A DNA stretch of 64,000 nucleotides, from assembly GCA_015056565.1 (NCBI GenBank), contig SVGB01000003.1, positions 1-64,000 of the forward strand, read 5' to 3'. The notes beneath the pieces are model-generated. The model did not search any database. It had not been told where the DNA came from and saw only the letters and a list, made by a program, of their open reading frames with translations. Positions within the stretch are counted from its first letter, which is position 1. The number at the start of each line of letters is the position of its first letter. A program made the translations under genes and the position numbers. Positions 1 through 64,000 of the stretch are shown here, piece after piece. Source of the DNA: Butyrivibrio sp. (GTDB taxonomy: Bacteria; Bacillota; Clostridia; Lachnospirales; Lachnospiraceae).

Positions 1-70
1 ACAAGACATGGGGACGGTTCTTTTGTCTCATTGCGCGCAATGAGACAAAAGAACCGTCCCCATGTCTTGT
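1..70. repeat. Perfect 70-bp palindrome, REP-like element
   Basis: The first 70 bases equal their own reverse complement: two 35-base arms meet at a GCGC centre with no loop. The arm carries the word GGGGACGGTTCTTTTGTCT. From memory, closely similar words occur as dispersed intergenic repeats in Firmicutes, often near IS200-like RAYT transposases. No transposase lies in this window. The element ends 20 bases past the stop of the neighbouring minus-strand gene, so its RNA could act as a 3' hairpin, but there is no T-tract to make it a standard terminator. It starts at the window edge and may extend left. Confidence 0.75.
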
Positions 71-90
71 CCCAGTGTCTACCGGAAGTA

Positions 91-972
91 TCATTCTTTA
101 GCTTCAATAAAGCTCTTACTTTTTTCGATTATCTCTTTTGACCAGTCTGACCCCGTGGCCTCGATCGCCATCTCATCGAAATCTCCGGATCCGCTGTGGG
201 TCACCAGCACCATGTCGTTGTCGATGTGGACTGTCTGGCCATACTTGTTGGCAAAGAGCGCTGCCATGTTCTTTTCAGCCTCTGATTCAGAAACTTTTTT
301 CTTGGAAGTTCCAGTGATGATGCCATCTACGTGAACAGAGTATCTGCGGAAGTAGCGCTGTAAGTCATCAATGGAGTAATAGTTTGCTGAATAGATCCAG
401 ATGTCATAGCCATGGGTGTTAAAGAATCGAAGGAGAGCCGGAATGCCAAGTCTCATTCTCTGGTTGCTCTTACCTCCGCGAAGCCCTGGAACCTTCTCTA
501 TGTATGGATCATTTGCGTCTCGAAGTATAACTTCATCAAGATCCATGGTAACTCGCTTGTCGTGCTTGGAGTTTTCGATCATACGCCTTATGTCAGCAGG
601 AGTTGTCATATTGATGATCTTGACAGGAACTGTCTTAAATCCGGATTTCATGGCTGCTGCCCATCTGTGATGACCATTGATAAGCATGTATCCGCTGGGA
701 TGAACCTTACCAACCATCAGGGGCTCCTGAATTGCAGGATATCCGTTTTGAACGTTCTCCCTGAACTCATTTACATAATTGGATATTATCCGAAAGCTCG
801 GTCCAATCTCAGGAAAGCAGAATTCATCCTCGGGATTTGGATGGATCTTGTCACAGGAAAGTTTTGTGATCAGAAGCCTTTCAAAAATACTGGCTGTTAC
901 AGGAACATACAGTCCCTTCTGGCTCTCTATCTCGTTGTATAACCACTCTTCAAACTCAGTCCTTTTTGGCAT
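91..972 (-). CDS. ParB-like domain fused to a HAD-like phosphatase domain
   Basis: A 293-residue soluble protein with two recognisable halves. Residues about 55-130 resemble the ParB/sulfiredoxin N-terminal domain, with the GHHRWAAA box at 100-107 (the GxxRxxA type signature). Residues about 140-275 look like a HAD hydrolase: MDLDEV at 143-148 supplies the DxD nucleophile, YSAN at 194-197 is the motif II serine, SKKK near 223-226 the motif III lysine, and HIDND at 249-253 the motif IV acids. ParB-like domains can hydrolyse or bind nucleotides and HAD domains remove phosphates, so a nucleotide-processing role is possible, but the function is unknown. The ATG has an AAAGGA site 8-9 bases upstream. 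A terminator-like hairpin lies just upstream, so expression may depend on read-through from the MATE gene. Confidence 0.7.
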   Translation of the reverse strand: MPKRTEFEEWLYNEIESQKGLYVPVTASIFERLLITKLSCDKIHPNPEDEFCFPEIGPSFRIISNYVNEFRENVQNGYPAIQEPLMVGKVHPSGYMLINGHHRWAAAMKSGFKTVPVKIINMTTPADIRRMIENSKHDKRVTMDLDEVILRDANDPYIEKVPGLRGGKSNQRMRLGIPALLRFFNTHGYDIWIYSANYYSIDDLQRYFRRYSVHVDGIITGTSKKKVSESEAEKNMAALFANKYGQTVHIDNDMVLVTHSGSGDFDEMAIEATGSDWSKEIIEKSKSFIEAKE

Positions 973-1000
973 ACATGCATCCTTTCACAGATCAGCATTA

Positions 1001-1040
1001 ACAAAATAACGACCATGAAATAATTATATCTCATAGTCGT
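1001..1040 (-). terminator. Rho-independent terminator after the MATE gene
   Basis: Read on the minus strand, the arms ACGACTATGA and TCATGGTCGT form a 10-bp stem with one G-U pair, followed by the T-rich run TATTTTGTT. It lies 17 bases past the MATE stop codon. It also lies only 29 bases before the ParB-HAD start, so it could be a leaky terminator or attenuator between the two genes. Confidence 0.6.
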
Positions 1041-1056
1041 TTATCTTGCCAAGCAA

Positions 1057-2397
1057 TTACCTGGTGAGGTCTCTAACCCACTTATATTTCTTTACCCTTA
1101 GCATGACCCAGGGGATTTTTCCAACTTCATCAAGGCATGTGCAGGCATATACCGCAAGCGGCGACCAGTGGAAAACAAAGGCTCCGCACAAAGCCAGCGG
1201 TATCGCTATCATCCACATGCACACCACAAGGCTGTACAGATCAAAAATAGTATCTCCGCCGCCGTCTAAAACGCCGTTGATAGTTACAGTGTTTACGCAT
1301 CTCCCGATCATGTAAAATGACATGATCACCATCATCCAAATCAGGTATTCTCTTGCCTGGTCAGTCAATATAACGCCGCCCACCACAATGGGGGTAACAG
1401 CAAGTACAATGGCAGTTGAGATAAAACCAATTACAAAGGAGATATTCTTTAGCTTTAGACCATATTTTTTTCCAAGCTCAAGCCTTCCCGCTCCAAGCTC
1501 GTTACCAACGATGATCCCTGCAGCGCTTCCGATACCATTGCACATGCAGCATACAAGGTCTCTCACAACAGCTGCGATTGAATTGGCTGCAGCAGCATCA
1601 ACTCCCATATGTCCCATGATGGCAGTGTATGATGTAAATCCTACGCCCCAGCACAGGCACCCTCCCATGAGGGGCAGACACTGTTTCATGAAATCTAAGA
1701 ACAGCTCTTTTGGTATCTTAAACAGCCTTAAGAGAGCTGGTCTGATATAATCGGGCTTTGCCGATATGAAAAGACATAACGCCAGCTCGCAGATCCTTGC
1801 AATAGTTGTTGAAATTGCAGCGCCTCTTGCCTCCATCCTTGGAATACCAAACATTCCAAAAATGAACACTGCATTAAAGATGATATTGATAACAACTGCA
1901 GCGGAGCTTATGGCAGCTCCCGCCTTGACTCTCTCAGTGACCTTCATGATGGTAAGATAACACTGAGACACTCCCGTTATAAGATAAGACCAGCCGGCAA
2001 TCCGAAGGTAATCACTGCCGATCCTTATAAGATCTTTGTCAGCCGCAAATATCCCCATAAGAACCTGTGGACTAAACTCGCAGGCCAGAAAGAAAAGCAC
2101 AGAGACAATGCCACAAAACAGCAGCATGATGTTAAAGATGTTCTCAAGCGCCTTCTTATCTCCCTTGCCCCAGTACTGGGCTCCCAAAATAGCTCCAGCA
2201 GCAGTGGCTGAAGAAAGAAACATATTCTGCACAAACTGGATCTGGGTTGCCAAAGATACTGCTGTCATCTGTATCTGGGCTACTCTTCCAAGCATCAGCG
2301 CATCGCAGGCTGCAACCAGCGCAAGCATAAGGCTCTGGAGCGCTATCGGAAGTGCTATCCTTATGAGATTTTTGTAAAATGCCTTGTTGTCTACCAT
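1057..2397 (-). CDS. MATE-family multidrug/cation antiporter
   Basis: A multi-span membrane protein of the MATE family (NorM/DinF type), which exports drugs or metabolites in exchange for sodium ions or protons. Segments such as RIALPIALQSLMLALVAACD and the repeated two-lobe pattern (about 12 membrane helices, with a second lobe starting near residue 235) fit the family, and the length of about 446 residues is usual. The open frame extends to 2436 (459 residues), but the downstream ATG giving MVDNKAFYKNL matches typical MATE N-termini better. Neither start has a strong Shine-Dalgarno site. The substrate cannot be read from sequence. It lies between a HAD fusion gene and a glycosidase remnant and looks unrelated to the glycan locus. 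Confidence 0.85.
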   Translation of the reverse strand: MVDNKAFYKNLIRIALPIALQSLMLALVAACDALMLGRVAQIQMTAVSLATQIQFVQNMFLSSATAAGAILGAQYWGKGDKKALENIFNIMLLFCGIVSVLFFLACEFSPQVLMGIFAADKDLIRIGSDYLRIAGWSYLITGVSQCYLTIMKVTERVKAGAAISSAAVVINIIFNAVFIFGMFGIPRMEARGAAISTTIARICELALCLFISAKPDYIRPALLRLFKIPKELFLDFMKQCLPLMGGCLCWGVGFTSYTAIMGHMGVDAAAANSIAAVVRDLVCCMCNGIGSAAGIIVGNELGAGRLELGKKYGLKLKNISFVIGFISTAIVLAVTPIVVGGVILTDQAREYLIWMMVIMSFYMIGRCVNTVTINGVLDGGGDTIFDLYSLVVCMWMIAIPLALCGAFVFHWSPLAVYACTCLDEVGKIPWVMLRVKKYKWVRDLTR

Positions 2398-2468
2398 ATC
2401 TATTATCCATAACAGAACCCTTGGAAACAGCGCCATTAAAAGAGCTATTTCAAAGGGTTCATTTTCTT

Positions 2469-2624
2469 TTACTCATATAATACTGTCTGAATGGAGTGAG
2501 GCGCAAGTGTAAGTCTTACAGATTCATCACCTTCACGAAGCTCTATAGGAAGCTCCTCCCCTGTCTTGTTCAGCACAACTGCCACGCGCTCCCCATCAGG
2601 ATACACCCTGAAATTATATATTCC
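2469..2624 (-). pseudogene. Decayed 3' end of a glycoside hydrolase gene (GH30-like C-terminus)
   Basis: Between the MATE gene and the hydrogenase sensor, the minus strand carries 51 sense codons ending in TAA, preceded in frame by a stop and with no start codon. The translation includes YNFRVYPDGERVAVVLNK and ends APHSIQTVLYE. This pattern (a DG turn, a VVLN strand and a closing HSIQT strand) is that of the C-terminal beta-sandwich of family 30 glycosidases such as glucosylceramidase-like or xylanase enzymes. The catalytic barrel is absent. I read it as the remnant of a deleted gene. GH51 or a similar sandwich is an alternative. Confidence 0.55.
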
Positions 2625-2733
2625 TTAAATTTGTATTAAAAAGAAGCTAAACATCACCCATTTATATTCAATCGGTATTATGATATATATATGTGCGAAA
2701 TGATGTTCCTATGGGAGATTGGAGACTGTTATA

Positions 2734-4686
2734 ATGGCTGAAAATTTACAATCATTAGTATTTACCAACGACAACTGTGTTGGATGTAACAAATGTATCA
2801 GCGCTTGTAGCTGCATGGGTGCCTGCGTGTCTGGAGAACCTGATGCCAATGGTGTATCCCGGATCCACGTTGATCCCACCAAGTGTATTGCCTGTGGCGC
2901 ATGCTTTGATGCCTGCGAACACGACGCACGAGAATACAACGACGATACAGAAAGATTCTTTGAAGACCTTAAGAAGGGCGAGAAAATATCCATTCTCATT
3001 GCTCCTGCGTTTCTTGCAGACTACCCAAGGGAATACGAATCAGCTCTTGGCGGCCTCAAGAAAATGGGCGTAAACAGGATGATCAGTGTATCATTCGGTG
3101 CTGATATCACAACCTGGGCATATATCAACTACATACAACAGCACAACTTCCTTGGAGGTATATCACAGCCATGTCCTGCAGTAGTAGGTTATATCGAAAG
3201 ATACCTGCCTCAGCTTCTTCCTAAGCTGTTCCCTGTACAGAGTCCTCTTATGTGCTCTGCAATCTACGCAAGAAAAGAGATGGGCATAAAGGATAAGCTG
3301 GCATTCATCAGCCCATGTATCGCAAAGAAACTGGAAATAGACGATCCTAACAACAAGGGTCTTGTTAATTACAATGTTACCTTCTATCACATGATGAAAT
3401 ACATGAAGGAACATAATATCACCGGAAGTCCTGTAACAGATGAGATCGAGTATGGTCTTGGTTCCATCTATCCAATGCCAGGAGGACTTAAGGACAATGT
3501 TTACTGGCTGCTTGGAAGCGACGCCTTTATCAGACAGATTGAGGGCGAAAAGCACATGTATCACTTCCTTGAAAAGAATGCAGACAGGATCAAGGGTGGC
3601 AAGACTCCATTCCTGTTTATTGATGCATTAAACTGCAGATGCGGTTGTATCTCTGGAACCGGAACAGATCCTAAGATCACAAGCGGTGACGATCCTCTCT
3701 ACAATCTCCATGAGATCCAGGAGAGAGTTAAGAAAGATACCAAGAAGAGCCCATGGTCAAGGCCTCTTACTCCTGCAAAGAGACTTGCAGCGCTTAACAA
3801 GCAGTTTGCTAACTTAAGACTTGAAGATTACCTCAGAAAATACACTGACAAGTCCAAGCAGTGTGCATATAAAAAGCCTTCAGAGTCAGAGCTTGACCAG
3901 ATCTTTAACGAGATGCACAAGACCACTGCAGAGTCCCGCAAGATCAACTGCTCAAGCTGTGGATACGCAACCTGTAGGGATATGGCTACTGCCATCTACA
4001 ACGGCTTTAACCACACCTCAAACTGCGTTCACTATCTTAAGGATCTTGTAGAGATTGAAAAGAGAGATGCTCAGGTGCTTGTAGAACAGGAAAGAGCTTC
4101 CCTCGACAGACAAAAACAGAGCATCCTGGATGCTATCAACACAATAAATGAACACTTTGCATCCCTTAACTCCACTATACAGGAGATCAGCAACGGAAGT
4201 AGCGACAACGCTGAAGAGAGCTCAGTTATTTCCGACGAGATGTCCAATGTAAATGAGTTCTGCAACAAGGTCAACGACTCCATGACCAAGATCACATCCT
4301 ACCTGGATGAGCTTGAAGCAAACAACAAGAAGGTCGTTGAGATTGCTAACCAGACTAACCTTCTTGCTCTTAATGCAGCCATCGAGGCAGCAAGAGCCGG
4401 CGATGCAGGTAAAGGCTTCGCAGTTGTTGCAACTGAGATCAATGATCTGGCTGCTGATTCCAAGACCACCGCTCAGAACAGTGGAGCTGCAAACGACAAC
4501 ATCAAGAACGCTCTGGAGGGCATCACTGTTGAGACCTCAGACCTTCTTGAGATCGTTACTCAGGTTAACGACAAGATCAGAAATCTTGCTACTTCTGCAA
4601 AAGATATTTCAGGATCAACACAGACTCTTGCAGATACCATGGAGAAGGTAAAAGCTGAAGTAGAAAATCTTGCTTCACATGAATGA
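2734..4686 (+). CDS. HydS-like iron-hydrogenase sensor fused to a chemoreceptor signalling domain
   Basis: A soluble protein of about 650 residues in four parts. Residues 15-61 hold two 4Fe-4S ferredoxin motifs ([11 protein letters not shown] and [11 protein letters not shown]). Residues about 70-330 resemble the [FeFe]-hydrogenase H-cluster domain, with altered loops: SQPCPAVV instead of TSCCPxW, SPCIAKK, and [11 protein letters not shown] in place of the third motif. These changes resemble sensory hydrogenases rather than catalytic ones. A small FeS domain follows near 405 ([11 protein letters not shown]), then a coiled coil and a methyl-accepting signalling tip ([18 protein letters not shown]). 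No membrane helix is visible. It may sense hydrogen or redox state and signal to CheA. The frame opens at a TTG at 2719, but ATG 2734 has GGAG nine bases upstream. Confidence 0.85.
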
Positions 4687-4727
4687 TAAAGTAAAGCGGC
4701 GAAAGGATAATATCAGGATATAATGAA

Positions 4728-4757
4728 AGAGGTGCCAGAAATGACACCTCTTTTTTT
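4728..4757 (+). terminator. Rho-independent terminator of the hydrogenase-sensor gene
   Basis: AGAGGTG pairs with CACCTCT around an inner CA-GAAA-TG tetraloop stem (one C-A mismatch), followed directly by seven T. It starts 41 bases past the stop codon. The same hairpin could partly serve the convergent 85-residue gene. Confidence 0.85.
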
Positions 4758-4779
4758 CGATTATTCAAATGATCCTATG

Positions 4780-5037
4780 TCATCTGGCAGCTATCCAAGT
4801 TACCCCATACATCTGCTCCATGAGCTTGCGAAGTTCATCCTTCATTCTGCTGCAGGCTGATGCCTCGTCAACGAAATTGAGAACTCCAATTTTCTCTTTC
4901 TTATCCTGGAAATATACTGCCCATCCGCTTTCTGTCTTATCAAGACAGATCCTGTTTTTATGTGAGCCACCAATCTTATAGAGTTTTGAAGGAACCAGGT
5001 GATCCTTAAAATACTTCTTAAGTTCTTTTGTATTCAT
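4780..5037 (-). CDS. Small hypothetical protein, 85 residues
   Basis: Not recognised with confidence. The open frame begins at 5082, but the ATG at 5037 (MNTKELKKYFKDH) has a strong GGAGGAGA site seven bases upstream and is clearly the start. The protein is mixed-charge and soluble, with a central GWAVYFQDKKEK strand pair and a C-terminal helix (SRMKDELRKLMEQM). This strand-then-helix layout recalls small immunity proteins such as the Imm59 type, but no toxin gene is adjacent and I do not assign that role. It has its own promoter with inverted repeats around it, so it is probably a regulated single-gene unit. Confidence 0.65.
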   Translation of the reverse strand: MNTKELKKYFKDHLVPSKLYKIGGSHKNRICLDKTESGWAVYFQDKKEKIGVLNFVDEASACSRMKDELRKLMEQMYGVTWIAAR

Positions 5038-5085
5038 AGTCTCTCCTCCAGATATGTAAACGCAAGTAGTTTTTAAATTCATTGC

Positions 5086-5106
5086 ATGTAGTTTTTATTA
5101 CTACAT
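5086..5106. repeat. Inverted repeat in the leader of the 85-residue gene
   Basis: ATGTAGT and ACTACAT are perfect 7-base arms around TTTTATT. The repeat lies between the predicted promoter and the ribosome site, so it could be an operator or an mRNA hairpin. Confidence 0.5.
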
Positions 5107-5108
5107 AT

Positions 5109-5137
5109 AATGTAACACGTTACTATCTGTAAATCAA
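5109..5137 (-). promoter_or_regulatory. SigmaA-type promoter with overlapping GTAAC palindrome
   Basis: On the minus strand, TTGATT (5137-5132), a 17-base spacer and TACATT (5114-5109) form a plausible promoter for the 85-residue gene. GTAACGTGTTAC at 5123-5112 (arms GTAAC/GTTAC) overlaps the -10 box, a common place for a repressor operator. Confidence 0.45.
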
Positions 5138-5191
5138 GACTATTTCCAGCGGACGTTTTTGAGTGATCAAGCGGGGATGGATCAGCTAAAC

Positions 5192-6562
5192 TCAGATCTG
5201 AATAAGCCCCAGTACGCTGGCTATTGAGCTTACCAGGATTATCAGTACAAACAGCGGACACAGATACTTTATCATGAAGCCAAACATTTTCTTTCTGCGG
5301 AAGGGATGTCCGCCAAGTTCAACTTCCTCTTCCACCATTTCGATCCTCGTATATCTGACGATCAGGATACAGGTGAAAAGAGCTGCTATAGGCATCATGA
5401 TGGAGTTGGTCAAAAAGTCAAAGAAATCTAAAAACTGCATTCCAAAGATGGTGACACCGCCAAGAGGGCCATAACCCAGGGATGAAAGGGAGCCAAGAGC
5501 CACCATGATAAGTCCCATAATGCTGGTTCCTAAATTTCTTGACCACTTAAACTCATCATAAAAGGTTGATACAGCGCTCTCTAATAGCGCAATTGCACTG
5601 GTCACCGCTGCAAATAAAACCAGCAGAAAGAACAGTATTCCAATGACTCTTCCAAAGCCCATGCTGGCAAAGATGTTGGGCATTGTGATGAACATCAGTG
5701 ATGGCCCAGCCTTTAATGTATCAGGGTTTCCGCCAGAAAAAGCAAACACTGCAGGAATGATCATAAGACTGGCAATAACAGCGATCGCTGTGTCAAAAAT
5801 TTCCACCTGCTCTGTGGACTGCTCAATGCTCACATCTTTTTTCACATAGGATCCAAAAGTGATAAGAATACCCATGGCGATTGAAAGAGAATAAAACATC
5901 TGTCCCATGGCAGATACAAAGGTCATGATGGAAAACCTTGAAAAATCCGGGATAAGGCAGTACTTGACGCCCGCCAGCGCTCCAGGTCTTGTAACCGAGT
6001 AGATACAGATAACAACTGCAAGTACTGCAAGAATCGGCATCATGAACTTGGATACAGACTCTATTCCTCTCCTTACTCCCATAAATATGATAAGAAGCAC
6101 AATAAGCGAAAAGATCAAAAACCAAAATTCAGACTCAGCACCGTTAGTAATAAAGCCAGTAAAAAAGCCATCTGCAGCGATCACATTCACATCAGCAGTG
6201 ATGTACTCATAAAGGTATTTGCACACCCAGCCTCCGATAACGGAGTAATATGGGACGATGAGGATCGGAATAACTGCATTTATCCAGCCTCCAAAGACCA
6301 TGTGCTTTTTATTTGTAAAAGAGCTAAAAGCCCCAACAGGGCTCTTTTTGGTGTGCCTTCCAATGGCTGTCTCTGCCATGATCATGGTGTAGCCAAAGGT
6401 CAGAGCAAGTATTATATAGATTGCAAGAAAAACTCCTCCGCCGTACTTAGCGCAAAGATAGGGAAATCTCCAAATATTTCCAAGTCCTACCGAAGCTCCT
6501 GCCGCAGATAAAACAAAACCAATCTTTCCCGAGAAGGAACCTCTCTTTTTACTATGTTCCAA
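5192..6562 (-). CDS. Neurotransmitter:sodium symporter (NSS/SNF) family transporter
   Basis: An inner-membrane secondary transporter taking up amino acids or amines with sodium. The start GKIGFVLSAAGASVGLGNIW, RFPYLCAKYGGGVFL and the broken helices that hold the sodium sites are diagnostic of bacterial NSS proteins (MhsT/LeuT relatives). About 456 residues and 11-12 membrane segments match the family. The open frame runs to 6613, but translation most likely begins at TTG 6562 (giving MEHSKKRGSF), nine bases after GGAGG. The upstream residues (WWFQTGSY) look non-native. It lies just beyond the distal end of the glycan locus, eight bases after the flippase gene's end if the longer frame is used. 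A link to glycan synthesis is not evident. Confidence 0.88.
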   Translation of the reverse strand: MEHSKKRGSFSGKIGFVLSAAGASVGLGNIWRFPYLCAKYGGGVFLAIYIILALTFGYTMIMAETAIGRHTKKSPVGAFSSFTNKKHMVFGGWINAVIPILIVPYYSVIGGWVCKYLYEYITADVNVIAADGFFTGFITNGAESEFWFLIFSLIVLLIIFMGVRRGIESVSKFMMPILAVLAVVICIYSVTRPGALAGVKYCLIPDFSRFSIMTFVSAMGQMFYSLSIAMGILITFGSYVKKDVSIEQSTEQVEIFDTAIAVIASLMIIPAVFAFSGGNPDTLKAGPSLMFITMPNIFASMGFGRVIGILFFLLVLFAAVTSAIALLESAVSTFYDEFKWSRNLGTSIMGLIMVALGSLSSLGYGPLGGVTIFGMQFLDFFDFLTNSIMMPIAALFTCILIVRYTRIEMVEEEVELGGHPFRRKKMFGFMIKYLCPLFVLIILVSSIASVLGLIQI

Positions 6563-6621
6563 AACTAAATGCCTCCAAATCTTATAGCTTCCGGTCTGAA
6601 ACCACCAGACCAATCTGCTTG

Positions 6622-8154
6622 TTATCCTCTTTTTGAGAGTTTTTCTTTCACCCTTGAATAAACATATTTAAATTCTTCAGAACGTCCATACAAAAGAAGA
6701 TATACTCCATTAAATATCACAGTAATGATCACTACCATTATCAAAAATGTGAGCATATTAAGGTCAGCAAGTACAAATCCGGCAATAAATCTGCAAATGA
6801 TCAGCACAAATACCATGCTTAGGAAATACTTGATGGTTTCAACATAATATCCTGCTATATTCTTACTGTCAAAGCAGGTCCTGTATATGATCACAGGTCT
6901 TACTATGTTTCCAAGAAGACCTGAAACGATGGTTCCGATATACACACCTGTAAGTCCCAATGGAGTCTGTACCAGAATGATAGAAAGGACCAGGTTGACT
7001 GCGCCCTGGATAAGGGTCAGGTACTTGTCAGGCTCAAAAACTCCTGCTGCCGTCTTATAATTACTAAGAACGATCCTCTCTCCCCTGAAGTAGTAATCCA
7101 TAAGGATGCAGTAGACTGTCACTGTAGGAAGAACCCATTTCTGTCCCCAGACAATGCTGATAAGGGGAGTTAATAAAACCATGAATCCCACAGCTGAGAA
7201 ACCATAGAACCAGAAGGCAAAGAATCTGTAGACCTTGAACATTGAAAACTGTCTCTCTTTAGATTCTGTGGCGATCAGGTTTCCAAAGCTTGAAATAACT
7301 GAGTTGAAAATGATATTCACAAAGTTTGATACAGAGCTGATGACAAGATTGTAGTTATCAACAAATCCCGACACAGATACTTCGATAAAGCTGGAGATGA
7401 TGATTGCATCAGTCTGAAGCCTTGCCACGTCTCCCACCTTGTGATACACAAGGGCCTCAGTCTTTTTCCAGATCTCTTTGCTCTCAGCCTTTGAAAGAGG
7501 CTCAGCATCCTTATCCTTAAGATATGGATACATCTTGTTCAGATAGCGGGATACAAAAATCTTCTGGATCAGCTGAACTGCTGCATCTGTAAGCAGGAAC
7601 AGATAGAAGTTCTCAGTCACCACAATGACCACTATCTGTATCAGCGAAGTGACAACTTTCGTTATGGTGAGTATGTTTGTCTGGATATAGTTCTTTTGCT
7701 CGGCATTAACAAGTGAAAACTTGTAAGCCACAAAATAGCTGCTGACGGTGTTGAAAAGAAATATGAAATAGAACAGGGTAAGGTCCCTTAAAGATACATC
7801 TCCCGGATTCTTAACAAGATATTTAAGGAACGGAGAAATCAAAAGGCCTACACCAGCTACAACGCAGGCAATGACATAGTATGCCTTGCGGTAAAGTCTC
7901 ATATAGGACTTTATCTTTTCTATCTCTCCTCTTGCCACAGGGCCGTAGAGACTGAAGTTTAGGGCTGTTCCGATACCAAGCTCTGCCATATTAAGAACAG
8001 CCAGGATGTTGGTGTAGGTTGAATTGATTCCAAGGAGTTTCTCATTTAAGTGCATCAGAAATACTGTTCTTAAGACAAAGGAAATAAGAGCAGTTGCCAC
8101 CTGCCCTATATATCCAAATGCAATATTTCTTGTTGCCGACTTAACTCTTCCCAT
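6622..8154 (-). CDS. Polysaccharide flippase, Wzx/MVF family
   Basis: A 510-residue integral membrane protein resembling oligosaccharide flippases that move undecaprenyl-linked repeat units across the membrane. Features are the basic N-terminus followed by NIAFGYIGQVATALISF, a segment typical of Wzx-like MVF proteins, and about 12-14 hydrophobic stretches, with two loop regions (near 200-240 and 470-510) rich in charge. It is the last gene of the minus-strand glycan run, five bases after a GT11 fucosyltransferase gene. The two PglK-like ABC exporters in the same locus could do a similar job for another lipid-linked glycan. Confidence 0.85.
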   Translation of the reverse strand: MGRVKSATRNIAFGYIGQVATALISFVLRTVFLMHLNEKLLGINSTYTNILAVLNMAELGIGTALNFSLYGPVARGEIEKIKSYMRLYRKAYYVIACVVAGVGLLISPFLKYLVKNPGDVSLRDLTLFYFIFLFNTVSSYFVAYKFSLVNAEQKNYIQTNILTITKVVTSLIQIVVIVVTENFYLFLLTDAAVQLIQKIFVSRYLNKMYPYLKDKDAEPLSKAESKEIWKKTEALVYHKVGDVARLQTDAIIISSFIEVSVSGFVDNYNLVISSVSNFVNIIFNSVISSFGNLIATESKERQFSMFKVYRFFAFWFYGFSAVGFMVLLTPLISIVWGQKWVLPTVTVYCILMDYYFRGERIVLSNYKTAAGVFEPDKYLTLIQGAVNLVLSIILVQTPLGLTGVYIGTIVSGLLGNIVRPVIIYRTCFDSKNIAGYYVETIKYFLSMVFVLIICRFIAGFVLADLNMLTFLIMVVIITVIFNGVYLLLYGRSEEFKYVYSRVKEKLSKRG

Positions 8155-8159
8155 TGAAA

Positions 8160-9089
8160 TCAGATAATGCTCCCTTTTTCATCCATCAGTATCCAGTCTT
8201 TCCAGTAATCATGCATGATATCAGGTTGAACCGGCTGATTATTTCTCATTTTGTAGGTGCGGATAACAGTCTTATCCGGCCTTTTATTAAGCCTTGCTCC
8301 CCAGAAACTGAAGGTGGAGTTGGCACAGATATTACCCTTGCAGTGACTCATGAGCATAAGATCCTGCACTGAGTTTTTGCCAGTATTCCAGTCAACTATG
8401 GTGTATTGCGACGCATCTGAGAAGTGCTCTCTTGCGTATTCATGGTCGCTGGTAAAAATGTAGAAGTGGGTAGACTTATCTTTTACCCTGAAATAATCCA
8501 TGGCGCCCTTGTAATACTCTTCCGTGGCGATATTGCCAAGGATTGCTGCATTTGGCGGATCCAGATAATCTCCTCTTCTTATGTGTACGCTCACGGAAGT
8601 CTCATTTTCCATCTTTTCCACAAGAGCCATGTTCCTTGTGTGGAGGATTTCATCCGAGTGCTCCGGGAACTCATACTTCTCTATAAGCTCATCCATTATA
8701 TCGTTATAGTACTTCTGACAGGCGAAATATCCAGTAATGTACTTATCTTCCAGGGAAAAGAGCTCCTCATGGTACATCTTTGATTCTGAGAATACTTTTG
8801 GATTTTCATGCTGCCATATACCAAGCTTTTTAAGGCACTTGCCTGTAGCCTTTTGAAAAACATTTCTCTTTAAAAAATAATTTCTCTCGCTGTCAGTGCA
8901 CTCCTCAAAGTCCACGTTCTTAAAAAGTGAAAGTTCAAAGTCCCTTGGTGCAAGCATTATCTTCTGCGTGGACTTATCAAACCAGGACAGGTCAAGCTTA
9001 ACATCCTTGCCCATACCCCGTAATTTGCAATACACGGCGTATTGCTGCATTTGGTTCCCCAAACCTCCTGCAATCTGAACAATTAACAT
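8160..9089 (-). CDS. GT11 alpha-1,2-fucosyltransferase-like enzyme
   Basis: A family 11 glycosyltransferase, expected to transfer L-fucose from GDP-fucose onto a glycan in the cytoplasm. Seen: the N-terminal GGLGNQMQQYA box (residues 8-18), the HxRRxD catalytic/donor motif as HIRRGDYL at 169-176, and the C-terminal NSTFSFWGA box. Length about 309 residues is usual. The frame opens at TTG 9104, but ATG 9089 (MLIVQIAGG) has GGGGG eight bases upstream and starts exactly at the first strand. It lies between a pyruvyltransferase-family gene and the flippase. No GDP-fucose synthesis genes (gmd, fcl) are in the window. Confidence 0.87.
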   Translation of the reverse strand: MLIVQIAGGLGNQMQQYAVYCKLRGMGKDVKLDLSWFDKSTQKIMLAPRDFELSLFKNVDFEECTDSERNYFLKRNVFQKATGKCLKKLGIWQHENPKVFSESKMYHEELFSLEDKYITGYFACQKYYNDIMDELIEKYEFPEHSDEILHTRNMALVEKMENETSVSVHIRRGDYLDPPNAAILGNIATEEYYKGAMDYFRVKDKSTHFYIFTSDHEYAREHFSDASQYTIVDWNTGKNSVQDLMLMSHCKGNICANSTFSFWGARLNKRPDKTVIRTYKMRNNQPVQPDIMHDYWKDWILMDEKGSII

Positions 9090-9108
9090 TTTGTAATCCC
9101 CCAATAGA

Positions 9109-10320
9109 TTATTTTCTGTTTTCCATGATCCACTTGTATGAATTTATGAGCGAGTCTGTATCCTCAATCTCCTGTACAGGAAGTACGTAGTGGTCTGTGG
9201 TTCCAAAAAGATCTGTTGCGATCCCCCTGCTCTTTACTGAATAGCCAATTACAAGAGTTGGAACGCCGGTGCTGTATGCCGCAATAGTGCTGTGGGTCCT
9301 TGCTCCTACAAAGAAACTGCAGCAGGAAATGTACCCCTTTAGAACTTCAGCAGAGTTGTCCTCCACCATTATAATCCTGCCTGTATCCTTAAACTCCTCG
9401 TAAAATTCTCCAAGGGGTATGCGGTCATCCGTGTGTGCCCATATAACGTGAGGCACCAAAAGAATGTCCTTATCAGTTGTATCAAGAATATGCTTTATGA
9501 ATTTTCTGTAGCTCTCCTTGACCTTGTCAGGGTACTTGGCCCTGTCAAGAACCATTGGACTTAAGTTAATGCCAACAGGAGCTCCTTTTTGTATTCTGTC
9601 AGGAACCTGTTTAAGATCCTTTAAAAGCTCAAAGGCGGGGTCTTTTCTGATCTCCAGCCTGTCCTTGTCTATGCCAGCTTCAAGCAGTGCTCCATAGGTA
9701 ATCGACTCTCTAGCAATAATATTTGTATAGCTCTTTAAGTCATCAAGGAGTCTTTGGTCTCCTGATAATGAATCCGGCTCAATTGAACATCCCCATAAAA
9801 GAGTATCAAACCCCTTTTTCCTGAACACGTTGTGGGCAAGGATAAGATCGTCAACCATCTCCGGATAGCAGTAGTTGTCCCCGCCGATAGAAACTGCCAG
9901 AGGGCGAAGACCTGTCTCTGAAGGCTCATATGCCGGCACTTCCAATTCGGCACACATATCCTCATATACCCTGAAAGCATCCCTGAATCTATATCTTAAA
10001 AACGACTCTCTGTCCCCAGAAAGCTTTCTGTATCCGTAGTAAATAACATGATCAATGAAATGTCTGTCTATGTGGTTTTCTTCCACGATGGTGCAAAGAC
10101 CACTTTTTTCTATTTCACCCAGGCGGTACTTCCTGTCTTCCCTTGAACTATTGGTCACCAGAATAATTGGCAGCCTGGCATCAGCGCCATGATATGCTCT
10201 GATAGCTTCAATGATCCTGATAAGGCTGTCTGCGATTGCCTCGCATCCATGGTTACCGGATCCTGCATGCATATACAGAATAATGGGTCTTCCCAGATCA
10301 ATACTCATGAAGTCTTTCAT
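9109..10320 (-). CDS. Polysaccharide pyruvyl transferase family protein
   Basis: A 403-residue cytoplasmic protein of the CsaB/WcaK-like family, whose members transfer pyruvate from phosphoenolpyruvate to form a ketal on a sugar. The N-terminal ILYMHAGSGNHGCEAIADSL, the middle SIGGDNYCYP and the later ARESITYGALLEAG and VGARTHSTIAAYSTGVP segments follow the family's two-domain GT-B-like fold. Its start overlaps the upstream GT2 stop by four bases (ATGA), implying translational coupling. A pyruvyl ketal would add negative charge to the repeat unit. Some family members have other roles, so the chemistry is inferred. Confidence 0.8.
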   Translation of the reverse strand: MKDFMSIDLGRPIILYMHAGSGNHGCEAIADSLIRIIEAIRAYHGADARLPIILVTNSSREDRKYRLGEIEKSGLCTIVEENHIDRHFIDHVIYYGYRKLSGDRESFLRYRFRDAFRVYEDMCAELEVPAYEPSETGLRPLAVSIGGDNYCYPEMVDDLILAHNVFRKKGFDTLLWGCSIEPDSLSGDQRLLDDLKSYTNIIARESITYGALLEAGIDKDRLEIRKDPAFELLKDLKQVPDRIQKGAPVGINLSPMVLDRAKYPDKVKESYRKFIKHILDTTDKDILLVPHVIWAHTDDRIPLGEFYEEFKDTGRIIMVEDNSAEVLKGYISCCSFFVGARTHSTIAAYSTGVPTLVIGYSVKSRGIATDLFGTTDHYVLPVQEIEDTDSLINSYKWIMENRK

Positions 10321-11309
10321 CCCTTCTTGTGTTTGTAATACAGATCAAGGTATGCTCTCGGATTTATCTTAATCAGCATGACTTTGATCTTATAGCCAAA
10401 AGAAAGCCCCGCAAAGGCTCCTCTGGTTTTCAGGGCATGGTTGATCTGATCCATAGCCTCTGAAACTGCAAGATCTGCAAGCACATCATCCCTCTCATCT
10501 TTCCCCTGAACAGCCACCTTGCCCACAACCAAAAGTGCAGTCATTATCTGGCTGCAGGAGAGGCTTACGAAAGCGTACTCTGAGACCTGCTTCTTGTAGG
10601 GCAGTATCCTCTTTTCAGCCATCTTCCAGCACACAAACTGATCCATGTAGCTCTCCTTGAAGGCGCTCTGCATGGCTCCATCCTGGTTGTCGTTGTATAT
10701 GTAATCCTCCTCAGTGATACACCTTATTGTGTGGTTTTTCTCCTGAGAAAGAGCAAGGTCGATCAAAAAGATAAGATCCTCGCCTATGGTGAGCTTTTCA
10801 TTAAACCTGATATTTCTATAGTTGATGGTATGTCTGTCAAAGAGCTTGCCCCATACGTGGGTATTCTCATTGAGAATAGAGTTTTCTATGTACTGAAAGC
10901 CACTGATCTTCTGGGATGAGACATACTTTTTGGTCTCATCTACAAGGACAGTTCCCTCGTCAGCATACTTGGTCATATTATCTATCAGAGTTTCTTTTAC
11001 CTGATCATCAGAGTCCACAAACACAATAAACCTTCCGGATGCCCTCTCTATCCCAATGTTTCGTGCGTGGGACACCCCGTGGTTTGATCCGTGGATAACC
11101 TTGATGAGTTCATCTCCATACTCCCTTTGAAGCTCATCACAAATATCTGATGAACCGTCAGTTGAGCCGTCATCCACAAGAATTATTTCAAGTTCACAAG
11201 GCTCAACATATTTTTGGTTTAAACAAGATAAGACACACGTTTTTAGTGTGTCTTTTGCCTGATAAACAGGAATTATTATACTTGCTATTTTCTCTCTAGT
11301 ATCAGTCAT
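10317..11309 (-). CDS. GT2 family glycosyltransferase
   Basis: A 330-residue GT-A transferase. SIIIPVYQAKDTL at the N-terminus, VDDGSTDGS near residue 45 and VDSDDQ near 97 (the DxD-type metal/nucleotide site) identify family 2. The C-terminal part holds helices seen in polysaccharide GT2 enzymes and may contact the membrane. It probably adds one sugar to the growing undecaprenyl-linked unit; donor and linkage cannot be read. It starts six bases after the upstream membrane protein and overlaps the downstream pyruvyltransferase gene by four bases. Confidence 0.85.
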   Translation of the reverse strand: MTDTREKIASIIIPVYQAKDTLKTCVLSCLNQKYVEPCELEIILVDDGSTDGSSDICDELQREYGDELIKVIHGSNHGVSHARNIGIERASGRFIVFVDSDDQVKETLIDNMTKYADEGTVLVDETKKYVSSQKISGFQYIENSILNENTHVWGKLFDRHTINYRNIRFNEKLTIGEDLIFLIDLALSQEKNHTIRCITEEDYIYNDNQDGAMQSAFKESYMDQFVCWKMAEKRILPYKKQVSEYAFVSLSCSQIMTALLVVGKVAVQGKDERDDVLADLAVSEAMDQINHALKTRGAFAGLSFGYKIKVMLIKINPRAYLDLYYKHKKG

Positions 11310-11315
11310 TATCTA

Positions 11316-12683
11316 TCAGTATCCTGTCCAGCTTTCTCTGTCTACACCAGTTATGTACCAAAGGCCATAGTGCAGGGCATAGCTGATATTCAGCCAGTTG
11401 AACTTATCTTCACAGATGTCTGAAACATAAGCCATTGAATATCTGCTCTCCCACTCAGGTCTTAACATGGGAGCTTCTATCACCATCTCTTCTTTGGCTG
11501 CCATCTCTCTGCAATATGCCTCGCGCTCATCAAACTCCCTCTTGATCCTTGCAAGATTTGCCCCCTGCTCAATGTAAGTGAATACAAAGATGACAGATAA
11601 TACCGTCACAAGGCTTGTAGCCAGAATCTGTACAAGATCCTCTTTAAAGCCTTCATTCACCATCCAGCCAAAGCCATTCATGATACCAGTCATAAGAAAG
11701 AGGCTCGCACAGTAATAGGTACGAAGCTGAGAGTCAGGAACTGCAATAAGGACATAGCTGGTAACTAAAAACGCAAGGCCAAATAAAAGCATGGAAAATG
11801 AAGCTTTAAGGAAAGCCTCTGTCTTTCCGGCCCTGTATCCAATTGCAATCGCAATAACTACAAAAACAAGCATCAGCAAAAGGTAATTATCTTTTAATGT
11901 AAGTGTAACCCTTAAGAATCTTGCTGCCAGGGCAAGCAGACCTGTATGTGCTTCATCGGCCATTTCTGCCCTTGAACGGTTTCCAGGAGAAAGGATCAAT
12001 ATTGAAAATCCGATCACATTGCCAACAAGTCCTGAAACCATCCAGGCTTTAAAACCAGTAAAGCTCTTTGTCTTTTTCCACTTAAGGAACATAAAAAGAA
12101 GCACGATAAAGATCACTCCACCTGAGGAGTTCTCATTGCACCATCCGGCCAAAAGTCCAAGGACAAACATTCCTGCAATGAACAATGGTGTGGAATTCCT
12201 GTCTCTTAAATATGCTCTTTTATACAGAGACAGGTATGAAAACATGATTGCTGCAGTAAACAGATAATTGCAGGCACCTGTCTCCCACAGCACATTGTTA
12301 CTGATGGCAGGATCAAACATCCACAAAAGGATCAGTATTCCAATATACACTCTAAGGTCATAGCTCTTTTTATAGTCAACACAGGCGTAAATGCAAAGAG
12401 ACAAAAGTGTAAAGACAAGTCCCGCCGCAATATTAAATACACCCTTATTGCCAATGTATAAAAAGATCCTGAGGATGATATGAGCTACGTTCCTGCCCGT
12501 GTGCCCCATATAGTGCTGATATTCCTGAACAAACAGATCAAAAAAACTGTTCGCCTCCGCCACAGCGTCGGCATAAATAACATCATCCGACATGGTTGGA
12601 GTCAGGAACTCATAGATCGTGATCATTATGAAATTCACTATAGCAATCCCATAGAACAATTTCTTTCTAAGTTTCTCAGTCAT
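11316..12683 (-). CDS. Multi-span membrane protein, DUF6056/GT-C-like
   Basis: A 455-residue membrane protein with about ten hydrophobic spans. After the first span comes the short external motif PTMSDDVIYAD, and an aspartate pair in this place is typical of GT-C enzymes that use polyprenyl-phosphate sugars on the outer face of the membrane. The overall pattern (NVLWETGACNYLF, WCNENSSGG) resembles the DUF6056 family found in polysaccharide loci. I infer addition of a side-branch sugar outside the cell, but no activity is established. It overlaps the upstream polymerase candidate by eight bases. Confidence 0.6.
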   Translation of the reverse strand: MTEKLRKKLFYGIAIVNFIMITIYEFLTPTMSDDVIYADAVAEANSFFDLFVQEYQHYMGHTGRNVAHIILRIFLYIGNKGVFNIAAGLVFTLLSLCIYACVDYKKSYDLRVYIGILILLWMFDPAISNNVLWETGACNYLFTAAIMFSYLSLYKRAYLRDRNSTPLFIAGMFVLGLLAGWCNENSSGGVIFIVLLFMFLKWKKTKSFTGFKAWMVSGLVGNVIGFSILILSPGNRSRAEMADEAHTGLLALAARFLRVTLTLKDNYLLLMLVFVVIAIAIGYRAGKTEAFLKASFSMLLFGLAFLVTSYVLIAVPDSQLRTYYCASLFLMTGIMNGFGWMVNEGFKEDLVQILATSLVTVLSVIFVFTYIEQGANLARIKREFDEREAYCREMAAKEEMVIEAPMLRPEWESRYSMAYVSDICEDKFNWLNISYALHYGLWYITGVDRESWTGY

Positions 12684-13848
12684 GATTTTTCCCTTTTATG
12701 AGCTCTCCAAGATAGACTCCTGCGATCAGCAGGAAAAAAGCCCTTCCAATATATCTTGATACAAAAGTTGCCTCGACTATAGTATATACAGAAACCGACA
12801 GGATGATAAGCATGGTCCACATATCACGTTTTTTGTAGCAAACATACATGACAAGGAGCATAGCTACTACTATCAGGGCTGTAGGGATAATACCATACCA
12901 GTAAAAAAGTCTTACCCAGCCCATGTCAAAATAGCCGTCAGCAGTGTGTCCTGCAAAGAGCCTCCATTTGTGCAGAACTCCGCCGCGATCCTCAACTCCA
13001 TAGTAGAGACTGCTTATCCTGTAGTTGATGATCTCTTCCAGTCTCCAGAACCATCTGGGAATCTTCAAACCAATGCCCGTGTAAAAGTTTCCAGCGTAGC
13101 TGGCTGCAATTACTGCTGTAGAAATGCACACCCCTGGTATAAAAAGACCCTCAAGGACATAGAGTGCCTTAAAATCACTGATCTTTGGAACAAGTCTAAT
13201 AAGTAGCCCCAGTACTAACGTCATAGCCAGAACGATCATGCCAGTTCTGGATTTTGTTAGAGATGCAAAGACAAAAGATATCAGGATAAGTGCCGCATGC
13301 ATAAGAAGTGATGCCTTCTCTCCATATATCCACAGCCACATCAGCACCAGTACATATACACAGCCAAACAAAGTGTTAGGGTGCCCAAAGCCAAGAACAA
13401 GCCTTGCCTCATCCGGGATCCCTCTTCCATAATCTGCTACTCTTACTATATCGCCAAGTACCCCTAGTATCGATAAAAGAGCTATAAGTGAAAAACCTGA
13501 AAGGCTCACAAAAAAACTGTACTTCATTGCCTTTTTCAGGTCTATATCTCTGGCTGCCATGAGAAAAACTGCAACACGTAAAAGATCATTTTTCCCTGAT
13601 AATTCGTAGCACACAAACGTAAACACCATGAGGGCGGAAGTAACGATCCACTCCCTCTTAGTTCTCTTCATAATGACCATTGCAATAAGAGTCAGCAGGA
13701 AGGTTACCCTGAACACATAACTTTCAAAGCCGATATGGATCTCACTCTTTTCAACGATCATAAGAACCAGCTCTATGGTAAGAGCCAGATAGAACAGGAT
13801 ATCAGATATTCTTTTTCGATTTTCATCTGTCAGTACTCTGCTAAGCAT
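12676..13848 (-). CDS. Wzy-like polysaccharide polymerase candidate
   Basis: A 390-residue polytopic protein with about ten to eleven spans and a large external loop near residues 235-310. LVLGFGHPNTLFGCVYVL and the SLTKSRTGMIVL segment match Wzy polymerases of Firmicutes capsule and exopolysaccharide clusters, which join repeat units outside the membrane. Wzy proteins diverge strongly, so the call rests on topology, these motifs and the position between transferase genes and not far from Wzx. A second, much larger Wzy/WaaL-like protein lies at 46.8-49.4 kb, suggesting two polymers or a polymerase plus a ligase. Confidence 0.7.
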   Translation of the reverse strand: MLSRVLTDENRKRISDILFYLALTIELVLMIVEKSEIHIGFESYVFRVTFLLTLIAMVIMKRTKREWIVTSALMVFTFVCYELSGKNDLLRVAVFLMAARDIDLKKAMKYSFFVSLSGFSLIALLSILGVLGDIVRVADYGRGIPDEARLVLGFGHPNTLFGCVYVLVLMWLWIYGEKASLLMHAALILISFVFASLTKSRTGMIVLAMTLVLGLLIRLVPKISDFKALYVLEGLFIPGVCISTAVIAASYAGNFYTGIGLKIPRWFWRLEEIINYRISSLYYGVEDRGGVLHKWRLFAGHTADGYFDMGWVRLFYWYGIIPTALIVVAMLLVMYVCYKKRDMWTMLIILSVSVYTIVEATFVSRYIGRAFFLLIAGVYLGELIKGKNHD

Positions 13849-13852
13849 ATGG

Positions 13853-14806
13853 TTATCTGAAGATAATCCTCTTTATCTTACGAATGGCCTTTCTGAAAAA
13901 TCTTCCAACGGTGATATCGAACTTGTGATAGCACTTTGAAACAAGTGTTATCCTTGGCATCACAAGATGCTCATACTCTTTGATATGATCCCTGAGATAT
14001 TTGGGGTAACTATCGTCTATCTCTACTCTTTCAAACCTGGCATCTCTTCCAAAAATGTCCTGCCCAAGCACAAGCCTGTCCATGGTCTCCAAGATTATTT
14101 CCCTCTCGTTGTACTCCTGGTGGGCAGCTGCCTCAACCTTGACACCAATCCTCTTTACAGGGTTAGTCTCATGGTCACCTCCCATGTAGCCAAAGTGCCA
14201 GCCACCATTTGCAACTCTCACAGCGTTATCGTCCGTTACAGTGCAGAGGTCACGAAGTCTTACTATCCCTTCCTTTGGGATGTTATCTATAGAGGTAACC
14301 TTCGTTCCGAGCCACTTTCTGTCTTTGTCAGCAATCTCAGGAAACTCCCTTGTTATGGACAGAAGCTTACCTGATTTTTCCTCCATGTTAAGGAACCCAT
14401 AGAAGTTTCTCTGAGCCAGGTGATAAACTTTTGTCTTATCAAAATTTTTGATGATCTTTTCTATCTCAACAGGATTGGGCATCTCATCGCAGTCACCAAA
14501 TATGATCACATCATCACTGCCAGCTCCCAGCTGCTCAAGGCCTTCTATAAGGCGGTTTTTCTGGAAGTAGTCCCTCTGATGAGTTGAAGCATTTCTTGGA
14601 GTATCATCCACCTTGATATAAACTATCTTGTCCAGGTATTTAGAAAATTTATCCCTGTTGCTGTCAAAGGAAAGCTCTTTTTCTTTTCCGGAAAAAGTCA
14701 CAGTTGACTCTTCAATGACAAACTTATCAACATAAGGATCCATTATCCCAAGATGAAGCTTCAAAATATCTATTTCATTGAAAAATGGCAAAAGATCAAT
14801 GACCAT
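13853..14806 (-). CDS. GT17-like glycosyltransferase
   Basis: A 317-residue cytoplasmic protein resembling family 17, whose animal members (MGAT3) add bisecting beta-1,4-GlcNAc; bacterial members occur in surface glycan loci with unproven targets. Seen: DLLPFFNEIDILKLHL at the start, KFVIEESTVTFSGKEK near residue 30, RDYFQKNRLIEGL, and IFGDCDEMPNP near 103-113, the acidic DxDE site. It is probably a transferase adding a HexNAc or similar sugar. It overlaps the upstream GT2 gene by 11 bases and is part of a run of uncommon transferases. Confidence 0.78.
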   Translation of the reverse strand: MVIDLLPFFNEIDILKLHLGIMDPYVDKFVIEESTVTFSGKEKELSFDSNRDKFSKYLDKIVYIKVDDTPRNASTHQRDYFQKNRLIEGLEQLGAGSDDVIIFGDCDEMPNPVEIEKIIKNFDKTKVYHLAQRNFYGFLNMEEKSGKLLSITREFPEIADKDRKWLGTKVTSIDNIPKEGIVRLRDLCTVTDDNAVRVANGGWHFGYMGGDHETNPVKRIGVKVEAAAHQEYNEREIILETMDRLVLGQDIFGRDARFERVEIDDSYPKYLRDHIKEYEHLVMPRITLVSKCYHKFDITVGRFFRKAIRKIKRIIFR

Positions 14807-15860
14807 TTCTTATCCATCCTTTTACGATTCTCTTGACTCTGTTTTTAAGAGCATTCTTTAAAAGAGCTTTTTGCGGATCCTCGCTGTCCTGCAGGGCCTT
14901 TACAAATCTGGATTCCTCAGGAGCCCATGAAGGGAGCGCTACTTTCCCATACTTTTTATAAAACTCATCTTCAAAGAGCTTTGATAGCACTTCATTCTTT
15001 TCTTTTTGCTTAAGATCAGAATATATGAGCCTTGTCACAGCTATGGTGCAGGTTAAGGATTTTCTTTCGTCTATCAGGTCTGTGAACTCATCCTTGCACC
15101 ATTTTTCCGCAACCTCATCAAGCTTTCTCCATGTGATCTTTTCATTTTCAAGATACATCTCGCTGTAGGTTGTGGACATGCTGCTGGCATCTGTCCTGTA
15201 CAGATAAAGGATCTTATCAAGATACATTACAGCTGCTGCCCTGTTTAGGTACTCCGCTGTCTGATAGAGATCCTCTCCATAGTTAAGGAACATCTCTTCC
15301 CCTCCAAGACAGGCGATCGTTTTTTTGACACACTTGATCCACATGGAGTTTATGGAATCATCCCTGCAAAGCTGCTCAATAAATATCTTTTTCTCATCCC
15401 CAGTGTAAGCGTACTCAGGAGTAAATATCCTCTCTGAAAGTGGCCTGTCAGGACGCCTCATGTCTGCAGCGTTGTATATTAACAGCTCCACATTTTCATT
15501 TCGGCTTTCACAGTCTGTAATGGCCTGATATAGCTCTTTTAATGCATCAGACAAAAGAGCATCATCCGCATCAAGGGATATAAGATACTCACCCTTCGCC
15601 TCTCTAAATCCCACCTGTCTTGCAGCATATAACCCGATCTTGCCTTTATGGATACACCTGACCTGAGGGTACTTAAGAGCAAGCTCATCGCAGATCCTTG
15701 GGCTGTCGTCAGTTGATCCGTTTTCCACAAGGAGCACTTCGTATACATCTGCCTCATCCTTTGGAGCAGCAAAAGAAATATCCTGTAAAACTGCGCTTTT
15801 TACACACTCCACAAGGTATTCACCGGCGTTACATATTGGAATAATGATTGAAAATATCAT
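14796..15860 (-). CDS. GT2 family glycosyltransferase
   Basis: Family 2 GT-A enzyme of about 354 residues. FSIIIPICNAGEYL opens the fold, LLVENGSTDDSPRICDELA follows (with Asn where most GT2 enzymes have Asp), and SLDADDALL supplies the metal site. The frame continues to 15884, but ATG 15860 overlaps the upstream stop as ATGA, the common coupled arrangement, and begins right at the first strand. The specific sugar is unknown. Confidence 0.85.
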   Translation of the reverse strand: MIFSIIIPICNAGEYLVECVKSAVLQDISFAAPKDEADVYEVLLVENGSTDDSPRICDELALKYPQVRCIHKGKIGLYAARQVGFREAKGEYLISLDADDALLSDALKELYQAITDCESRNENVELLIYNAADMRRPDRPLSERIFTPEYAYTGDEKKIFIEQLCRDDSINSMWIKCVKKTIACLGGEEMFLNYGEDLYQTAEYLNRAAAVMYLDKILYLYRTDASSMSTTYSEMYLENEKITWRKLDEVAEKWCKDEFTDLIDERKSLTCTIAVTRLIYSDLKQKEKNEVLSKLFEDEFYKKYGKVALPSWAPEESRFVKALQDSEDPQKALLKNALKNRVKRIVKGWIRNGH

Positions 15861-16624
15861 TCTATTCCATGCTCCTTTTTCCACTTCTCTGATCGTCTCC
15901 AGAAAAGAAATGGTCTGACAAACATCTTAAATCTCTTTTTGGGGCTGTAAAATCTTGGATAATCTGAATTTTCTCCCCACCATTTGTGAAAGATAAAGGG
16001 TTCAATTCCTTTATTTTCGGGAAGCGGATGTTCTCTTCCAAACCTGATTGCTAGGTCAAAGGGCGCCCACTTTATACCTTCCTCCTCCATGAGATTCTTG
16101 GAATGGCAGCAAATAAAAATGTCCTCGTTGTAAAATCCATCATCTACCCTCTCCCACTTAAGGTTGTGGGCAGAAGGAAACTCAAGCAGCCTTTTTGATC
16201 TTAAGGACACGCTGTTTCCAACCCTGCATATCTGACCCTTGCTGTCCCTGTAGGCATAGTCGTTTTTTGGAAGAGGCCATGGGGATCCTACATAGTCGTA
16301 GTCAAGAAATTCGTCCCTCCAGTTTTCAGGGTGGATTACAAAACCATCCGCATGTACCACCAGACAAAAGTCTGTTTTTATGTGGTCCTTAAGCTCATAA
16401 ACCATCTTGTAGTTGAACTTGTCGATATTATCAAGCTTGCTTGTGTGACTGTATCTTATGTTCTTTGGAAGAAACCAGGGCTTTTTATCAGTGACAAGGA
16501 CAGCATCACCAAAGTTTATCCCACGCATGCTGTACTCCATAGCCCTTACTGTCTCATATACATTTACACTGGTCATTGCAACCAGGGTGACCCTTGGTAG
16601 CTGCAATTTCTGCTTGTTTTTCAT
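15857..16624 (-). CDS. DUF5672 family putative glycosyltransferase
   Basis: A 255-residue soluble protein. VVHADGFVIHPENWRDEFLDYDYVGSPW is the family hallmark, with the acidic HADG and DYDYVG segments probably forming the sugar-nucleotide site; ERVDDGFYNEDIFIC follows. DUF5672 proteins recur in capsule loci and in clusters with fucosyltransferases and are treated as GT-A-like transferases, though few are characterised. It is translationally coupled to the downstream GT2 gene by an ATGA overlap and starts ten bases after the GT11-like gene's stop. Confidence 0.72.
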   Translation of the reverse strand: MKNKQKLQLPRVTLVAMTSVNVYETVRAMEYSMRGINFGDAVLVTDKKPWFLPKNIRYSHTSKLDNIDKFNYKMVYELKDHIKTDFCLVVHADGFVIHPENWRDEFLDYDYVGSPWPLPKNDYAYRDSKGQICRVGNSVSLRSKRLLEFPSAHNLKWERVDDGFYNEDIFICCHSKNLMEEEGIKWAPFDLAIRFGREHPLPENKGIEPFIFHKWWGENSDYPRFYSPKKRFKMFVRPFLFWRRSEKWKKEHGIE

Positions 16625-16634
16625 AAAACTCCAT

Positions 16635-17681
16635 TCAGGCTCTGTATGTCTTTATAATGCCTGCCCGCCTCTCAAGGGATCTTAAAATCTTTTTGGAATA
16701 AAAGATTCCATAGAGGCACTTTCTTCTGATGATCTGACAAACATACCTCACCTTGCCAGGACGCTTGTTGCGCCTTTTATACAGTGATGATCTCTTTTTG
16801 TACTCCTCAAGTTCTTTTTTACATTCCTCTGGGGAAAAGAGCTTTCCCTTCTTGTCCTGATAAATAAGAAAGCTGTATATGTTCTGCTCCGATGACCAGA
16901 AACCATCTGAAATATTGTGCCTTGCCCAGTACTTGGGAGCTATTGCCATCTTAAGCTCTGTGCTCGACATTACAGGCACCAGTGAAAAAGAGGAATTGCT
17001 AAGAATAAGGTATCTTGCATTCTTTATAGTCACATAGTCCTTACCCATGTCAAAGTGATGGCACTCGTATTCCGGAAGAACCTTTTTTGCAGATTCCTCA
17101 TCCTCTGTAACCACCATAAACCGCATAGCAGGATTTATCTTTTTCATGTTCTTAATGGCATTTAAGAAATAGCGCCTGTCAAGATAAAGCTCCGGATGAT
17201 CAGTGTACTCTCCGCCCCTTAAGTTTATGATGCAAAGATCATCAGCTGTGTACTCATAGGACTCTGCTTCCTCTTTTACATGAAGCCACTGCCTGATCCT
17301 GTCCCTGTACTTCTCAAAGTAATCTTGAGCCTGCATGTTGCCGTAAATAATGGTTCCGTCCGGAACCTTCATGAGCTCTTTGTCTGTGCCGCTTATGTAG
17401 CAGCCATTTTTCATATCATGCTTGGAATTGCCCATATAGAGCCTGTCGTCCTGCTCGTGGTAAATATTGTATTTACCAATATCTTCCTTGGGAATCTCAG
17501 TTCCAAGTTCTATGGGGTCCATAAAATACAGTCCCTTGTTTGAGTGGACAACATTACCTATCTGTCCGGGATTAACAAATCCGAAATCCGTTCCCTTCTC
17601 CAGGGCTATGCATCTTGTAGTTATGTAAAAGAACAACTGGTTTCCCAATCCATATCCCGGTATAAACTCTGTACCTATCAT
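16635..17681 (-). CDS. Divergent GT11-like fucosyltransferase family protein
   Basis: A 348-residue protein with the GT11 frame: PGYGLGNQLFFYITTR at the N-terminus and SNSSFSLVPVM near the position of the usual NSSFSWW box. The key motif, however, reads NLRGGEY at 153-159 instead of HxRRxDY, so His, the second Arg and Asp are changed to Asn, Gly and Glu. It may use a different donor or acceptor, or have lost fucosyl transfer. Two canonical GT11 genes lie on either side of it in the locus. The basic C-terminus (KKRSSLYKRRNKRPGK) may bind the membrane surface. Confidence 0.65.
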   Translation of the reverse strand: MIGTEFIPGYGLGNQLFFYITTRCIALEKGTDFGFVNPGQIGNVVHSNKGLYFMDPIELGTEIPKEDIGKYNIYHEQDDRLYMGNSKHDMKNGCYISGTDKELMKVPDGTIIYGNMQAQDYFEKYRDRIRQWLHVKEEAESYEYTADDLCIINLRGGEYTDHPELYLDRRYFLNAIKNMKKINPAMRFMVVTEDEESAKKVLPEYECHHFDMGKDYVTIKNARYLILSNSSFSLVPVMSSTELKMAIAPKYWARHNISDGFWSSEQNIYSFLIYQDKKGKLFSPEECKKELEEYKKRSSLYKRRNKRPGKVRYVCQIIRRKCLYGIFYSKKILRSLERRAGIIKTYRA

Positions 17682-17687
17682 CTATTG

Positions 17688-18527
17688 TTACTCCAGAAAT
17701 ACTGGCGGTTTTGCCCCCAGCATCTTTCTAAATCTCTTAAGCCTCTTAGCTTCCCACTCACGATGCTTATTAACACTTATCTCGCACTTTTTAAGCATCT
17801 CTTTAAATGCAGCTTCGTCTTCCATCCATGGATTTACTTCATACCTTGAAGTAAATATCCATGGAAGCATCCTCTCTACAAGAAAGGCTTCTGCCGGGAA
17901 ATTCACTTCTTTTCTGTATTCCATAAGAGTGTTGAGGTTCTTGTAAAAAGTCTTTGAATTTTTCAGGATCTGTGCCTTATTAACGATGTAGCATCCACCG
18001 GGACTAAACATACACTCCCTTGGAATAACAGGATCCTTATAGACAAATCTGTAAAAGTCATCCATATCATAGAAATATCTGTATGCATGGCTCTGGTTCA
18101 TATACCATGAACTATTGTGCTCGATATATCCGCCTTCTGATAACAGCGATGCTATGCTGCCCTCATCGCCGCCTTTTTTGTATCGCTCCCACATCTTCTG
18201 ATCCTGATACAAAAAGGTAAACCACTTGTTGTCGCAAACTCTTTCAAAGTATTCCCTTGAAACATGTCTTCCAATGATGTTCCCTTTTAAAAGAGCTATC
18301 CATTCAGGTAGTTCATCATAATGATCAATGAAATAATGAAAATAGCTTGTAAGATTATGTCCTGTGTTTTCAGTATCCACAAACTTGTAGCCGGAGGCCT
18401 TAAGCTCTTCTTTTGTCTTGCCATCATCAGAACAGTCAATAATGAGATAGTCGCTGCAAAGCTCTATCAGTTCCTTGGGAACAGTATTGTAATTGTGGAT
18501 CAAAAAGAAAGTTTCCGTCTTTTTCAT
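17688..18527 (-). CDS. DUF3431-like putative glycosyltransferase
   Basis: A 279-residue soluble protein. TENTGHNLTSYFHYFIDHYDELPEW near residues 50-75, a central LLKGNIIGRH segment and SPGGCYIVNKAQILKNSKTFY near 175-195 follow the DUF3431 pattern seen in polysaccharide clusters and fungi. Such proteins are thought to be GT-A-like transferases, but activity is not established for this branch. It starts one base after the ABC exporter stop and ends six bases before the divergent GT11-like start. Confidence 0.6.
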   Translation of the reverse strand: MKKTETFFLIHNYNTVPKELIELCSDYLIIDCSDDGKTKEELKASGYKFVDTENTGHNLTSYFHYFIDHYDELPEWIALLKGNIIGRHVSREYFERVCDNKWFTFLYQDQKMWERYKKGGDEGSIASLLSEGGYIEHNSSWYMNQSHAYRYFYDMDDFYRFVYKDPVIPRECMFSPGGCYIVNKAQILKNSKTFYKNLNTLMEYRKEVNFPAEAFLVERMLPWIFTSRYEVNPWMEDEAAFKEMLKKCEISVNKHREWEAKRLKRFRKMLGAKPPVFLE

Positions 18528-18528
18528 A

Positions 18529-20307
18529 TCAGTGGATTATTGTCCTTCCTTCAAGAGATGCCTGACGAATTGTTCCATCTTTAACTTCATAGATCACGTC
18601 ACAGTTTTCAATGGTGTTAAGTCTGTGGGCGATTATGACCATAGTCTTTCTGCCATGGAAGCTGTTTATAGCCTCCATTACTGCAGCTTCGGTTTCATTG
18701 TCAAGAGCACTTGTAGCTTCATCAAATACAAGAATCTCCGGATTGTGATAAAGAGCTCTTGCAATACCGATCCTCTGTCTCTGTCCGCCAGAAAGTCTTA
18801 CACCTCTGTCACCGATCTTGGTATCAAGTCCCTCAGGAAGAGACCTTACAAAGTCTGCCAGCTGAGCTTCTTCCATAACCTCCCAGATCCTGTCATCATT
18901 GATCTGATCAAGGTCTATACCAAATGCAATATTCTCTCTTATGGTCTCATCCACAAGATAGATGGACTGCGGTATATATCCAATCTGGGCAAGCCAGGAT
19001 TCATAGTTACTGAATATGTTTGCACCGTCACAAAGGATTTCTCCGGATTTAACACGAAGAAGTCCTAAAAGGATATCAACGATGGTTGACTTACCAGCTC
19101 CAGATGGTCCCATAAGGCCTACTGACTGACCCTTTTTGATGGTCATGTTTGCGCCGTCAAATATCTTCACATCTGAATCTGGATATGCAAATACAATGTC
19201 CTTCATCAGGATCTCTTTTTCCAGGTGAAGAGCTGGCCCTGCTATGGCAGCTCTCTCTGCTCTCATTGCCTTGTCTGTCTTCATGGACTCTGTGAGATTT
19301 TCATACACAAACTCCAGGCTGTACTGGTTGTAGGCAATCTCAGCCAGGTAGGTGTTGATACGATTGACGGAAGGCATGATCCTCATGGCAGCCAGACCAA
19401 ATGCTGTTACCTGAGGAATCAGTTCTTTTATATCCCTGCCCTGAAGAATATAGACCATGATGTATAAAAGAACTACTGCCATAAATACTGTTTCTATCAA
19501 AAGCCTGGGAAGTGCGTTAAATACCGCATAGTTTCTGGCTACGATGGCCCCTGCTTTGCCAGACTCGTAGTAATTTCTGATAAAGAAATCCTGTCTGTTT
19601 AATACCTTTACATCTTTAAGACCATAAATTGCCTGAAGTCTCCACTTGGCAATCCTGGACTGGATCTTCTGATTCAGTTCTCCAATTTTGTTGAGCCTTG
19701 GTTTAAGGATCTTGGTAATGAACAGTGTAAGCATGAGCAGTACTACCATGATGAGAGTAGTCATCTGCCAGTTCACATACATAAGTACTGCACCAAGGAA
19801 AACTGATACAACAAGCTCAGTGGAAAGAGACAACAGCGCCATCATGAGAGTAAACGTCCTTGGTATATCTGAGTCTGTTATTCTAAAGACCGTTGGTATG
19901 TCTGCTCCAAGATAATCCTCGTAAGGCCTGTTCAAAAACTCCCTCATTACTCTGCTTATCATGTCATTTCTGGCTTTCAAAACAAAGGAGTTCTGCTTTC
20001 TGATCAGGAACAAAAGATACATGTTCTTAACAGCAAATATCACGATTATTGAGATGAGCATCACGCAGATAAGTTTCGTATCGTTGCTATCGAGCCCTGT
20101 TATACTAAGGAATTTTGATAAAAATTCGTACTTGGCTATATTTCTATGAAGGGCTTCAGGATTTAATATCACAGAAACAACAGGCAGGATCATGGATACT
20201 CCCAGTGTTTCAAATACGCCCCCAATCAGTATAAGGACAGCTAAAACTACAAGCTGTCCTTTTTGCTTTTTATCAAATATATAATTGATCCTTTTAAAAA
20301 GATTCAT
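18529..20307 (-). CDS. PglK-like ABC exporter (fused permease-ATPase)
   Basis: A 592-residue half-transporter that probably works as a homodimer. Six membrane spans fill residues about 15-310. The ATPase domain has Walker A (GPSGAGKST), the signature LSGGQRQR, Walker B (LVFDEATSALD) and the switch histidine (IIAHR). The layout, and the start IFDKKQKGQLVVLAVLILIGG, resemble PglK/WlaB, the flippase for undecaprenyl-linked oligosaccharides in Campylobacter; MsbA-like lipid export is the alternative. A close paralogue sits at 59.0-60.8 kb. It abuts a GT11 gene upstream with no spacing. Confidence 0.85.
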   Translation of the reverse strand: MNLFKRINYIFDKKQKGQLVVLAVLILIGGVFETLGVSMILPVVSVILNPEALHRNIAKYEFLSKFLSITGLDSNDTKLICVMLISIIVIFAVKNMYLLFLIRKQNSFVLKARNDMISRVMREFLNRPYEDYLGADIPTVFRITDSDIPRTFTLMMALLSLSTELVVSVFLGAVLMYVNWQMTTLIMVVLLMLTLFITKILKPRLNKIGELNQKIQSRIAKWRLQAIYGLKDVKVLNRQDFFIRNYYESGKAGAIVARNYAVFNALPRLLIETVFMAVVLLYIMVYILQGRDIKELIPQVTAFGLAAMRIMPSVNRINTYLAEIAYNQYSLEFVYENLTESMKTDKAMRAERAAIAGPALHLEKEILMKDIVFAYPDSDVKIFDGANMTIKKGQSVGLMGPSGAGKSTIVDILLGLLRVKSGEILCDGANIFSNYESWLAQIGYIPQSIYLVDETIRENIAFGIDLDQINDDRIWEVMEEAQLADFVRSLPEGLDTKIGDRGVRLSGGQRQRIGIARALYHNPEILVFDEATSALDNETEAAVMEAINSFHGRKTMVIIAHRLNTIENCDVIYEVKDGTIRQASLEGRTIIH

Positions 20308-21180
20308 TTAAATTGCCACCTTTGTCATGCGCTCAGTATAGATGTCATCCATATTTTTGTTGTTGATCCATTTGGATGGAGCGATGACCATCTTTTCCGG
20401 AGTATCTCCGATCCATGCTGACCACCAGCTAAATGAACTGTTGGCCATGATGTGATGCTTGCATCTGCTCATAAGGAGCATATCTGCAACATCTGTGAAT
20501 TCACCCTCCTGGAGTTCTACGTTAATGAAGTTATGACCCTTGAAGTGTTCCTTGCACCATTCCTTGTCGTCGGTAAAGATAAAGAATACTGCGTTAGGGT
20601 GCTTTTGCCTTACCATGCTGATCGCGTTCTTGTAGTATGTCTCAGAACACAGGTTATGGATCTTGATATGTTCTTCATCAAGATAATCTGTACGTCTTAC
20701 ATGAATACTAACAGACTCACAGCACTCGATCTGCTGAAGCGTGGTCCAGCTGACAGAGTCGTGCATTATCTCCTGGGGTCTTTTTGCAAAAGTCTCCTGC
20801 AGGTGATCAATGACTTCAGGTGATTTGAAGTACTTGTCTGACTGCCAGTAGCCTACAAGATATGCATCATCAACCTCTAGGATCTTAGGATCAAAGATAC
20901 CTTCTGTCTCATCTATCCTGTGGGTCCTTCGCCCTGTAAGCTTACGTCTTATACGGTTAAAAATATCCATTTTGGAATCAGTGATGTCCACCACCTCTTC
21001 AGGAGTTGCCTTCTCATACTCTATCCCAAAGCGGTCCAAAACCGGGATCCTGAGCTTATCATGTTCAAATCCCGTAACATCGTCAATTTTGACTTGTTTA
21101 CCTCTATGAAGTAATTCTCTGTAAAGAGCGTACTGGAACATCTGGTTTCCCAGCCCGCCCTTGAGCTGGATTATTATCAT
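20308..21180 (-). CDS. GT11 alpha-1,2-fucosyltransferase
   Basis: A 290-residue canonical family 11 enzyme expected to use GDP-L-fucose. It shows GGLGNQMFQYALYREL at 8-23, HVRRTDYL at 160-167 with all catalytic residues in place, and MANSSFSWWSAWIG near the C-terminus. The ATG follows a GGAGGGG site, and a possible internal promoter lies just upstream, so this gene may start a transcription unit that runs toward the flippase. Its motifs are closer to the family standard than those of the two other GT11 relatives here. Confidence 0.9.
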   Translation of the reverse strand: MIIIQLKGGLGNQMFQYALYRELLHRGKQVKIDDVTGFEHDKLRIPVLDRFGIEYEKATPEEVVDITDSKMDIFNRIRRKLTGRRTHRIDETEGIFDPKILEVDDAYLVGYWQSDKYFKSPEVIDHLQETFAKRPQEIMHDSVSWTTLQQIECCESVSIHVRRTDYLDEEHIKIHNLCSETYYKNAISMVRQKHPNAVFFIFTDDKEWCKEHFKGHNFINVELQEGEFTDVADMLLMSRCKHHIMANSSFSWWSAWIGDTPEKMVIAPSKWINNKNMDDIYTERMTKVAI

Positions 21181-21213
21181 ATCCCCTCCGAAAAAATAGC
21201 ATATACATATGAA

Positions 21214-21242
21214 ATTATACCATAAGTGCGCATCTCAGTCAT
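21214..21242 (-). promoter_or_regulatory. Possible internal promoter before the GT11-ABC genes
   Basis: On the minus strand, ATGACT (21242-21237), a 17-base spacer and TATAAT (21219-21214) precede the GGAGGGG site of the GT11 gene. The -10 is perfect and the -35 weak. The 54-base gap is larger than most gaps in this run. Confidence 0.4.
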
Positions 21243-22335
21243 CTTCGCCAGCCTGCTCATAGTATATGCCATTTGCGACGTTATCATCTATGGTCTTAAG
21301 GCCATCTTCATATTCTTTCAGCCACTTATCATAGGCCTTATCCCAAGAGCTGTACTTTGAGTCAGACCTGTGATCTGTGGTGAAGGCTATGCCCTTTTCC
21401 CTGTAATTCGTGATCAGATAATTTTCAAGGAAAGTGGTGACCTTTTCTGCCCCTGCTACATTGGTGTGAGTTCCGTAGTCTCTTATGTCTCTTGAAAAAT
21501 CCAGCCCCATCTCATCTATATGCCTGTTCATATCAAGGAAGTCATAACCTCTTTTTGTGATGATATCAGCCATATAGTTAAAGCGTCTCTGTTCATGATC
21601 CTTCACCGCATATGGGGTTACAACAAAAAGTGCACTTATATTATTCTCATCAAGATAATCCAGAAGGTCCATCAGATATTCTTCCTGCTCCAATGGTATT
21701 GGCTCCTTATCATCCTCTGACAGGATAACTGATGCATCACAAGGTCCAACCTCGGTCTCCACAAGGCTTCCCTTAAGGTCTTCTGGATAGCAGTAGAACG
21801 CAGTCCTCAGCTGGCTCCACAAAAACAGGGTCTTCCAGTTTGAATGATATTTGAAAATATCGAAATAGTAATTTATCCTGTCAGCCTTATCATCAACCAT
21901 TGCGTTAATGGTCTTGAACCTGTTTATCGAGTACTTCATGTTGTCTGTAACTTCCCTTGTATGGGCCATGTTACCAAGAAGGTCCTCATCTGCAGCCGCC
22001 CACATCCTCATCTCAAAGATGAAAAGATCAGGCTTCTGGCTCTTTAGAGCCTCCTGCACAAGATATTTAGTTGCCACTGGTCTTTGCATGTTGGAAGACA
22101 TCGGATAAACTGTGATCCCGGTCTCTCCATATATCTTGGGAGTAGCAACGCAGGAAGGAAGCGGGCTTGATCCAATAAACACTGCGTCCAATGTGTTGTT
22201 CTTTTCCGCATAAAAACCTACAAACCTGTCCTTAACATCTCCGTTGGTACGCAAGATATAGGTAAGGTGAAGTCCCAAAAACAGCACCAGCACTATGAAG
22301 ATGATTGAAGTAATTATCTGTTTTCTGTTCATCAA
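21235..22335 (-). CDS. SGNH-like membrane-anchored partner of the MBOAT acyltransferase
   Basis: A 366-residue protein with one N-terminal membrane anchor (residues 8-27) and a large extracytoplasmic domain. VFIGSSPLPSCV at 52-63 resembles block I of SGNH/GDSL-like proteins with Ser in place, and RDYGTHTNVAGAEKV near 288-302 provides the late histidine. Such proteins accompany MBOAT enzymes (AlgX/AlgJ, DltD-like), where they complete O-acyl transfer to a polysaccharide. It overlaps the MBOAT gene by four bases (ATGA), supporting the pairing. Hydrolase activity or the acyl group cannot be read from the sequence. Confidence 0.72.
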   Translation of the reverse strand: MMNRKQIITSIIFIVLVLFLGLHLTYILRTNGDVKDRFVGFYAEKNNTLDAVFIGSSPLPSCVATPKIYGETGITVYPMSSNMQRPVATKYLVQEALKSQKPDLFIFEMRMWAAADEDLLGNMAHTREVTDNMKYSINRFKTINAMVDDKADRINYYFDIFKYHSNWKTLFLWSQLRTAFYCYPEDLKGSLVETEVGPCDASVILSEDDKEPIPLEQEEYLMDLLDYLDENNISALFVVTPYAVKDHEQRRFNYMADIITKRGYDFLDMNRHIDEMGLDFSRDIRDYGTHTNVAGAEKVTTFLENYLITNYREKGIAFTTDHRSDSKYSSWDKAYDKWLKEYEDGLKTIDDNVANGIYYEQAGEDD

Positions 22336-23879
22336 AAGTCCTTATAAATAAATTCAGCCGCACTATAGCCTGGACCATATTCAGCCAGCAATATGCAGTA
22401 GAACAAAAATGCTATTATCACTATCCATCTGATGGCAATTCCTTTGGATGCCAGATATTCCCTTATGTTTAAATAGCCCTTGAATCTTGACTCAGAAATA
22501 GTTCCATCAGCACATAATTCCATCCTGTACTGAATAGTGGAAACAACAGCAAGGATCATGAGAGAGACTACCAGAATCCCAATTTCCACAAAATCAAGTC
22601 CAAGATCAAGGATACTTCCGTCAACTAAGATCCAGGGATTAAATGTAGATATGCCCTCGCCCATCATCCTTAACGCATGGGGAACATTGTCTGCTCTAAA
22701 GAACAGATCTCCGATACAAACAAAGAAAAAGGTTCGGATTACACGAAATACATCTGCCCCCTTGCTCTTTAAATTCATATGCATCTTCTCTGCAAAGAGC
22801 CAGGTAAAAAACGGGAGTGTTATCTCCCCCAAAACGATGTATGCCCAGTGAAGAAGGCCTGATCCGATGACATACTTCATCTCACCGCCGTGCCACATAC
22901 CTACTGAGAACCACAGAATAAACATTGCGACGTAAGTGGTGTACTGCTTACCTTTCTTTTTACCGAGCTTACTCTTAAGCGCCTTGCCAAGTCCAGTGAT
23001 CATCTTAGTTCTAAGAAGCGGGTAAAAAACATTTTCTCTCATCCACACACCAAGTGTGATATGCCATCTGCGCCAGTATTCGCTGATGTTTTTTGCAAAA
23101 AAAGGAGTCCTGAAATTTTCAGGAAGCACTATTCCAAAGGTCTCAGAAATACCAATCACTATGTCCATACATCCGGAGAAGTTGGTGTAGAGCTGAAGTG
23201 CAAAGCACACTGTTCCAATCCAGATAAAGGTTCCAGGATATGCTGTGTCGTTGTTGTAGATTGTATTTACAATAACTGCAAGTCTCTCAGAAATAACCAA
23301 TTCCTTGAAAAATCCCCAGAGCATCCTCAAAAGACCAAAGGTAAGATTTTTGTAATCCAGCCTGTGTCTTTCAAAGAACTGATCTCCCATTTCCCTCACC
23401 TGGAATATGGGTCCCGATATCATAACAGGAAAGTACATGCCATAAAGAGCTGTCTTTAAAAAGCTCTTATTGGCAGAACTTAGGCCGTTGTAAACTTCAA
23501 TAAAGTATCCAAGAAGAATAAAGGTATAAAAAGACAGTCCCAACGGCGCCAATATAGCCCCATTGTGAATAAGCTTTGTGTACTTAAAAGCAATCAGTAT
23601 TCCAAGAAGAGTTACAAGCTCAAGGATCAGCAGTATCCGCCTTGTTCTCACGTTTTCTTCTTTTGTTTTTGAAAGGATCTTAAGGAGTCCCCATGTGATA
23701 AATGAAGATATTATGGGGTAGATCATCAGCACCTTGTTTCCGGATAACAGATAATAGGCCATACTCGCCAAAAGGAGTACGACCCACTGACCGCGCCCCT
23801 TTGTCAAAACAGGGAGCGCGTAATATATGATCAAAACCAGTGCAAAAAAGCACAAAAAGCTAAAGGATGTAACACTCAT
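22332..23879 (-). CDS. MBOAT-family O-acyltransferase (AlgI/DltB-like)
   Basis: A 515-residue polytopic membrane protein. LGLSFYTFILLGYFIEVY (about 113-130), ISEYWRRWHITLGVWMRENVF (about 265-285) and VGMWHGG with the invariant His at residue 330 identify the MBOAT family, which moves an acyl group across the membrane onto a polysaccharide or teichoic acid. Upstream genes encode an AsnB, a carrier protein and an FkbH-like enzyme, so the acyl donor may be a carrier-bound group rather than acetyl-CoA; that is inference. It overlaps the upstream asnB stop by one base and the SGNH-like gene by four. Confidence 0.88.
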   Translation of the reverse strand: MSVTSFSFLCFFALVLIIYYALPVLTKGRGQWVVLLLASMAYYLLSGNKVLMIYPIISSFITWGLLKILSKTKEENVRTRRILLILELVTLLGILIAFKYTKLIHNGAILAPLGLSFYTFILLGYFIEVYNGLSSANKSFLKTALYGMYFPVMISGPIFQVREMGDQFFERHRLDYKNLTFGLLRMLWGFFKELVISERLAVIVNTIYNNDTAYPGTFIWIGTVCFALQLYTNFSGCMDIVIGISETFGIVLPENFRTPFFAKNISEYWRRWHITLGVWMRENVFYPLLRTKMITGLGKALKSKLGKKKGKQYTTYVAMFILWFSVGMWHGGEMKYVIGSGLLHWAYIVLGEITLPFFTWLFAEKMHMNLKSKGADVFRVIRTFFFVCIGDLFFRADNVPHALRMMGEGISTFNPWILVDGSILDLGLDFVEIGILVVSLMILAVVSTIQYRMELCADGTISESRFKGYLNIREYLASKGIAIRWIVIIAFLFYCILLAEYGPGYSAAEFIYKDF

Positions 23880-25762
23880 TAAAACTCTTCCTCATACCAC
23901 TGCTGGAACATCAGAATGTACCATATCTGCACTCTGTAGATTCCCCTTGTAGTAAAGTCTGTCCATATCTTATGAACAACATCGGCATCAAGAATACCCT
24001 GCTGCCTTATCTTGTCTCTATCTAAAAGCCCCTCAGCCCACTGCCTTAAGTCGCTGTCAAGGAGCCATTTACTTATTGGAATAGAAAACCCTTTCTTTGG
24101 GCGTTCCATCATTTCTCTAGGCACATAACGGTATAATACATCTCTGAGTATCTTTTTGCCAGTCTTGTCATCCCTTAGATAGTTGATGGGAAGACTAAAA
24201 GCAAAGTCCACAACATCTTTATCAAGCATTGGAACTCTGGTCTCAAGAGATACCGCCATGGCTGTTCTGTCCACTTTAACAAGAATATCTTCCGGATGAT
24301 ATAATAGCATATCCATGAGCATGGCCTCGTGGTTGACCTCTCCAAGAAAATCCTTTGGAATATCCATGCACTTATATCTGGCAGCGCCGTCTTTAATCGC
24401 GATCTTTTTGATCAACGGATCCGTCTCATGTTCAAACTTGTGAAGTTCATAGGGAGATCCTGCTCCCATATATTTTGCCTTAAGATACTTTACCTCTTTT
24501 CGAGGATCTCCAGTTATATCACTTCCAATAGATAATAGCTGGGCGCTACTTATGGCTTTCCTGATGGGATAAGGGATCTTACTTATCTTATTCCATACTC
24601 TGCTGACAGATCTGTAGGAATTATATCCGCAAAAGAGCTCATCTCCGCCGTCACCTGAAAGAGATACAGTGACATGATCTCTTGTCATTTTGCTTACCAG
24701 ATATGTGGGGATCTGGGATGAATCCGCAAAGGGCTCACCAAACATAAACGGAAGTTTCGGGATCACCGCCTTAGCATCATCCTCTGTGATATACAGCTCC
24801 GTGTGGTCAGTCCCAAGGTGCCTGGCAATCTCTTTTGCATAAACAGCCTCATTGTACCTGTCATCATTCATACCGATAGTGAAGGTACGGACCTTGCCAG
24901 GAGCTATCTTCTGCATGAGGGATACGATAGTGGAGCTGTCAATTCCCGCAGAAAGGAATGCTCCAAGAGGAACATCTGCCACCATCTGACCTTTTATTGA
25001 CTCAGTAAGGAGCCTTTCAAGCTCAAGTGAAGCTTCCTCAAAGCTCCCCTTGAACCTGTCATGCTGCCCTCTGTAAGCAACATCCTTTAGAGAATAGTAT
25101 GTGGTCTGCACTGTCTCCAGGCTGTCAACATTAACAGTAAGGTACTTGCCGGGTTCTAATTTGTAGATGTCATTGTAGATTGAATATGGGGATGGAATAT
25201 AGCCATCCTCAAAGTATATATCCAGCACATCAGTATTTATGCCATTATCAAAGCCGTCAAGCACCCTGATGCAGCCTATGTCAGATGCAAATACGAAGGC
25301 CCCGTTTACTATTCCGTAGTATAAAGGTTTCTCGCCGATCCTGTCTCGAGCAAGGGTAACTGTTCTTTTCTCTTTATCATAAATAGCGAACCCAAACATT
25401 CCCTTGATCTTATCAAGAGCAACGTCTATTCCATACTTCTCAATTGCTTCAACTAGAACTTCAGTGTCGGAACTGCTGCGAAAAGAGATCTCTTTTTCAA
25501 GATCTTTTTTTAGCTCTGCAGCATTGTAAATCTCGCCGTTATACACCATTACATTTCTGCCTGATGCTGACACAAACGGCTGTGCACCGTTCTTAGAAAG
25601 ATCCACAATAGAAAGGCGCCTGTGACCAAGCGCCACTTGACAATCTTCACTTATATAAATGCCACCGTCGTCAGGGCCTCTGTGGAGCATTCTCTCATTC
25701 ATCTTCTGAATGTTACCCCGCAAGTCACCCTTAAACTTCAAAAGTCCTGCGATTCCGCACAT
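23879..25762 (-). CDS. Glutamine-dependent asparagine synthase-like amidotransferase (AsnB family), copy 1
   Basis: About 627 residues. Cys2 of MCGIAG is the glutaminase nucleophile, so the start is ATG 25762, not the TTG at 25906; AAAGGG lies seven bases upstream. RRLSIVDLS, NGEIYN and the ATP-pyrophosphatase loop LSAGIDSSTIV follow. AsnB proteins in O-antigen loci (for example Francisella WbtH, Pseudomonas WbpS) amidate uronic acids, and the TviB/TviC-like pair here supplies such a substrate. It shares a divergent upstream region with fkbH and a second AsnB lies 4 kb away. Ordinary asparagine synthesis cannot be excluded. Confidence 0.88.
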   Translation of the reverse strand: MCGIAGLLKFKGDLRGNIQKMNERMLHRGPDDGGIYISEDCQVALGHRRLSIVDLSKNGAQPFVSASGRNVMVYNGEIYNAAELKKDLEKEISFRSSSDTEVLVEAIEKYGIDVALDKIKGMFGFAIYDKEKRTVTLARDRIGEKPLYYGIVNGAFVFASDIGCIRVLDGFDNGINTDVLDIYFEDGYIPSPYSIYNDIYKLEPGKYLTVNVDSLETVQTTYYSLKDVAYRGQHDRFKGSFEEASLELERLLTESIKGQMVADVPLGAFLSAGIDSSTIVSLMQKIAPGKVRTFTIGMNDDRYNEAVYAKEIARHLGTDHTELYITEDDAKAVIPKLPFMFGEPFADSSQIPTYLVSKMTRDHVTVSLSGDGGDELFCGYNSYRSVSRVWNKISKIPYPIRKAISSAQLLSIGSDITGDPRKEVKYLKAKYMGAGSPYELHKFEHETDPLIKKIAIKDGAARYKCMDIPKDFLGEVNHEAMLMDMLLYHPEDILVKVDRTAMAVSLETRVPMLDKDVVDFAFSLPINYLRDDKTGKKILRDVLYRYVPREMMERPKKGFSIPISKWLLDSDLRQWAEGLLDRDKIRQQGILDADVVHKIWTDFTTRGIYRVQIWYILMFQQWYEEEF

Positions 25763-25805
25763 AATATCCCTTTCATGCCTCAAAATGCGGGCCCAATTCA
25801 TATGA

Positions 25806-25833
25806 ATTATATCATTTTCTATGGTATAAACAA
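25806..25833 (-). promoter_or_regulatory. SigmaA promoter for the asnB-MBOAT-SGNH genes
   Basis: On the minus strand, TTGTTT (25833-25828), a 16-base spacer and a perfect TATAAT (25811-25806) lie about 45 bases before the AsnB start. It is in the divergent gap shared with the plus-strand fkbH-like gene. Confidence 0.55.
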
Positions 25834-25905
25834 ACAAGAATGAAAATATGATATGATGGAACAGACTTAAGAATTCTTTAAAAACACTACATTTCGGAGA
25901 TAACA

Positions 25906-27699
25906 ATGAAAGAACTGGAATACCCTTTTGATAGTAACTACATAATGAAAAAAGCCCGCAGCATTAAGAAGGCTCTTTTATCAGATGGAAGTGATCGCAT
26001 CCACAAAAAGATCGCTGTTCTTGGAGGTTCCACCACCCACGATATAATAAAGGTGTTGGAGCTCTTTTTGTTAAACTATGGTATTGAGCCTGAGTTTTAT
26101 GAATCAGAGTATGGTCAGTACTGGCAAGATGCCATGTTCGGGCAGGAGCTTTCCCAGTTTGCTCCAGATATCATCTTTATCCACACCAGTAACCGCAATA
26201 TTACTGATTATCCCACCATGGACGACGATGCATCCTCTGTGGAAAGTAAGCTTGATAAGACCTATGAGCACTTTGAGACTATGTGGAAAAAGCTTATTGA
26301 CACCTACCACTGCCCCATCATCCAGAACAATTTCGAAGCGCCTTTCTACAGGCTCATGGGAAACAGAGACTTCTTTGATATTCATGGAAGACTTTCATTT
26401 ATAAACAGATTAAATGAGAGATTTGCTCAGTTTGCAAGGAAAGCAGCTGATGATTCAGTCAGCTTTTTTATCAACGATATAAACTACCTTTCAAGCTGCT
26501 ACGGCCTTGATGAGTGGTCAGATCCACTTACCTGGCACATGTACAAGTATGCCCTTTGCATCCCTGCAATTCCCTCACTTAGCTTTAACGTTGCCAACAT
26601 TATCAAGTCCATATATGGCAAAAACAAAAAGGGGCTAGTCCTTGATCTTGATAACACATTGTGGGGCGGAGTTGTTGGTGATGACGGAGTTGACGGGATC
26701 GAGATCGGTCAGGAAACAAACCTTGGACAAGTATACTCAGAATTCCAGAGCTATGTGAAAATGCAAAAGGACATCGGTGTACTTCTTACAATCGATTCCA
26801 AAAACGAGGAAGAGAATGCCATGGCAGGTCTTTCACATCCGGACGGAATCCTTAAGCCCGATGACTTTGTGGCAATAAGAGCCAACTGGGAACCAAAGAG
26901 CGAGAACCTTAAGTCCATAGCAAAAGAGCTTAACATCCTTCCTGACTCACTGGTATTTGTGGATGACAATCCCGCAGAAAGAGCCATCATCGAGGGTCAG
27001 ATAAAGGGAGCTGCAGTTCCTGAAATAGACAGTCCTGAGCACTATATCAGGATCCTTGACCATTCAGGATTCTTTGAAGCAACTGCCGTTTCTGAAGATG
27101 ACAGAAAAAGAAACGAGATGTATATCGCCAACAAAAAGCGCACACAGGCAGAGGAAAGTTTTGCTGATTATGGTGAGTACCTCACTTCCCTTGAAATGGA
27201 AGCTGAGATATCTCCTTTTGAAAAGCTCTATATTCCTAGGATCGCGCAGCTAACCAACAAGAGCAATCAGTTCAACTTAACTACTAAGCGCTACAGTCCT
27301 GACGACATTGAAAGGGTGGCAGAGGATCCTGACCATATCACTCTCTATGGGCGCTTAAAGGATAAGTTTGGCGATAACGGTATAGTTTCTCTAATTGCTG
27401 GTAGCATAAAAGGCGATGAGCTCCACATTGACCTGTGGCTCATGAGCTGCCGCGTTCTTAAAAGAGATATGGAGTTTGCAATGATGGATGTCCTTCATGC
27501 AAAAGCCCTTGAAAAAGGTATCAAGACCATCTACGGCTACTACTATCCAACAGCCAAGAACAAGATGGTAAAAGATTTCTACACCCTGCAGGGCTTTGAA
27601 AAAATTGCAGAAGATGCTGATGGCAATGCCACCTACAAGTTTGAGATAACTACTGATTACAAGAACAAAAACAGTCATATCAAAGTAACAGTAAAGTAA
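25906..27699 (+). CDS. FkbH-like HAD-IIIC family protein (carrier-protein glyceroyl loading type)
   Basis: A 597-residue protein with the FkbH layout. An N-terminal SGNH-like region starts at AVLGGSTTHDI (37-47). The HAD domain has LDLDNTLWGG at 245-254 and FVDDNPAER near 345, both acid motifs intact. A GNAT-like C-terminal part begins near 475 (FGDNGIVSLIAG). FkbH proteins take the glyceryl group of 1,3-bisphosphoglycerate and load it on an acyl carrier protein. An ACP gene is 1.7 kb away and an MBOAT acyltransferase is on the other side, so a glyceroyl-ACP used for glycan acylation is a reasonable inference. It is the only plus-strand gene in the 59-kb run. GGAG precedes the ATG. Confidence 0.87.
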   Translation: MKELEYPFDSNYIMKKARSIKKALLSDGSDRIHKKIAVLGGSTTHDIIKVLELFLLNYGIEPEFYESEYGQYWQDAMFGQELSQFAPDIIFIHTSNRNITDYPTMDDDASSVESKLDKTYEHFETMWKKLIDTYHCPIIQNNFEAPFYRLMGNRDFFDIHGRLSFINRLNERFAQFARKAADDSVSFFINDINYLSSCYGLDEWSDPLTWHMYKYALCIPAIPSLSFNVANIIKSIYGKNKKGLVLDLDNTLWGGVVGDDGVDGIEIGQETNLGQVYSEFQSYVKMQKDIGVLLTIDSKNEEENAMAGLSHPDGILKPDDFVAIRANWEPKSENLKSIAKELNILPDSLVFVDDNPAERAIIEGQIKGAAVPEIDSPEHYIRILDHSGFFEATAVSEDDRKRNEMYIANKKRTQAEESFADYGEYLTSLEMEAEISPFEKLYIPRIAQLTNKSNQFNLTTKRYSPDDIERVAEDPDHITLYGRLKDKFGDNGIVSLIAGSIKGDELHIDLWLMSCRVLKRDMEFAMMDVLHAKALEKGIKTIYGYYYPTAKNKMVKDFYTLQGFEKIAEDADGNATYKFEITTDYKNKNSHIKVTVK

Positions 27700-27710
27700 T
27701 ATACATAAAG

Positions 27711-27737
27711 AAAACCTCGGCAGACCGCCGAGGTTTT
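27711..27737. terminator. Bidirectional terminator between convergent genes
   Basis: AAAACCTCGGC and GCCGAGGTTTT form a perfect 11-bp stem around AGACC, with an A-run before and a T-run after, so it can end transcription from both the FkbH-like gene and the opposing GT4 gene. Confidence 0.92.
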
Positions 27738-27743
27738 ACTATT

Positions 27744-28961
27744 TTACTGTCCTACTATTTTATCAAAATATTCTTTCCACATGGCGTTAGCAATATCAGG
27801 TGCAAATCTTTCCTGAACCTTTGTAGCCGCTTTGCCAAGACGGTTAGCAAGCTCATCACTTTCCAGCACTTTCACCATGGCATCTGTCAAAGCCTTGACA
27901 TCACCTACAGGAATCAGAAGGCCATTAACTCCATCTTCAATAAGATCTCTTGGACCTCCACAAGGACAGTCTGTCGAGATGCAGGCAAGTCCCAGTGACA
28001 TTGCCTCTATAAGTGAATTGGGCATTCCCTCATGTCCTGATGCAAGGACAAATAACTTAGCCTTTTCTATATGTTCGGCCACATGTTTTACATTGCCCTT
28101 AAACTCAACCCTGTCCGCTATCTCCAGGGACGTAGCCTTGTGCTGAAGCTTTAGTCTGTCCGGGCCATCGCCGTAAAATACAAGCTTATAATCTTTAAAT
28201 CTGTCTTTTGTTGCCTCTTTAAAAGCTTCCATAACAAGACTCTGGTTCTTGTTTTCATGAAGTCTTGCAACCATGACTATCGACTTTTCACGCTCACCCA
28301 TATAGCGTTTTCTAACAAAAGAAGGATCCATGGAATTTGGAAGAATGGTACATTTCTTTTGAATGAAGCCTGGGAACTTATCTTTTGCTCCGTTTGACTG
28401 TACAACTACGCCTGCTGCCTTGCCAAAGTTTGAAAGCATTCCGGCCTTAAGAGTCGCTGTTGAATACTCCCAGTCTGGATCAGCACGCACTGAAACAACA
28501 ACCTTTATTCCTTCTCTTGTGGCTGTAGAAAGAGCCATTATATTGTTCTTACCAATAAAGCTAAGGATCACATCAGGCTGTAACAAGCGCCATATGTCCC
28601 TTAACTTTTTATGTCTTAATCTGAAATTTGTGAGTCTGTCCTTCTGCTCAGATTTAAGAAGAGCTGAAAAAACTCTCTGAATACCATTTTTTTCACCGCC
28701 AGAAAGATCTACCCAAACAGGATTCTCATCAAGGTCAGCTACAAGGGTGGCATTTTCTGCTCCAGCAGGAACGCTCTTCCATGCTGCATGCTTAACCTCG
28801 TACTCATTGGCAGCAAGATAAGTTGTTACCAGGGTAACCTTATAACCCTGTTCAAAAAAGTAGTCGCAAAGATTGCTCATGACCCTCTCTGCGCCGCCCT
28901 TTTGCAGGGATCCAATGTACATGGCTATATGCGGTTTTTTCTGGTTATCAGTTTTCGACAA
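27744..28961 (-). CDS. GT4 family glycosyltransferase
   Basis: A 405-residue GT-B enzyme that transfers a sugar from a nucleotide donor with retention. IGSLQKGGAERVMSNL opens the first Rossmann domain. SIVMVARLHENKNQSLV and the EGMPNSLIEAMSLG segment (the E-x7-E motif) lie in the second, followed by STDCPCGGPRDLI. The open frame begins at a TTG that overlaps the upstream VOC gene by 14 bases; no later ATG preserves the first strand, so this TTG is likely real, probably by coupling. It closely resembles the GT4 at 32.4-33.5 kb, sharing the CPCGGPR segment. Confidence 0.87.
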   Translation of the reverse strand: MSKTDNQKKPHIAMYIGSLQKGGAERVMSNLCDYFFEQGYKVTLVTTYLAANEYEVKHAAWKSVPAGAENATLVADLDENPVWVDLSGGEKNGIQRVFSALLKSEQKDRLTNFRLRHKKLRDIWRLLQPDVILSFIGKNNIMALSTATREGIKVVVSVRADPDWEYSTATLKAGMLSNFGKAAGVVVQSNGAKDKFPGFIQKKCTILPNSMDPSFVRKRYMGEREKSIVMVARLHENKNQSLVMEAFKEATKDRFKDYKLVFYGDGPDRLKLQHKATSLEIADRVEFKGNVKHVAEHIEKAKLFVLASGHEGMPNSLIEAMSLGLACISTDCPCGGPRDLIEDGVNGLLIPVGDVKALTDAMVKVLESDELANRLGKAATKVQERFAPDIANAMWKEYFDKIVGQ

Positions 28962-29337
28962 GTTCTATAATCCCCATACTGATGTTATTCATAAACACAA
29001 CTCTTCTGTCATCAATGCAGGGCGCTATCTCAGGCTCCTGGATAACAGTGTAACCTTTTTCTGAAAGCTCTTTTGTTGCAAGATCAAGGTCTGCGACCTC
29101 ATAGCAAAAATGATATGGGGTGTTCTTGAATCTCTTTAACAGCGGGTACATGGGCGATTCCTCACTCATAGGCTGGATAAGCTCAACCCTGTAATCTCCA
29201 TTTACCAGAAATTCAATATTTATCTTGCGGATAGGATCGTATTTACATGGTCTCTCAACCTCATAGCCAAGCTCGATAAATCTCTTAACTGACTTCTCGA
29301 GATTTTTGGCAAGGTAGCCAACGTGATGTATTTTCAT
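28948..29337 (-). CDS. VOC (glyoxalase/methylmalonyl-CoA epimerase-like) protein
   Basis: A 129-residue protein made of two beta-alpha-beta-beta-beta units. Metal ligands of the VOC fold are visible: His5 (MKIHHVGYLA), Glu in VELIQP, His in PYHFCYEV and Glu in GIIELVEN. It resembles methylmalonyl-CoA epimerase or lactoylglutathione lyase. Its place between the ACP and a GT4 gene, with AAGGAG before the ATG, suggests it acts on a carrier-bound or sugar-linked acyl group, for example by epimerising it. That role is inferred and not known for any close relative I can name. Confidence 0.8.
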   Translation of the reverse strand: MKIHHVGYLAKNLEKSVKRFIELGYEVERPCKYDPIRKINIEFLVNGDYRVELIQPMSEESPMYPLLKRFKNTPYHFCYEVADLDLATKELSEKGYTVIQEPEIAPCIDDRRVVFMNNISMGIIELVEN

Positions 29338-29357
29338 GACCGCTCCTTGAAAAAAAC

Positions 29358-29600
29358 TTATAAAAGCTTGCTCTCTATAATGGTCACCATCTCACCGACG
29401 TTCTTCATTGAAACGATCTGACCCATGTTGAACTTAATACCAAACTCCTGCTCAATTGCGTTGATTAGATTGATGTGCTCAAGAGAATCCCAATCATCGA
29501 TGTCATCTGCTGTTGTCTGATCATTAACAGTTATGTCATCATCCTCAAATACATCTCTGAACACTTCATTTAACTTGCCAAATATTTCTTCTCTTGTCAT
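29358..29600 (-). CDS. Acyl carrier protein (stand-alone)
   Basis: An 80-residue acidic helical protein. DWDSLEHINLINAIEQEF (36-53) contains the DSL motif with Ser39 as the phosphopantetheine attachment site. AAAGGAGA precedes the ATG. No fatty acid or polyketide synthase genes are nearby, so it is not the housekeeping ACP. The adjacent FkbH-like enzyme, VOC protein and MBOAT transferase suggest it carries a special acyl unit, such as glyceroyl, for modifying a polysaccharide. It needs a phosphopantetheinyl transferase, which is not in the window. Confidence 0.9.
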   Translation of the reverse strand: MTREEIFGKLNEVFRDVFEDDDITVNDQTTADDIDDWDSLEHINLINAIEQEFGIKFNMGQIVSMKNVGEMVTIIESKLL

Positions 29601-29612
29601 GTTAAGTCTCCT

Positions 29613-31556
29613 TTAAATCATGTAATAATTGTACCATTGCTGGAAAATAAAGAACGACCACGCGATCTTACTATAATTCGCTCCTGTAGCGGGACCTCCA
29701 TCTCCGTTTACAACATAGTTGCTGATAAACTTTGAAACATACTCAGGGTCAAATACGCCCTGCTTTTTAAGGAAAGAGGAACTGCTGTAATCGAGAAGCG
29801 CCTCCTTTAAAGGTCCTCTTAGCCACGCGTCCATTGGAACGCCAAAGCCTGTTTTTGGACGTTCAAGCATTTCCTTTGGAATATAGTCATAAGCGATATC
29901 CTTAAGGATATGCTTCTTGTCCTTCTTGCAATATTTGAATCTCTGAGGAATTCTGAAGGAATACTCCATTACCTCAGTATCCATTATAGGACATCTGTTT
30001 TCCAGAGAATATTTCATGGATGCCCTGTCCATCTTCACCAGTATATCCTCTGGAAGATAGGTGTACATATCAAGCAACATCCTCTTAACCTGGAAATCGT
30101 TAGTTGGATAAAGACTCTCCACAGGGTAGAGGATCGGTGCTTCATTTATCGGAAGATTAAAATCTGTACTGATATAATCCAGCGCATTTACAGGCACATC
30201 CAATGTTTCTTTTCCTGTTATAAAAGCATGGGAAGCCCTGACATATCCTTCAGATACCAGCTGTGTCTTGGTTTCAGGGTTTCTGTTTCCAGCAATCACC
30301 TTGACCCTGAATGGCATCTTGTCTATGAGCTTACCTCCGCCTAATGGCATCTGACCAATTGCGTTAACAATAGCGCCTGGAATTTCCAGCCTCTGTGCCT
30401 GCCATACATTATCATATATATTATATCCGCAAAAGAACTCGTCTCCTCCATCTCCTGAAAGAGCAACAGTGACATCTTTCTTTGCCAGCTTACTTACCAG
30501 CATTGACGGAATCTCTGAGTTGTCTGCAAAGGGTTCGTCGTAGTACTGTGGAATGCTTGCCACAAGATCGAACATCTCTTTTTCAGTGATATAAAGCTCT
30601 GTGTGGTCACACCCAAGATATTTTGCTATCTCTTTTGCATACTCAGCCTCATTGTAGCTTGGAACGTCAAAACCTATGCAGAAAGTCTTCACAGGCTCAT
30701 CAGACAGTTCCTGAGCAATAGCTGTAACGAGAGATGAATCGTATCCGCCAGATAAAAATGTCCCCAGGGGCACATCTGCGATCATACGGGCAGCCACACT
30801 GTTTTTTAGCCTTATCTTAAGACCTTCCTTGGCCTCTTCGTAACTGTTTACAGGGTCCTTAGACTTTTCTTTATAAACTTCCTTGATGTCCCAGTATTTC
30901 CATTTTTTTATCTCACCATCCTTAAACTTAAGGACTGAACCAGCCTCCAACTTGTAAACATCGGTAAATATCGTCTCCGGAGCACTTATATACTGATTAA
31001 AAAGATATCTTGGAAGGATCTGTCTCCTGATCTCGCCCCTAAATCCTGGACACTTAAGGATTGGCTTAAGTTCCGAAGCAAAAACAAGATTCCCTCCATC
31101 CAGCCAGTAAAACAAAGGCTTCTTGCCGATGCGGTCACGGATAAGGAATATCTCATCAGTTTCTCTGTCATACAGGGCGATAGCAAACATTCCGTGGATG
31201 TGGTCCACCATGTCTATACCCCATTTAAGATAAGCTGCTATAAGTACCTCGGTGTCACATGCAGTCTTAAACTGATAGTCTGATATCTCCTCCTTGAGCT
31301 CAAGGAAGTTGTAGATTTCACCATTAAACACCAATGAGATCCTGCCATTTTCAGAGTGCATGGGCTGATGTCCCAAGGGCGAAAGGTCAAGTATTGCCAG
31401 CCTTCTTTGGGCAAGCCCCACATAGTAATCATTAGCTCCAGCGTAGATCTCAACGCCTGCATCATCAGGTCCTCTGTGGTACATGGTGTCATTCATGATG
31501 CTAAGCTGTTCTTCTGTTATTCTTTTTTTAGATATGTATCCGCAGATTCCGCACAT
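29613..31556 (-). CDS. AsnB-family glutamine amidotransferase, copy 2
   Basis: A 647-residue protein with Cys2 (MCGICGY), QRRLAILDLSP, FNGEIYNFLE and the ATP loop FLSGGYDSSLV, then RASMKYSLENRCP late in the synthetase half. It is complete and aligned with copy 1 over its full length but clearly distinct. Two AsnB copies in one glycan locus, with UDP-GalNAcA-type genes nearby, argue for amidation of two different uronic acid positions or of another carboxylate. It is followed after 12 bases by the ACP gene. Confidence 0.88.
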   Translation of the reverse strand: MCGICGYISKKRITEEQLSIMNDTMYHRGPDDAGVEIYAGANDYYVGLAQRRLAILDLSPLGHQPMHSENGRISLVFNGEIYNFLELKEEISDYQFKTACDTEVLIAAYLKWGIDMVDHIHGMFAIALYDRETDEIFLIRDRIGKKPLFYWLDGGNLVFASELKPILKCPGFRGEIRRQILPRYLFNQYISAPETIFTDVYKLEAGSVLKFKDGEIKKWKYWDIKEVYKEKSKDPVNSYEEAKEGLKIRLKNSVAARMIADVPLGTFLSGGYDSSLVTAIAQELSDEPVKTFCIGFDVPSYNEAEYAKEIAKYLGCDHTELYITEKEMFDLVASIPQYYDEPFADNSEIPSMLVSKLAKKDVTVALSGDGGDEFFCGYNIYDNVWQAQRLEIPGAIVNAIGQMPLGGGKLIDKMPFRVKVIAGNRNPETKTQLVSEGYVRASHAFITGKETLDVPVNALDYISTDFNLPINEAPILYPVESLYPTNDFQVKRMLLDMYTYLPEDILVKMDRASMKYSLENRCPIMDTEVMEYSFRIPQRFKYCKKDKKHILKDIAYDYIPKEMLERPKTGFGVPMDAWLRGPLKEALLDYSSSSFLKKQGVFDPEYVSKFISNYVVNGDGGPATGANYSKIAWSFFIFQQWYNYYMI

Positions 31557-31580
31557 TAAAGTCTTTCTCCAAAATGTCTA

Positions 31581-32342
31581 TCACAAATCAAAGATCTTTT
31601 TATCAAACTCATCCCTTAATGGGCCAAAGTCCTTGCATTCATTGTCTATAGAATCAATAAGCTCTTTGTACTTCTCATTTACAAGAGCCTTGTAGTTATC
31701 AAGGTTATCATAGCCCTTCTTGCACCAGGCAAATGGATGTGTAAGGATCTGGATCTTGTCATGAGACTTGATGGTCTCCTCATCAGGATACCCATATCTC
31801 CAGATGTGGTTTGCATCAGACATGTACTTGATCTCAAGCTTTGACTCAGGTGTAGCCTTGGGGTCAAAAGAGAAGAACTCATCCTGATAAGCATTTAAAA
31901 TGCCATTGAGCTTGATATTCTCAGCAAGTACGCTTGGTGAAGGTCTGTGAATTGAAAAAGAGTTGATCTCAAATCCAAGCATGTTGCTCAGCATATCTAT
32001 CTCCTGCTTGATCCTCTCTCTGATGAGCCTCATATCTGTCATGCCATTGAGAGCAAAGTGAAGACCGATATTCTGTCCTCTCTCATGCATATCAGTCAGG
32101 ATATCCCTGTTCTTTCTTGAAAGGATGTTATAGGAATTATTGGTCCACTGGAAAAAGAACGTGGATCTGAAGTCCATACTCTCCTCAACTCTTGAAAGAG
32201 CATATGCTCTCTCAACAGAGTACTCAACATCATGACGCATGATAATGAATTCGTCCTTCTTAAGTGCCTCTTCGTAAGTGGCGTATCTTCCAGTATCCTT
32301 GATTATTCTTATGATCTCTCTGTAATCATCAAATGAAAACAT
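31581..32342 (-). CDS. Polysaccharide deacetylase-like (NodB-fold) protein
   Basis: A 253-residue soluble protein. IIMRHDVEYSVERAYALS near 33-50, FRSTFFFQ, NIGLHFA near 91 and SFSIHRPSPSVL near 147 match a branch of NodB-like proteins found in surface glycan clusters. The HDVE acid/His pair and two later histidines could bind a metal, but the classic CE4 HxxxH pair is not obvious, so deacetylase activity is uncertain. Removing an N-acetyl group would expose an amine for the formyltransferase-like or other acylating enzymes nearby; that link is speculative. Confidence 0.6.
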   Translation of the reverse strand: MFSFDDYREIIRIIKDTGRYATYEEALKKDEFIIMRHDVEYSVERAYALSRVEESMDFRSTFFFQWTNNSYNILSRKNRDILTDMHERGQNIGLHFALNGMTDMRLIRERIKQEIDMLSNMLGFEINSFSIHRPSPSVLAENIKLNGILNAYQDEFFSFDPKATPESKLEIKYMSDANHIWRYGYPDEETIKSHDKIQILTHPFAWCKKGYDNLDNYKALVNEKYKELIDSIDNECKDFGPLRDEFDKKIFDL

Positions 32343-32360
32343 TTCTTGTCTCCTGTAAAC

Positions 32361-33470
32361 TTACTTGTGAAAATCTGCAATAACCTTGTCCAGATAATCT
32401 CTCCACTGAACAAAGATAGCATCGCCATTGGTGATCTCTTCTATCCTGGCAGCTTCTCTTCCGAGCCTGTCTGCAAGCTCCTTATCTTCAATAAGCCTGT
32501 TTATGCCATTTACAATTGCATCCTTGTCCTTTATCGGAACAAGAAGTCCGTTCTCTCCATCTCTCATGACAGTCCTTGGGCCTCCGCAGGGACAATCTGT
32601 GGCAACTATAGGCATTCCCATAGCCATGGCTTCAAGAAGTGAATTTGGAAGTCCCTCCCAGTCCGAGGTAAAGGCGTATACTTCACCCTTTATGATCTCT
32701 TTTTCCAGAGAATCAGATCCGCCCATAAGAAGGATATAATCTTCTGCATGGTTTTCAGCAATTATCTTATCAAGGATCTCCTTGGTTCCATCAAAGGAAT
32801 CCGGTCCATATATCTTAAGCACATAATCAGGATGCTTTTTATGAACCTCAATAAAAGCCTCACACAAAAGTGGCTGGTTTTTGAAGTCTACAAGCCTTGC
32901 GTGATGCACAACAGACTTCTCCGGAGCATCAACTCTCTTAACTCCAAAGTACTTGGGGTTAACAGGGTTTAAGATGATGGCTGAGTTGTCCTGAAGATAT
33001 GGCTTAAAGAACTCTCTCTGTCCTGTAGTCTGGAAGACGCAGCCAGCAGCTCTGTCAAAGAGCCATTTTATCTGGATCTTGTCTGAGAGAGCATCGTAAT
33101 GCCCAACAGGATCTGTTCTTATGGATATTACTACTGGAATGTCGCTCTTTCCCGCTGCCATCAGAGCTCTGTAATTTGCTCTCTGGGCAAAGGCAACCAG
33201 GACATCCGGATGATACTCTTTTACGAATTCCTTGAGGTACTTGATCCTTAAAAAGAACTTTGTAACCCTGTTCTTCTTTTCATCCTTAGGTCGAAGTCCA
33301 ACATGAACTCTGGTTACTCTCTTGTCCAGTTCAAACTCATCCTTGTCATACCACTCTGTGGCGACATATACCTTGATACCTTCCTTGGCGAACTGATTTG
33401 CAAGGTTTGATACAACCCTCTCAGCGCCTCCCTGCACAAGGCAGTTTAAGTGAAACGCAATACTCTTCAT
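32361..33470 (-). CDS. GT4 family glycosyltransferase
   Basis: A 369-residue GT-B transferase. HLNCLVQGGAERVVSNLANQ begins the N-terminal domain, SVVHHARLVDFKNQPLL the second, and WEGLPNSLLEAMAMG supplies the E-x7-E motif with VATDCPCGGPRTVM after it. It is a close relative of the 27.7-kb GT4 and probably arose from the same ancestor. Donor and acceptor are unknown. It begins three bases after the formyltransferase-like gene's stop and ends 18 bases before the deacetylase-like start. Confidence 0.87.
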   Translation of the reverse strand: MKSIAFHLNCLVQGGAERVVSNLANQFAKEGIKVYVATEWYDKDEFELDKRVTRVHVGLRPKDEKKNRVTKFFLRIKYLKEFVKEYHPDVLVAFAQRANYRALMAAGKSDIPVVISIRTDPVGHYDALSDKIQIKWLFDRAAGCVFQTTGQREFFKPYLQDNSAIILNPVNPKYFGVKRVDAPEKSVVHHARLVDFKNQPLLCEAFIEVHKKHPDYVLKIYGPDSFDGTKEILDKIIAENHAEDYILLMGGSDSLEKEIIKGEVYAFTSDWEGLPNSLLEAMAMGMPIVATDCPCGGPRTVMRDGENGLLVPIKDKDAIVNGINRLIEDKELADRLGREAARIEEITNGDAIFVQWRDYLDKVIADFHK

Positions 33471-33473
33471 AAC

Positions 33474-34409
33474 TTATTTCAAGATCACTTTCTTTTTTAG
33501 CTCGCTCTGACACTCATACTTGTCGATAAGAAGTGACCCATCAACGGTCCTTACCACAAGCTTGCCATCAAAAATGTCAACAATTTCTCCCGGCGCAAAG
33601 GCTGAAAGATCCATCATCTCATCAAAAGGATGAGCCTGCCAAACAGTAACCTTGTGGACATCATCCTCCACATCTGCATAACAGAAGGCTCCAGGGAATG
33701 GCGCTGCAACTCCCCTTATAAGGTTGTATATGTTCCTGGTCCTGTCTGTAAAATCTATCTTTCCGTCCTTCGCCGTACGTTTATTGTACCATGAATCAAA
33801 GTCTTTTGAATCTGTGCGAATATTGACAGTTCCCTTTTCAAGGTATGTGGTAAGAAGCTTTCTTATGAGATTCTTTGAACACATCATGTTCTTGTACTGG
33901 GCTGTCCTAATGTCGTCGTGCTCATTAATCTGGAACATCTCTGTTGCAAATACATTGGGGCTGTCGGCCTTCTCATCGTACTTGAACAGATTGAGGTTAA
34001 ACCTGCTATCCCCAAGTATAATGGACCAGTTAAGGGGTGATCTGCCTCTTCCAAAAGGAAGATATCCGCAGTTGCCATGGAAACCAAATATTCCTGGGTC
34101 AAACTTATCAAGTACTTCCTTTGGAATAAGTCTCTGCCATCCCATAACAATTCCGATGCCAAAGGTGTTGTTATTCATAAATTCTGTAGTCTTTTCATCG
34201 TTAAGGAAATAGCTGTCAGCCTCAAAGACAGGGATTCCAAACTTGTCCGTAAGGAAGTTAAGACCCTTAAAACCTGAAACCTGGTTGTGCTCCAAAACCT
34301 TTGGGGCAATGGTGATAACAAGATCAACCTTGCAGATCTCGCTCTGGATAAACTCTATGATATTTTCAGATGTGTCCTTTACTCCAAAAACCACAACGTT
34401 ATAATGCAT
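33474..34409 (-). CDS. Formyltransferase-like protein (sugar N-formyltransferase candidate)
   Basis: A 311-residue protein with the two-domain layout of methionyl-tRNA formyltransferase relatives. GFHGNCGYLPFGRGRSPLNW at 109-128 holds the catalytic His111 and the LP-GRG loop, and Asp149 (KADSPNV) completes the acid/base set. The usual N-x-H asparagine is Gly109, as I recall for some FHP-type formyltransferases. The C-terminal small domain starts near 215. In O-antigen loci such enzymes (WbkC, WbtJ) formylate 4-amino sugars with N10-formyl-tetrahydrofolate; the PglE- and WecE-like aminotransferases here could provide the substrate. Confidence 0.68.
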   Translation of the reverse strand: MHYNVVVFGVKDTSENIIEFIQSEICKVDLVITIAPKVLEHNQVSGFKGLNFLTDKFGIPVFEADSYFLNDEKTTEFMNNNTFGIGIVMGWQRLIPKEVLDKFDPGIFGFHGNCGYLPFGRGRSPLNWSIILGDSRFNLNLFKYDEKADSPNVFATEMFQINEHDDIRTAQYKNMMCSKNLIRKLLTTYLEKGTVNIRTDSKDFDSWYNKRTAKDGKIDFTDRTRNIYNLIRGVAAPFPGAFCYADVEDDVHKVTVWQAHPFDEMMDLSAFAPGEIVDIFDGKLVVRTVDGSLLIDKYECQSELKKKVILK

Positions 34410-35608
34410 TATTCGTACCTCGTAAAAATCTCATGGATGCTGTCCTTATAGCAATCCGGTGTGTAGAAAAGAGCTCTCTCATAAGCTTTTTTGCTGTAGT
34501 GATCTCTAAGCTTCTCTGAAGCTATCATCTTCTCCATTTCTGCAGCAAGAATCTTCTCTTCATCTGTGAAATAATCCGGGTCGAAGTTCTCCTGCTCATC
34601 CATATCCGGGACCAGTATTCCAAACTCTCCGGATATAGGCTCTTTTATGCTGCTGCCGTCAGGAATCCTCGCGATAAGATCATCATACTCTTTTTCCGAC
34701 AATAGGATCTCTCTTGGTCCAGTCTTGCAGTCAGCAGAGATCAGTGGCTTTTTAAGTGCCATTGCCTCCAGCACTGCATTGGGAAAACCCTCATGGTTTG
34801 AGCTGCAAACATAAATATCTGAAGCCGCCACATATGGGAAAGGATTCCTTCTAAGACCTGGGAAACACACCTTGTCTTCAATGTGGAGTCCTTTAGCCAG
34901 CTCTTTATACTTGCCAAAATCACCTGCTCCGAGAACAATAAGACGAGCCTCAGGATGGTTTTTTGCTGCTATAGAAAAGCTCTTTACCAGATGCCAGATT
35001 CCCTTTATGTAGTCGTTCCTTGCCATACAGGAAATAACCACATTTTCTTTTGCGAAAGGAAAGTCCGTGATGGCTTCCTGTCCCTTTTCTTCAACGTCTG
35101 CCACATCAAGAGGATTGTAAATGAAAGTGCTCCTCTTGTAATTAAAGTCTTTCTCCAGCTGCCTGACAATTTCCTTCGAACAGGACAGAACCTGTGCTGA
35201 TCTCTTGCAAAAGAGCTTTACAGGTATCACATCCTCCATATCAGTCTGACAGCGAAGTCCGGTGAGAACTCTTTCTCCTGTTTTTGAAAGAACATTTACG
35301 TAGTTGGCAGTGGTACCAAAGCTATAGCTTATATCTATTTTCAGCTCTCTCTTGATCTTACGGACTTTTGTTACTCTTTTAAAAACATTTATTACCTTGT
35401 TTATTTTTCCCTTTTTTGAAGGGACATCAATATCAATAACCTGAAGTCCTGTGACATCGTAGTTGATATCTTTGGAGCTGAATATAAGAATATAAACATT
35501 GTAGTACTGCTCCATGAGTCTTGCAGTCTTGACACAGACTCTCTCAAAACCTCCCTGATGAAGCATGGGCACCATCAGCATAAGGTTTTTCTTCTTTTCC
35601 AAACCCAT
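34409..35608 (-). CDS. GT4 family glycosyltransferase
   Basis: A 399-residue GT-B enzyme. MVPMLHQGGFERVCVKTARLM starts the acceptor domain; VVISCMARNDYIKGIWHLVKS starts the donor domain; NHEGFPNAVLEAMALKKP holds the E-x7-E motif and DCKTGPREIL follows, a form common in Lachnospiraceae capsule GT4 enzymes. One-base overlaps join it to both neighbours. The sugar it adds cannot be read from the sequence. Confidence 0.86.
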   Translation of the reverse strand: MGLEKKKNLMLMVPMLHQGGFERVCVKTARLMEQYYNVYILIFSSKDINYDVTGLQVIDIDVPSKKGKINKVINVFKRVTKVRKIKRELKIDISYSFGTTANYVNVLSKTGERVLTGLRCQTDMEDVIPVKLFCKRSAQVLSCSKEIVRQLEKDFNYKRSTFIYNPLDVADVEEKGQEAITDFPFAKENVVISCMARNDYIKGIWHLVKSFSIAAKNHPEARLIVLGAGDFGKYKELAKGLHIEDKVCFPGLRRNPFPYVAASDIYVCSSNHEGFPNAVLEAMALKKPLISADCKTGPREILLSEKEYDDLIARIPDGSSIKEPISGEFGILVPDMDEQENFDPDYFTDEEKILAAEMEKMIASEKLRDHYSKKAYERALFYTPDCYKDSIHEIFTRYE

Positions 35609-37053
35609 TAAAAATGTCCTCTCTCATAAAAGTAAGCCATCATCCTTGCCTGGGCCTTAACATCAAAGCCCGCAGCCTTTAGCTTACCTAAAATATAATC
35701 CGAGCTCTGAGCCCTGTCTCCAATTGAATACTCAATGGCTCTGTGGTGGTGACTGGTATTTTCTTGTGGGATGTTCAGGGCTTCAAACCCTGTGCCATTA
35801 TCCAGCATATCGATGTCAGGAGCATCCTCTGTTTCAAATACGCTCTCACGCCTCTCGCCTGCGATCTTGGTAAAGGTCTCGTTGACCTTGATCTCCTCCA
35901 TAAGTGCGTCAGGCTGATAGTCTTCCCTGAGCATCAGATCATCTAAGATCTTCCTTGCCCAGTCTCTGGGCTGGGATGTTATGCTGCGAACTGAAACCAG
36001 CTCAGTTACGCACACTTCTTTTGTTATCGTGTCAGAAACAAGACACTGAAGACCTGCTGCCTGAGCCTCCACAACACTTCCCGGAAGCCCTTCATATCTT
36101 GATGGGAAACAGAAGTAATCCATTGCCTGGTAGTAGTCGCTGGCGTTGGATTTGTTTCCTGCAAAGATGCATCTATCCTTGATGTGAAGCTTGTCAGCAA
36201 GTTTTATCATGTCCTCCATCAAAGGACCTCTTCCAAGCATAAGAAGCTTTATCTTCATGCCATGCATCATGCTGTACTGATTGAGATCGTCGTTATCAAG
36301 AAGCCTTGTCAGCTGCGCAAAAACATTTAGCAAAAACTCATGGTTCTTGGCATATCTAAAGCTGCCTACATGTCCGATGACTATGGCATTTGATACTCCA
36401 AGCTCCTGTCTGATGGCATTTCTCTTTTCCTCGTTGTAGGCAAAGCGCTTAAGGTCAATGGCATTGGGGATGATCTTGACCCTTCCTGCATCCATAAGCT
36501 CTTTTCCAAAGACTGACAGTCCCGCCTCACTTGAGCATGCGAAATTGTAATCAGTTATGCCTTCCTTGTGAAGAGGAGTACGGAAAAACCTGGTAGCAAA
36601 GCCCTTGATCCCATTGTCTACGCCGGCACTTCTTGAGTGGGCGATGCAGATAGGTATCCCTGCCTTTTTGGCAATAGGAAGATAGATTGACGCAGTGCTT
36701 GTCATGTGGCCCTGGACAACCTTCCACTCATTTTGGTGAGTATCAAAAAATCTCTTTATGGCAGACTTGTACTCAACAATATTGGTACCGGTAAACTTCG
36801 GAAGACAGAATATCCTGCCCCCTAATTTATGTACGCTATTATCAAAATAGTCCGGCTCTCGAACTGCCATCAGTTCATCAGAAGTCGGACTCTTCTTTCC
36901 TGTTTTTTCAGGTGAATAGTGGACAAGGAAATCAAACTGTATCTTGTCCCTGTCCATATTTCTATATAGATCGATTATTCTGCATTCAGCTCCTCCAAGT
37001 CCTAGTCCCCCAAGGACGTGGAGCACTCTGATCTGACCGTAGCCTTCTTCCAT
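35608..37053 (-). CDS. GT4 family glycosyltransferase with C-terminal extension
   Basis: A 481-residue protein. Residues about 1-370 are a GT-B transferase: RVLHVLGGLGLGGAECRIID, then IGHVGSFRYAKNHEFLL and SRYEGLPGSVVEAQAAG (E-x7-E). About 100 further residues follow, rich in acidic and polar residues, ending in a predicted helix (ILGKLKAAGFDVKAQARMM). That tail is not part of a normal GT4 and is not recognised. The protein starts near the DUF2334 gene's stop with a four-base gap and overlaps the next GT4 by one base. Confidence 0.82.
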   Translation of the reverse strand: MEEGYGQIRVLHVLGGLGLGGAECRIIDLYRNMDRDKIQFDFLVHYSPEKTGKKSPTSDELMAVREPDYFDNSVHKLGGRIFCLPKFTGTNIVEYKSAIKRFFDTHQNEWKVVQGHMTSTASIYLPIAKKAGIPICIAHSRSAGVDNGIKGFATRFFRTPLHKEGITDYNFACSSEAGLSVFGKELMDAGRVKIIPNAIDLKRFAYNEEKRNAIRQELGVSNAIVIGHVGSFRYAKNHEFLLNVFAQLTRLLDNDDLNQYSMMHGMKIKLLMLGRGPLMEDMIKLADKLHIKDRCIFAGNKSNASDYYQAMDYFCFPSRYEGLPGSVVEAQAAGLQCLVSDTITKEVCVTELVSVRSITSQPRDWARKILDDLMLREDYQPDALMEEIKVNETFTKIAGERRESVFETEDAPDIDMLDNGTGFEALNIPQENTSHHHRAIEYSIGDRAQSSDYILGKLKAAGFDVKAQARMMAYFYERGHF

Positions 37054-37057
37054 ACCA

Positions 37058-37801
37058 TTACCCCAAAATTTTTCTAAGATGAAGATAAGTGTACTTAGCC
37101 TTCGCTGTCAGGTACTGACTTGCCTTGTCAAAAGTGGTCTTGTCCACTATCTCCATGCAGCTGTACTCAGTGTAGGAAACAGCTTTTCCGCTAAGAAGGA
37201 GCTTCTCAAGCTTGTCAAAATCCTTGTCATTCATGCTGTTTGCGTGATATACAAAGGTGACAATTCCATCTCTTTTATCTTCCAAAGCCTTGGACCTGTT
37301 TACTGATATTGGGTAGAACACCATTCCGTTCTGCCTAAATGGCGCTATTCCAAAACCATCAGTAACGATATAAAAGCCATTGTCCTTGAGGGCCCTGAGT
37401 GTGTTTTTATCAAAAGAGTGGGAGGGCGCCATGAAGATGTCTGTAACGATCCCCTTAGCAAGGAGTGAGCGCTTTCCCTCTTTGATCAGCTCATATTGCC
37501 TTTCGTAGGATAATCCGGCAAATTCAGACTTATCTCCAATAGGAAACATTCCTGGGTTTTTGTTGGTATATACGTGGTTGTAGCCATGCATAGCCACCTT
37601 CCAGCCGTGTTCCTGGAGTTCTTTTACATAATTCCAGAAACCTTCCCTGGGTTCTGTCTTGGAAAGGCTTCTGTCTCTGTTTTCCGGGATCACACCAATA
37701 AGCGGTTTGATGTCGTGCTCGTCCAAAAGATTCTTGAACCTCTTGAACTTGTTCCAGTCCATGTCTGGCGTGATGTCATCCATACGAATTGCTATTCTCA
37801 T
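37058..37801 (-). CDS. DUF2334-type polysaccharide deacetylase-like protein
   Basis: About 247 residues. RIAIRMDDITPDMDW at the N-terminus and VAMHGYNHVYTN near residue 88 provide an Asp and an HxxxH pair in the places where CE4 deacetylases bind metal; MAPSHSFDKNTLRAL lies later. DUF2334 proteins are thought to be carbohydrate deacetylases, but no member I know fixes the substrate. The frame opens at 37819, but ATG 37801 overlaps the upstream epimerase stop as ATGA. Removing N-acetyl from a sugar-nucleotide or lipid-linked glycan is the likely role. Confidence 0.68.
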   Translation of the reverse strand: MRIAIRMDDITPDMDWNKFKRFKNLLDEHDIKPLIGVIPENRDRSLSKTEPREGFWNYVKELQEHGWKVAMHGYNHVYTNKNPGMFPIGDKSEFAGLSYERQYELIKEGKRSLLAKGIVTDIFMAPSHSFDKNTLRALKDNGFYIVTDGFGIAPFRQNGMVFYPISVNRSKALEDKRDGIVTFVYHANSMNDKDFDKLEKLLLSGKAVSYTEYSCMEIVDKTTFDKASQYLTAKAKYTYLHLRKILG

Positions 37802-38772
37802 AGATTGTTCCTGTACCATTCAATAGCAAGCTCAATACCTGCCTTGAAGTCATATGATGGGTCGTATCCTAAGTTGTTTCTTGCCTTTGAAATGTCAGCG
37901 TTGGAATCTCTGATATCTCCAGCTCTTGGAGGTCCAAAGATTGGCTCAACATCTACGCCAAGAGCTTCTGTGAGATGATGATATACATCGATAAGATATT
38001 CTCTTCCGCCTGCGCCGATGTTGTAAGCTTCTCCAGCAGCATCAGATGATGCAAGACATGCGCGGAGGTTTCCTTCGATAACGTTGTCAACATATGTAAA
38101 GTCTCTTGACTGCTTGCCATCTCCGTTAATTGTAGGAGTCTCGCCGTGCATGAGCTGACGAAGGAACTTAGGGATAACAGCTGCATATGCGCCGTTAGGA
38201 TCCTGGCGTCTTCCAAATACGTTAAAATATCTAAGGCCATAGGTATCAAGACCATAGAGTTTCTTGTAAAGTTTGCCGTACTCCTCGTCAGTCTTCTTGG
38301 TAAGGGCATAGGGTGAAAGGACGTTGCCCTCCTGTCCCTCCTTCTTGGGAAGTACAGTAGAATCTCCATAAACTGAAGAGCTTGAAGCATAGACGAACTT
38401 CTTGACGCCGTTCTGTCTTGAAGCTTCCATCATATTAAGTGTTCCTCTGATGTTGATCTCCTCGTATAAAAGAGGCATCTCAATACTTCTTGGAACTGAA
38501 CCCCAGGCAGCCTCGTTAAGTACGAAGTCTACTCCCTTGGTCGCTTCCATGCAGGCATCCAGATCGCGGATATCCTTCTCCAGGAAGGTGAATCTTGGAT
38601 TCTCCATAAAAGGCTGTATATTCTCTATATGTCCTGTTGAAAGGTTGTCCATACAACGAACTGTGTAGCCCATATCAAGAAGAGCCTCACAGATGTTTGA
38701 ACCAATAAAGCCTGCGCCGCCTGTTACAAGGAAGACGCTGCCATCAGGAAACTTTAAATCTTTAAATCCCAT
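37798..38772 (-). CDS. tviC-like: UDP-GlcNAc/GlcNAcA 4-epimerase-like SDR (TviC/WbpP type)
   Basis: A 324-residue short-chain dehydrogenase/epimerase. VTGGAGFIGS binds NAD at 16-25, SSSSVYG at 130-136 gives the catalytic Ser/Thr region and Tyr155/Lys159 (SPYALTKK) the proton-transfer pair. Together with the dehydrogenase gene 94 bases upstream it forms the pair known from Vi antigen and other GalNAcA polymers, in which UDP-GlcNAc is oxidised and epimerised to UDP-GalNAcA. The exact hexose specificity is inferred from this pairing; UDP-glucose epimerase is a possible alternative. Confidence 0.82.
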   Translation of the reverse strand: MGFKDLKFPDGSVFLVTGGAGFIGSNICEALLDMGYTVRCMDNLSTGHIENIQPFMENPRFTFLEKDIRDLDACMEATKGVDFVLNEAAWGSVPRSIEMPLLYEEINIRGTLNMMEASRQNGVKKFVYASSSSVYGDSTVLPKKEGQEGNVLSPYALTKKTDEEYGKLYKKLYGLDTYGLRYFNVFGRRQDPNGAYAAVIPKFLRQLMHGETPTINGDGKQSRDFTYVDNVIEGNLRACLASSDAAGEAYNIGAGGREYLIDVYHHLTEALGVDVEPIFGPPRAGDIRDSNADISKARNNLGYDPSYDFKAGIELAIEWYRNNL

Positions 38773-38793
38773 AATTTACTCCTAAACAAGGAA

Positions 38794-38847
38794 GTTCTGC
38801 TCTCGCTACGCTCGCCAGAACGGCGTTCGCACTAAACTCGACAGAAC
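38794..38847. repeat. Structured intergenic element with nested inverted repeats
   Basis: In the 93-base gap between the epimerase and dehydrogenase genes, GTTCTG at 38794 pairs with CAGAAC at 38816 and again at 38842. Inside, GAACG-G-CGTTC is a tight stem and CTCGCTACGCTCG is a near-repeat. Its base composition is more GC-rich than the neighbouring gaps. It looks like a dispersed REP-type element or an RNA structure in the operon, not a standard terminator, since no T-run follows. Confidence 0.5.
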
Positions 38848-38865
38848 CTCATTAAGTGCTCTCAG

Positions 38866-40182
38866 TCATAAGCGCCAGTAGTCGAATTCTGGAGCCTTGT
38901 AGTCGTTCATATCATAGATTCCCTTGATATCCATGAAGACCTTTGTCTTGTGTGAAGGATTGAAGAACTTAGCAATGTCAGCTGGCTTGTAATCCTTGAA
39001 GTCCTCATGTGCAACAGCCATGATCACAGCATCCATATCCTTGACAGAATCCATAGGATCAAACTCAATGCCATAGAGACGCTTAGCTTCATCTGAATCT
39101 GCCTGAGGGTCTACAACTACGGGTGTGATTCCATACTCCTTAAGCTCGTTGTAGATGTCGATAACCTTGGTGTTACGTGTATCCGGGCAGTTCTCCTTGA
39201 AGGTAAAGCCAAGAATAGCTACCTTTGCATTCTTTACAGGAATGTCGTTGGCAATAAGGCGCTTAACCAGTGATTCTGCAATATATTTGCCCATGTCGTC
39301 GTTGATGCGGCGGCCTGAAAGAATGATCTGTGAGTGATAACCAAGCTCCTCTGCCTTGTAGGTTAAGTAGTAAGGGTCAACGCCGATGCAGTGTCCACCA
39401 ACAAGACCAGGGAAGAACTTAAGGAAGTTCCACTTGGTGCCTGCTGCCTCAAGAACGCTCTTGGTGTCGATCCCCATCCTGTGGAAGATCATGGAAAGCT
39501 CGTTCATGAAAGCGATGTTGATATCACGCTGTGAGTTCTCGATAACCTTAGCTGCCTCAGCGACCTTGATGGACTGAGCCTTGTATACACCTGCAAGAGC
39601 AACCAGGCTGTAAACCTTAGCTACTGTATCAAGTGTCTCTTCATCCATACCAGATACGATCTTGGTGATGGTATCAAGTCTGTGAACCTTGTCACCTGGG
39701 TTGATACGCTCTGGTGAGTAACCTACCTTGAAGTCTACACCGCACTTAAGGCCTGACTCCTGCTCCAGGATTGGCACGCAGATATCTTCTGTAACTCCAG
39801 GATATACTGTTGACTCATATACAACGATTGAACCCTTTGTAAGGTACTTACCAAGTGTGTGGCTTGCTCCCTCAACAGGTGAAAGATCTGGTGTGTGATC
39901 ATCATTAACAGGTGTTGGAACAGCTACTACGTGGAACTTGCACTCACGGAGCTTTTCAGGGTCAGCTGTGAATTCTACAGTTGTCTCCTTGATAGCATCA
40001 TTACCAACTTCTCTTGTTGGGTCGATACCTTTTTTGTAAAGCTCAACCTTCTGAGCATTGAAATCGTAGCCCACTACCTTGATCTTCTTGGCATAAGCTA
40101 CTGCTATAGGCATTCCTACATAACCAAGTCCTACCAGTGAAAGTTTCTCTTCTCCAGCAAGGAGCTTCTCGTAAAGATCCAT
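38866..40182 (-). CDS. tviB-like: Nucleotide-sugar dehydrogenase, UDP-GlcNAc 6-dehydrogenase type (TviB/WbpO)
   Basis: A 438-residue UDP-sugar dehydrogenase that makes a UDP-uronic acid with two NAD+. SLVGLGYVGMP binds NAD, GYSPERINPGD is the conserved middle motif, and VGGHCIGVDPYYL at 261-273 carries the catalytic Cys265. The shape of these motifs and the adjacent epimerase favour UDP-GlcNAc to UDP-GlcNAcA (TviB/WbpO/WbpA) over UDP-glucose dehydrogenase. A strong GGAGG precedes the ATG. The product could be amidated by the AsnB copies downstream. Confidence 0.86.
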   Translation of the reverse strand: MDLYEKLLAGEEKLSLVGLGYVGMPIAVAYAKKIKVVGYDFNAQKVELYKKGIDPTREVGNDAIKETTVEFTADPEKLRECKFHVVAVPTPVNDDHTPDLSPVEGASHTLGKYLTKGSIVVYESTVYPGVTEDICVPILEQESGLKCGVDFKVGYSPERINPGDKVHRLDTITKIVSGMDEETLDTVAKVYSLVALAGVYKAQSIKVAEAAKVIENSQRDINIAFMNELSMIFHRMGIDTKSVLEAAGTKWNFLKFFPGLVGGHCIGVDPYYLTYKAEELGYHSQIILSGRRINDDMGKYIAESLVKRLIANDIPVKNAKVAILGFTFKENCPDTRNTKVIDIYNELKEYGITPVVVDPQADSDEAKRLYGIEFDPMDSVKDMDAVIMAVAHEDFKDYKPADIAKFFNPSHKTKVFMDIKGIYDMNDYKAPEFDYWRL

Positions 40183-40199
40183 TTTATTTCCTCCAGAAT

Positions 40200-41300
40200 T
40201 TATTTGATAATCTGTTTTATCTCATTAATATACGTCAATATTATACTACGCCTGTCAAACTTCTGCTCGACGTGCCTTCGTGCGGCTTTTCCCATCTCTC
40301 TTCTGTGCTCCGTGTCCATTTCCATGAACCGGGAAAGGGCTTTTGTCAGAGCATCGAGGTTTTTGGGTTCGAACAGGATTCCGGATACTCCGTCCTCAAC
40401 AATCTCCTTGCATCCACTGATGTTTGATGCTATAACCGGCCTTGCTGTGGCCGAGGCTTCCATGAGGACATTGGACATACCCTCGTGGTAAGAGGGATGA
40501 ACTATGGCATCCGCCTCCCTTATATAGGGATGAATATCCTGTGCAAAAGGTATCATCTTGAAGTAGTGGGCTTTCTCTGCCTCTTTTACACGCAACTCAT
40601 AATCATCGTCAAAGTATCCTGCAGCGGCAAAAGACACTTTCCCGGGATATTTGCTGCTGATGATGCGCGCAGCTTCCAGGTATTCATCCATACCTTTTTC
40701 CTTCATGATCCTGCCGATGTAAAGAAACCTTGTTATATCATCCTTATGCCCCGGATAATCCTCCGGATAATGCTTTTGTAGATTGACGCCGCTTCCGTTT
40801 ACGGTGATATGCTTCCTTGCCCTGATACCGCAGTTTTCAAATTTCTTTCGGTTCTCTTCATTCTGGAAAAAGAGACATCTGCAGTCCTTAAGTGCAACCT
40901 TGTACAGAGTAACTATGAGCTTTAAAAGGATCCCTCCGCGCTCAAATGTAGTGCCAAGTCCGGTAACTGTTGAAATATATGGCACCTTCAGTCTCCTGCA
41001 GGCGAATCCTCCGTAAATATTGGGCTTTATTGTATAGGTCAGCACAATGTCCGGCTGCTCTTTTTTGATAAGGGCTTTATAAGCACGGAAAAGAGCCATA
41101 TCCTGAATCGGATTGACTCCTCTTCTGTTTATTTCAGTATAAACGATACGAAATCCCTCGTTCTTCAGCTCTTTTATCTTGAGCTCATCGGGAAGACTGA
41201 TGACAACCTCGTACCCTTCATCCCTAAGGCCTGTCAGGATCTCATTCCTGAAGTCATAGAGTCCCGCGGAAGAATTGGCAAGAATCAGAGCCTTTTTCAT
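40200..41300 (-). CDS. GT4 family glycosyltransferase (PglA/CapM-like)
   Basis: A 366-residue GT-B transferase. ANSSAGLYDFRNEILTGLRDEG and LTYTIKPNIYGG near 105 are features of the PglA/CapM-like group that adds HexNAc or 6-deoxy sugars as the second residue on undecaprenyl-linked glycans. HPSYHEGMSNVLMEASATARP supplies E-x7-E. Its place right after the PglC-like and ATP-grasp genes fits the second step of assembly. It overlaps the ATP-grasp gene by four bases. Confidence 0.84.
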   Translation of the reverse strand: MKKALILANSSAGLYDFRNEILTGLRDEGYEVVISLPDELKIKELKNEGFRIVYTEINRRGVNPIQDMALFRAYKALIKKEQPDIVLTYTIKPNIYGGFACRRLKVPYISTVTGLGTTFERGGILLKLIVTLYKVALKDCRCLFFQNEENRKKFENCGIRARKHITVNGSGVNLQKHYPEDYPGHKDDITRFLYIGRIMKEKGMDEYLEAARIISSKYPGKVSFAAAGYFDDDYELRVKEAEKAHYFKMIPFAQDIHPYIREADAIVHPSYHEGMSNVLMEASATARPVIASNISGCKEIVEDGVSGILFEPKNLDALTKALSRFMEMDTEHRREMGKAARRHVEQKFDRRSIILTYINEIKQIIK

Positions 41301-42937
41301 AATTCCTCCTTAGAAGCCACAGCTTTTGTCTTGCGATCGCAGAGCATCTCGTAAACCTCTGAATGATCGCATGTATCAAAGAACATGGACTCTTCCTCGG
41401 TATAATAGAGTCCGTCAGGATTCTTAACACAAAGGCACTTCATGCCAAGCTGCATAGGTGCAGCAAAGTCCTTGGTCATATTGTCTCCGACATAAATGAT
41501 CTCTTCAGCCGGAAGCCTGAATCTGGTCTGCATGATGCGGAAAGCGATATCGCAGGGCTTTCTGAACGGTATTCCTCCAAGCTCATCGGTGATGATGATG
41601 TCATCTGCCATCTCTCTAAGCCCCAGAGCATCAATCTTGTTGTTCTGTCCGGCAGGTCTTCCGTCGGTGATGATGCCAATCTTTATGCCCCTCATCCTTA
41701 AGGTTTCAAGGGCTTTCTTCATTTCGGGATAGAGGGAGATATCCGGCTTGTGACTTCTGTATACATCAAGAGCGCTCTCTTTATCAGTCATCCTTCCGAT
41801 CTCAGACAGCAATGTGTCAATGGCAGGCTGTCCCTCTTCAAAGAGCTCATAAAGCCTGTCGGCATAAGCATCGTCGCCGAGGTGTTTTGCCACTGCCTTG
41901 TAGCCGCTCCTTACATAGTCTTTCTCGGGGTAAAGTGTATCATCAAGGTCAAAGATCACAGCCTTAACGCACCCGGTGCCTTCGCTCAGGCACACAGATT
42001 CATCAAAGCGGCTGTAAATTGCACTGTCTGAAATGGCAGTGCTTCGATGTGCCGCCTCGCCATCAAGGATCTCCAGCACATATTCTGCACTTCTTGCTCC
42101 CGCCTTCATGGACAGTGGAGCACCTCCGCCGTATCTGGGGTTGATCTCTATAAAATAATCTTTTCCGGTCTTTTCATCTCTTATAAGCTGGACCGTTATC
42201 GGCCCTCTTGGTCTGAACTTCTCACAGATTACCTCTGCTTCTTTTATCATGGTCTCATCCATGAATATCTGAGTCTTTAAAACTTCTCCTGCTCTTACCT
42301 GAATACGCTCTCTGGGCACAATGGAAATCGGTCTTCCGTCAAAGTCGCAGAAAACATCAATGGTGTACTCTCTTCCCGATACAAAGGGCTGAATGATGTA
42401 ATCTTCAACCTGACGGGCATACATCTCAAGGTCCTGCGCGTTTTCCACTTTGAAGGCATTGATGGAACTGCTGCCATCCTTGGGCTTTATAAATGCAGGA
42501 AAGCCGCCTTTATACGCTGCCACGTCATTGACCGGCATCGGAGCCAAAAGGCCGCACTCTACAAAGAAGCTTGAAGTGTTATTCTTGTCACGACAGATCC
42601 TTATCTTGTCCGGATCGGATATGAGAACCTTAGTGCCGATTGCCTCAAATTTCTCACGATTCTCAGACAGGACCAGAAGATCCGTGTCAATTGTGGGTAT
42701 AAGCAGCGTGATCTCATCCTTTTTACATATATCCAGAAGATTATCTATGTATCCGGGATCTTTCATGGCAACCACTCTTCTTGCAAAATTGCAATAAGCA
42801 AGAGCGGGAGCGGTCCCCGCCATATCTGCCCCGTAAATCTTAAGTTTTTTGTCAAGGACCAGTGCAGCATTCCTGAATGCCTGCAGAAGCTCTATCCTGC
42901 GGCCTACACCGGTAAAGAGAATTCTAATTTCGCTCAT
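41297..42937 (-). CDS. ATP-grasp ligase fused to a HAD phosphatase domain
   Basis: A protein of about 546 residues with two domains. Residues 1-300 are a PylC/CarB-like ATP-grasp enzyme: FIKPKDGSSS near 151-160, QPFVSGREYTIDVF and the metal/ATP acids FIEINPRYGGG at 264-274. Residues about 325-520 are a HAD phosphatase with VIFDLDDTLYPE at 329-340, TDGRPAGQ and GDNMTKDF. ATP-grasp enzymes join a carboxylate to an amine through an acyl phosphate, so it may acylate an amino sugar. It sits where PglD would be in a bacillosamine operon. The start is taken at 42937, six bases after AAGGG. Confidence 0.78.
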   Translation of the reverse strand: MSEIRILFTGVGRRIELLQAFRNAALVLDKKLKIYGADMAGTAPALAYCNFARRVVAMKDPGYIDNLLDICKKDEITLLIPTIDTDLLVLSENREKFEAIGTKVLISDPDKIRICRDKNNTSSFFVECGLLAPMPVNDVAAYKGGFPAFIKPKDGSSSINAFKVENAQDLEMYARQVEDYIIQPFVSGREYTIDVFCDFDGRPISIVPRERIQVRAGEVLKTQIFMDETMIKEAEVICEKFRPRGPITVQLIRDEKTGKDYFIEINPRYGGGAPLSMKAGARSAEYVLEILDGEAAHRSTAISDSAIYSRFDESVCLSEGTGCVKAVIFDLDDTLYPEKDYVRSGYKAVAKHLGDDAYADRLYELFEEGQPAIDTLLSEIGRMTDKESALDVYRSHKPDISLYPEMKKALETLRMRGIKIGIITDGRPAGQNNKIDALGLREMADDIIITDELGGIPFRKPCDIAFRIMQTRFRLPAEEIIYVGDNMTKDFAAPMQLGMKCLCVKNPDGLYYTEEESMFFDTCDHSEVYEMLCDRKTKAVASKEEL

Positions 42938-42963
42938 ATTCATCCCTTGTATTATTTCTGTTA

Positions 42964-43626
42964 TTACTGCTCCTTATCGGATGCATCAGAGGACTCACTT
43001 CCCATGAATTCCTCCATGGTTGCTGAGGTGCCCGAACTGATGCCCTTGTGGCCAAGGACCACTCCGACTGTGGCAAAGAGGATTTTCAGATCCTCTAAAA
43101 ATGTGATGTTATCAACATACTTTACATCCCAGTCAAACTTCTCTTCCCAGGATATGGAATTGCGGCCGTTCACCTGAGCCAGTCCCGTAAAGCCCGGCCT
43201 TACCTCATGTCGCCTCTTCTGATGCTCGTTGTATCTCGGAAGGTATCTGACAAGAAGCGGCCTTGGACCTACAATTGCCATATCTCCCTTTATGATGTTG
43301 ATAAGCTCGGGAAGTTCATCAATACTGGTGCTTCTGAGTTTCTTTCCAAATCCCGTGAGCCTGTCCTCATCAGGAAGAAGGTTTCCGTCCGCATCTTTTT
43401 CATCTGTCATGGTGCGGAACTTGTACAGGTTAAAGACCTTCTCATTCCTGCCGGGTCTTGGCTGTTTAAACAGCACCGGACTTCCGAGTTTTACTCTCAC
43501 CAAAAGCGCTGTTATTAGCATAACGGGGCTTAGAACCAGCAGCCCGACAAGCGAAAGGACAAAGTCCAGGAATCTCTTTATGAACTTTTCGTAGGGTCCT
43601 TTATAAGCGTGTTTCACTGAAAGCAT
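42964..43626 (-). CDS. pglC-like: PglC-like initiating phosphoglycosyl transferase
   Basis: A 220-residue monotopic membrane enzyme that transfers a sugar-1-phosphate from UDP-sugar to undecaprenyl phosphate, the first committed step of glycan assembly. Basic residues lead into the re-entrant helix FVLSLVGLLVLSPVML (22-37). KFRTM at 69-73, SIDELPE with the Asp103-Glu104 dyad, GPRPLL and RPGFTGLAQVNGR are all present. It lacks the N-terminal spans of WbaP. The PglE and PglF partners upstream suggest a diamino- or amino-trideoxyhexose phosphate. It overlaps the aminotransferase gene by 13 bases. Confidence 0.9.
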   Translation of the reverse strand: MLSVKHAYKGPYEKFIKRFLDFVLSLVGLLVLSPVMLITALLVRVKLGSPVLFKQPRPGRNEKVFNLYKFRTMTDEKDADGNLLPDEDRLTGFGKKLRSTSIDELPELINIIKGDMAIVGPRPLLVRYLPRYNEHQKRRHEVRPGFTGLAQVNGRNSISWEEKFDWDVKYVDNITFLEDLKILFATVGVVLGHKGISSGTSATMEEFMGSESSDASDKEQ

Positions 43627-44885
43627 CTCTTTACTATCTCAATGATCACATCCTGCTGCTCAGGCGTCATCTTGTTATCACTTGGAAGGCAAAGGCCTCT
43701 TTCAAAGATATCCATGCCTACATCAAGGATAGTTCCTTCATCAATATAGGCATTGCTTCTTGCTCTTCCGTTGCCCTGCTCTGTGATGAAAGGATTTGAG
43801 CGATAAATGGGCTGCATATGCATTGGTTTCCAGATGGGTCTTCCCTCTGCATTAAGAGCTGTTATAGCCTCAAGGATCTCTGTGGGGCAGCTCTTACCTG
43901 GCTCGGACACATATAAAACGTCTTTCTCACCCCTTACCTGTTTACACATTGCGTCCTTATCTATGATCAGGCATGAAAGCCAGAAGTTAGGCTCTGATTT
44001 CTTTTCGTCAAATGGATTCATTGAAACAGGAAGGTCTTTAAATCCCTCCTTGTACCTGTTGTAGATAGCTTTTTTCTGAGCAATGTGCTCTTCAAGATGC
44101 GGAAGCTGTCCTCTTACAACACCTGCTATGACGTTACTCATTCTGTAGTTGTAGCCAAGTTCCTCGTGCTGGTACCAGGGCGCATCTTCCCTGCTCTGGG
44201 TTGACCACTTCCTGATCTTGTCAGCATCCTCAAGGGACTGTGTCAGCAGCATTCCTCCTGCTGATCCAGTGATGATCTTATTTCCGTTAAAAGAGATAAC
44301 TCCTACATCTCCAAAAAGACCAGTCTGCTTTCCTTCGTAGGTGGCGCCAAAAGACTCAGCAGCATCCTCTACGATAAGGGCTCCGTGCTTGTCACAGATC
44401 TGCCTTATCTCGCCGATCTTGCCTGGAGTTCCGTAAAGGTGTGCAACCACAACCATCTTTACTTCAGGGTAGATCTCAAAGGCTTTCTCAAGGGCCTTGG
44501 GACTCATGTTCCAGGTATCAGCCTCAGTATCGATAAATACAGCTTCACCGCCCTCATAGGCAACAGGATTAACAGTTGCGTCAAAGGTCATGTCAGAGCA
44601 GAATACCTTTTTCCCTTCAAGGACGCCGTGGCTTGCCTTTGGCTGACCGTATAGCTTTTCACCTGCAAGCTTGATGGCAAGATGAAGAGCTGCTGTTCCT
44701 GAAGAAAGAGCTACTGCTGCCTTGCATCCGATCTTTTCTGCAACCATTTTCTCGGATTCATTTATATTTTTTCCAATCGTTGACATCCAGTTGGTGTCAT
44801 AGGCCTCCTGGATGTATTTGATCTCCTCACCGTGCATAGTTGGTGATGAAAGGTAAAGCTTTGTCTCAAAAGGTTTAATTTCCAT
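43614..44885 (-). CDS. pglE-like: PglE-like DegT/DnrJ PLP-dependent sugar aminotransferase
   Basis: A 423-residue class V sugar aminotransferase of the DegT/DnrJ/EryC1 family. YLSSPTMHGEEIKYIQEAYDT at the start, ALSSGTAALHLAIKLAG for the phosphate site, IVEDAAESFGATYEG, and FNGNKIITGSAGG with the PLP lysine are all present. With PglF it should convert UDP-4-keto-6-deoxy-GlcNAc to the UDP-4-amino sugar, using glutamate. The order PglF-PglE-(ATP-grasp)-PglC matches the bacillosamine pathway except for the missing acetyltransferase. It overlaps both neighbours. Confidence 0.9.
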   Translation of the reverse strand: MEIKPFETKLYLSSPTMHGEEIKYIQEAYDTNWMSTIGKNINESEKMVAEKIGCKAAVALSSGTAALHLAIKLAGEKLYGQPKASHGVLEGKKVFCSDMTFDATVNPVAYEGGEAVFIDTEADTWNMSPKALEKAFEIYPEVKMVVVAHLYGTPGKIGEIRQICDKHGALIVEDAAESFGATYEGKQTGLFGDVGVISFNGNKIITGSAGGMLLTQSLEDADKIRKWSTQSREDAPWYQHEELGYNYRMSNVIAGVVRGQLPHLEEHIAQKKAIYNRYKEGFKDLPVSMNPFDEKKSEPNFWLSCLIIDKDAMCKQVRGEKDVLYVSEPGKSCPTEILEAITALNAEGRPIWKPMHMQPIYRSNPFITEQGNGRARSNAYIDEGTILDVGMDIFERGLCLPSDNKMTPEQQDVIIEIVKRCFQ

Positions 44886-46812
44886 TGATATCCTCCGCGG
44901 TCTTCTGAAGGGCCTCTCTTCTCTCTCTTGTCATTGTGTATCTGTGAACATCAGGATGATAGGTTTCAACGATCTCTTTTACCATATCCCGGATCTTGGG
45001 AGATTCCTCTTTTGCAGCCTCATTTAGCTTTTCAAGCTGTGAAAAGAATCTCATCTCATCCATCTCTATTGGCTTACCTATGTGGATCATCTTGTTGGCT
45101 GTATCCTGAAGTCCCTCCTCGTCCATGAGCATCTCCTCATAGAGCTTCTCTCCAGGGCGAAGGCCTGTAAATTCAATCCTTATGTCCTCGCCAACCTTGT
45201 AGCCGGAAAGCTTTATAAGGTTCTCTGCCAGATCAAGGATCTTAACCGGTTCTCCCATATCAAGGACAAATATCTCTCCGCCCTTTGCAAAGGCTCCAGC
45301 CTGAAGCACCAGGGATACGGCTTCAGATATGGTCATAAAGTATCTGATGATGTTAGGGTCTGTTACCGTAACAGGTCCTCCGGCAGCTATCTGCTTTTTG
45401 AAAAGAGGTATAACTGAGCCGTTGGATCCTAGAACGTTACCAAATCTTACAGCCACAAACTCTGTGTCATAGTGCTTGTTAAAGGTCTGGATGATCATCT
45501 CACAGATCCTCTTGCTGGCTCCCATGATGTTTGTGGGATTAACAGCCTTGTCTGTGGATATCATTACAAACTTCTTGCAGCCATTGGTTGCAGCTGCCAT
45601 AGCGGTCTTCCAGGTACCAAATACGTTGTTCTTGATAGCTTCGTTAGGGCTGTCCTCCATAAGAGGTACATGCTTGTGAGCTGCCGCATGATAGACAATA
45701 TCTGGCTTGTATTTTTCAAAGATATTGTTGATGCGGACTGTATTTCTAACTGATGCGATCAGCACCACAAGGTCCATATCAGGGTACTTGTACTTAAGCT
45801 CCTGCTGGATCTCATAGGCGTTGTTTTCATAAATATCAACAATTATAAGGCGCTTTGGGTTGTGGCCTGCGACCTGTCTGCAAAGCTCAGAACCTATGGA
45901 TCCGCCGCCACCTGTTACAAGTATGGTCTTGCCACTTACGTACCCTGCAATGGAATCCAGATCTACAGTTATTGGATCTCTTCCAAGAAGATCCTCAACC
46001 TCCACGTCGCGAAGACGGGATACGTTTACTTCGCCATTTACAAGCTGATACATCCCGGGAAGAGAACGAAGCTTGCAGTTTGTGTTCTTACAGATATCAA
46101 GGATCTTTTTCAGTTCCTGCCTTGACACAGATGGGATTGCAACTATGATCTCATCTATATCATAAAGATCTGCGCACTCTACTATCTTGTCTCTTCCGCC
46201 AACTACGCGGATACCCTGAATATATTTGCCCCACTTGTTGGTATCATCGTCGATGATGCACTTAACAGACATAGTGGAGTAATTACTGGTGATAATATCC
46301 TTGATGATGATGTTGGCAGCCTCTCCGGCACCGATCACCATCACTGCCTTGCTGTTATTCTTGTTTACAGCCTGATTCTTTTTACTCCTGAAAAACCTGT
46401 AGGAGAATCTGCTGACAAAAATAGCTGTTATCAGGATAAAGGTGTACAGGAAATAATAGCTCTGGGGTACAGCCTGCTCATAGAATTTAAAGAACTGAAG
46501 TCCTATGGCATTGATGACACCAGAGATAACACAGGCCATAACGAGATTTTGCATCTCCCGCTCTCCTGCGTAGGCCCAGAGGCTGTCATATAGCTTAAAC
46601 AGGTAAAACACAATGAGAGTCACAATTATATTGATTGGGAGAAACGCTATTATGGAATCCAGATAGTAATCCGGAACGTTTCTGATCACAAACTCATATC
46701 TCATAAGGATTGCCACAAAGCTGGCCGCCACGATACTTACCACATCGTAGAAAATGAGTCCTGTTCTTCTATATAGTTTTGCAAAGTTAAATGGTTCTTT
46801 TTTCTTATTCAT
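44875..46812 (-). CDS. pglF-like: PglF/FlaA1/CapD-like UDP-GlcNAc 4,6-dehydratase
   Basis: A 645-residue inner-membrane protein. Four membrane spans occupy residues about 15-150. A nucleotide-binding CoA-like domain (MVIGAGEAANIIIKDI) follows, then the catalytic SDR domain with LVTGGGGSIGSELCRQ near 295 and the ISTDKAVNPTNIMGASKR active-site region near 425. These features mark the long membrane-bound UDP-GlcNAc C4,C6-dehydratases that start bacillosamine or FucNAc-type synthesis. Paired with the PglE-like gene it should make the UDP-4-amino precursor. It overlaps the polymerase gene by eight bases. Confidence 0.9.
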   Translation of the reverse strand: MNKKKEPFNFAKLYRRTGLIFYDVVSIVAASFVAILMRYEFVIRNVPDYYLDSIIAFLPINIIVTLIVFYLFKLYDSLWAYAGEREMQNLVMACVISGVINAIGLQFFKFYEQAVPQSYYFLYTFILITAIFVSRFSYRFFRSKKNQAVNKNNSKAVMVIGAGEAANIIIKDIITSNYSTMSVKCIIDDDTNKWGKYIQGIRVVGGRDKIVECADLYDIDEIIVAIPSVSRQELKKILDICKNTNCKLRSLPGMYQLVNGEVNVSRLRDVEVEDLLGRDPITVDLDSIAGYVSGKTILVTGGGGSIGSELCRQVAGHNPKRLIIVDIYENNAYEIQQELKYKYPDMDLVVLIASVRNTVRINNIFEKYKPDIVYHAAAHKHVPLMEDSPNEAIKNNVFGTWKTAMAAATNGCKKFVMISTDKAVNPTNIMGASKRICEMIIQTFNKHYDTEFVAVRFGNVLGSNGSVIPLFKKQIAAGGPVTVTDPNIIRYFMTISEAVSLVLQAGAFAKGGEIFVLDMGEPVKILDLAENLIKLSGYKVGEDIRIEFTGLRPGEKLYEEMLMDEEGLQDTANKMIHIGKPIEMDEMRFFSQLEKLNEAAKEESPKIRDMVKEIVETYHPDVHRYTMTRERREALQKTAEDINGN

Positions 46813-49432
46813 TTTCTTGTGCCTTAAACGTTAATGGAGCAATAGAGAGCATAAGTGCTACTGTCATAGGATTGCAATAATGGAATACCCACTCAGAAAT
46901 ACCTGCAACAGCAAAGCCTATTATCACCGCACAGGTCACCAAAGAGAGCATCTCTTTTTCTCTGTTGTTCTTAAAGTAAATAAGCGATGAAACAAATGCA
47001 GATATCATCGTCAGTGCAAAAAGCACACCTCCCACGATTCCGTGGTCATATGCAACCTGCAGGAATGTGTTGTGGGCATGGAGAGCTATCTCTCCAGTAG
47101 GAAGCATGGCTCCCATTTCATCGTGTCCCCACATGTTCAGCTCTGATATATAGGACTTAAAAATTGTGATACGTCCATTGGAGATCACATCCAGTGCATT
47201 GTCATAGTCAATGTAACTGGCCATCTCTTCAAGAAGCATGTGGTATTCTGCCCTTGTAAATCCTGCTGCCGCCAGAAGGTCTGATGCATCTTCTGTGGTG
47301 TTATATCCGTATATATCCTCATCGTAGTTTGGACTATTGGGGTTTTCCAGGCTGGTTTCATATGGATAACCATACATGTCATATAATGGCTCCCCAGTGC
47401 CTTTCATATCATAGTTGTTTACATCAATAGGATACTCATAGGTTCCCGCATCCATTCCCAGTATCTTGTCTTCAAAAAGATTCACAAATCTCTCAACGCA
47501 CATAAAGTTAGTGCTATCCCAGTCAGCTCCGCCTCTTACAAACTCATCTGTATCATCAATGAGATAGAATACAGGATCTGCCACAATGGTTGGAATGATC
47601 CTCTGAAGAGTAAATGCTGCAGGGAAGCATAAAACAAGAGACAGTACAAACATTCCGACGATCCTTAAGAACTGCTTCCTGTAATATGAAATAGCCACGC
47701 AGAGAACCAAAAGTGTTGAAACAATTATTGCAAGGTAAGCTGTTCTTGAAACTGTGAAGATCGCATAGGACATGATAAATCCAAAAAGCACGATCTCTTT
47801 CCATGCAATGATCACCATATCCTTGAGACTGCACCCCTTAGGAAGAGAAATGATCTTAACTGTAAGCATCACTGTTGCAACGGCACCCATAAAGGTCAGG
47901 TACTCAGCTGTAACTGTAACTGTATGGAAAAGGAATCCAAATCTTCCAAGCATATATCCTGCAAAATATCTGTGCATCAGGCTAAATACCATGGATATGC
48001 CAAAGTTCAGCATAAGTCCGCCTGAAAGGATCTTATAATAATCCTTTTTCTTGTCCCAGACAGCAAGTCTTATATACAGACAGGTAAACAAAAGAACTAA
48101 TGATATGCCCCACTGCCTGGTGTTGCGCAAAGCGATAAGAGCCACAAAAAATACAGCCAGTATTACTCCGAAAGCACTTGGGCGCACTGACACCTTTTTC
48201 TTTTTGATCGCTCCCAGAATGAGCCTTATAAAGTTGATGACCAGGACTCCGGCAAGGATAACTATGATGATCCTGCATCTAAGGACAAGATTATCAAGGT
48301 CAGCCTCTTTTTCCGTTTCAGCGATCTTGTTTACGCCGTAGTAGTATATTCCGTAAATTGAAGAAGCCAGTATCCACAGAAGATTAGGGATATTTAAAAC
48401 TTCACTTATCTTAAAGGTCAATATGATGCCAAGTAATAACCAGATGGTCATATGGGTCTCTGAAATGTAGTGGAAAATATCGTAGAGACCATTCATATAA
48501 TCTGACGCATACCAGATTCCCATGGCTATGCACAGCATGATGAGCACGTACTGTAGTCTGTCTTCATTCTTAAGGGTCTGCCAGAAAGAAACACCAATGT
48601 CGTGAGTCACAACCTTGTGGTTTATGGCATAGAAGACGATGGCTGCGGTTATGATAAGCCCCAGCTCATAAAAAGCAATGTCTAAAGGCCTTGAGTCAAA
48701 GATCTTAAGCGGGAATACCATCACCATAAGAGTGATGAAAACAATGCCGGCAACAGGGTTACCAACAACCTTAAGGACCTCTGCCACTGTATGAATGGTA
48801 TTCTTCTCAGTATTCTTTTTATAAAAAAGATCTGTCAAAAGGCAGATGAGAGCTGCAAAAGCGGCAATCCCTGCAATCCACATTAAAGAAATTGCTTTTG
48901 ATATGGGCACTCTGTAGTTATATCTTGCTGCCAGATGCTCTGTCTCAATGGCTGCATAATCCATGTAGAGCTTTCCAAGGTAGGAATCAGCGCTAACTAC
49001 AGTTTCAGTCCCCACATAATATTTGGATCTTACAGGGATCATGTTGATAGTGTAGTTCTTGCCCACCTCAGTGTTAACTTCCATGGGAACATTGACATAT
49101 CCTGGTATAGTTAAGCCTTCTGTGTCTACATAAGCCTTGAATACAGAAACCCCGTTTTCGTCAAGAAGAGCAAGACCTATATATCGGCCTCTTTCCACAT
49201 TCGATATATAAATATCTACAGAACTTAAGCGCTCATACTGACTCACAAATTCCTGCATGACTGTCTGCTGCTCATAGTGCACCTCCAGTGTATCCGAAGT
49301 CACCTCTCCGCCGCCGGTCGCCTGCCATATGTTTGAATAGAGCCTTGCAGGAAAGACAGTAAGTATTCCAATTAATGCAAAAATAAGCACTACAGCCTTG
49401 ATCGCTGTGCTTTTGCTGATAACTTTTCTCAT
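46805..49432 (-). CDS. Large Wzy/WaaL-like polymerase or ligase with external N-terminal domain
   Basis: An unusually long (875-residue) polytopic protein. A first span is followed by about 150 external residues (VHYEQQTVMQEF to SKYYVGTETVV) that look like a beta-sandwich, then about 11-12 spans. Near 650-790 there is a large acidic, Tyr/Asp-rich external loop, closed by LHAHNTFLQVAYDHGIVGG, the conserved histidine motif of O-antigen ligase/polymerase proteins. It may join repeat units or attach the finished glycan to a carrier. It begins the pgl-like operon and has its own promoter upstream. Confidence 0.75.
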   Translation of the reverse strand: MRKVISKSTAIKAVVLIFALIGILTVFPARLYSNIWQATGGGEVTSDTLEVHYEQQTVMQEFVSQYERLSSVDIYISNVERGRYIGLALLDENGVSVFKAYVDTEGLTIPGYVNVPMEVNTEVGKNYTINMIPVRSKYYVGTETVVSADSYLGKLYMDYAAIETEHLAARYNYRVPISKAISLMWIAGIAAFAALICLLTDLFYKKNTEKNTIHTVAEVLKVVGNPVAGIVFITLMVMVFPLKIFDSRPLDIAFYELGLIITAAIVFYAINHKVVTHDIGVSFWQTLKNEDRLQYVLIMLCIAMGIWYASDYMNGLYDIFHYISETHMTIWLLLGIILTFKISEVLNIPNLLWILASSIYGIYYYGVNKIAETEKEADLDNLVLRCRIIIVILAGVLVINFIRLILGAIKKKKVSVRPSAFGVILAVFFVALIALRNTRQWGISLVLLFTCLYIRLAVWDKKKDYYKILSGGLMLNFGISMVFSLMHRYFAGYMLGRFGFLFHTVTVTAEYLTFMGAVATVMLTVKIISLPKGCSLKDMVIIAWKEIVLFGFIMSYAIFTVSRTAYLAIIVSTLLVLCVAISYYRKQFLRIVGMFVLSLVLCFPAAFTLQRIIPTIVADPVFYLIDDTDEFVRGGADWDSTNFMCVERFVNLFEDKILGMDAGTYEYPIDVNNYDMKGTGEPLYDMYGYPYETSLENPNSPNYDEDIYGYNTTEDASDLLAAAGFTRAEYHMLLEEMASYIDYDNALDVISNGRITIFKSYISELNMWGHDEMGAMLPTGEIALHAHNTFLQVAYDHGIVGGVLFALTMISAFVSSLIYFKNNREKEMLSLVTCAVIIGFAVAGISEWVFHYCNPMTVALMLSIAPLTFKAQENE

Positions 49433-49449
49433 TATGATTTCCTTCTATG

Positions 49450-49465
49450 TAACTGTGCACAGTTA
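49450..49465. repeat. Perfect 16-bp palindrome in the leader of the wzy-pgl operon
   Basis: TAACTGTGCACAGTTA equals its own reverse complement. It lies 6-21 bases after the predicted start of transcription of the operon, where a repressor could block initiation or an RNA hairpin could form. Confidence 0.55.
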
Positions 49466-49477
49466 GTGCATCATAGT

Positions 49478-49506
49478 ATGATAACACACCTTAAGTTCTT
49501 AATCAA
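49478..49506 (-). promoter_or_regulatory. SigmaA promoter for the wzy-pgl operon
   Basis: On the minus strand, TTGATT (49506-49501), a 17-base spacer and TATCAT (49483-49478) lie in the 70-base gap before the large Wzy-like gene and slightly overlap the DUF6020 stop. Confidence 0.55.
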
Positions 49507-51155
49507 ACAAGTGCAGAGCCCTTGACCGCCCCACCAGTCACAGAAAGGAGCGGAAGGCAGGTCCATAGATACAGCACATATCTTATCAGGTACGTTGGAC
49601 CTAAAAGCACGGTACAGAAAGTCAGCACCATGGGAAGAAATGGCAGCACTCTTGAAAACTTCCGTTTTGAAAGCCTGTAGGCAAATACATACATGTAAAT
49701 AAACAGATACAGCCCTGGATTAAAGAACAAACGTAAAAATGTGGCATCATTCTGAAAGCTTCCAATTGAGATATATCTGTAGAACTTATCAATTGCCGGA
49801 ATAAGGCTCTTTCTCTCTCCCGGAGGCTCAACCTCATATCCAAAGTAGGAGCTCTCATCGTAGGTAAAGGAAAAAACTGTATTTCCCTTGTAGACATTGA
49901 TGATAGCCGGCGGATAGTAGTAGCCATAGCTAGTGAGCATCCAGGCATTTACACAGGCAAGGGGATGCTCTTTAAACACCTTAAGCCACACCTTCCAGAA
50001 AGCGGCGCTATCTTTTTCATAGAGCTCATTGTTAAATCCCAGCTTTACAAGATCCGACACTCTTGGTGTGTACTTATCAAGGTTTTCTTTTGGGATATAG
50101 CTCTCTATAACTGCCTTGTCTTCATCAGAAAGAGACTCACCATCGTAGGAATACACCCTTGCAAGCTGCATTATTGGCACTGTGAGCATCTCCTGATGAT
50201 GGGTGATCTCAGAGCTAAAAAGGCCTGATAAGATTCCTGATATAACAAGATATAAAACCACAGGCAGGATCAGTACTGTCGCAAGAAGGGGCTTAAGCTT
50301 TTTTCTGAAATAAATAAGTGCAAAGGGCACAAAAACCAGGTATGCATAAAAGCCGTTGTGCCTGAATAATGGCATCAGGACACATGAAAGCACGAAAAGG
50401 ACAACCTTTTTCCTGTTTCCTAAAAAGCTATCAGGATCCTCCACAAGCTCTATTAGGAAAACTGTAATAAGTAAAAGAAATCCCGAAAAAAGTCCATCTT
50501 TACAGGAGCACAGGGTGTACATGACAATTGTTGGAAACAGTCCATAAAACAAGAGCCACAGTATCCTTGCTCTTTTTGATATTGCCTTTTTCTGAAGGTA
50601 AGTCACCACGTATGCATAGATAGCTGATATAAGCAGCATCTGGATCAGCACATACACTGCTATTCCCAAATTCCAGGAGCCGCTTATCTTATGGAATAAA
50701 GCTATGGTTCCCCCAAGAAGAAGGACATGGAGAAGTGGATGATGAGTTGAAAAGCTCCTTGTCAGAACTTCATTTAGCTCCTCCTGGGCGTCATATACAA
50801 AAAAGCCAGGAAATTCCGCAAGAAATACCGGAATGCAGAGCACTACCAAAGATGCAAAGTTTATGAAAAAATCTCTTTTTGAAAACTCTTTATCGCTGCC
50901 CTTCTTTGGAACCCTCACTATGCCAAAGAGCTTGGCTCCATCCCCTGTAAGGTCATAGTTTCTCCACACATATCTTGTGTCCACTGTCACGATGATCATC
51001 AGTGCCAGCATTACAAACATTGCATTTTTGTCTGAAATATTTATTGAGTCAAAGGTTTCCAGCTGATATCCGAAGGTCAAAAAAACACCAGCCAAAATGC
51101 CAAACAAGCCTGACATAAGCCAGGCCAGTGTGTTTTCTTTATTTATTTTCATCAC
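49503..51155 (-). CDS. DUF6020-like multi-span membrane protein
   Basis: A 550-residue protein with about 11 hydrophobic spans. EFPGFFVYDAQEELNEVLTRSF and STHHPLLHVLLLGG near residues 120-150 resemble the DUF6020 family, which is frequent in Firmicutes surface-glycan loci and has a GT-C-like plan (acidic pair in the first large external loop). The function is not known. A role in adding a sugar from a polyprenyl-phosphate donor, provided by GtrB immediately upstream, is a reasonable inference. It overlaps the GtrB gene by 17 bases. Confidence 0.65.
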   Translation of the reverse strand: MMKINKENTLAWLMSGLFGILAGVFLTFGYQLETFDSINISDKNAMFVMLALMIIVTVDTRYVWRNYDLTGDGAKLFGIVRVPKKGSDKEFSKRDFFINFASLVVLCIPVFLAEFPGFFVYDAQEELNEVLTRSFSTHHPLLHVLLLGGTIALFHKISGSWNLGIAVYVLIQMLLISAIYAYVVTYLQKKAISKRARILWLLFYGLFPTIVMYTLCSCKDGLFSGFLLLITVFLIELVEDPDSFLGNRKKVVLFVLSCVLMPLFRHNGFYAYLVFVPFALIYFRKKLKPLLATVLILPVVLYLVISGILSGLFSSEITHHQEMLTVPIMQLARVYSYDGESLSDEDKAVIESYIPKENLDKYTPRVSDLVKLGFNNELYEKDSAAFWKVWLKVFKEHPLACVNAWMLTSYGYYYPPAIINVYKGNTVFSFTYDESSYFGYEVEPPGERKSLIPAIDKFYRYISIGSFQNDATFLRLFFNPGLYLFIYMYVFAYRLSKRKFSRVLPFLPMVLTFCTVLLGPTYLIRYVLYLWTCLPLLSVTGGAVKGSALV

Positions 51156-52083
51156 GAGTTGTCTCCCGGATCACGTACTGAGGATTTTTGTTCTGTGATA
51201 TGTAGAGTCTTCCAAGGTACTCACCTATCATTCCAAGCATCAGCATCAGCATTCCGCCGATGAACATGACCGCGCTCATAAGTGCAGCAAATCCCATGGG
51301 CGCTACAGGATAAACGAATTTCTTGATGACCGTATATATGCCATAAAGGAATCCAAAGAATGCAAAAACAAATCCTGAGAGTGTTGCTATACGGAGCGGC
51401 TTAATACTAAAAGCTGTAAAGCCATTGATCCACAGGCCAAAGAGCTTGGATAAGGTATATCCACTCTCGCCTACCTCTCTTCTTCTGTGTGTAACATCAA
51501 CATTGACAATATTTTTTGTGGTCCTGAGCACAAGACCTATAACGTAGGGGTAAGAGCCTTCGTACTTCACCATCTCGTCTACTACAAACTTCTTAGCAGC
51601 AAAATAGCTTGAGACATAAAGATCCTTGGGCTTACCTATCATCACACTTGCCATCCACTCATTCATGGCTGTTCCGAAATTGCGAAAGAGATTGTGTTTC
51701 TTGTGACTGTATCTTGCATAGGCTACATCTGCTCCGTTTTCGATGGCATCAATAAGCTTACCTGCCTCATTTGCAGGAGTCTGACCATCATCATCAAGAC
51801 AGATCACTATATTCCCTTTTGCAGTATTAAGTCCTGCCATAAGGGCTGAGTGCTGACCAAAGTTTTTTGCAAGATTTATACCGGTAACGATATCATTTCT
51901 TTTTTCTGCAACCTTTTTAATGGTTCCCCAGGTGTCATCGGGAGAACCGTCATTGACAAGGATTATCTCGTGGCTGTATCCACCTAAACCTGTCATGGTC
52001 TGTTCTATTTCATCAACAACCGCCTCAAGTGTATTCTCTGATCTGTAGCAGGGAATAACGAAGCTTATCATCTTCATACTCAT
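51139..52083 (-). CDS. gtrB-like: GtrB/ArnC-like undecaprenyl-phosphate glycosyltransferase (GT2)
   Basis: A 314-residue protein: a cytoplasmic GT-A domain with SFVIPCYRSENTL, LVNDGSPDDTW, NFGQHSALMAG and CLDDDGQTP, then two C-terminal membrane spans (about 230-255 and 265-290). This is the plan of GtrB, ArnC and DPM-like enzymes that make undecaprenyl-phosphate sugars for use outside the membrane. A GtrA flippase gene is 3.5 kb upstream. The nearby WecE-like and GNAT genes suggest the sugar may be an N-acetylated 4-amino-6-deoxyhexose, as ArnC handles a 4-formamido sugar. Confidence 0.87.
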   Translation of the reverse strand: MSMKMISFVIPCYRSENTLEAVVDEIEQTMTGLGGYSHEIILVNDGSPDDTWGTIKKVAEKRNDIVTGINLAKNFGQHSALMAGLNTAKGNIVICLDDDGQTPANEAGKLIDAIENGADVAYARYSHKKHNLFRNFGTAMNEWMASVMIGKPKDLYVSSYFAAKKFVVDEMVKYEGSYPYVIGLVLRTTKNIVNVDVTHRRREVGESGYTLSKLFGLWINGFTAFSIKPLRIATLSGFVFAFFGFLYGIYTVIKKFVYPVAPMGFAALMSAVMFIGGMLMLMLGMIGEYLGRLYISQNKNPQYVIRETTRDENK

Positions 52084-52094
52084 CTGATCCCTCT

Positions 52095-52628
52095 CTATTG
52101 AAACGATCTTTTCATCATTATCATATCACCTTTATAACCGTCGCTGCACTCCACGGCTGGCAGGTATTCTGTCCTTACAAAGCCGGCATTTTCATAGCTC
52201 TTTATTGCATTTACATTATAGACAAATACCCTGAGTATCAGTTCCTTAAGTGACATGGTCTTTTCAGCAAACTCAGTCATCATAAGAGCTGCCTCGTTGC
52301 CATAGCCCTTGCCCTGGGCATCGTCTTCACCAATAAACACTCCGTATTCTGCAGAGGCTTTTTCCCTGTTTATATCTCTTAAGTAGACACTTCCAACAGG
52401 TCTGTCACCATTGTCTTTTTCGCAGATGATGAACTGGATGACCCTTCCAGTATCTATCATTGTCTCTTTCCACTTTTTCTGGCCCTCTAAGTTGAACTTT
52501 TCCCTGTAGATAAAGTTCTTCTTTACGTTCTCGTTATTGCGCCACTTAACAATAAGTGGAAAATCATCCTCAGTTATTGGCCTTAACCTTATAAGGTCGC
52601 CTTCCATAAACAGATCTTTTTCGTTCAT
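52095..52628 (-). CDS. GNAT N-acetyltransferase (PseH/WecD/RimJ-like)
   Basis: A 177-residue acetyl-CoA-dependent acyltransferase. IRLRPITEDDFPLIVKWRN starts the fold, GEDDAQGKGYGNEAALMM near 110 holds the acetyl-CoA loop (Q/RxxGxG/A) and VNAIKSYENAGFV closes it. It resembles RimJ-like and PseH-like enzymes. Its position 2 kb from a WecE-like aminotransferase suggests it acetylates the 4-amino group of a dTDP- or UDP-sugar, as WecD does for Fuc4N. A general GNAT role remains possible. Confidence 0.75.
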   Translation of the reverse strand: MNEKDLFMEGDLIRLRPITEDDFPLIVKWRNNENVKKNFIYREKFNLEGQKKWKETMIDTGRVIQFIICEKDNGDRPVGSVYLRDINREKASAEYGVFIGEDDAQGKGYGNEAALMMTEFAEKTMSLKELILRVFVYNVNAIKSYENAGFVRTEYLPAVECSDGYKGDMIMMKRSFQ

Positions 52629-52640
52629 CTCTTCTCCAAT

Positions 52641-54449
52641 TTAACTTACTTCTTTAACCTTATAAATAACAAATACATCGCTGACAGTATCTATCTTGCT
52701 GATCTCTACGTTAATTCCTTTATCAAGATAGTAGTCCAAAAGCCAGTCTACATCATTAACTGTCTTGGACACCACATAGACATTGTCCTTAAGTATAGCA
52801 TCCTGCATGGACGAAAATCCCATGCTTTTTATCTTTTTGTAGTAAAGAGGGCTCTTACTTGCCCAGCCTCCCATGATGTCGTGAGCTGCAAAAGAATTGT
52901 CCACGTCCCTGAACATCTTCTCGGAAAAGGTCTTTTCATCTCCATCCGTCGCGGAAACGGAGGTATAAACATCTACAAAATAAAAGTCATCCGGATGCTC
53001 ATCAAAATATTCATAGAGAGCATCGTAGTGTATGCGCATCTTGTCTCTCTGGGCCATTTCATCACCGATAACACTTACCTGGTTTGGGATGAAGGCCAAA
53101 AATGCAATTAAAGCAGCTGCAAAGGTTGCAATTAAAACCGGCTTTTTCTCTTTTTGCCAATCCAGCATCATCCCAAGCAAAACTGCCATCTCCATTATAT
53201 ACAAAGGATGGGTGATCCTTATAGGGTCTCTGCCTCTTACTATGATGTAAAGCCAGAGAGTTGTCCTGCAGGCAAAGAGCAGGAATATTAGAAACAGTGA
53301 TAACTTCGCTTTCTTTTTGTCTTTGGAAAGGAGCGACAAAATTATCATTCCCAAATACAGTATTCCTGCGACAATGTTAAGAGGTGCATCTGTCATAGGG
53401 TATTCATAGCTCTTTTGATATGCAACATGTCTTAACCTGTACAGATAAAGCACAGCAGACTGAGTGAGCCTTGTAAAAAGAGGGACCTCATCAGTCTTTA
53501 GTTTGTCTGCATACTCAGCTACAGATCTAAGGACCTCGGTGTTTATATCATCGTCGATACCGAAGTTGTAATTGACCAAAAGCTCCTGCTCTGGCTCTGA
53601 AAGCTCTATGGAGTCATAGAACTCTTTGTTATCAGCGTATTCCGGAATATATTGAAAATCATAAAGCTCTGTCCTTGCATCAAACAGAGCATTAAACTCT
53701 TTCCAGCCTTGTGAGCTGTATGCCGCCCTGTGCCATAGCGTCGATACGATAAGCCCAAGGATGATCGCAAGACATAACAGCACATACTTTTTAAAGAGAC
53801 ATTTCTTTTCCCCATAGGTGGAAACTAAAATCCCTTCGTGGTAGCGGTCACAGATAAGTACCCTTGAGAGGCAAAACCTTATAAGTATACCCACTCCAAC
53901 TATCGGAAGGGTCAAAAGAAGCATCTCAGACCTCAGCAGATAGGCGATCACAATAAGTAAAACAGCCGGTATGAGATCCCATTTTTTGTCCTCATCGTGG
54001 GTCATTATTAGAAACGCAGCAGTAGCTGAAAGAAGTCCGCAGGTAAAGGTGTACTGCACAAACAAAAGATGGGACAGTATCCCGCCGGTAAAAAACGCAG
54101 CAATGAGGGCTGCAGCTAAGATCTTTACTACTTTATCCCCACACGCCTTTAATACTCTGCAAAACAGAATAAACATACAGCCAAACTGACTTATGCACAG
54201 AAAAATGCCGTACCAGTCAAGGCCCCTGTAAACTCTGTAGAGCAGAGCAATAAAGGCGCTTATTGGGTACAGCATCTGTATGTTGTGTCCTTCGGGAACT
54301 CCTGTATATGCTCCCGATAATATATCCTTCATCAGGACATCGTCATTAAGGTCAAAGTAAAAGTCGCCAAGAAAAGCTACCAGAACAAGAACAAGCAGCA
54401 CTAAAACAGCTGAAGCTATGTAGTTCATGTTAAAGGGCTTTTTTTCCAT
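52641..54449 (-). CDS. Multi-span membrane protein, GT-C-like
   Basis: A 602-residue protein with one early span, an external DFYFDLNDDVLMKDIL motif (the Asp pair after the first helix typical of GT-C enzymes), about ten more spans and a C-terminal external domain of about 130 residues (VDVYTSVSATDGDEKTF onward). I do not recognise a named family. The location between the GNAT and WecE-like genes suggests it adds or positions the same amino sugar on the growing polymer, but this is inference. Confidence 0.6.
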   Translation of the reverse strand: MEKKPFNMNYIASAVLVLLVLVLVAFLGDFYFDLNDDVLMKDILSGAYTGVPEGHNIQMLYPISAFIALLYRVYRGLDWYGIFLCISQFGCMFILFCRVLKACGDKVVKILAAALIAAFFTGGILSHLLFVQYTFTCGLLSATAAFLIMTHDEDKKWDLIPAVLLIVIAYLLRSEMLLLTLPIVGVGILIRFCLSRVLICDRYHEGILVSTYGEKKCLFKKYVLLCLAIILGLIVSTLWHRAAYSSQGWKEFNALFDARTELYDFQYIPEYADNKEFYDSIELSEPEQELLVNYNFGIDDDINTEVLRSVAEYADKLKTDEVPLFTRLTQSAVLYLYRLRHVAYQKSYEYPMTDAPLNIVAGILYLGMIILSLLSKDKKKAKLSLFLIFLLFACRTTLWLYIIVRGRDPIRITHPLYIMEMAVLLGMMLDWQKEKKPVLIATFAAALIAFLAFIPNQVSVIGDEMAQRDKMRIHYDALYEYFDEHPDDFYFVDVYTSVSATDGDEKTFSEKMFRDVDNSFAAHDIMGGWASKSPLYYKKIKSMGFSSMQDAILKDNVYVVSKTVNDVDWLLDYYLDKGINVEISKIDTVSDVFVIYKVKEVS

Positions 54450-54462
54450 GCAAAGGCTCCTA

Positions 54463-55599
54463 TCAGTTAAACTTGTAGAACTCCTTGACCCTCATAACCA
54501 CCTCGTCAATATCTTCATTGGTAAGCTTGTAGTACATAGGAAGTCTTAAGAGTCTCTCGCTCTCTTTGGTTGTGTATCTGTCTTCTCCTCTGAATTCGCT
54601 GTATTTAAGTCCAGCCTTTGAAGAGTGAAGAGGTACATAATGAGAAGCAGGAAGGATGTCGTTACTTGTAAGATACTTGATAAGTCCCTGTCTCTCCTCA
54701 AAGTCCTTACACTTGATGTAGAACATGTGCGCATTGTGCTGACATTCTTCTGGCACAAAAGGAAGTTCAATGAGGCCTTTCTCCTTAAGTGGTGTAAGAG
54801 CCTCCATGTATCTGTTGTAATGATCTAATCTGTCGTTATTGATCTCATCTGCCTTCTGAAGCTGAGCATAGAGATATGCGGCGTTCATATCACTTGGAAG
54901 GAATGAAGAACCTGGCATGATCCAGCTGTACTTATCAACCTTGCCAAGCTTGTAAAGTGTCCTGTTAGTACCCTTCTCACGAATGATGATGGCGTTATCT
55001 ACATAGGTCTCATCCCTCAGAAGCAGCGCTCCGCCTTCACCCATACTGTAGTTCTTGGTCTCGTGGAAGCTGTAGTTACCAAAATCACCAATAGAGCCAA
55101 GGGCTTTTCCTTTGTAGCTTGCCATAACGCCCTGAGCTGCATCCTCAATTACAATGAGGTTGTGTCTCTTGGCAATATCCATGATGGTATCCATCTCGCA
55201 GCCAACTCCTGCGTAGTGAACCGGAACAATTGCTCTTGTCTTAGGAGTGATTGCCTGTTCGATCAGCTTTTCATCGATATTCATGGTGTCAGGTCTGATA
55301 TCAACGAATACCACCTTGGCACCTCTAAGCACGAATGCATTGGCTGTTGAAACGAAGGTGTATGAAGGCATGATAACTTCATCTCCCTCCTTGATCTCAG
55401 CAAGTATAGCAGCCATCTCTGTTGCATGGGTGCATGATGTTGTCAAAAGAGCTTTTGATACCCCTGTTTTTTTCTCGATCCACTCATTATCAAGGGCCGT
55501 GTATTTACCATCGCCACAGATCTTCTGCGCCTCTACACACTCTTTTATGTAATCAAACTCGCATCCTGTATAAGGTGGTACATTAAAATTTATACGCAT
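54463..55599 (-). CDS. wecE-like: WecE/RffA-like dTDP-4-amino-4,6-dideoxygalactose transaminase
   Basis: A 378-residue PLP enzyme of the DegT family. INFNVPPYTGCEFDYIKECVEA and CGDGKYTALDNEWIEKKTG are the distinctive N-terminal segments of WecE (RffA). SFHETKNYSMGEGGAL carries the PLP lysine and VIEDAAQGV the ring-stacking Asp. WecE converts dTDP-4-keto-6-deoxyglucose to dTDP-Fuc4N. No rmlA or rmlB is in the window, so the substrate must come from elsewhere. This is the second sugar aminotransferase in the locus and differs clearly from the PglE-like one. Confidence 0.88.
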   Translation of the reverse strand: MRINFNVPPYTGCEFDYIKECVEAQKICGDGKYTALDNEWIEKKTGVSKALLTTSCTHATEMAAILAEIKEGDEVIMPSYTFVSTANAFVLRGAKVVFVDIRPDTMNIDEKLIEQAITPKTRAIVPVHYAGVGCEMDTIMDIAKRHNLIVIEDAAQGVMASYKGKALGSIGDFGNYSFHETKNYSMGEGGALLLRDETYVDNAIIIREKGTNRTLYKLGKVDKYSWIMPGSSFLPSDMNAAYLYAQLQKADEINNDRLDHYNRYMEALTPLKEKGLIELPFVPEECQHNAHMFYIKCKDFEERQGLIKYLTSNDILPASHYVPLHSSKAGLKYSEFRGEDRYTTKESERLLRLPMYYKLTNEDIDEVVMRVKEFYKFN

Positions 55600-55630
55600 T
55601 TATCTTCCTCCTATAAATACCTTTGGTGTT

Positions 55631-56101
55631 TCAGTCTTTTTTCCTAAAAACAATAAGCTTACTTATAACATAGTTCAGAACTATTACTACAAACGTTGCT
55701 CCAAGCTTAACTGGCATCTTGGGCCATGCAAGCAAAGTAATGAAGATAAAGATCAGTACATCCTCAACTACAAGGGTAAACAGCCTTCCTGCTGTAAAAG
55801 AACCTGCCTGCTTAAGGAAGTCCTTAGTGTTATCAACCTTACCGTCAAACACCCAGGTTCTGTTGGTAAAGAACTGGAATGCAACGCATATTACCCAGTC
55901 AATTGAGTTGTTGATAACCTCGTTGATGTGCATCACGCTGTCCATGAACCAGAACAGGAACAGACTCAGGAAAAATGTCAGGCCTCCGAAAAAGAGGTAC
56001 ATAAGCCCTTCCTTGTGCTTGGTATAAAATGGTTCGAATATATTCAGAACAGGCAAAGACATTATCTTGTCAAAAATATCTTTCTTCTTTGTATCTTCCA
56101 T
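55631..56101 (-). CDS. gtrA-like: GtrA-family membrane protein
   Basis: A 156-residue protein with four membrane spans; YLFFGGLTFFLSLFLFW and WVICVAFQFFTNRTWVFDG are the characteristic GtrA segments. GtrA-type proteins are thought to flip undecaprenyl-phosphate sugars made by GtrB. Together with the GtrB-like gene and a GT-C partner it completes the three-part side-chain system known from O-antigen modification. It lies between a GT-C-like gene and the WecE-like gene. Confidence 0.87.
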   Translation of the reverse strand: MEDTKKKDIFDKIMSLPVLNIFEPFYTKHKEGLMYLFFGGLTFFLSLFLFWFMDSVMHINEVINNSIDWVICVAFQFFTNRTWVFDGKVDNTKDFLKQAGSFTAGRLFTLVVEDVLIFIFITLLAWPKMPVKLGATFVVIVLNYVISKLIVFRKKD

Positions 56102-56124
56102 AAATCCTTAATTACTCCTTACTG

Positions 56125-57870
56125 TTAGTTCAAAGGGACATAAACCATAAATCTGTCACTCTCAAAAACCTTATTATAATCATTGGAAGCAATATAGTCC
56201 ATCAAAACATCTTTTTTGGCGTCGATGTTGGCATATTCAGGCAGGTTACACCCCATGATGATCACAGGAGCGTCTCCCCCTAAACCTGAAACCCTTAAAA
56301 GCTCATCACTGAACTTTGAAGTGCTGTAGCTGTCAAGATCCGGCCAAACAGTATTTATTGCAGGCTCAATGTCAAAGATGTAGGCAAGTCCCGGCACTTC
56401 ACCAAAGAAAATAGCTTTTTTATCCAGAAGATTCTTTTCCTCAAGCGCCCTGTACAGCTCATTTACAGAGTCTGCGTTGTAGGCAGTGGTAGCCATGGAG
56501 GAAACCTTTGGCACATTGACGCATCCATCTCTCTTTTCTCCGCCATCTCCGTCAAGGAATGCAAAGTTAATGTGGAAAAGAGTTCCCTGGATCGCCAAAA
56601 CTATTATCACCATTGTGACCATTGCCTGCCAGGGGAAATGGTGATCACTTTCTCCAAGCCTGAACATCAGCCTTCTAAGGAGCCATAAGGTCACAGGAGC
56701 CACAAAGAAAAGGTTGTTGATAACAGGAAATGTATAGTTGTTGCTGCCTATGGGCGTTATAAGGATGACCATAAGCGCGGCAAAAGCAAGGGTCTGTTCC
56801 TGTTTGTTGCCATTAAGGACTCCGGTAGATCCGATCACAGAAAGGACAACAGCGATTATCACAAACATCATAGCCGCCTGGAACATGGAGTCATAATAGC
56901 GGTAATTTCTGGTAAATACCCCGCCTGCAAAATAGTATCTGACAAGTACCAAAAGCCCTGCTATGTACAAAAGTTTTTTTCCCAAAACATATCTGCCCGG
57001 CAGGAGATTGAACATGATAATGCCTGCTGCCACGCAGGGTAACATGATGACCATATCTTTTAACGTGGTGCCGTAGGCTGACAGGATGGATGCGATCATT
57101 CCTGACGCTGTGTAGTCAGAAGCTCCCTCTGTCATTCCAAATAGTGATCCGATCATATTAAAATAGGCAGTTGGTCCGTACATTCCACTGATGATAAGAA
57201 GTGGTAATGCAATACCTATAAGAAATCCGCCAATGCAGGAAAGCGTCTTTTTAACAGTCTCTAAAAACTTTCCGCCAGTAACTATCTGATAAAACCACAA
57301 AACAAGAATAAGAGCAGTCTCCACAATGTTTGGAAATCTGACCATAACATTAAGACCAAGGCAGATTCCTGCAAGAACAAGGAACAGATTTTGCCTCTCC
57401 CACTCAAACATTCCAAGAAAGAGACACAAAAGCCCCAATGTAAAAAACAGGTAAGTTAAGTAGTTATACAAAATAACCCTGGGACACCAACAAAGGCTTA
57501 AGCTGATAAACTCTCCAATAAAGATCATCCAGCCTGGCATCCATTTCTGAAGCACATAGTAGGATATCAACGCGATAAGGCTGATGATAAAGCTGCAATA
57601 TATGCTCATTCCCAGCATTGTTCCTGCAAAGGGCAGCTTCATGATGGCCCTTCCTGTGACATTGGCAAGGAAGGTAGAAAGTCCCCACATGGGATCTATT
57701 ACCGGAAGGAACTCATAGTTCGAGAGCCCATAGGTAGTATCTGTGATATCAAGTCCCTGAGATACTCCGACAAGCGGATAAAGCAGTAGTATCAGCGGAA
57801 AGAGATACTTTTCCAAGGGAGCCTGATATTTTTTGAAGTTGTAAAAATAACTCCTGAAAGTTTTTAGCAT
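56125..57870 (-). CDS. Multi-span membrane protein, GT-C-like
   Basis: About 581 residues with roughly 11-12 spans. After the first span comes GLDITDTTYGLSNYEF, an acidic external loop in the place where GT-C transferases bind metal and donor. A C-terminal external domain of about 130 residues (from CVNVPKVSSMATT) follows the last span. It resembles uncharacterised membrane proteins of Lachnospiraceae glycan loci; I infer an outer-face glycosyltransferase. The frame opens at a GTG (57885), but ATG 57870 overlaps the acyltransferase stop and has AAGGA close by. Confidence 0.58.
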   Translation of the reverse strand: MLKTFRSYFYNFKKYQAPLEKYLFPLILLLYPLVGVSQGLDITDTTYGLSNYEFLPVIDPMWGLSTFLANVTGRAIMKLPFAGTMLGMSIYCSFIISLIALISYYVLQKWMPGWMIFIGEFISLSLCWCPRVILYNYLTYLFFTLGLLCLFLGMFEWERQNLFLVLAGICLGLNVMVRFPNIVETALILVLWFYQIVTGGKFLETVKKTLSCIGGFLIGIALPLLIISGMYGPTAYFNMIGSLFGMTEGASDYTASGMIASILSAYGTTLKDMVIMLPCVAAGIIMFNLLPGRYVLGKKLLYIAGLLVLVRYYFAGGVFTRNYRYYDSMFQAAMMFVIIAVVLSVIGSTGVLNGNKQEQTLAFAALMVILITPIGSNNYTFPVINNLFFVAPVTLWLLRRLMFRLGESDHHFPWQAMVTMVIIVLAIQGTLFHINFAFLDGDGGEKRDGCVNVPKVSSMATTAYNADSVNELYRALEEKNLLDKKAIFFGEVPGLAYIFDIEPAINTVWPDLDSYSTSKFSDELLRVSGLGGDAPVIIMGCNLPEYANIDAKKDVLMDYIASNDYNKVFESDRFMVYVPLN

Positions 57871-58997
57871 AGATCCTTGTCCCACTGTCTTAGCTTTTTA
57901 AACAGCCATGTATCATGAAGGACTCTTCCAAGGAAATCAAAAATGATCTTCCTTATCCAGTCCACAAAAACTCCTGCAAAGAATACGATCACTATCGACC
58001 TTACATAATGCCATGCAAACATTATCACACTGCCAGTTGGAACCTCTCCAAAAAGATGCTCCATCCACACAACCCACCTGTCCCTTATCTCAAGATGCAT
58101 GTGAACAAGGTACACACCAAAGGTAAGTGGACCAAGGAACCTGACTACATCTGCAAGCTTTCCCTCTTTCATCCTGTAGAACCTGAAAAATGAAAACAGG
58201 CCCAAAGATCCTGTTAAGGTAAAGAAAAAGTTAAGATGCGTTGGAACTGTGGCATAGTAGTTGAATCGTCCAGTCTTAAGATTGATGTAATGAAGCATCA
58301 CCGTCATAGCAAAGATCATAAGGCAGGAAAAGACAAATACAAGCCCGCTCCTTTTTGCGTTATAAAAAAGTACCACGTCATATTTTCTGATATAAGCAGC
58401 AATGAGGTACAGGCAGATAAACCAGCCAAAGTCGTAGCCATATTTATCAGTTACGAACATGACTGGAACAATGCTCTTAATAAAGCAGAACCATACAAGG
58501 AGCCCCAGGATCGTCCATTTGAGCTGCTTCCTTGAAAGGGTGTTTACAGCTGCGTTCATGATCGGTGACAAAACGTACATGATGATGTAGGCAGTCACAA
58601 ACCAGTAGTGCTCAGACGATATGGGAAACAGGTACTGCCCCATCTTAAATACTGAGTTGCCGGAATGAACGATATATGAGCCCACAAGGATCATTGCCAG
58701 AGATATGGCTATGGTATAGAAATATACCTGTGCAATAAGACTGACTAGTCGACTGGGCTTCACGTTAGACTTAGACATGAAATAGCCACTTAAAAGGACA
58801 TAAACATTAAGTCCTGTGATAGCAAAGCTCTCAAGAAGTGTTGCAAACAGCTGAACCTTAGTGGCTGGTGTCCCAAGCCCCATCAAAGCATTGGCATGCA
58901 GATTGTAATGCAGTGTTACGATCATAAACATTGCTATGACCCTTAAGAGCTCGAAATTTGCATCCCTCTTTTTAATTGATCCCACAGCTCCACTCAT
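57864..58997 (-). CDS. Acyltransferase-3 (OafA/NodX-like) membrane O-acyltransferase
   Basis: A polytopic protein of about 377 residues. NFELLRVIAMFMIVTLHYN is the diagnostic first span with the catalytic Arg and His. LLSGYFMSKSN, EHYWFVTAYIIMYVLSP and FGVYLVHMH follow, and about ten spans are seen. This family moves acetyl or succinyl groups onto sugars of surface polymers. The open frame extends to 59039, overlapping the ABC gene by 26 bases; ATG 58997 has GGAGG four bases upstream and is taken here, with the longer start possible. Confidence 0.85.
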   Translation of the reverse strand: MSGAVGSIKKRDANFELLRVIAMFMIVTLHYNLHANALMGLGTPATKVQLFATLLESFAITGLNVYVLLSGYFMSKSNVKPSRLVSLIAQVYFYTIAISLAMILVGSYIVHSGNSVFKMGQYLFPISSEHYWFVTAYIIMYVLSPIMNAAVNTLSRKQLKWTILGLLVWFCFIKSIVPVMFVTDKYGYDFGWFICLYLIAAYIRKYDVVLFYNAKRSGLVFVFSCLMIFAMTVMLHYINLKTGRFNYYATVPTHLNFFFTLTGSLGLFSFFRFYRMKEGKLADVVRFLGPLTFGVYLVHMHLEIRDRWVVWMEHLFGEVPTGSVIMFAWHYVRSIVIVFFAGVFVDWIRKIIFDFLGRVLHDTWLFKKLRQWDKDLC

Positions 58998-59013
58998 AAC
59001 GCCTCCAACATGA

Positions 59014-60765
59014 TCATCTTTCGCGAACTGCTTTTCCATCCCTTATTCCATATATCATATCGCACTTTTCAATGGTCTGGAGCCTGTGCGCTATGATCAC
59101 CAGAGTCTTCTTGCCATGGAGTCTGTTGATGGAATCCATGATAGCTGCCTCTGTGTCGTTATCAAGAGCTGATGTTGCCTCATCTAAAACCAGTACTTCA
59201 GGGTCTTCGAAAAGAGCTCTCGCAATACCGATCCTCTGTCTCTGTCCACCGGATAATCTGATACCTCTTTCACCTATTTCAGTATCAAGTCCCTCTGGAA
59301 GTTCTTTTACAAATGTATCAAGCGCTGCCTCTGAAAGAGCCTGCCAAACCCTGGCATCATCTATCTCTTCCTCCGGAATACCAAAGGCAACGTTTTTCCT
59401 GATAGTGGAATCAGTCATAAATATGGTCTGGGGAATGTAGCCCACGTTCTTGAGCCATCCCTTGTAATTGGTATTAACATCTACGCCGTCAGCTGAGATC
59501 TTTCCTTTTTCCGGCTCTAAAAGTCCAAGAAGTACATCTACAATTGTGGTCTTGCCTGCTCCCGATGTACCTACGATTCCTACGCTCTTACCTACCGGGA
59601 TCTCCATATCAGCCCCGTTTAAAACATATTTGTCAGAGTTGGGGTATTTGTATGTTATACCTTCCAGTTTGATGGAATTATGGACCGGAAGCTTTTCAAT
59701 CTGGCTCTTGGTGCGGTAATCCTCGCTGTTGTAAGAAATGGACTCATCATGGATCTCATCCTGAAGGTTCTCACTTACATTGTCCAGAAATGGCTCAAAA
59801 TACGCGATGCTTGTCAGGAAGTTGTTGATCCTGTTGGCACTTGGAAGAAGTCTTGCTGCTGCAGCTGCAAGAACTGTAAGCTGTGGAAGCAGCGAAGTTA
59901 AGCTGGTTCCCTGAGCCATAACAAAGAGCATATATCCTATCATGCCCGCAATAGCTATGGTCTCAATGAGAAGCCTTGGGGTTGAGTTGTAGAGATTGTA
60001 CTTCTGAACTGCATTTACATACCCTGCACCGCAGTCAGCATATCCGTTTATGAAGTAATTCTCCTTTGCTGCAACTTTGATCTCTTTTATTCCTGTTACT
60101 GATTCGTAGATCCATTTATAAAGTCCGCTGTAGTAATCCTGATTGTCCTTACCAGCCTTGACCATCACAGGCTTTATCACAAACTTGATGACAAGAAGGA
60201 CTATTACAAGAAGTGTTGCTATAGTAAGAGTCATCCTTGCATCCTGGCTAAGAAGGATAGCAACAAGGCACACAAACACTATGATCTCACTGGTAAGCTG
60301 AAGGCAGCTAAGGATCAGGGCATACAGGTTGTTGACGTCAGAAGTGATATTTCTCTGGATAACTGTAGTGTCAGCATTTAAGTAGTATTCATAAGGCCTT
60401 TGCATGAAATTGATCATCATGCGGCGGGATGTTGCAAACTGATTGGTGTAAACAAAACGAAGCTGTACCACATTCATAAAGTACAGAAATACATTTTTTA
60501 CTATGAATACCAGAATGATGGACACCATTATTATGGCTGCCAGCTGGGTGGTACTTGTAAGGTTAAAAAGGTTGTAGATTCCTGATAAGATGCTGCTCTC
60601 CTCTACCTTCTCAGGGTCAATGACAACTTGCATAACGGGTGCTATCATTGCAATTCCAAGGGACTCAAGGACGCCTCCTATTAACATCAGCACCACAATT
60701 CCCACCATCTGCGATTTCTGCTTCCTGTCCAGAAGCACTTTTAACTTGCTGTAGATCTTACGCAT
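59014..60765 (-). CDS. PglK-like ABC exporter (fused permease-ATPase), second copy
   Basis: A 583-residue half-transporter built like the copy at 18.5-20.3 kb: six spans, then an ATPase with VGTSGAGKTT, IRLSGGQRQR, VLDEATSALDN and IIAHR. Shared segments such as STPRLLIET and NRINNFLTSIAYF (NALPRLLIET and NRINTYLAEIAYN in the first copy) show the two are paralogues, diverged beyond recent duplication. It probably flips an undecaprenyl-linked glycan. It starts three bases after the GT2 gene and is followed by the acyltransferase. Confidence 0.86.
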   Translation of the reverse strand: MRKIYSKLKVLLDRKQKSQMVGIVVLMLIGGVLESLGIAMIAPVMQVVIDPEKVEESSILSGIYNLFNLTSTTQLAAIIMVSIILVFIVKNVFLYFMNVVQLRFVYTNQFATSRRMMINFMQRPYEYYLNADTTVIQRNITSDVNNLYALILSCLQLTSEIIVFVCLVAILLSQDARMTLTIATLLVIVLLVIKFVIKPVMVKAGKDNQDYYSGLYKWIYESVTGIKEIKVAAKENYFINGYADCGAGYVNAVQKYNLYNSTPRLLIETIAIAGMIGYMLFVMAQGTSLTSLLPQLTVLAAAAARLLPSANRINNFLTSIAYFEPFLDNVSENLQDEIHDESISYNSEDYRTKSQIEKLPVHNSIKLEGITYKYPNSDKYVLNGADMEIPVGKSVGIVGTSGAGKTTIVDVLLGLLEPEKGKISADGVDVNTNYKGWLKNVGYIPQTIFMTDSTIRKNVAFGIPEEEIDDARVWQALSEAALDTFVKELPEGLDTEIGERGIRLSGGQRQRIGIARALFEDPEVLVLDEATSALDNDTEAAIMDSINRLHGKKTLVIIAHRLQTIEKCDMIYGIRDGKAVRER

Positions 60766-60768
60766 TAA

Positions 60769-61833
60769 TTAGCTTTTCCTTCCGCTTTTCAGGTCTCTGT
60801 AAAACCACAGAAGCCTGTAGTAAATATAAAAAAACAGATGCGATTTCATCTGAAAACCTATGAGCTTTTTCTCTTCCGGATGTATCTTCTCCTGGTAATA
60901 GGGATTACTCTGGAAATTTGGAAAAGTTTTTTTCATCTCTTTTCCAAGGGCTTTTGTAAAGTTATAGCAATCTTTAACTTTGTATTTTTTTGGCATGGCA
61001 GAGAACAATGTATTGATATAAAATAACACAGTGTATTGAAATTCTATCTCTGAAAGATAGTCTTCGTAGTAGCCATTTGCCTTTGCTTCACTTACTATCA
61101 TCCTGCCAGCAACCATTCTGTCCTCAAGGTTCTTTTTTGAAATGCTGTGAACAGTAGAAGCGTTGTGCTGGTAGTAGTAGTAAAGAGGCTCCTGAATATA
61201 TTCAAAGTGCCTCACCCTTGTCATCCAGGTGTTGCTGACTGCATTGTCTTCATAAAAAATATTCTCAGGGAATACATCAAGCATATCCTTAGTGCCAGGC
61301 TTGTAGTCCCCAAGGATCAGCTCTCTTTTATAAACCTTTACCACCAGGCTTCCGGTCTCAATAAGGAGCTTTTTATACTTGTCCCTGTCCATGACGCCTG
61401 TCTGCTCAAAATTGTTGTTGTGCACCACTTCCCCAACCTTGAAGCTGTGTTCATAGGTAAGGTTATAGTCACAGCCAACCATGTCAGCCCCTGTTTCCTC
61501 AGCCTTACTTAAGAGTTTCTCATAGTAGTCAGGAGTGATCCAGTCATCTGCATCGATAAATCCCAGCCACTCACCTTTTGCAATGGCAAGTCCGATATTC
61601 TTGGCTCCTCCCTGGTGGAGGTTTTTCTCTGAATGGATAGCAATAAACTTATCAGGGTATTTCTCCTGATAATGATTTAAAACTTCCATTGAGCCATCTG
61701 TAGAGCAGTCGTCAACTGCAATAATCTCATATGAGCCATCTTCAAGGGTCTGCGAAACAAGACTGTCAAGACAATACTCCAGCCTTCCATCATCTGCCAT
61801 ATTATAAACAGGCACTACTACACTAAGTTTCAC
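60769..61833 (-). CDS. GT2 family glycosyltransferase
   Basis: A 354-residue GT-A enzyme starting at GTG, with GGGGGAT seven bases upstream and a strong promoter in front. LSVVVPVYNMADDGRLEYCL, AVDDCSTDGSMEVL and GFIDADDWITPDYY identify family 2. A basic C-terminus (YRDLKSGRKS) may contact the membrane. It leads the transcription unit that continues with the ABC exporter and acyltransferase genes. The donor sugar is unknown. Confidence 0.87.
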   Translation of the reverse strand: MKLSVVVPVYNMADDGRLEYCLDSLVSQTLEDGSYEIIAVDDCSTDGSMEVLNHYQEKYPDKFIAIHSEKNLHQGGAKNIGLAIAKGEWLGFIDADDWITPDYYEKLLSKAEETGADMVGCDYNLTYEHSFKVGEVVHNNNFEQTGVMDRDKYKKLLIETGSLVVKVYKRELILGDYKPGTKDMLDVFPENIFYEDNAVSNTWMTRVRHFEYIQEPLYYYYQHNASTVHSISKKNLEDRMVAGRMIVSEAKANGYYEDYLSEIEFQYTVLFYINTLFSAMPKKYKVKDCYNFTKALGKEMKKTFPNFQSNPYYQEKIHPEEKKLIGFQMKSHLFFYIYYRLLWFYRDLKSGRKS

Positions 61834-61881
61834 AGGTTATCCCCCAAATCCCAATTTCTCAGGCGTCAAAGTAACTAAAAA

Positions 61882-61910
61882 ATTATATAATAAGACTCTT
61901 TAAAGGTCAA
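61882..61910 (-). promoter_or_regulatory. Strong sigmaA-type promoter for the GT2-ABC-acyltransferase unit
   Basis: On the minus strand, TTGACC (61910-61905), a 17-base spacer and a perfect TATAAT (61887-61882) stand about 50 bases before the GTG start of the GT2 gene. This is the best promoter match seen in the window. Confidence 0.75.
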
Positions 61911-61925
61911 AAATACTGGCTCTTC

Positions 61926-63551
61926 CTAACCTATCTCAAATGTGGTCCACATGTCTTCAGAACTGATCCAGGTAATCTCTGAAAGGTCTTTGCAGCTATC
62001 CACAAGGCCTTCAATTGCTTCCTTCTGATGATCCTCATCAGCTACATAAAGTATGACCTTACTTGCATTTACGATCTCCGGATCAGTAATGGTCTGAAGG
62101 TTAGACTCATCCATGTAGTAAACCTTGTCATACTCAAGTATCTCATCTGTAAGCCTCCAGACATTGTGTGGTGTTTGTGGGTTAAACATCACCACCGCAA
62201 CTTCCCCGGAGTTTTCCCTGGCGTACTCTGTCTTTTCTGCATCCTCAGGGTACAGGAACAGCACATTTTTGTCAGCTACATGCCCCTTTAGGATAAGAGC
62301 CAGGAGGATTGCTGCAAACACGTAGACAAGAGCTCTGTTTTTGAAATTCTCAAGGACATAGAACGCGTCCATAAATATCAGCAGTATCAGAAGACTGTAC
62401 ACAGGCATCTCATAGCGGTTTGATGCACTTCCTACTAAAAGAGCTGTCTTTGATGCCATGAAAAAGTATCCAAAACTTGCGACAGCCAGGGCTGTGATCT
62501 CTGGTCCGTGACCGGTATTAATCTTCTTTTCTTTCTTAAGCGGAATCTCCACAAAGGGATTTTTCTTTTTCCCTGCAAGCTTTAGCATGGTTCCAATAAG
62601 GATAATGAGAAGTATTATAACCAGGCCCCCTGCAAATACGAAAGTGTTCAACAGACCTGTAAAAAATGAAAGCCTGAGTCCTGTGTTCTGAATGTCAAAA
62701 AAGCTGCCGCTGGCGCCGCTTCCTCTGTACCCTCCAAAGAGATGGCTAAGACAGGCCGGGTAAGTGGCAATGCAAAGCATCAGAGATACTGCGCAGCTTG
62801 CCACATAGATGATCGCATTTTTGATGTCTTTTTTCACAAAAGCTATTATCCAGGCTGTGGCAATTCCTATAAACACAAAGAAGAAAATGTAAAAATACTG
62901 GATCAAAAATCCTATGTACGAAGCTATCATTATGGGAAGCAGCAGTCTTACAAAGTACTTTCTAATGTCAGATGAGCATTTATCATATTCCTGGATCAGC
63001 CTTATGTGAAGATAGGCGCAGACAAGCACCAGAGCCCCAAGCCATGCATACATCCTGACAAAGATGTTGGCAGAAACCGTCTGGGGATTGAGGCCGTAAA
63101 ACAAAAGTGTCAGTATCTCAACCAATGGCGAGACTTGAAGCCGTTCCATTACCAGTGTCAGGAATACAAAGCTTATTGCAAAGGCAAGCAGGTTAGTTAT
63201 GATCCCGGTCCACTTGGTAAACACTCCAGGGACGAAGGAACACAGTGTGTGGAAGATAAAATAGTAAAACGGAGGGTGTACGTCCCAGGACTGAACCAGC
63301 TTAACCAGCCCATAGTTAAAACCCTCACCCTTTTTCACAGCGAATTCATCAAGGATCGTCTGCTTATCCTGCCACTGTCTGTCAGGCTGGTAGAGGCCAA
63401 GGCTTCTGTTGCTTGAAAAGTAGGTGTAGTACTCATCCTCATGGAACCCCTGCTTCTGAAAGCCGTAGAAGATGCTAAGAGCCAAAGACGCCAAAAAAAT
63501 AAGGCAGAATATGTATTTTTTAATATGCTTATAATCCTTTGATCCTGGCAT
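61926..63551 (-). CDS. GT-C family membrane glycosyltransferase (PMT/ArnT-like)
   Basis: A protein of about 541 residues with one early span, the external motif GFHEDEYYTYFSSN right after it, and VHPPFYYFIFHTL near residue 95. The acidic HEDE pair and the HPP loop are the marks of GT-C enzymes of the PMT/ArnT type, which use polyprenyl-phosphate sugars on the outer face. About 11 spans and a C-terminal external domain (from TEYARENSGEVAVV) follow. ATG 63551 is preceded by AGGAAGAG and overlaps the GT2 stop by 23 bases; the longer frame to 63578 is less likely. Confidence 0.78.
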   Translation of the reverse strand: MPGSKDYKHIKKYIFCLIFLASLALSIFYGFQKQGFHEDEYYTYFSSNRSLGLYQPDRQWQDKQTILDEFAVKKGEGFNYGLVKLVQSWDVHPPFYYFIFHTLCSFVPGVFTKWTGIITNLLAFAISFVFLTLVMERLQVSPLVEILTLLFYGLNPQTVSANIFVRMYAWLGALVLVCAYLHIRLIQEYDKCSSDIRKYFVRLLLPIMIASYIGFLIQYFYIFFFVFIGIATAWIIAFVKKDIKNAIIYVASCAVSLMLCIATYPACLSHLFGGYRGSGASGSFFDIQNTGLRLSFFTGLLNTFVFAGGLVIILLIILIGTMLKLAGKKKNPFVEIPLKKEKKINTGHGPEITALAVASFGYFFMASKTALLVGSASNRYEMPVYSLLILLIFMDAFYVLENFKNRALVYVFAAILLALILKGHVADKNVLFLYPEDAEKTEYARENSGEVAVVMFNPQTPHNVWRLTDEILEYDKVYYMDESNLQTITDPEIVNASKVILYVADEDHQKEAIEGLVDSCKDLSEITWISSEDMWTTFEIG

Positions 63552-64000
63552 GACTCTTCCTGACAAATCCCGGGGCAACTGACAATATCATAAGATAAGC
63601 CTTTTGTTTTCCTGAAAGATAATGGTTCCTCAGGATCTTACCCCTATTTTTTCTGATATTTTTAACAACCTCTCTGTAAAAGAGATTGTCGCTTTTCATT
63701 TTAGAAGTAGGGATGTGCAAAAGATAATCCAGCCTTTGCACAAAACCAAATCTCTCCGCAGCTTCTGTAAGGTCCGGAGCATTTCTTTTTACAAGCTCCA
63801 GAGCCACATCTGAATTTCTCACTATGTCTGTAAATACAGATGGGAAATAGTCCTTATCCTCTTTTTTCTTCCTGGAGTTGCTTCCTGTCCTGTAAAACAC
63901 GTGGTAGCACTGCTCTGGAAGGATCACCAGTTTGTTCACCTTCATGAGCATATGTATCATCAGGTAGAAATCCTCGTTGAGCTCTCCCTCCGGGAACTTC
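63529..64000 (-). CDS. GT2 family glycosyltransferase, C-terminal part (runs off the window)
   Basis: Only the last part of the gene is inside the window. Reading in frame from position 63999 gives KFPEGELNEDFYLMIHMLMK, the segment that closes the GT2 catalytic domain (acid-rich ExxNEDF), followed by ILPEQCYHVFYRTGSNSR and a basic helical tail. The ORF track starts at an internal Met at 63960, which is not the true start. The missing N-terminal two-thirds should hold the PVYN and DxD motifs. Confidence 0.82.
   Translation of the reverse strand, partial: KFPEGELNEDFYLMIHMLMKVNKLVILPEQCYHVFYRTGSNSRKKKEDKDYFPSVFTDIVRNSDVALELVKRNAPDLTEAAERFGFVQRLDYLLHIPTSKMKSDNLFYREVVKNIRKNRGKILRNHYLSGKQKAYLMILSVAPGFVRKSHARIKGL

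Follow-up and report, generated by a model that had tools for sequence, protein, structure and literature searches.

The locus and its fusion protein

The stretch of DNA that we analyzed, hereafter the window, comprises 64,000 nucleotides from a Butyrivibrio sp. (contig SVGB01000003.1) and holds an operon in which PglF-, PglE-, and PglC-like genes, in that order, lie directly upstream of a gene that joins an ATP-grasp domain to a haloacid dehalogenase (HAD) domain (AG-HAD) (Table 1). An original prediction, made from the sequence alone, had named these three genes and their order, and profile and PDB matches bear it out. The best PDB relative of the PglC-like protein, 8e37, is an N,N'-diacetylbacillosaminyl-1-phosphate transferase, and we take both structures closest to the PglE-like protein, 1o61 and 4ztc, to be C. 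jejuni PglE (the label given to 4ztc is aminotransferase homolog).

Table 1. Features of the AG-HAD operon in the window
Feature	Position	Strand	Description
TviB-like UDP-sugar C6 dehydrogenase (UDPDH)	38866..40182	-	Conserved flank, outside the exchanged cassette
GT4 glycosyltransferase (GT4a)	40200..41300	-	Profile match; downstream of AG-HAD, with which it co-varies
ATP-grasp-HAD fusion (AG-HAD), ORF	41297..42943	-	548 aa; intact
HAD-IA phosphatase half	41420..41968	-	Residues 326-508; D332xD334, T426, K462, G486-D487-N488...D492
PylC-like N-terminal and ATP-grasp half	41990..42943	-	Residues 1-318; closest structure 2pn1
PglC-like monotopic phosphoglycosyl transferase	42964..43626	-	220 aa; Bac_transf; best PDB match C. 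concisus PglC 8e37, E 6e-74
PglE-like DegT aminotransferase	43614..44885	-	423 aa; best PDB match 1o61/4ztc, E 2e-65
PglF-like UDP-GlcNAc 4,6-dehydratase	44875..46812	-	645 aa; Polysacc_synt_2, 407 bits

AG-HAD is a single-copy gene (one genome match), and its probable start is the second ATG, at 42937 as in the original prediction (546 aa), where an AAGGG ribosome site six bases before is better spaced. The Pfam models that score above cut-off (PF21360, PF02655, PF15632, and PF13419) place PylC-like_N (PF21360) at residues 8-107 (84.9 bits), ATP-grasp_3 at residues 117-273, and HAD_2 at residues 329-506. The first half has the PreATP-grasp and ATP-grasp domains, the ATP-binding lysines, and the Mg-binding E/N that define an ATP-grasp ligase, and the second carries the DxDx(T/V), T/S, K, and GDxxxD motifs of an HAD-IA phosphatase. 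Across 49 fused relatives, K120, K153, E266, N268, and R270 of the ATP-grasp half are invariant, as are D332, D334, K462, and D492 of the HAD half, where conservation of T426 and D487 reaches 90% or more; the predicted two-domain protein with intact motifs in both halves is thus confirmed. The ATP-grasp half also carries five invariant arginines that are specific to the family: R118, R217, and R312, which are mostly F, T, and M in the HAD-less family, and R211 and R213, which stand where the HAD-less type has K.

The AlphaFold2 model of AG-HAD has a mean pLDDT of 91.9. The solved structure nearest to its ATP-grasp half (TM 0.87 over 2pn1) is 2pn1, a functionally unassigned 'carbamoylphosphate synthase large subunit', and its other structural neighbors include the L-amino acid ligase 3vot and PylC 4ffl. 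The N-terminal 318 residues match the PRK12767 'carbamoyl phosphate synthase-like' ATP-grasp family along their full length, but AG-HAD has a HAD domain added, its score lies below the cut-off of all five PRK12767 models (269.9 bits, against the 390 set as curated equivalog score for the best model), and the family name denotes no tested function. A Pfam profile search of the protein found no left-handed beta-helix or PglD_N domain. In one relative (L036:8108-10117) a repeated unit rich in Ala, Thr, and Glu (GAEATEAAASGNAANT) enlarges the linker between the two domains.

ATP-grasp enzymes in the PglD slot

The PglD/NeuD/EpsM acetyltransferases (TIGR03570) occupy the same slot after PglC and share the presumed acceptor amine of AG-HAD, but they are left-handed beta-helix proteins with acetyl-CoA as donor and a fold unrelated to that of AG-HAD. 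As had been predicted, the operon contains no PglD. Nor was one found elsewhere: the genome has no TIGR03570 match above cut-off (the best reaches 52 bits and covers positions 153-202 only) and no match to PglD_N, an absence that is strong, not absolute, because the genome is 87% complete.

Sampling that begins with ATP-grasps is biased, so we centered it on PglE and drew genomes in an even spread across the order and the class, which yielded 44 PglE-PglC loci. Of these, 17 had PglD only, another 17 had only an ATP-grasp, 1 had both enzymes, and 9 had neither, a distribution with a one-sided Fisher P of 5.6e-5 (7.9e-4 when three distant, hand-assigned ATP-grasps are left out) under thresholds chosen after the data had been seen and with genomes that are not fully independent. 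Among operons of matching layout, the slot is filled by PglD, by AG-HAD, by a stand-alone ATP-grasp (often with a pyridoxal phosphate [PLP] enzyme), or by nothing; locus L244, for instance, reads PglE-PglC-PglD-GT4a-UDPDH, an order that L239 and the window repeat except that AG-HAD stands in the place of PglD. A HAD of the AG-HAD type adjoins 6 of the 7 ATP-grasps of that type in the PglE-centered loci, none of the 8 of the other type, and none of the 18 PglD genes.

The proposal that AG-HAD replaces PglD is supported by the shared slot, the company of PglE and PglC, and the near exclusion of PglD, but five of 80 AG-HAD loci (L116, L134, L143, L152, and L154) carry a genuine PglD as well (TIGR03570, 189 to 232 bits), directly before AG-HAD at a distance of 34 to 109 bp and with both genes close to PglE. 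The replacement is therefore not strict.

Distribution of the AG-HAD family

A scan of GTDB genomes retrieved these 80 relatives of AG-HAD, of which 58 are fused, 19 consist of AG and HAD as neighboring genes, and two have no adjacent HAD. Viral contigs yielded no relative of AG-HAD, and the matches in phages were to the HAD alone. In AG-centered counts over 71 usable loci, 61 have PglC at no more than 3 kb and 53 have PglE at no more than 5 kb, and in 57 of 78 loci PglC is no farther than 60 bp from AG. The fusion is thus far from equally common away from sugar aminotransferases, since only 6 of 59 well-flanked AG-HAD loci are without a PglC or PglE neighbor on the same strand. Two of these 6 still have PglC at another place in the locus, and the other 4 have neither gene; L173, among housekeeping genes, is one of the 4 and an example of the few copies outside polysaccharide loci.

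The same counts bear on whether the sugar could be the acid rather than the amine, with the ATP-grasp amidating a UDP-uronic acid supplied by the downstream TviB/TviC-like genes. UDPDH and epimerase genes do lie within 4 kb downstream in the window. A UDPDH resembling that of the window, however, is found in only 9 of 74 AG-HAD loci, in contrast to the frequency of PglE, a similar UDPDH also follows PglD in L244, and the sequence of UDPDH does not co-vary with that of AG (r = 0.17). These neighborhood counts make uronic acid amidation by AG-HAD very improbable.

Plasmids of Priestia, Ensifer, Rhizobium, Palleronia, Roseibium, Segatella, and Phocaeicola carry AG and HAD as a pair of separate genes, in contrast to the single ORF of the window. 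The order in Priestia is PglF-PglE-PglC-AG-HAD-GT4, with 42% (AG) and 35% (HAD) identity to the halves of the window protein. Such pairs suggest that the fusion is probably a union, derived in Clostridia, of two older partner genes.

Occupants of the slot in Butyrivibrio and companions of the stand-alone ATP-grasps

The run OligA-PglF-PglE-PglC-x-GT4-UDPDH recurs in many Butyrivibrio genomes, and PglE is found in 39 of the 41 genomes of the genus. Position x is usually held by a stand-alone ATP-grasp of ~330 aa that is only ~30% identical to the one in the window. The AG-HAD fusion fills it in the window genome and in G009, G063, G008, and G015, the last with AG-HAD beside a PglC-GT4 fusion, and in G014 (L090) the position is empty. 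PglE lies outside the AG-HAD operon in G008 and G015. Because the slot is mostly held by an ATP-grasp without HAD across the genus, the HAD fusion belongs, as one variant, to a broader class. An acyltransferase-like gene beside PglE in G008 was set aside, as it turned out to be a relative of gamma-carbonic anhydrase. PglC and GT4 also share a single ORF of 577 to 610 aa that adjoins the AG-HAD gene at L038:8227-9960 and in L162 and L166.

The stand-alone ATP-grasps have companions of their own. In several genomes they are preceded by a PLP enzyme resembling D-cysteate sulfo-lyase or D-cysteine desulfhydrase, which lies between PglC and the ATP-grasp at L044:8194-9138, L060:10829-11770, and L192:10794-11753 (the best NCBIfam match in L044 and L060, D-cysteate sulfo-lyase, is below cut-off) and hints that the acyl donor there is an unusual amino acid. 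At L201:7756-9252 a GNAT domain is fused to the same kind of PLP enzyme, again between PglC and an ATP-grasp, and L229 has GNAT, PLP enzyme, and ATP-grasp one after the other, each as a gene of its own. At L202:11310-13688 a distant ATP-grasp directly follows PglE-PglC and is itself followed by an opine (octopine) dehydrogenase, so that an opine-decorated amino sugar is possible. These neighbors point to amino acids or opines as the acids used by the other ATP-grasp types, which the amino acid envisaged in the original prediction may fit better.

PglC, AG, and GT4a as an exchangeable cassette

Over 27 complete loci, the sequence distances of AG correlate with those of PglC (r = 0.75) and GT4a (r = 0.64), and the coefficient is 0.22 for PglE; when PglF and UDPDH are controlled for, the partial coefficients are 0.76, 0.65, and 0.13, respectively. 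At L046 and L060 the PglF, PglE, and UDPDH flanks are 86 to 98% identical to those of the window, against ~60% for PglC and ~31% for AG. From these correlations and this pattern of identity we conclude that PglC, AG, and the next glycosyltransferase are exchanged together, as would be expected if AG alters the sugar that PglC and GT4a must then recognize. Adjacency alone would also help to produce such co-exchange, yet PglE, although just as close a neighbor of PglC, does not show the pattern.

Co-exchange also helps in weighing whether the missing PglD needs any substitute at all. In the B. fragilis WcfS pathway the phosphoglycosyl transferase (PGT) takes the free 4-amino sugar; if PglC did likewise here, AG-HAD would modify something else. 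The PglF-PglE-PglC-GT4 run of G014, which has neither PglD nor AG, and the 9 PglE-PglC loci without either enzyme would fit such a pathway. AG, however, tracks the sequences of the very enzymes that must recognize a modified sugar, and it nearly excludes PglD, so we regard a free amino sugar as the substrate of PglC as quite unlikely.

A precedent in Neisseria

Neisseria already offers a case in which an ATP-grasp takes the place of a PglD-type acetyltransferase. There, diNAcBac is the product of PglB, a PGT-acetyltransferase, whereas PglB2, described as an 'ATP grasp/phosphorglycosyl-transferase', makes a glyceramido-acetamido-trideoxyhexose (GATDH); the pglB and pglB2 alleles are mutually exclusive, and a pglB2-ORF8 fragment has been named (PMC11130364). 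N. oralis makes GATDH (4-glyceramido-2-acetamido-trideoxyhexose), the C-terminal domain of PglB2 has been proposed to put the glyceramide on C4, and a HAD hydrolase from N. oralis is drawn in the figure of pgl organization (PMC6959607). In N. meningitidis, pglB2 is followed by a conserved hypothetical gene (PMC3338715).

The loci described here share several features with this system: an ATP-grasp stands in the place of the acetyltransferase, accompanied by a PglC-type PGT, an aminotransferase, and a dehydratase, as gene order and near mutual exclusion with PglD indicate, and the HAD hydrolase gene reported for the pgl cluster of GATDH-making N. oralis parallels the HAD half of AG-HAD. We liken the two ATP-grasps by description and gene context, and the fusions differ, since the ATP-grasp is fused to the PGT in Neisseria but to the HAD in the window, where the PGT is a separate gene. 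Shewanella oneidensis SfmE, an ATP-grasp_4 protein whose deletion alters flagellin glycan mass, is likewise similar by description as an ATP-grasp in a glycan pathway, but it belongs to a nonulosonic acid route, and no HAD is reported in its operon (PMC3765264). As far as the literature we searched shows, the HAD fusion, the spread in Clostridia, the class-level near mutual exclusion with PglD, and the cassette behavior are new; the search found no paper combining bacillosamine with ATP-grasp and none that brought together four of ATP-grasp, haloacid dehalogenase, sugar transferase, aminotransferase, and Butyrivibrio.

A proposed route to an acylated amino sugar

Taken together, the exchange of enzymes in the slot, the company of PglE and PglC, the exclusion of PglD, and the Neisseria precedent support well the core of the original prediction, namely, that a carboxylate is joined to the UDP-4-amino sugar. 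On these sequence data, we consider it quite probable that AG-HAD N-acylates the PglE product in the stead of PglD. Counting against this are the five loci with a PglD next to AG-HAD, the two relatives that have no adjacent HAD, the place of PglE outside the operon in G008 and G015, and the few copies away from polysaccharide loci. The pathway would begin with the conversion of UDP-GlcNAc by PglF and PglE to UDP-2-acetamido-4-amino-2,4,6-trideoxy-glucose. The ATP-grasp half, judging by its family, would then convert a carboxylic acid to its acyl phosphate and link the acyl group as an amide to the 4-amino group of the sugar. The Neisseria precedent and the near-constant HAD partner suggest that this acid most likely bears a phosphate, with 3-phosphoglycerate favored as the simplest source of a glyceramide; the HAD half would strip off the phosphate and leave a glyceramido (or seryl) group. 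PglC would transfer the acylated sugar to undecaprenyl phosphate, and the GT4 encoded by the next gene would extend it.

The identity of the acid is where the original prediction may need revision, since an amino acid, as first proposed, now appears less likely than a phosphorylated acid such as phosphoglycerate. With an amino acid on the same acceptor, the HAD half would be a phosphoserine-type phosphatase or act on another phosphate. The frequent PLP enzyme before the other ATP-grasp type, once fused to GNAT, the opine dehydrogenase beside a further ATP-grasp, and the L-amino acid ligase and PylC among the structural neighbors of AG-HAD all speak for this alternative. In the loci examined, however, those companion genes are found by the stand-alone types and not by AG-HAD, the HAD is restricted to the AG-HAD type, and the Neisseria product is a glyceramide; we therefore judge an amino acid unlikely, if a serious contender. 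Five family-specific arginines (R118, R217, and R312, and R211 and R213 in place of K) would agree with a phosphorylated acid and lend it slight support. That the acyl group is glyceric acid in particular, by analogy with Neisseria, is a tentative assignment to which we give a little under an even chance. Overall, the best explanation, and in our view a likely one, is that AG-HAD completes the sugar with which a surface polysaccharide starts, acylating it with a phosphorylated acid that is then dephosphorylated.

More broadly, and as a possibility that we put forward with some reserve, ATP-grasps may provide Clostridia with a second general means, approximately as common as PglD, of acylating the amino sugars that PglE makes. 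Exchangeable cassettes, in which an ATP-grasp with a HAD, a PLP enzyme, a GNAT, or an opine dehydrogenase moves with PglC and the first glycosyltransferase, would set the acid at the reducing end, AG-HAD being the version that uses a phosphorylated acid and removes the phosphate with its fused domain. If so, many gut and rumen Clostridia would put acids other than acetate on the sugar that starts their surface polysaccharides, and the annotations 'diNAcBac' and 'carbamoyl phosphate synthase-like' would be wrong for these bacteria. A large enzyme family without assigned function would gain a testable set of substrates, there would be a candidate explanation for the HAD gene that Neisseria pgl clusters are reported to contain, and rare amino sugars would become accessible by a new chemoenzymatic route.

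Other genes of the window merit mention. An FkbH-domain protein is encoded at 25906-27699 on the forward strand (TIGR01686, 295 bits); characterized members of the FkbH family make glyceryl-ACP from 1,3-bisphosphoglycerate, and this protein may be a further source of three-carbon acyl groups within the window. Two asparagine-synthase-like amidotransferases lie within the polysaccharide locus, at 23879-25906 and 29613-31556.
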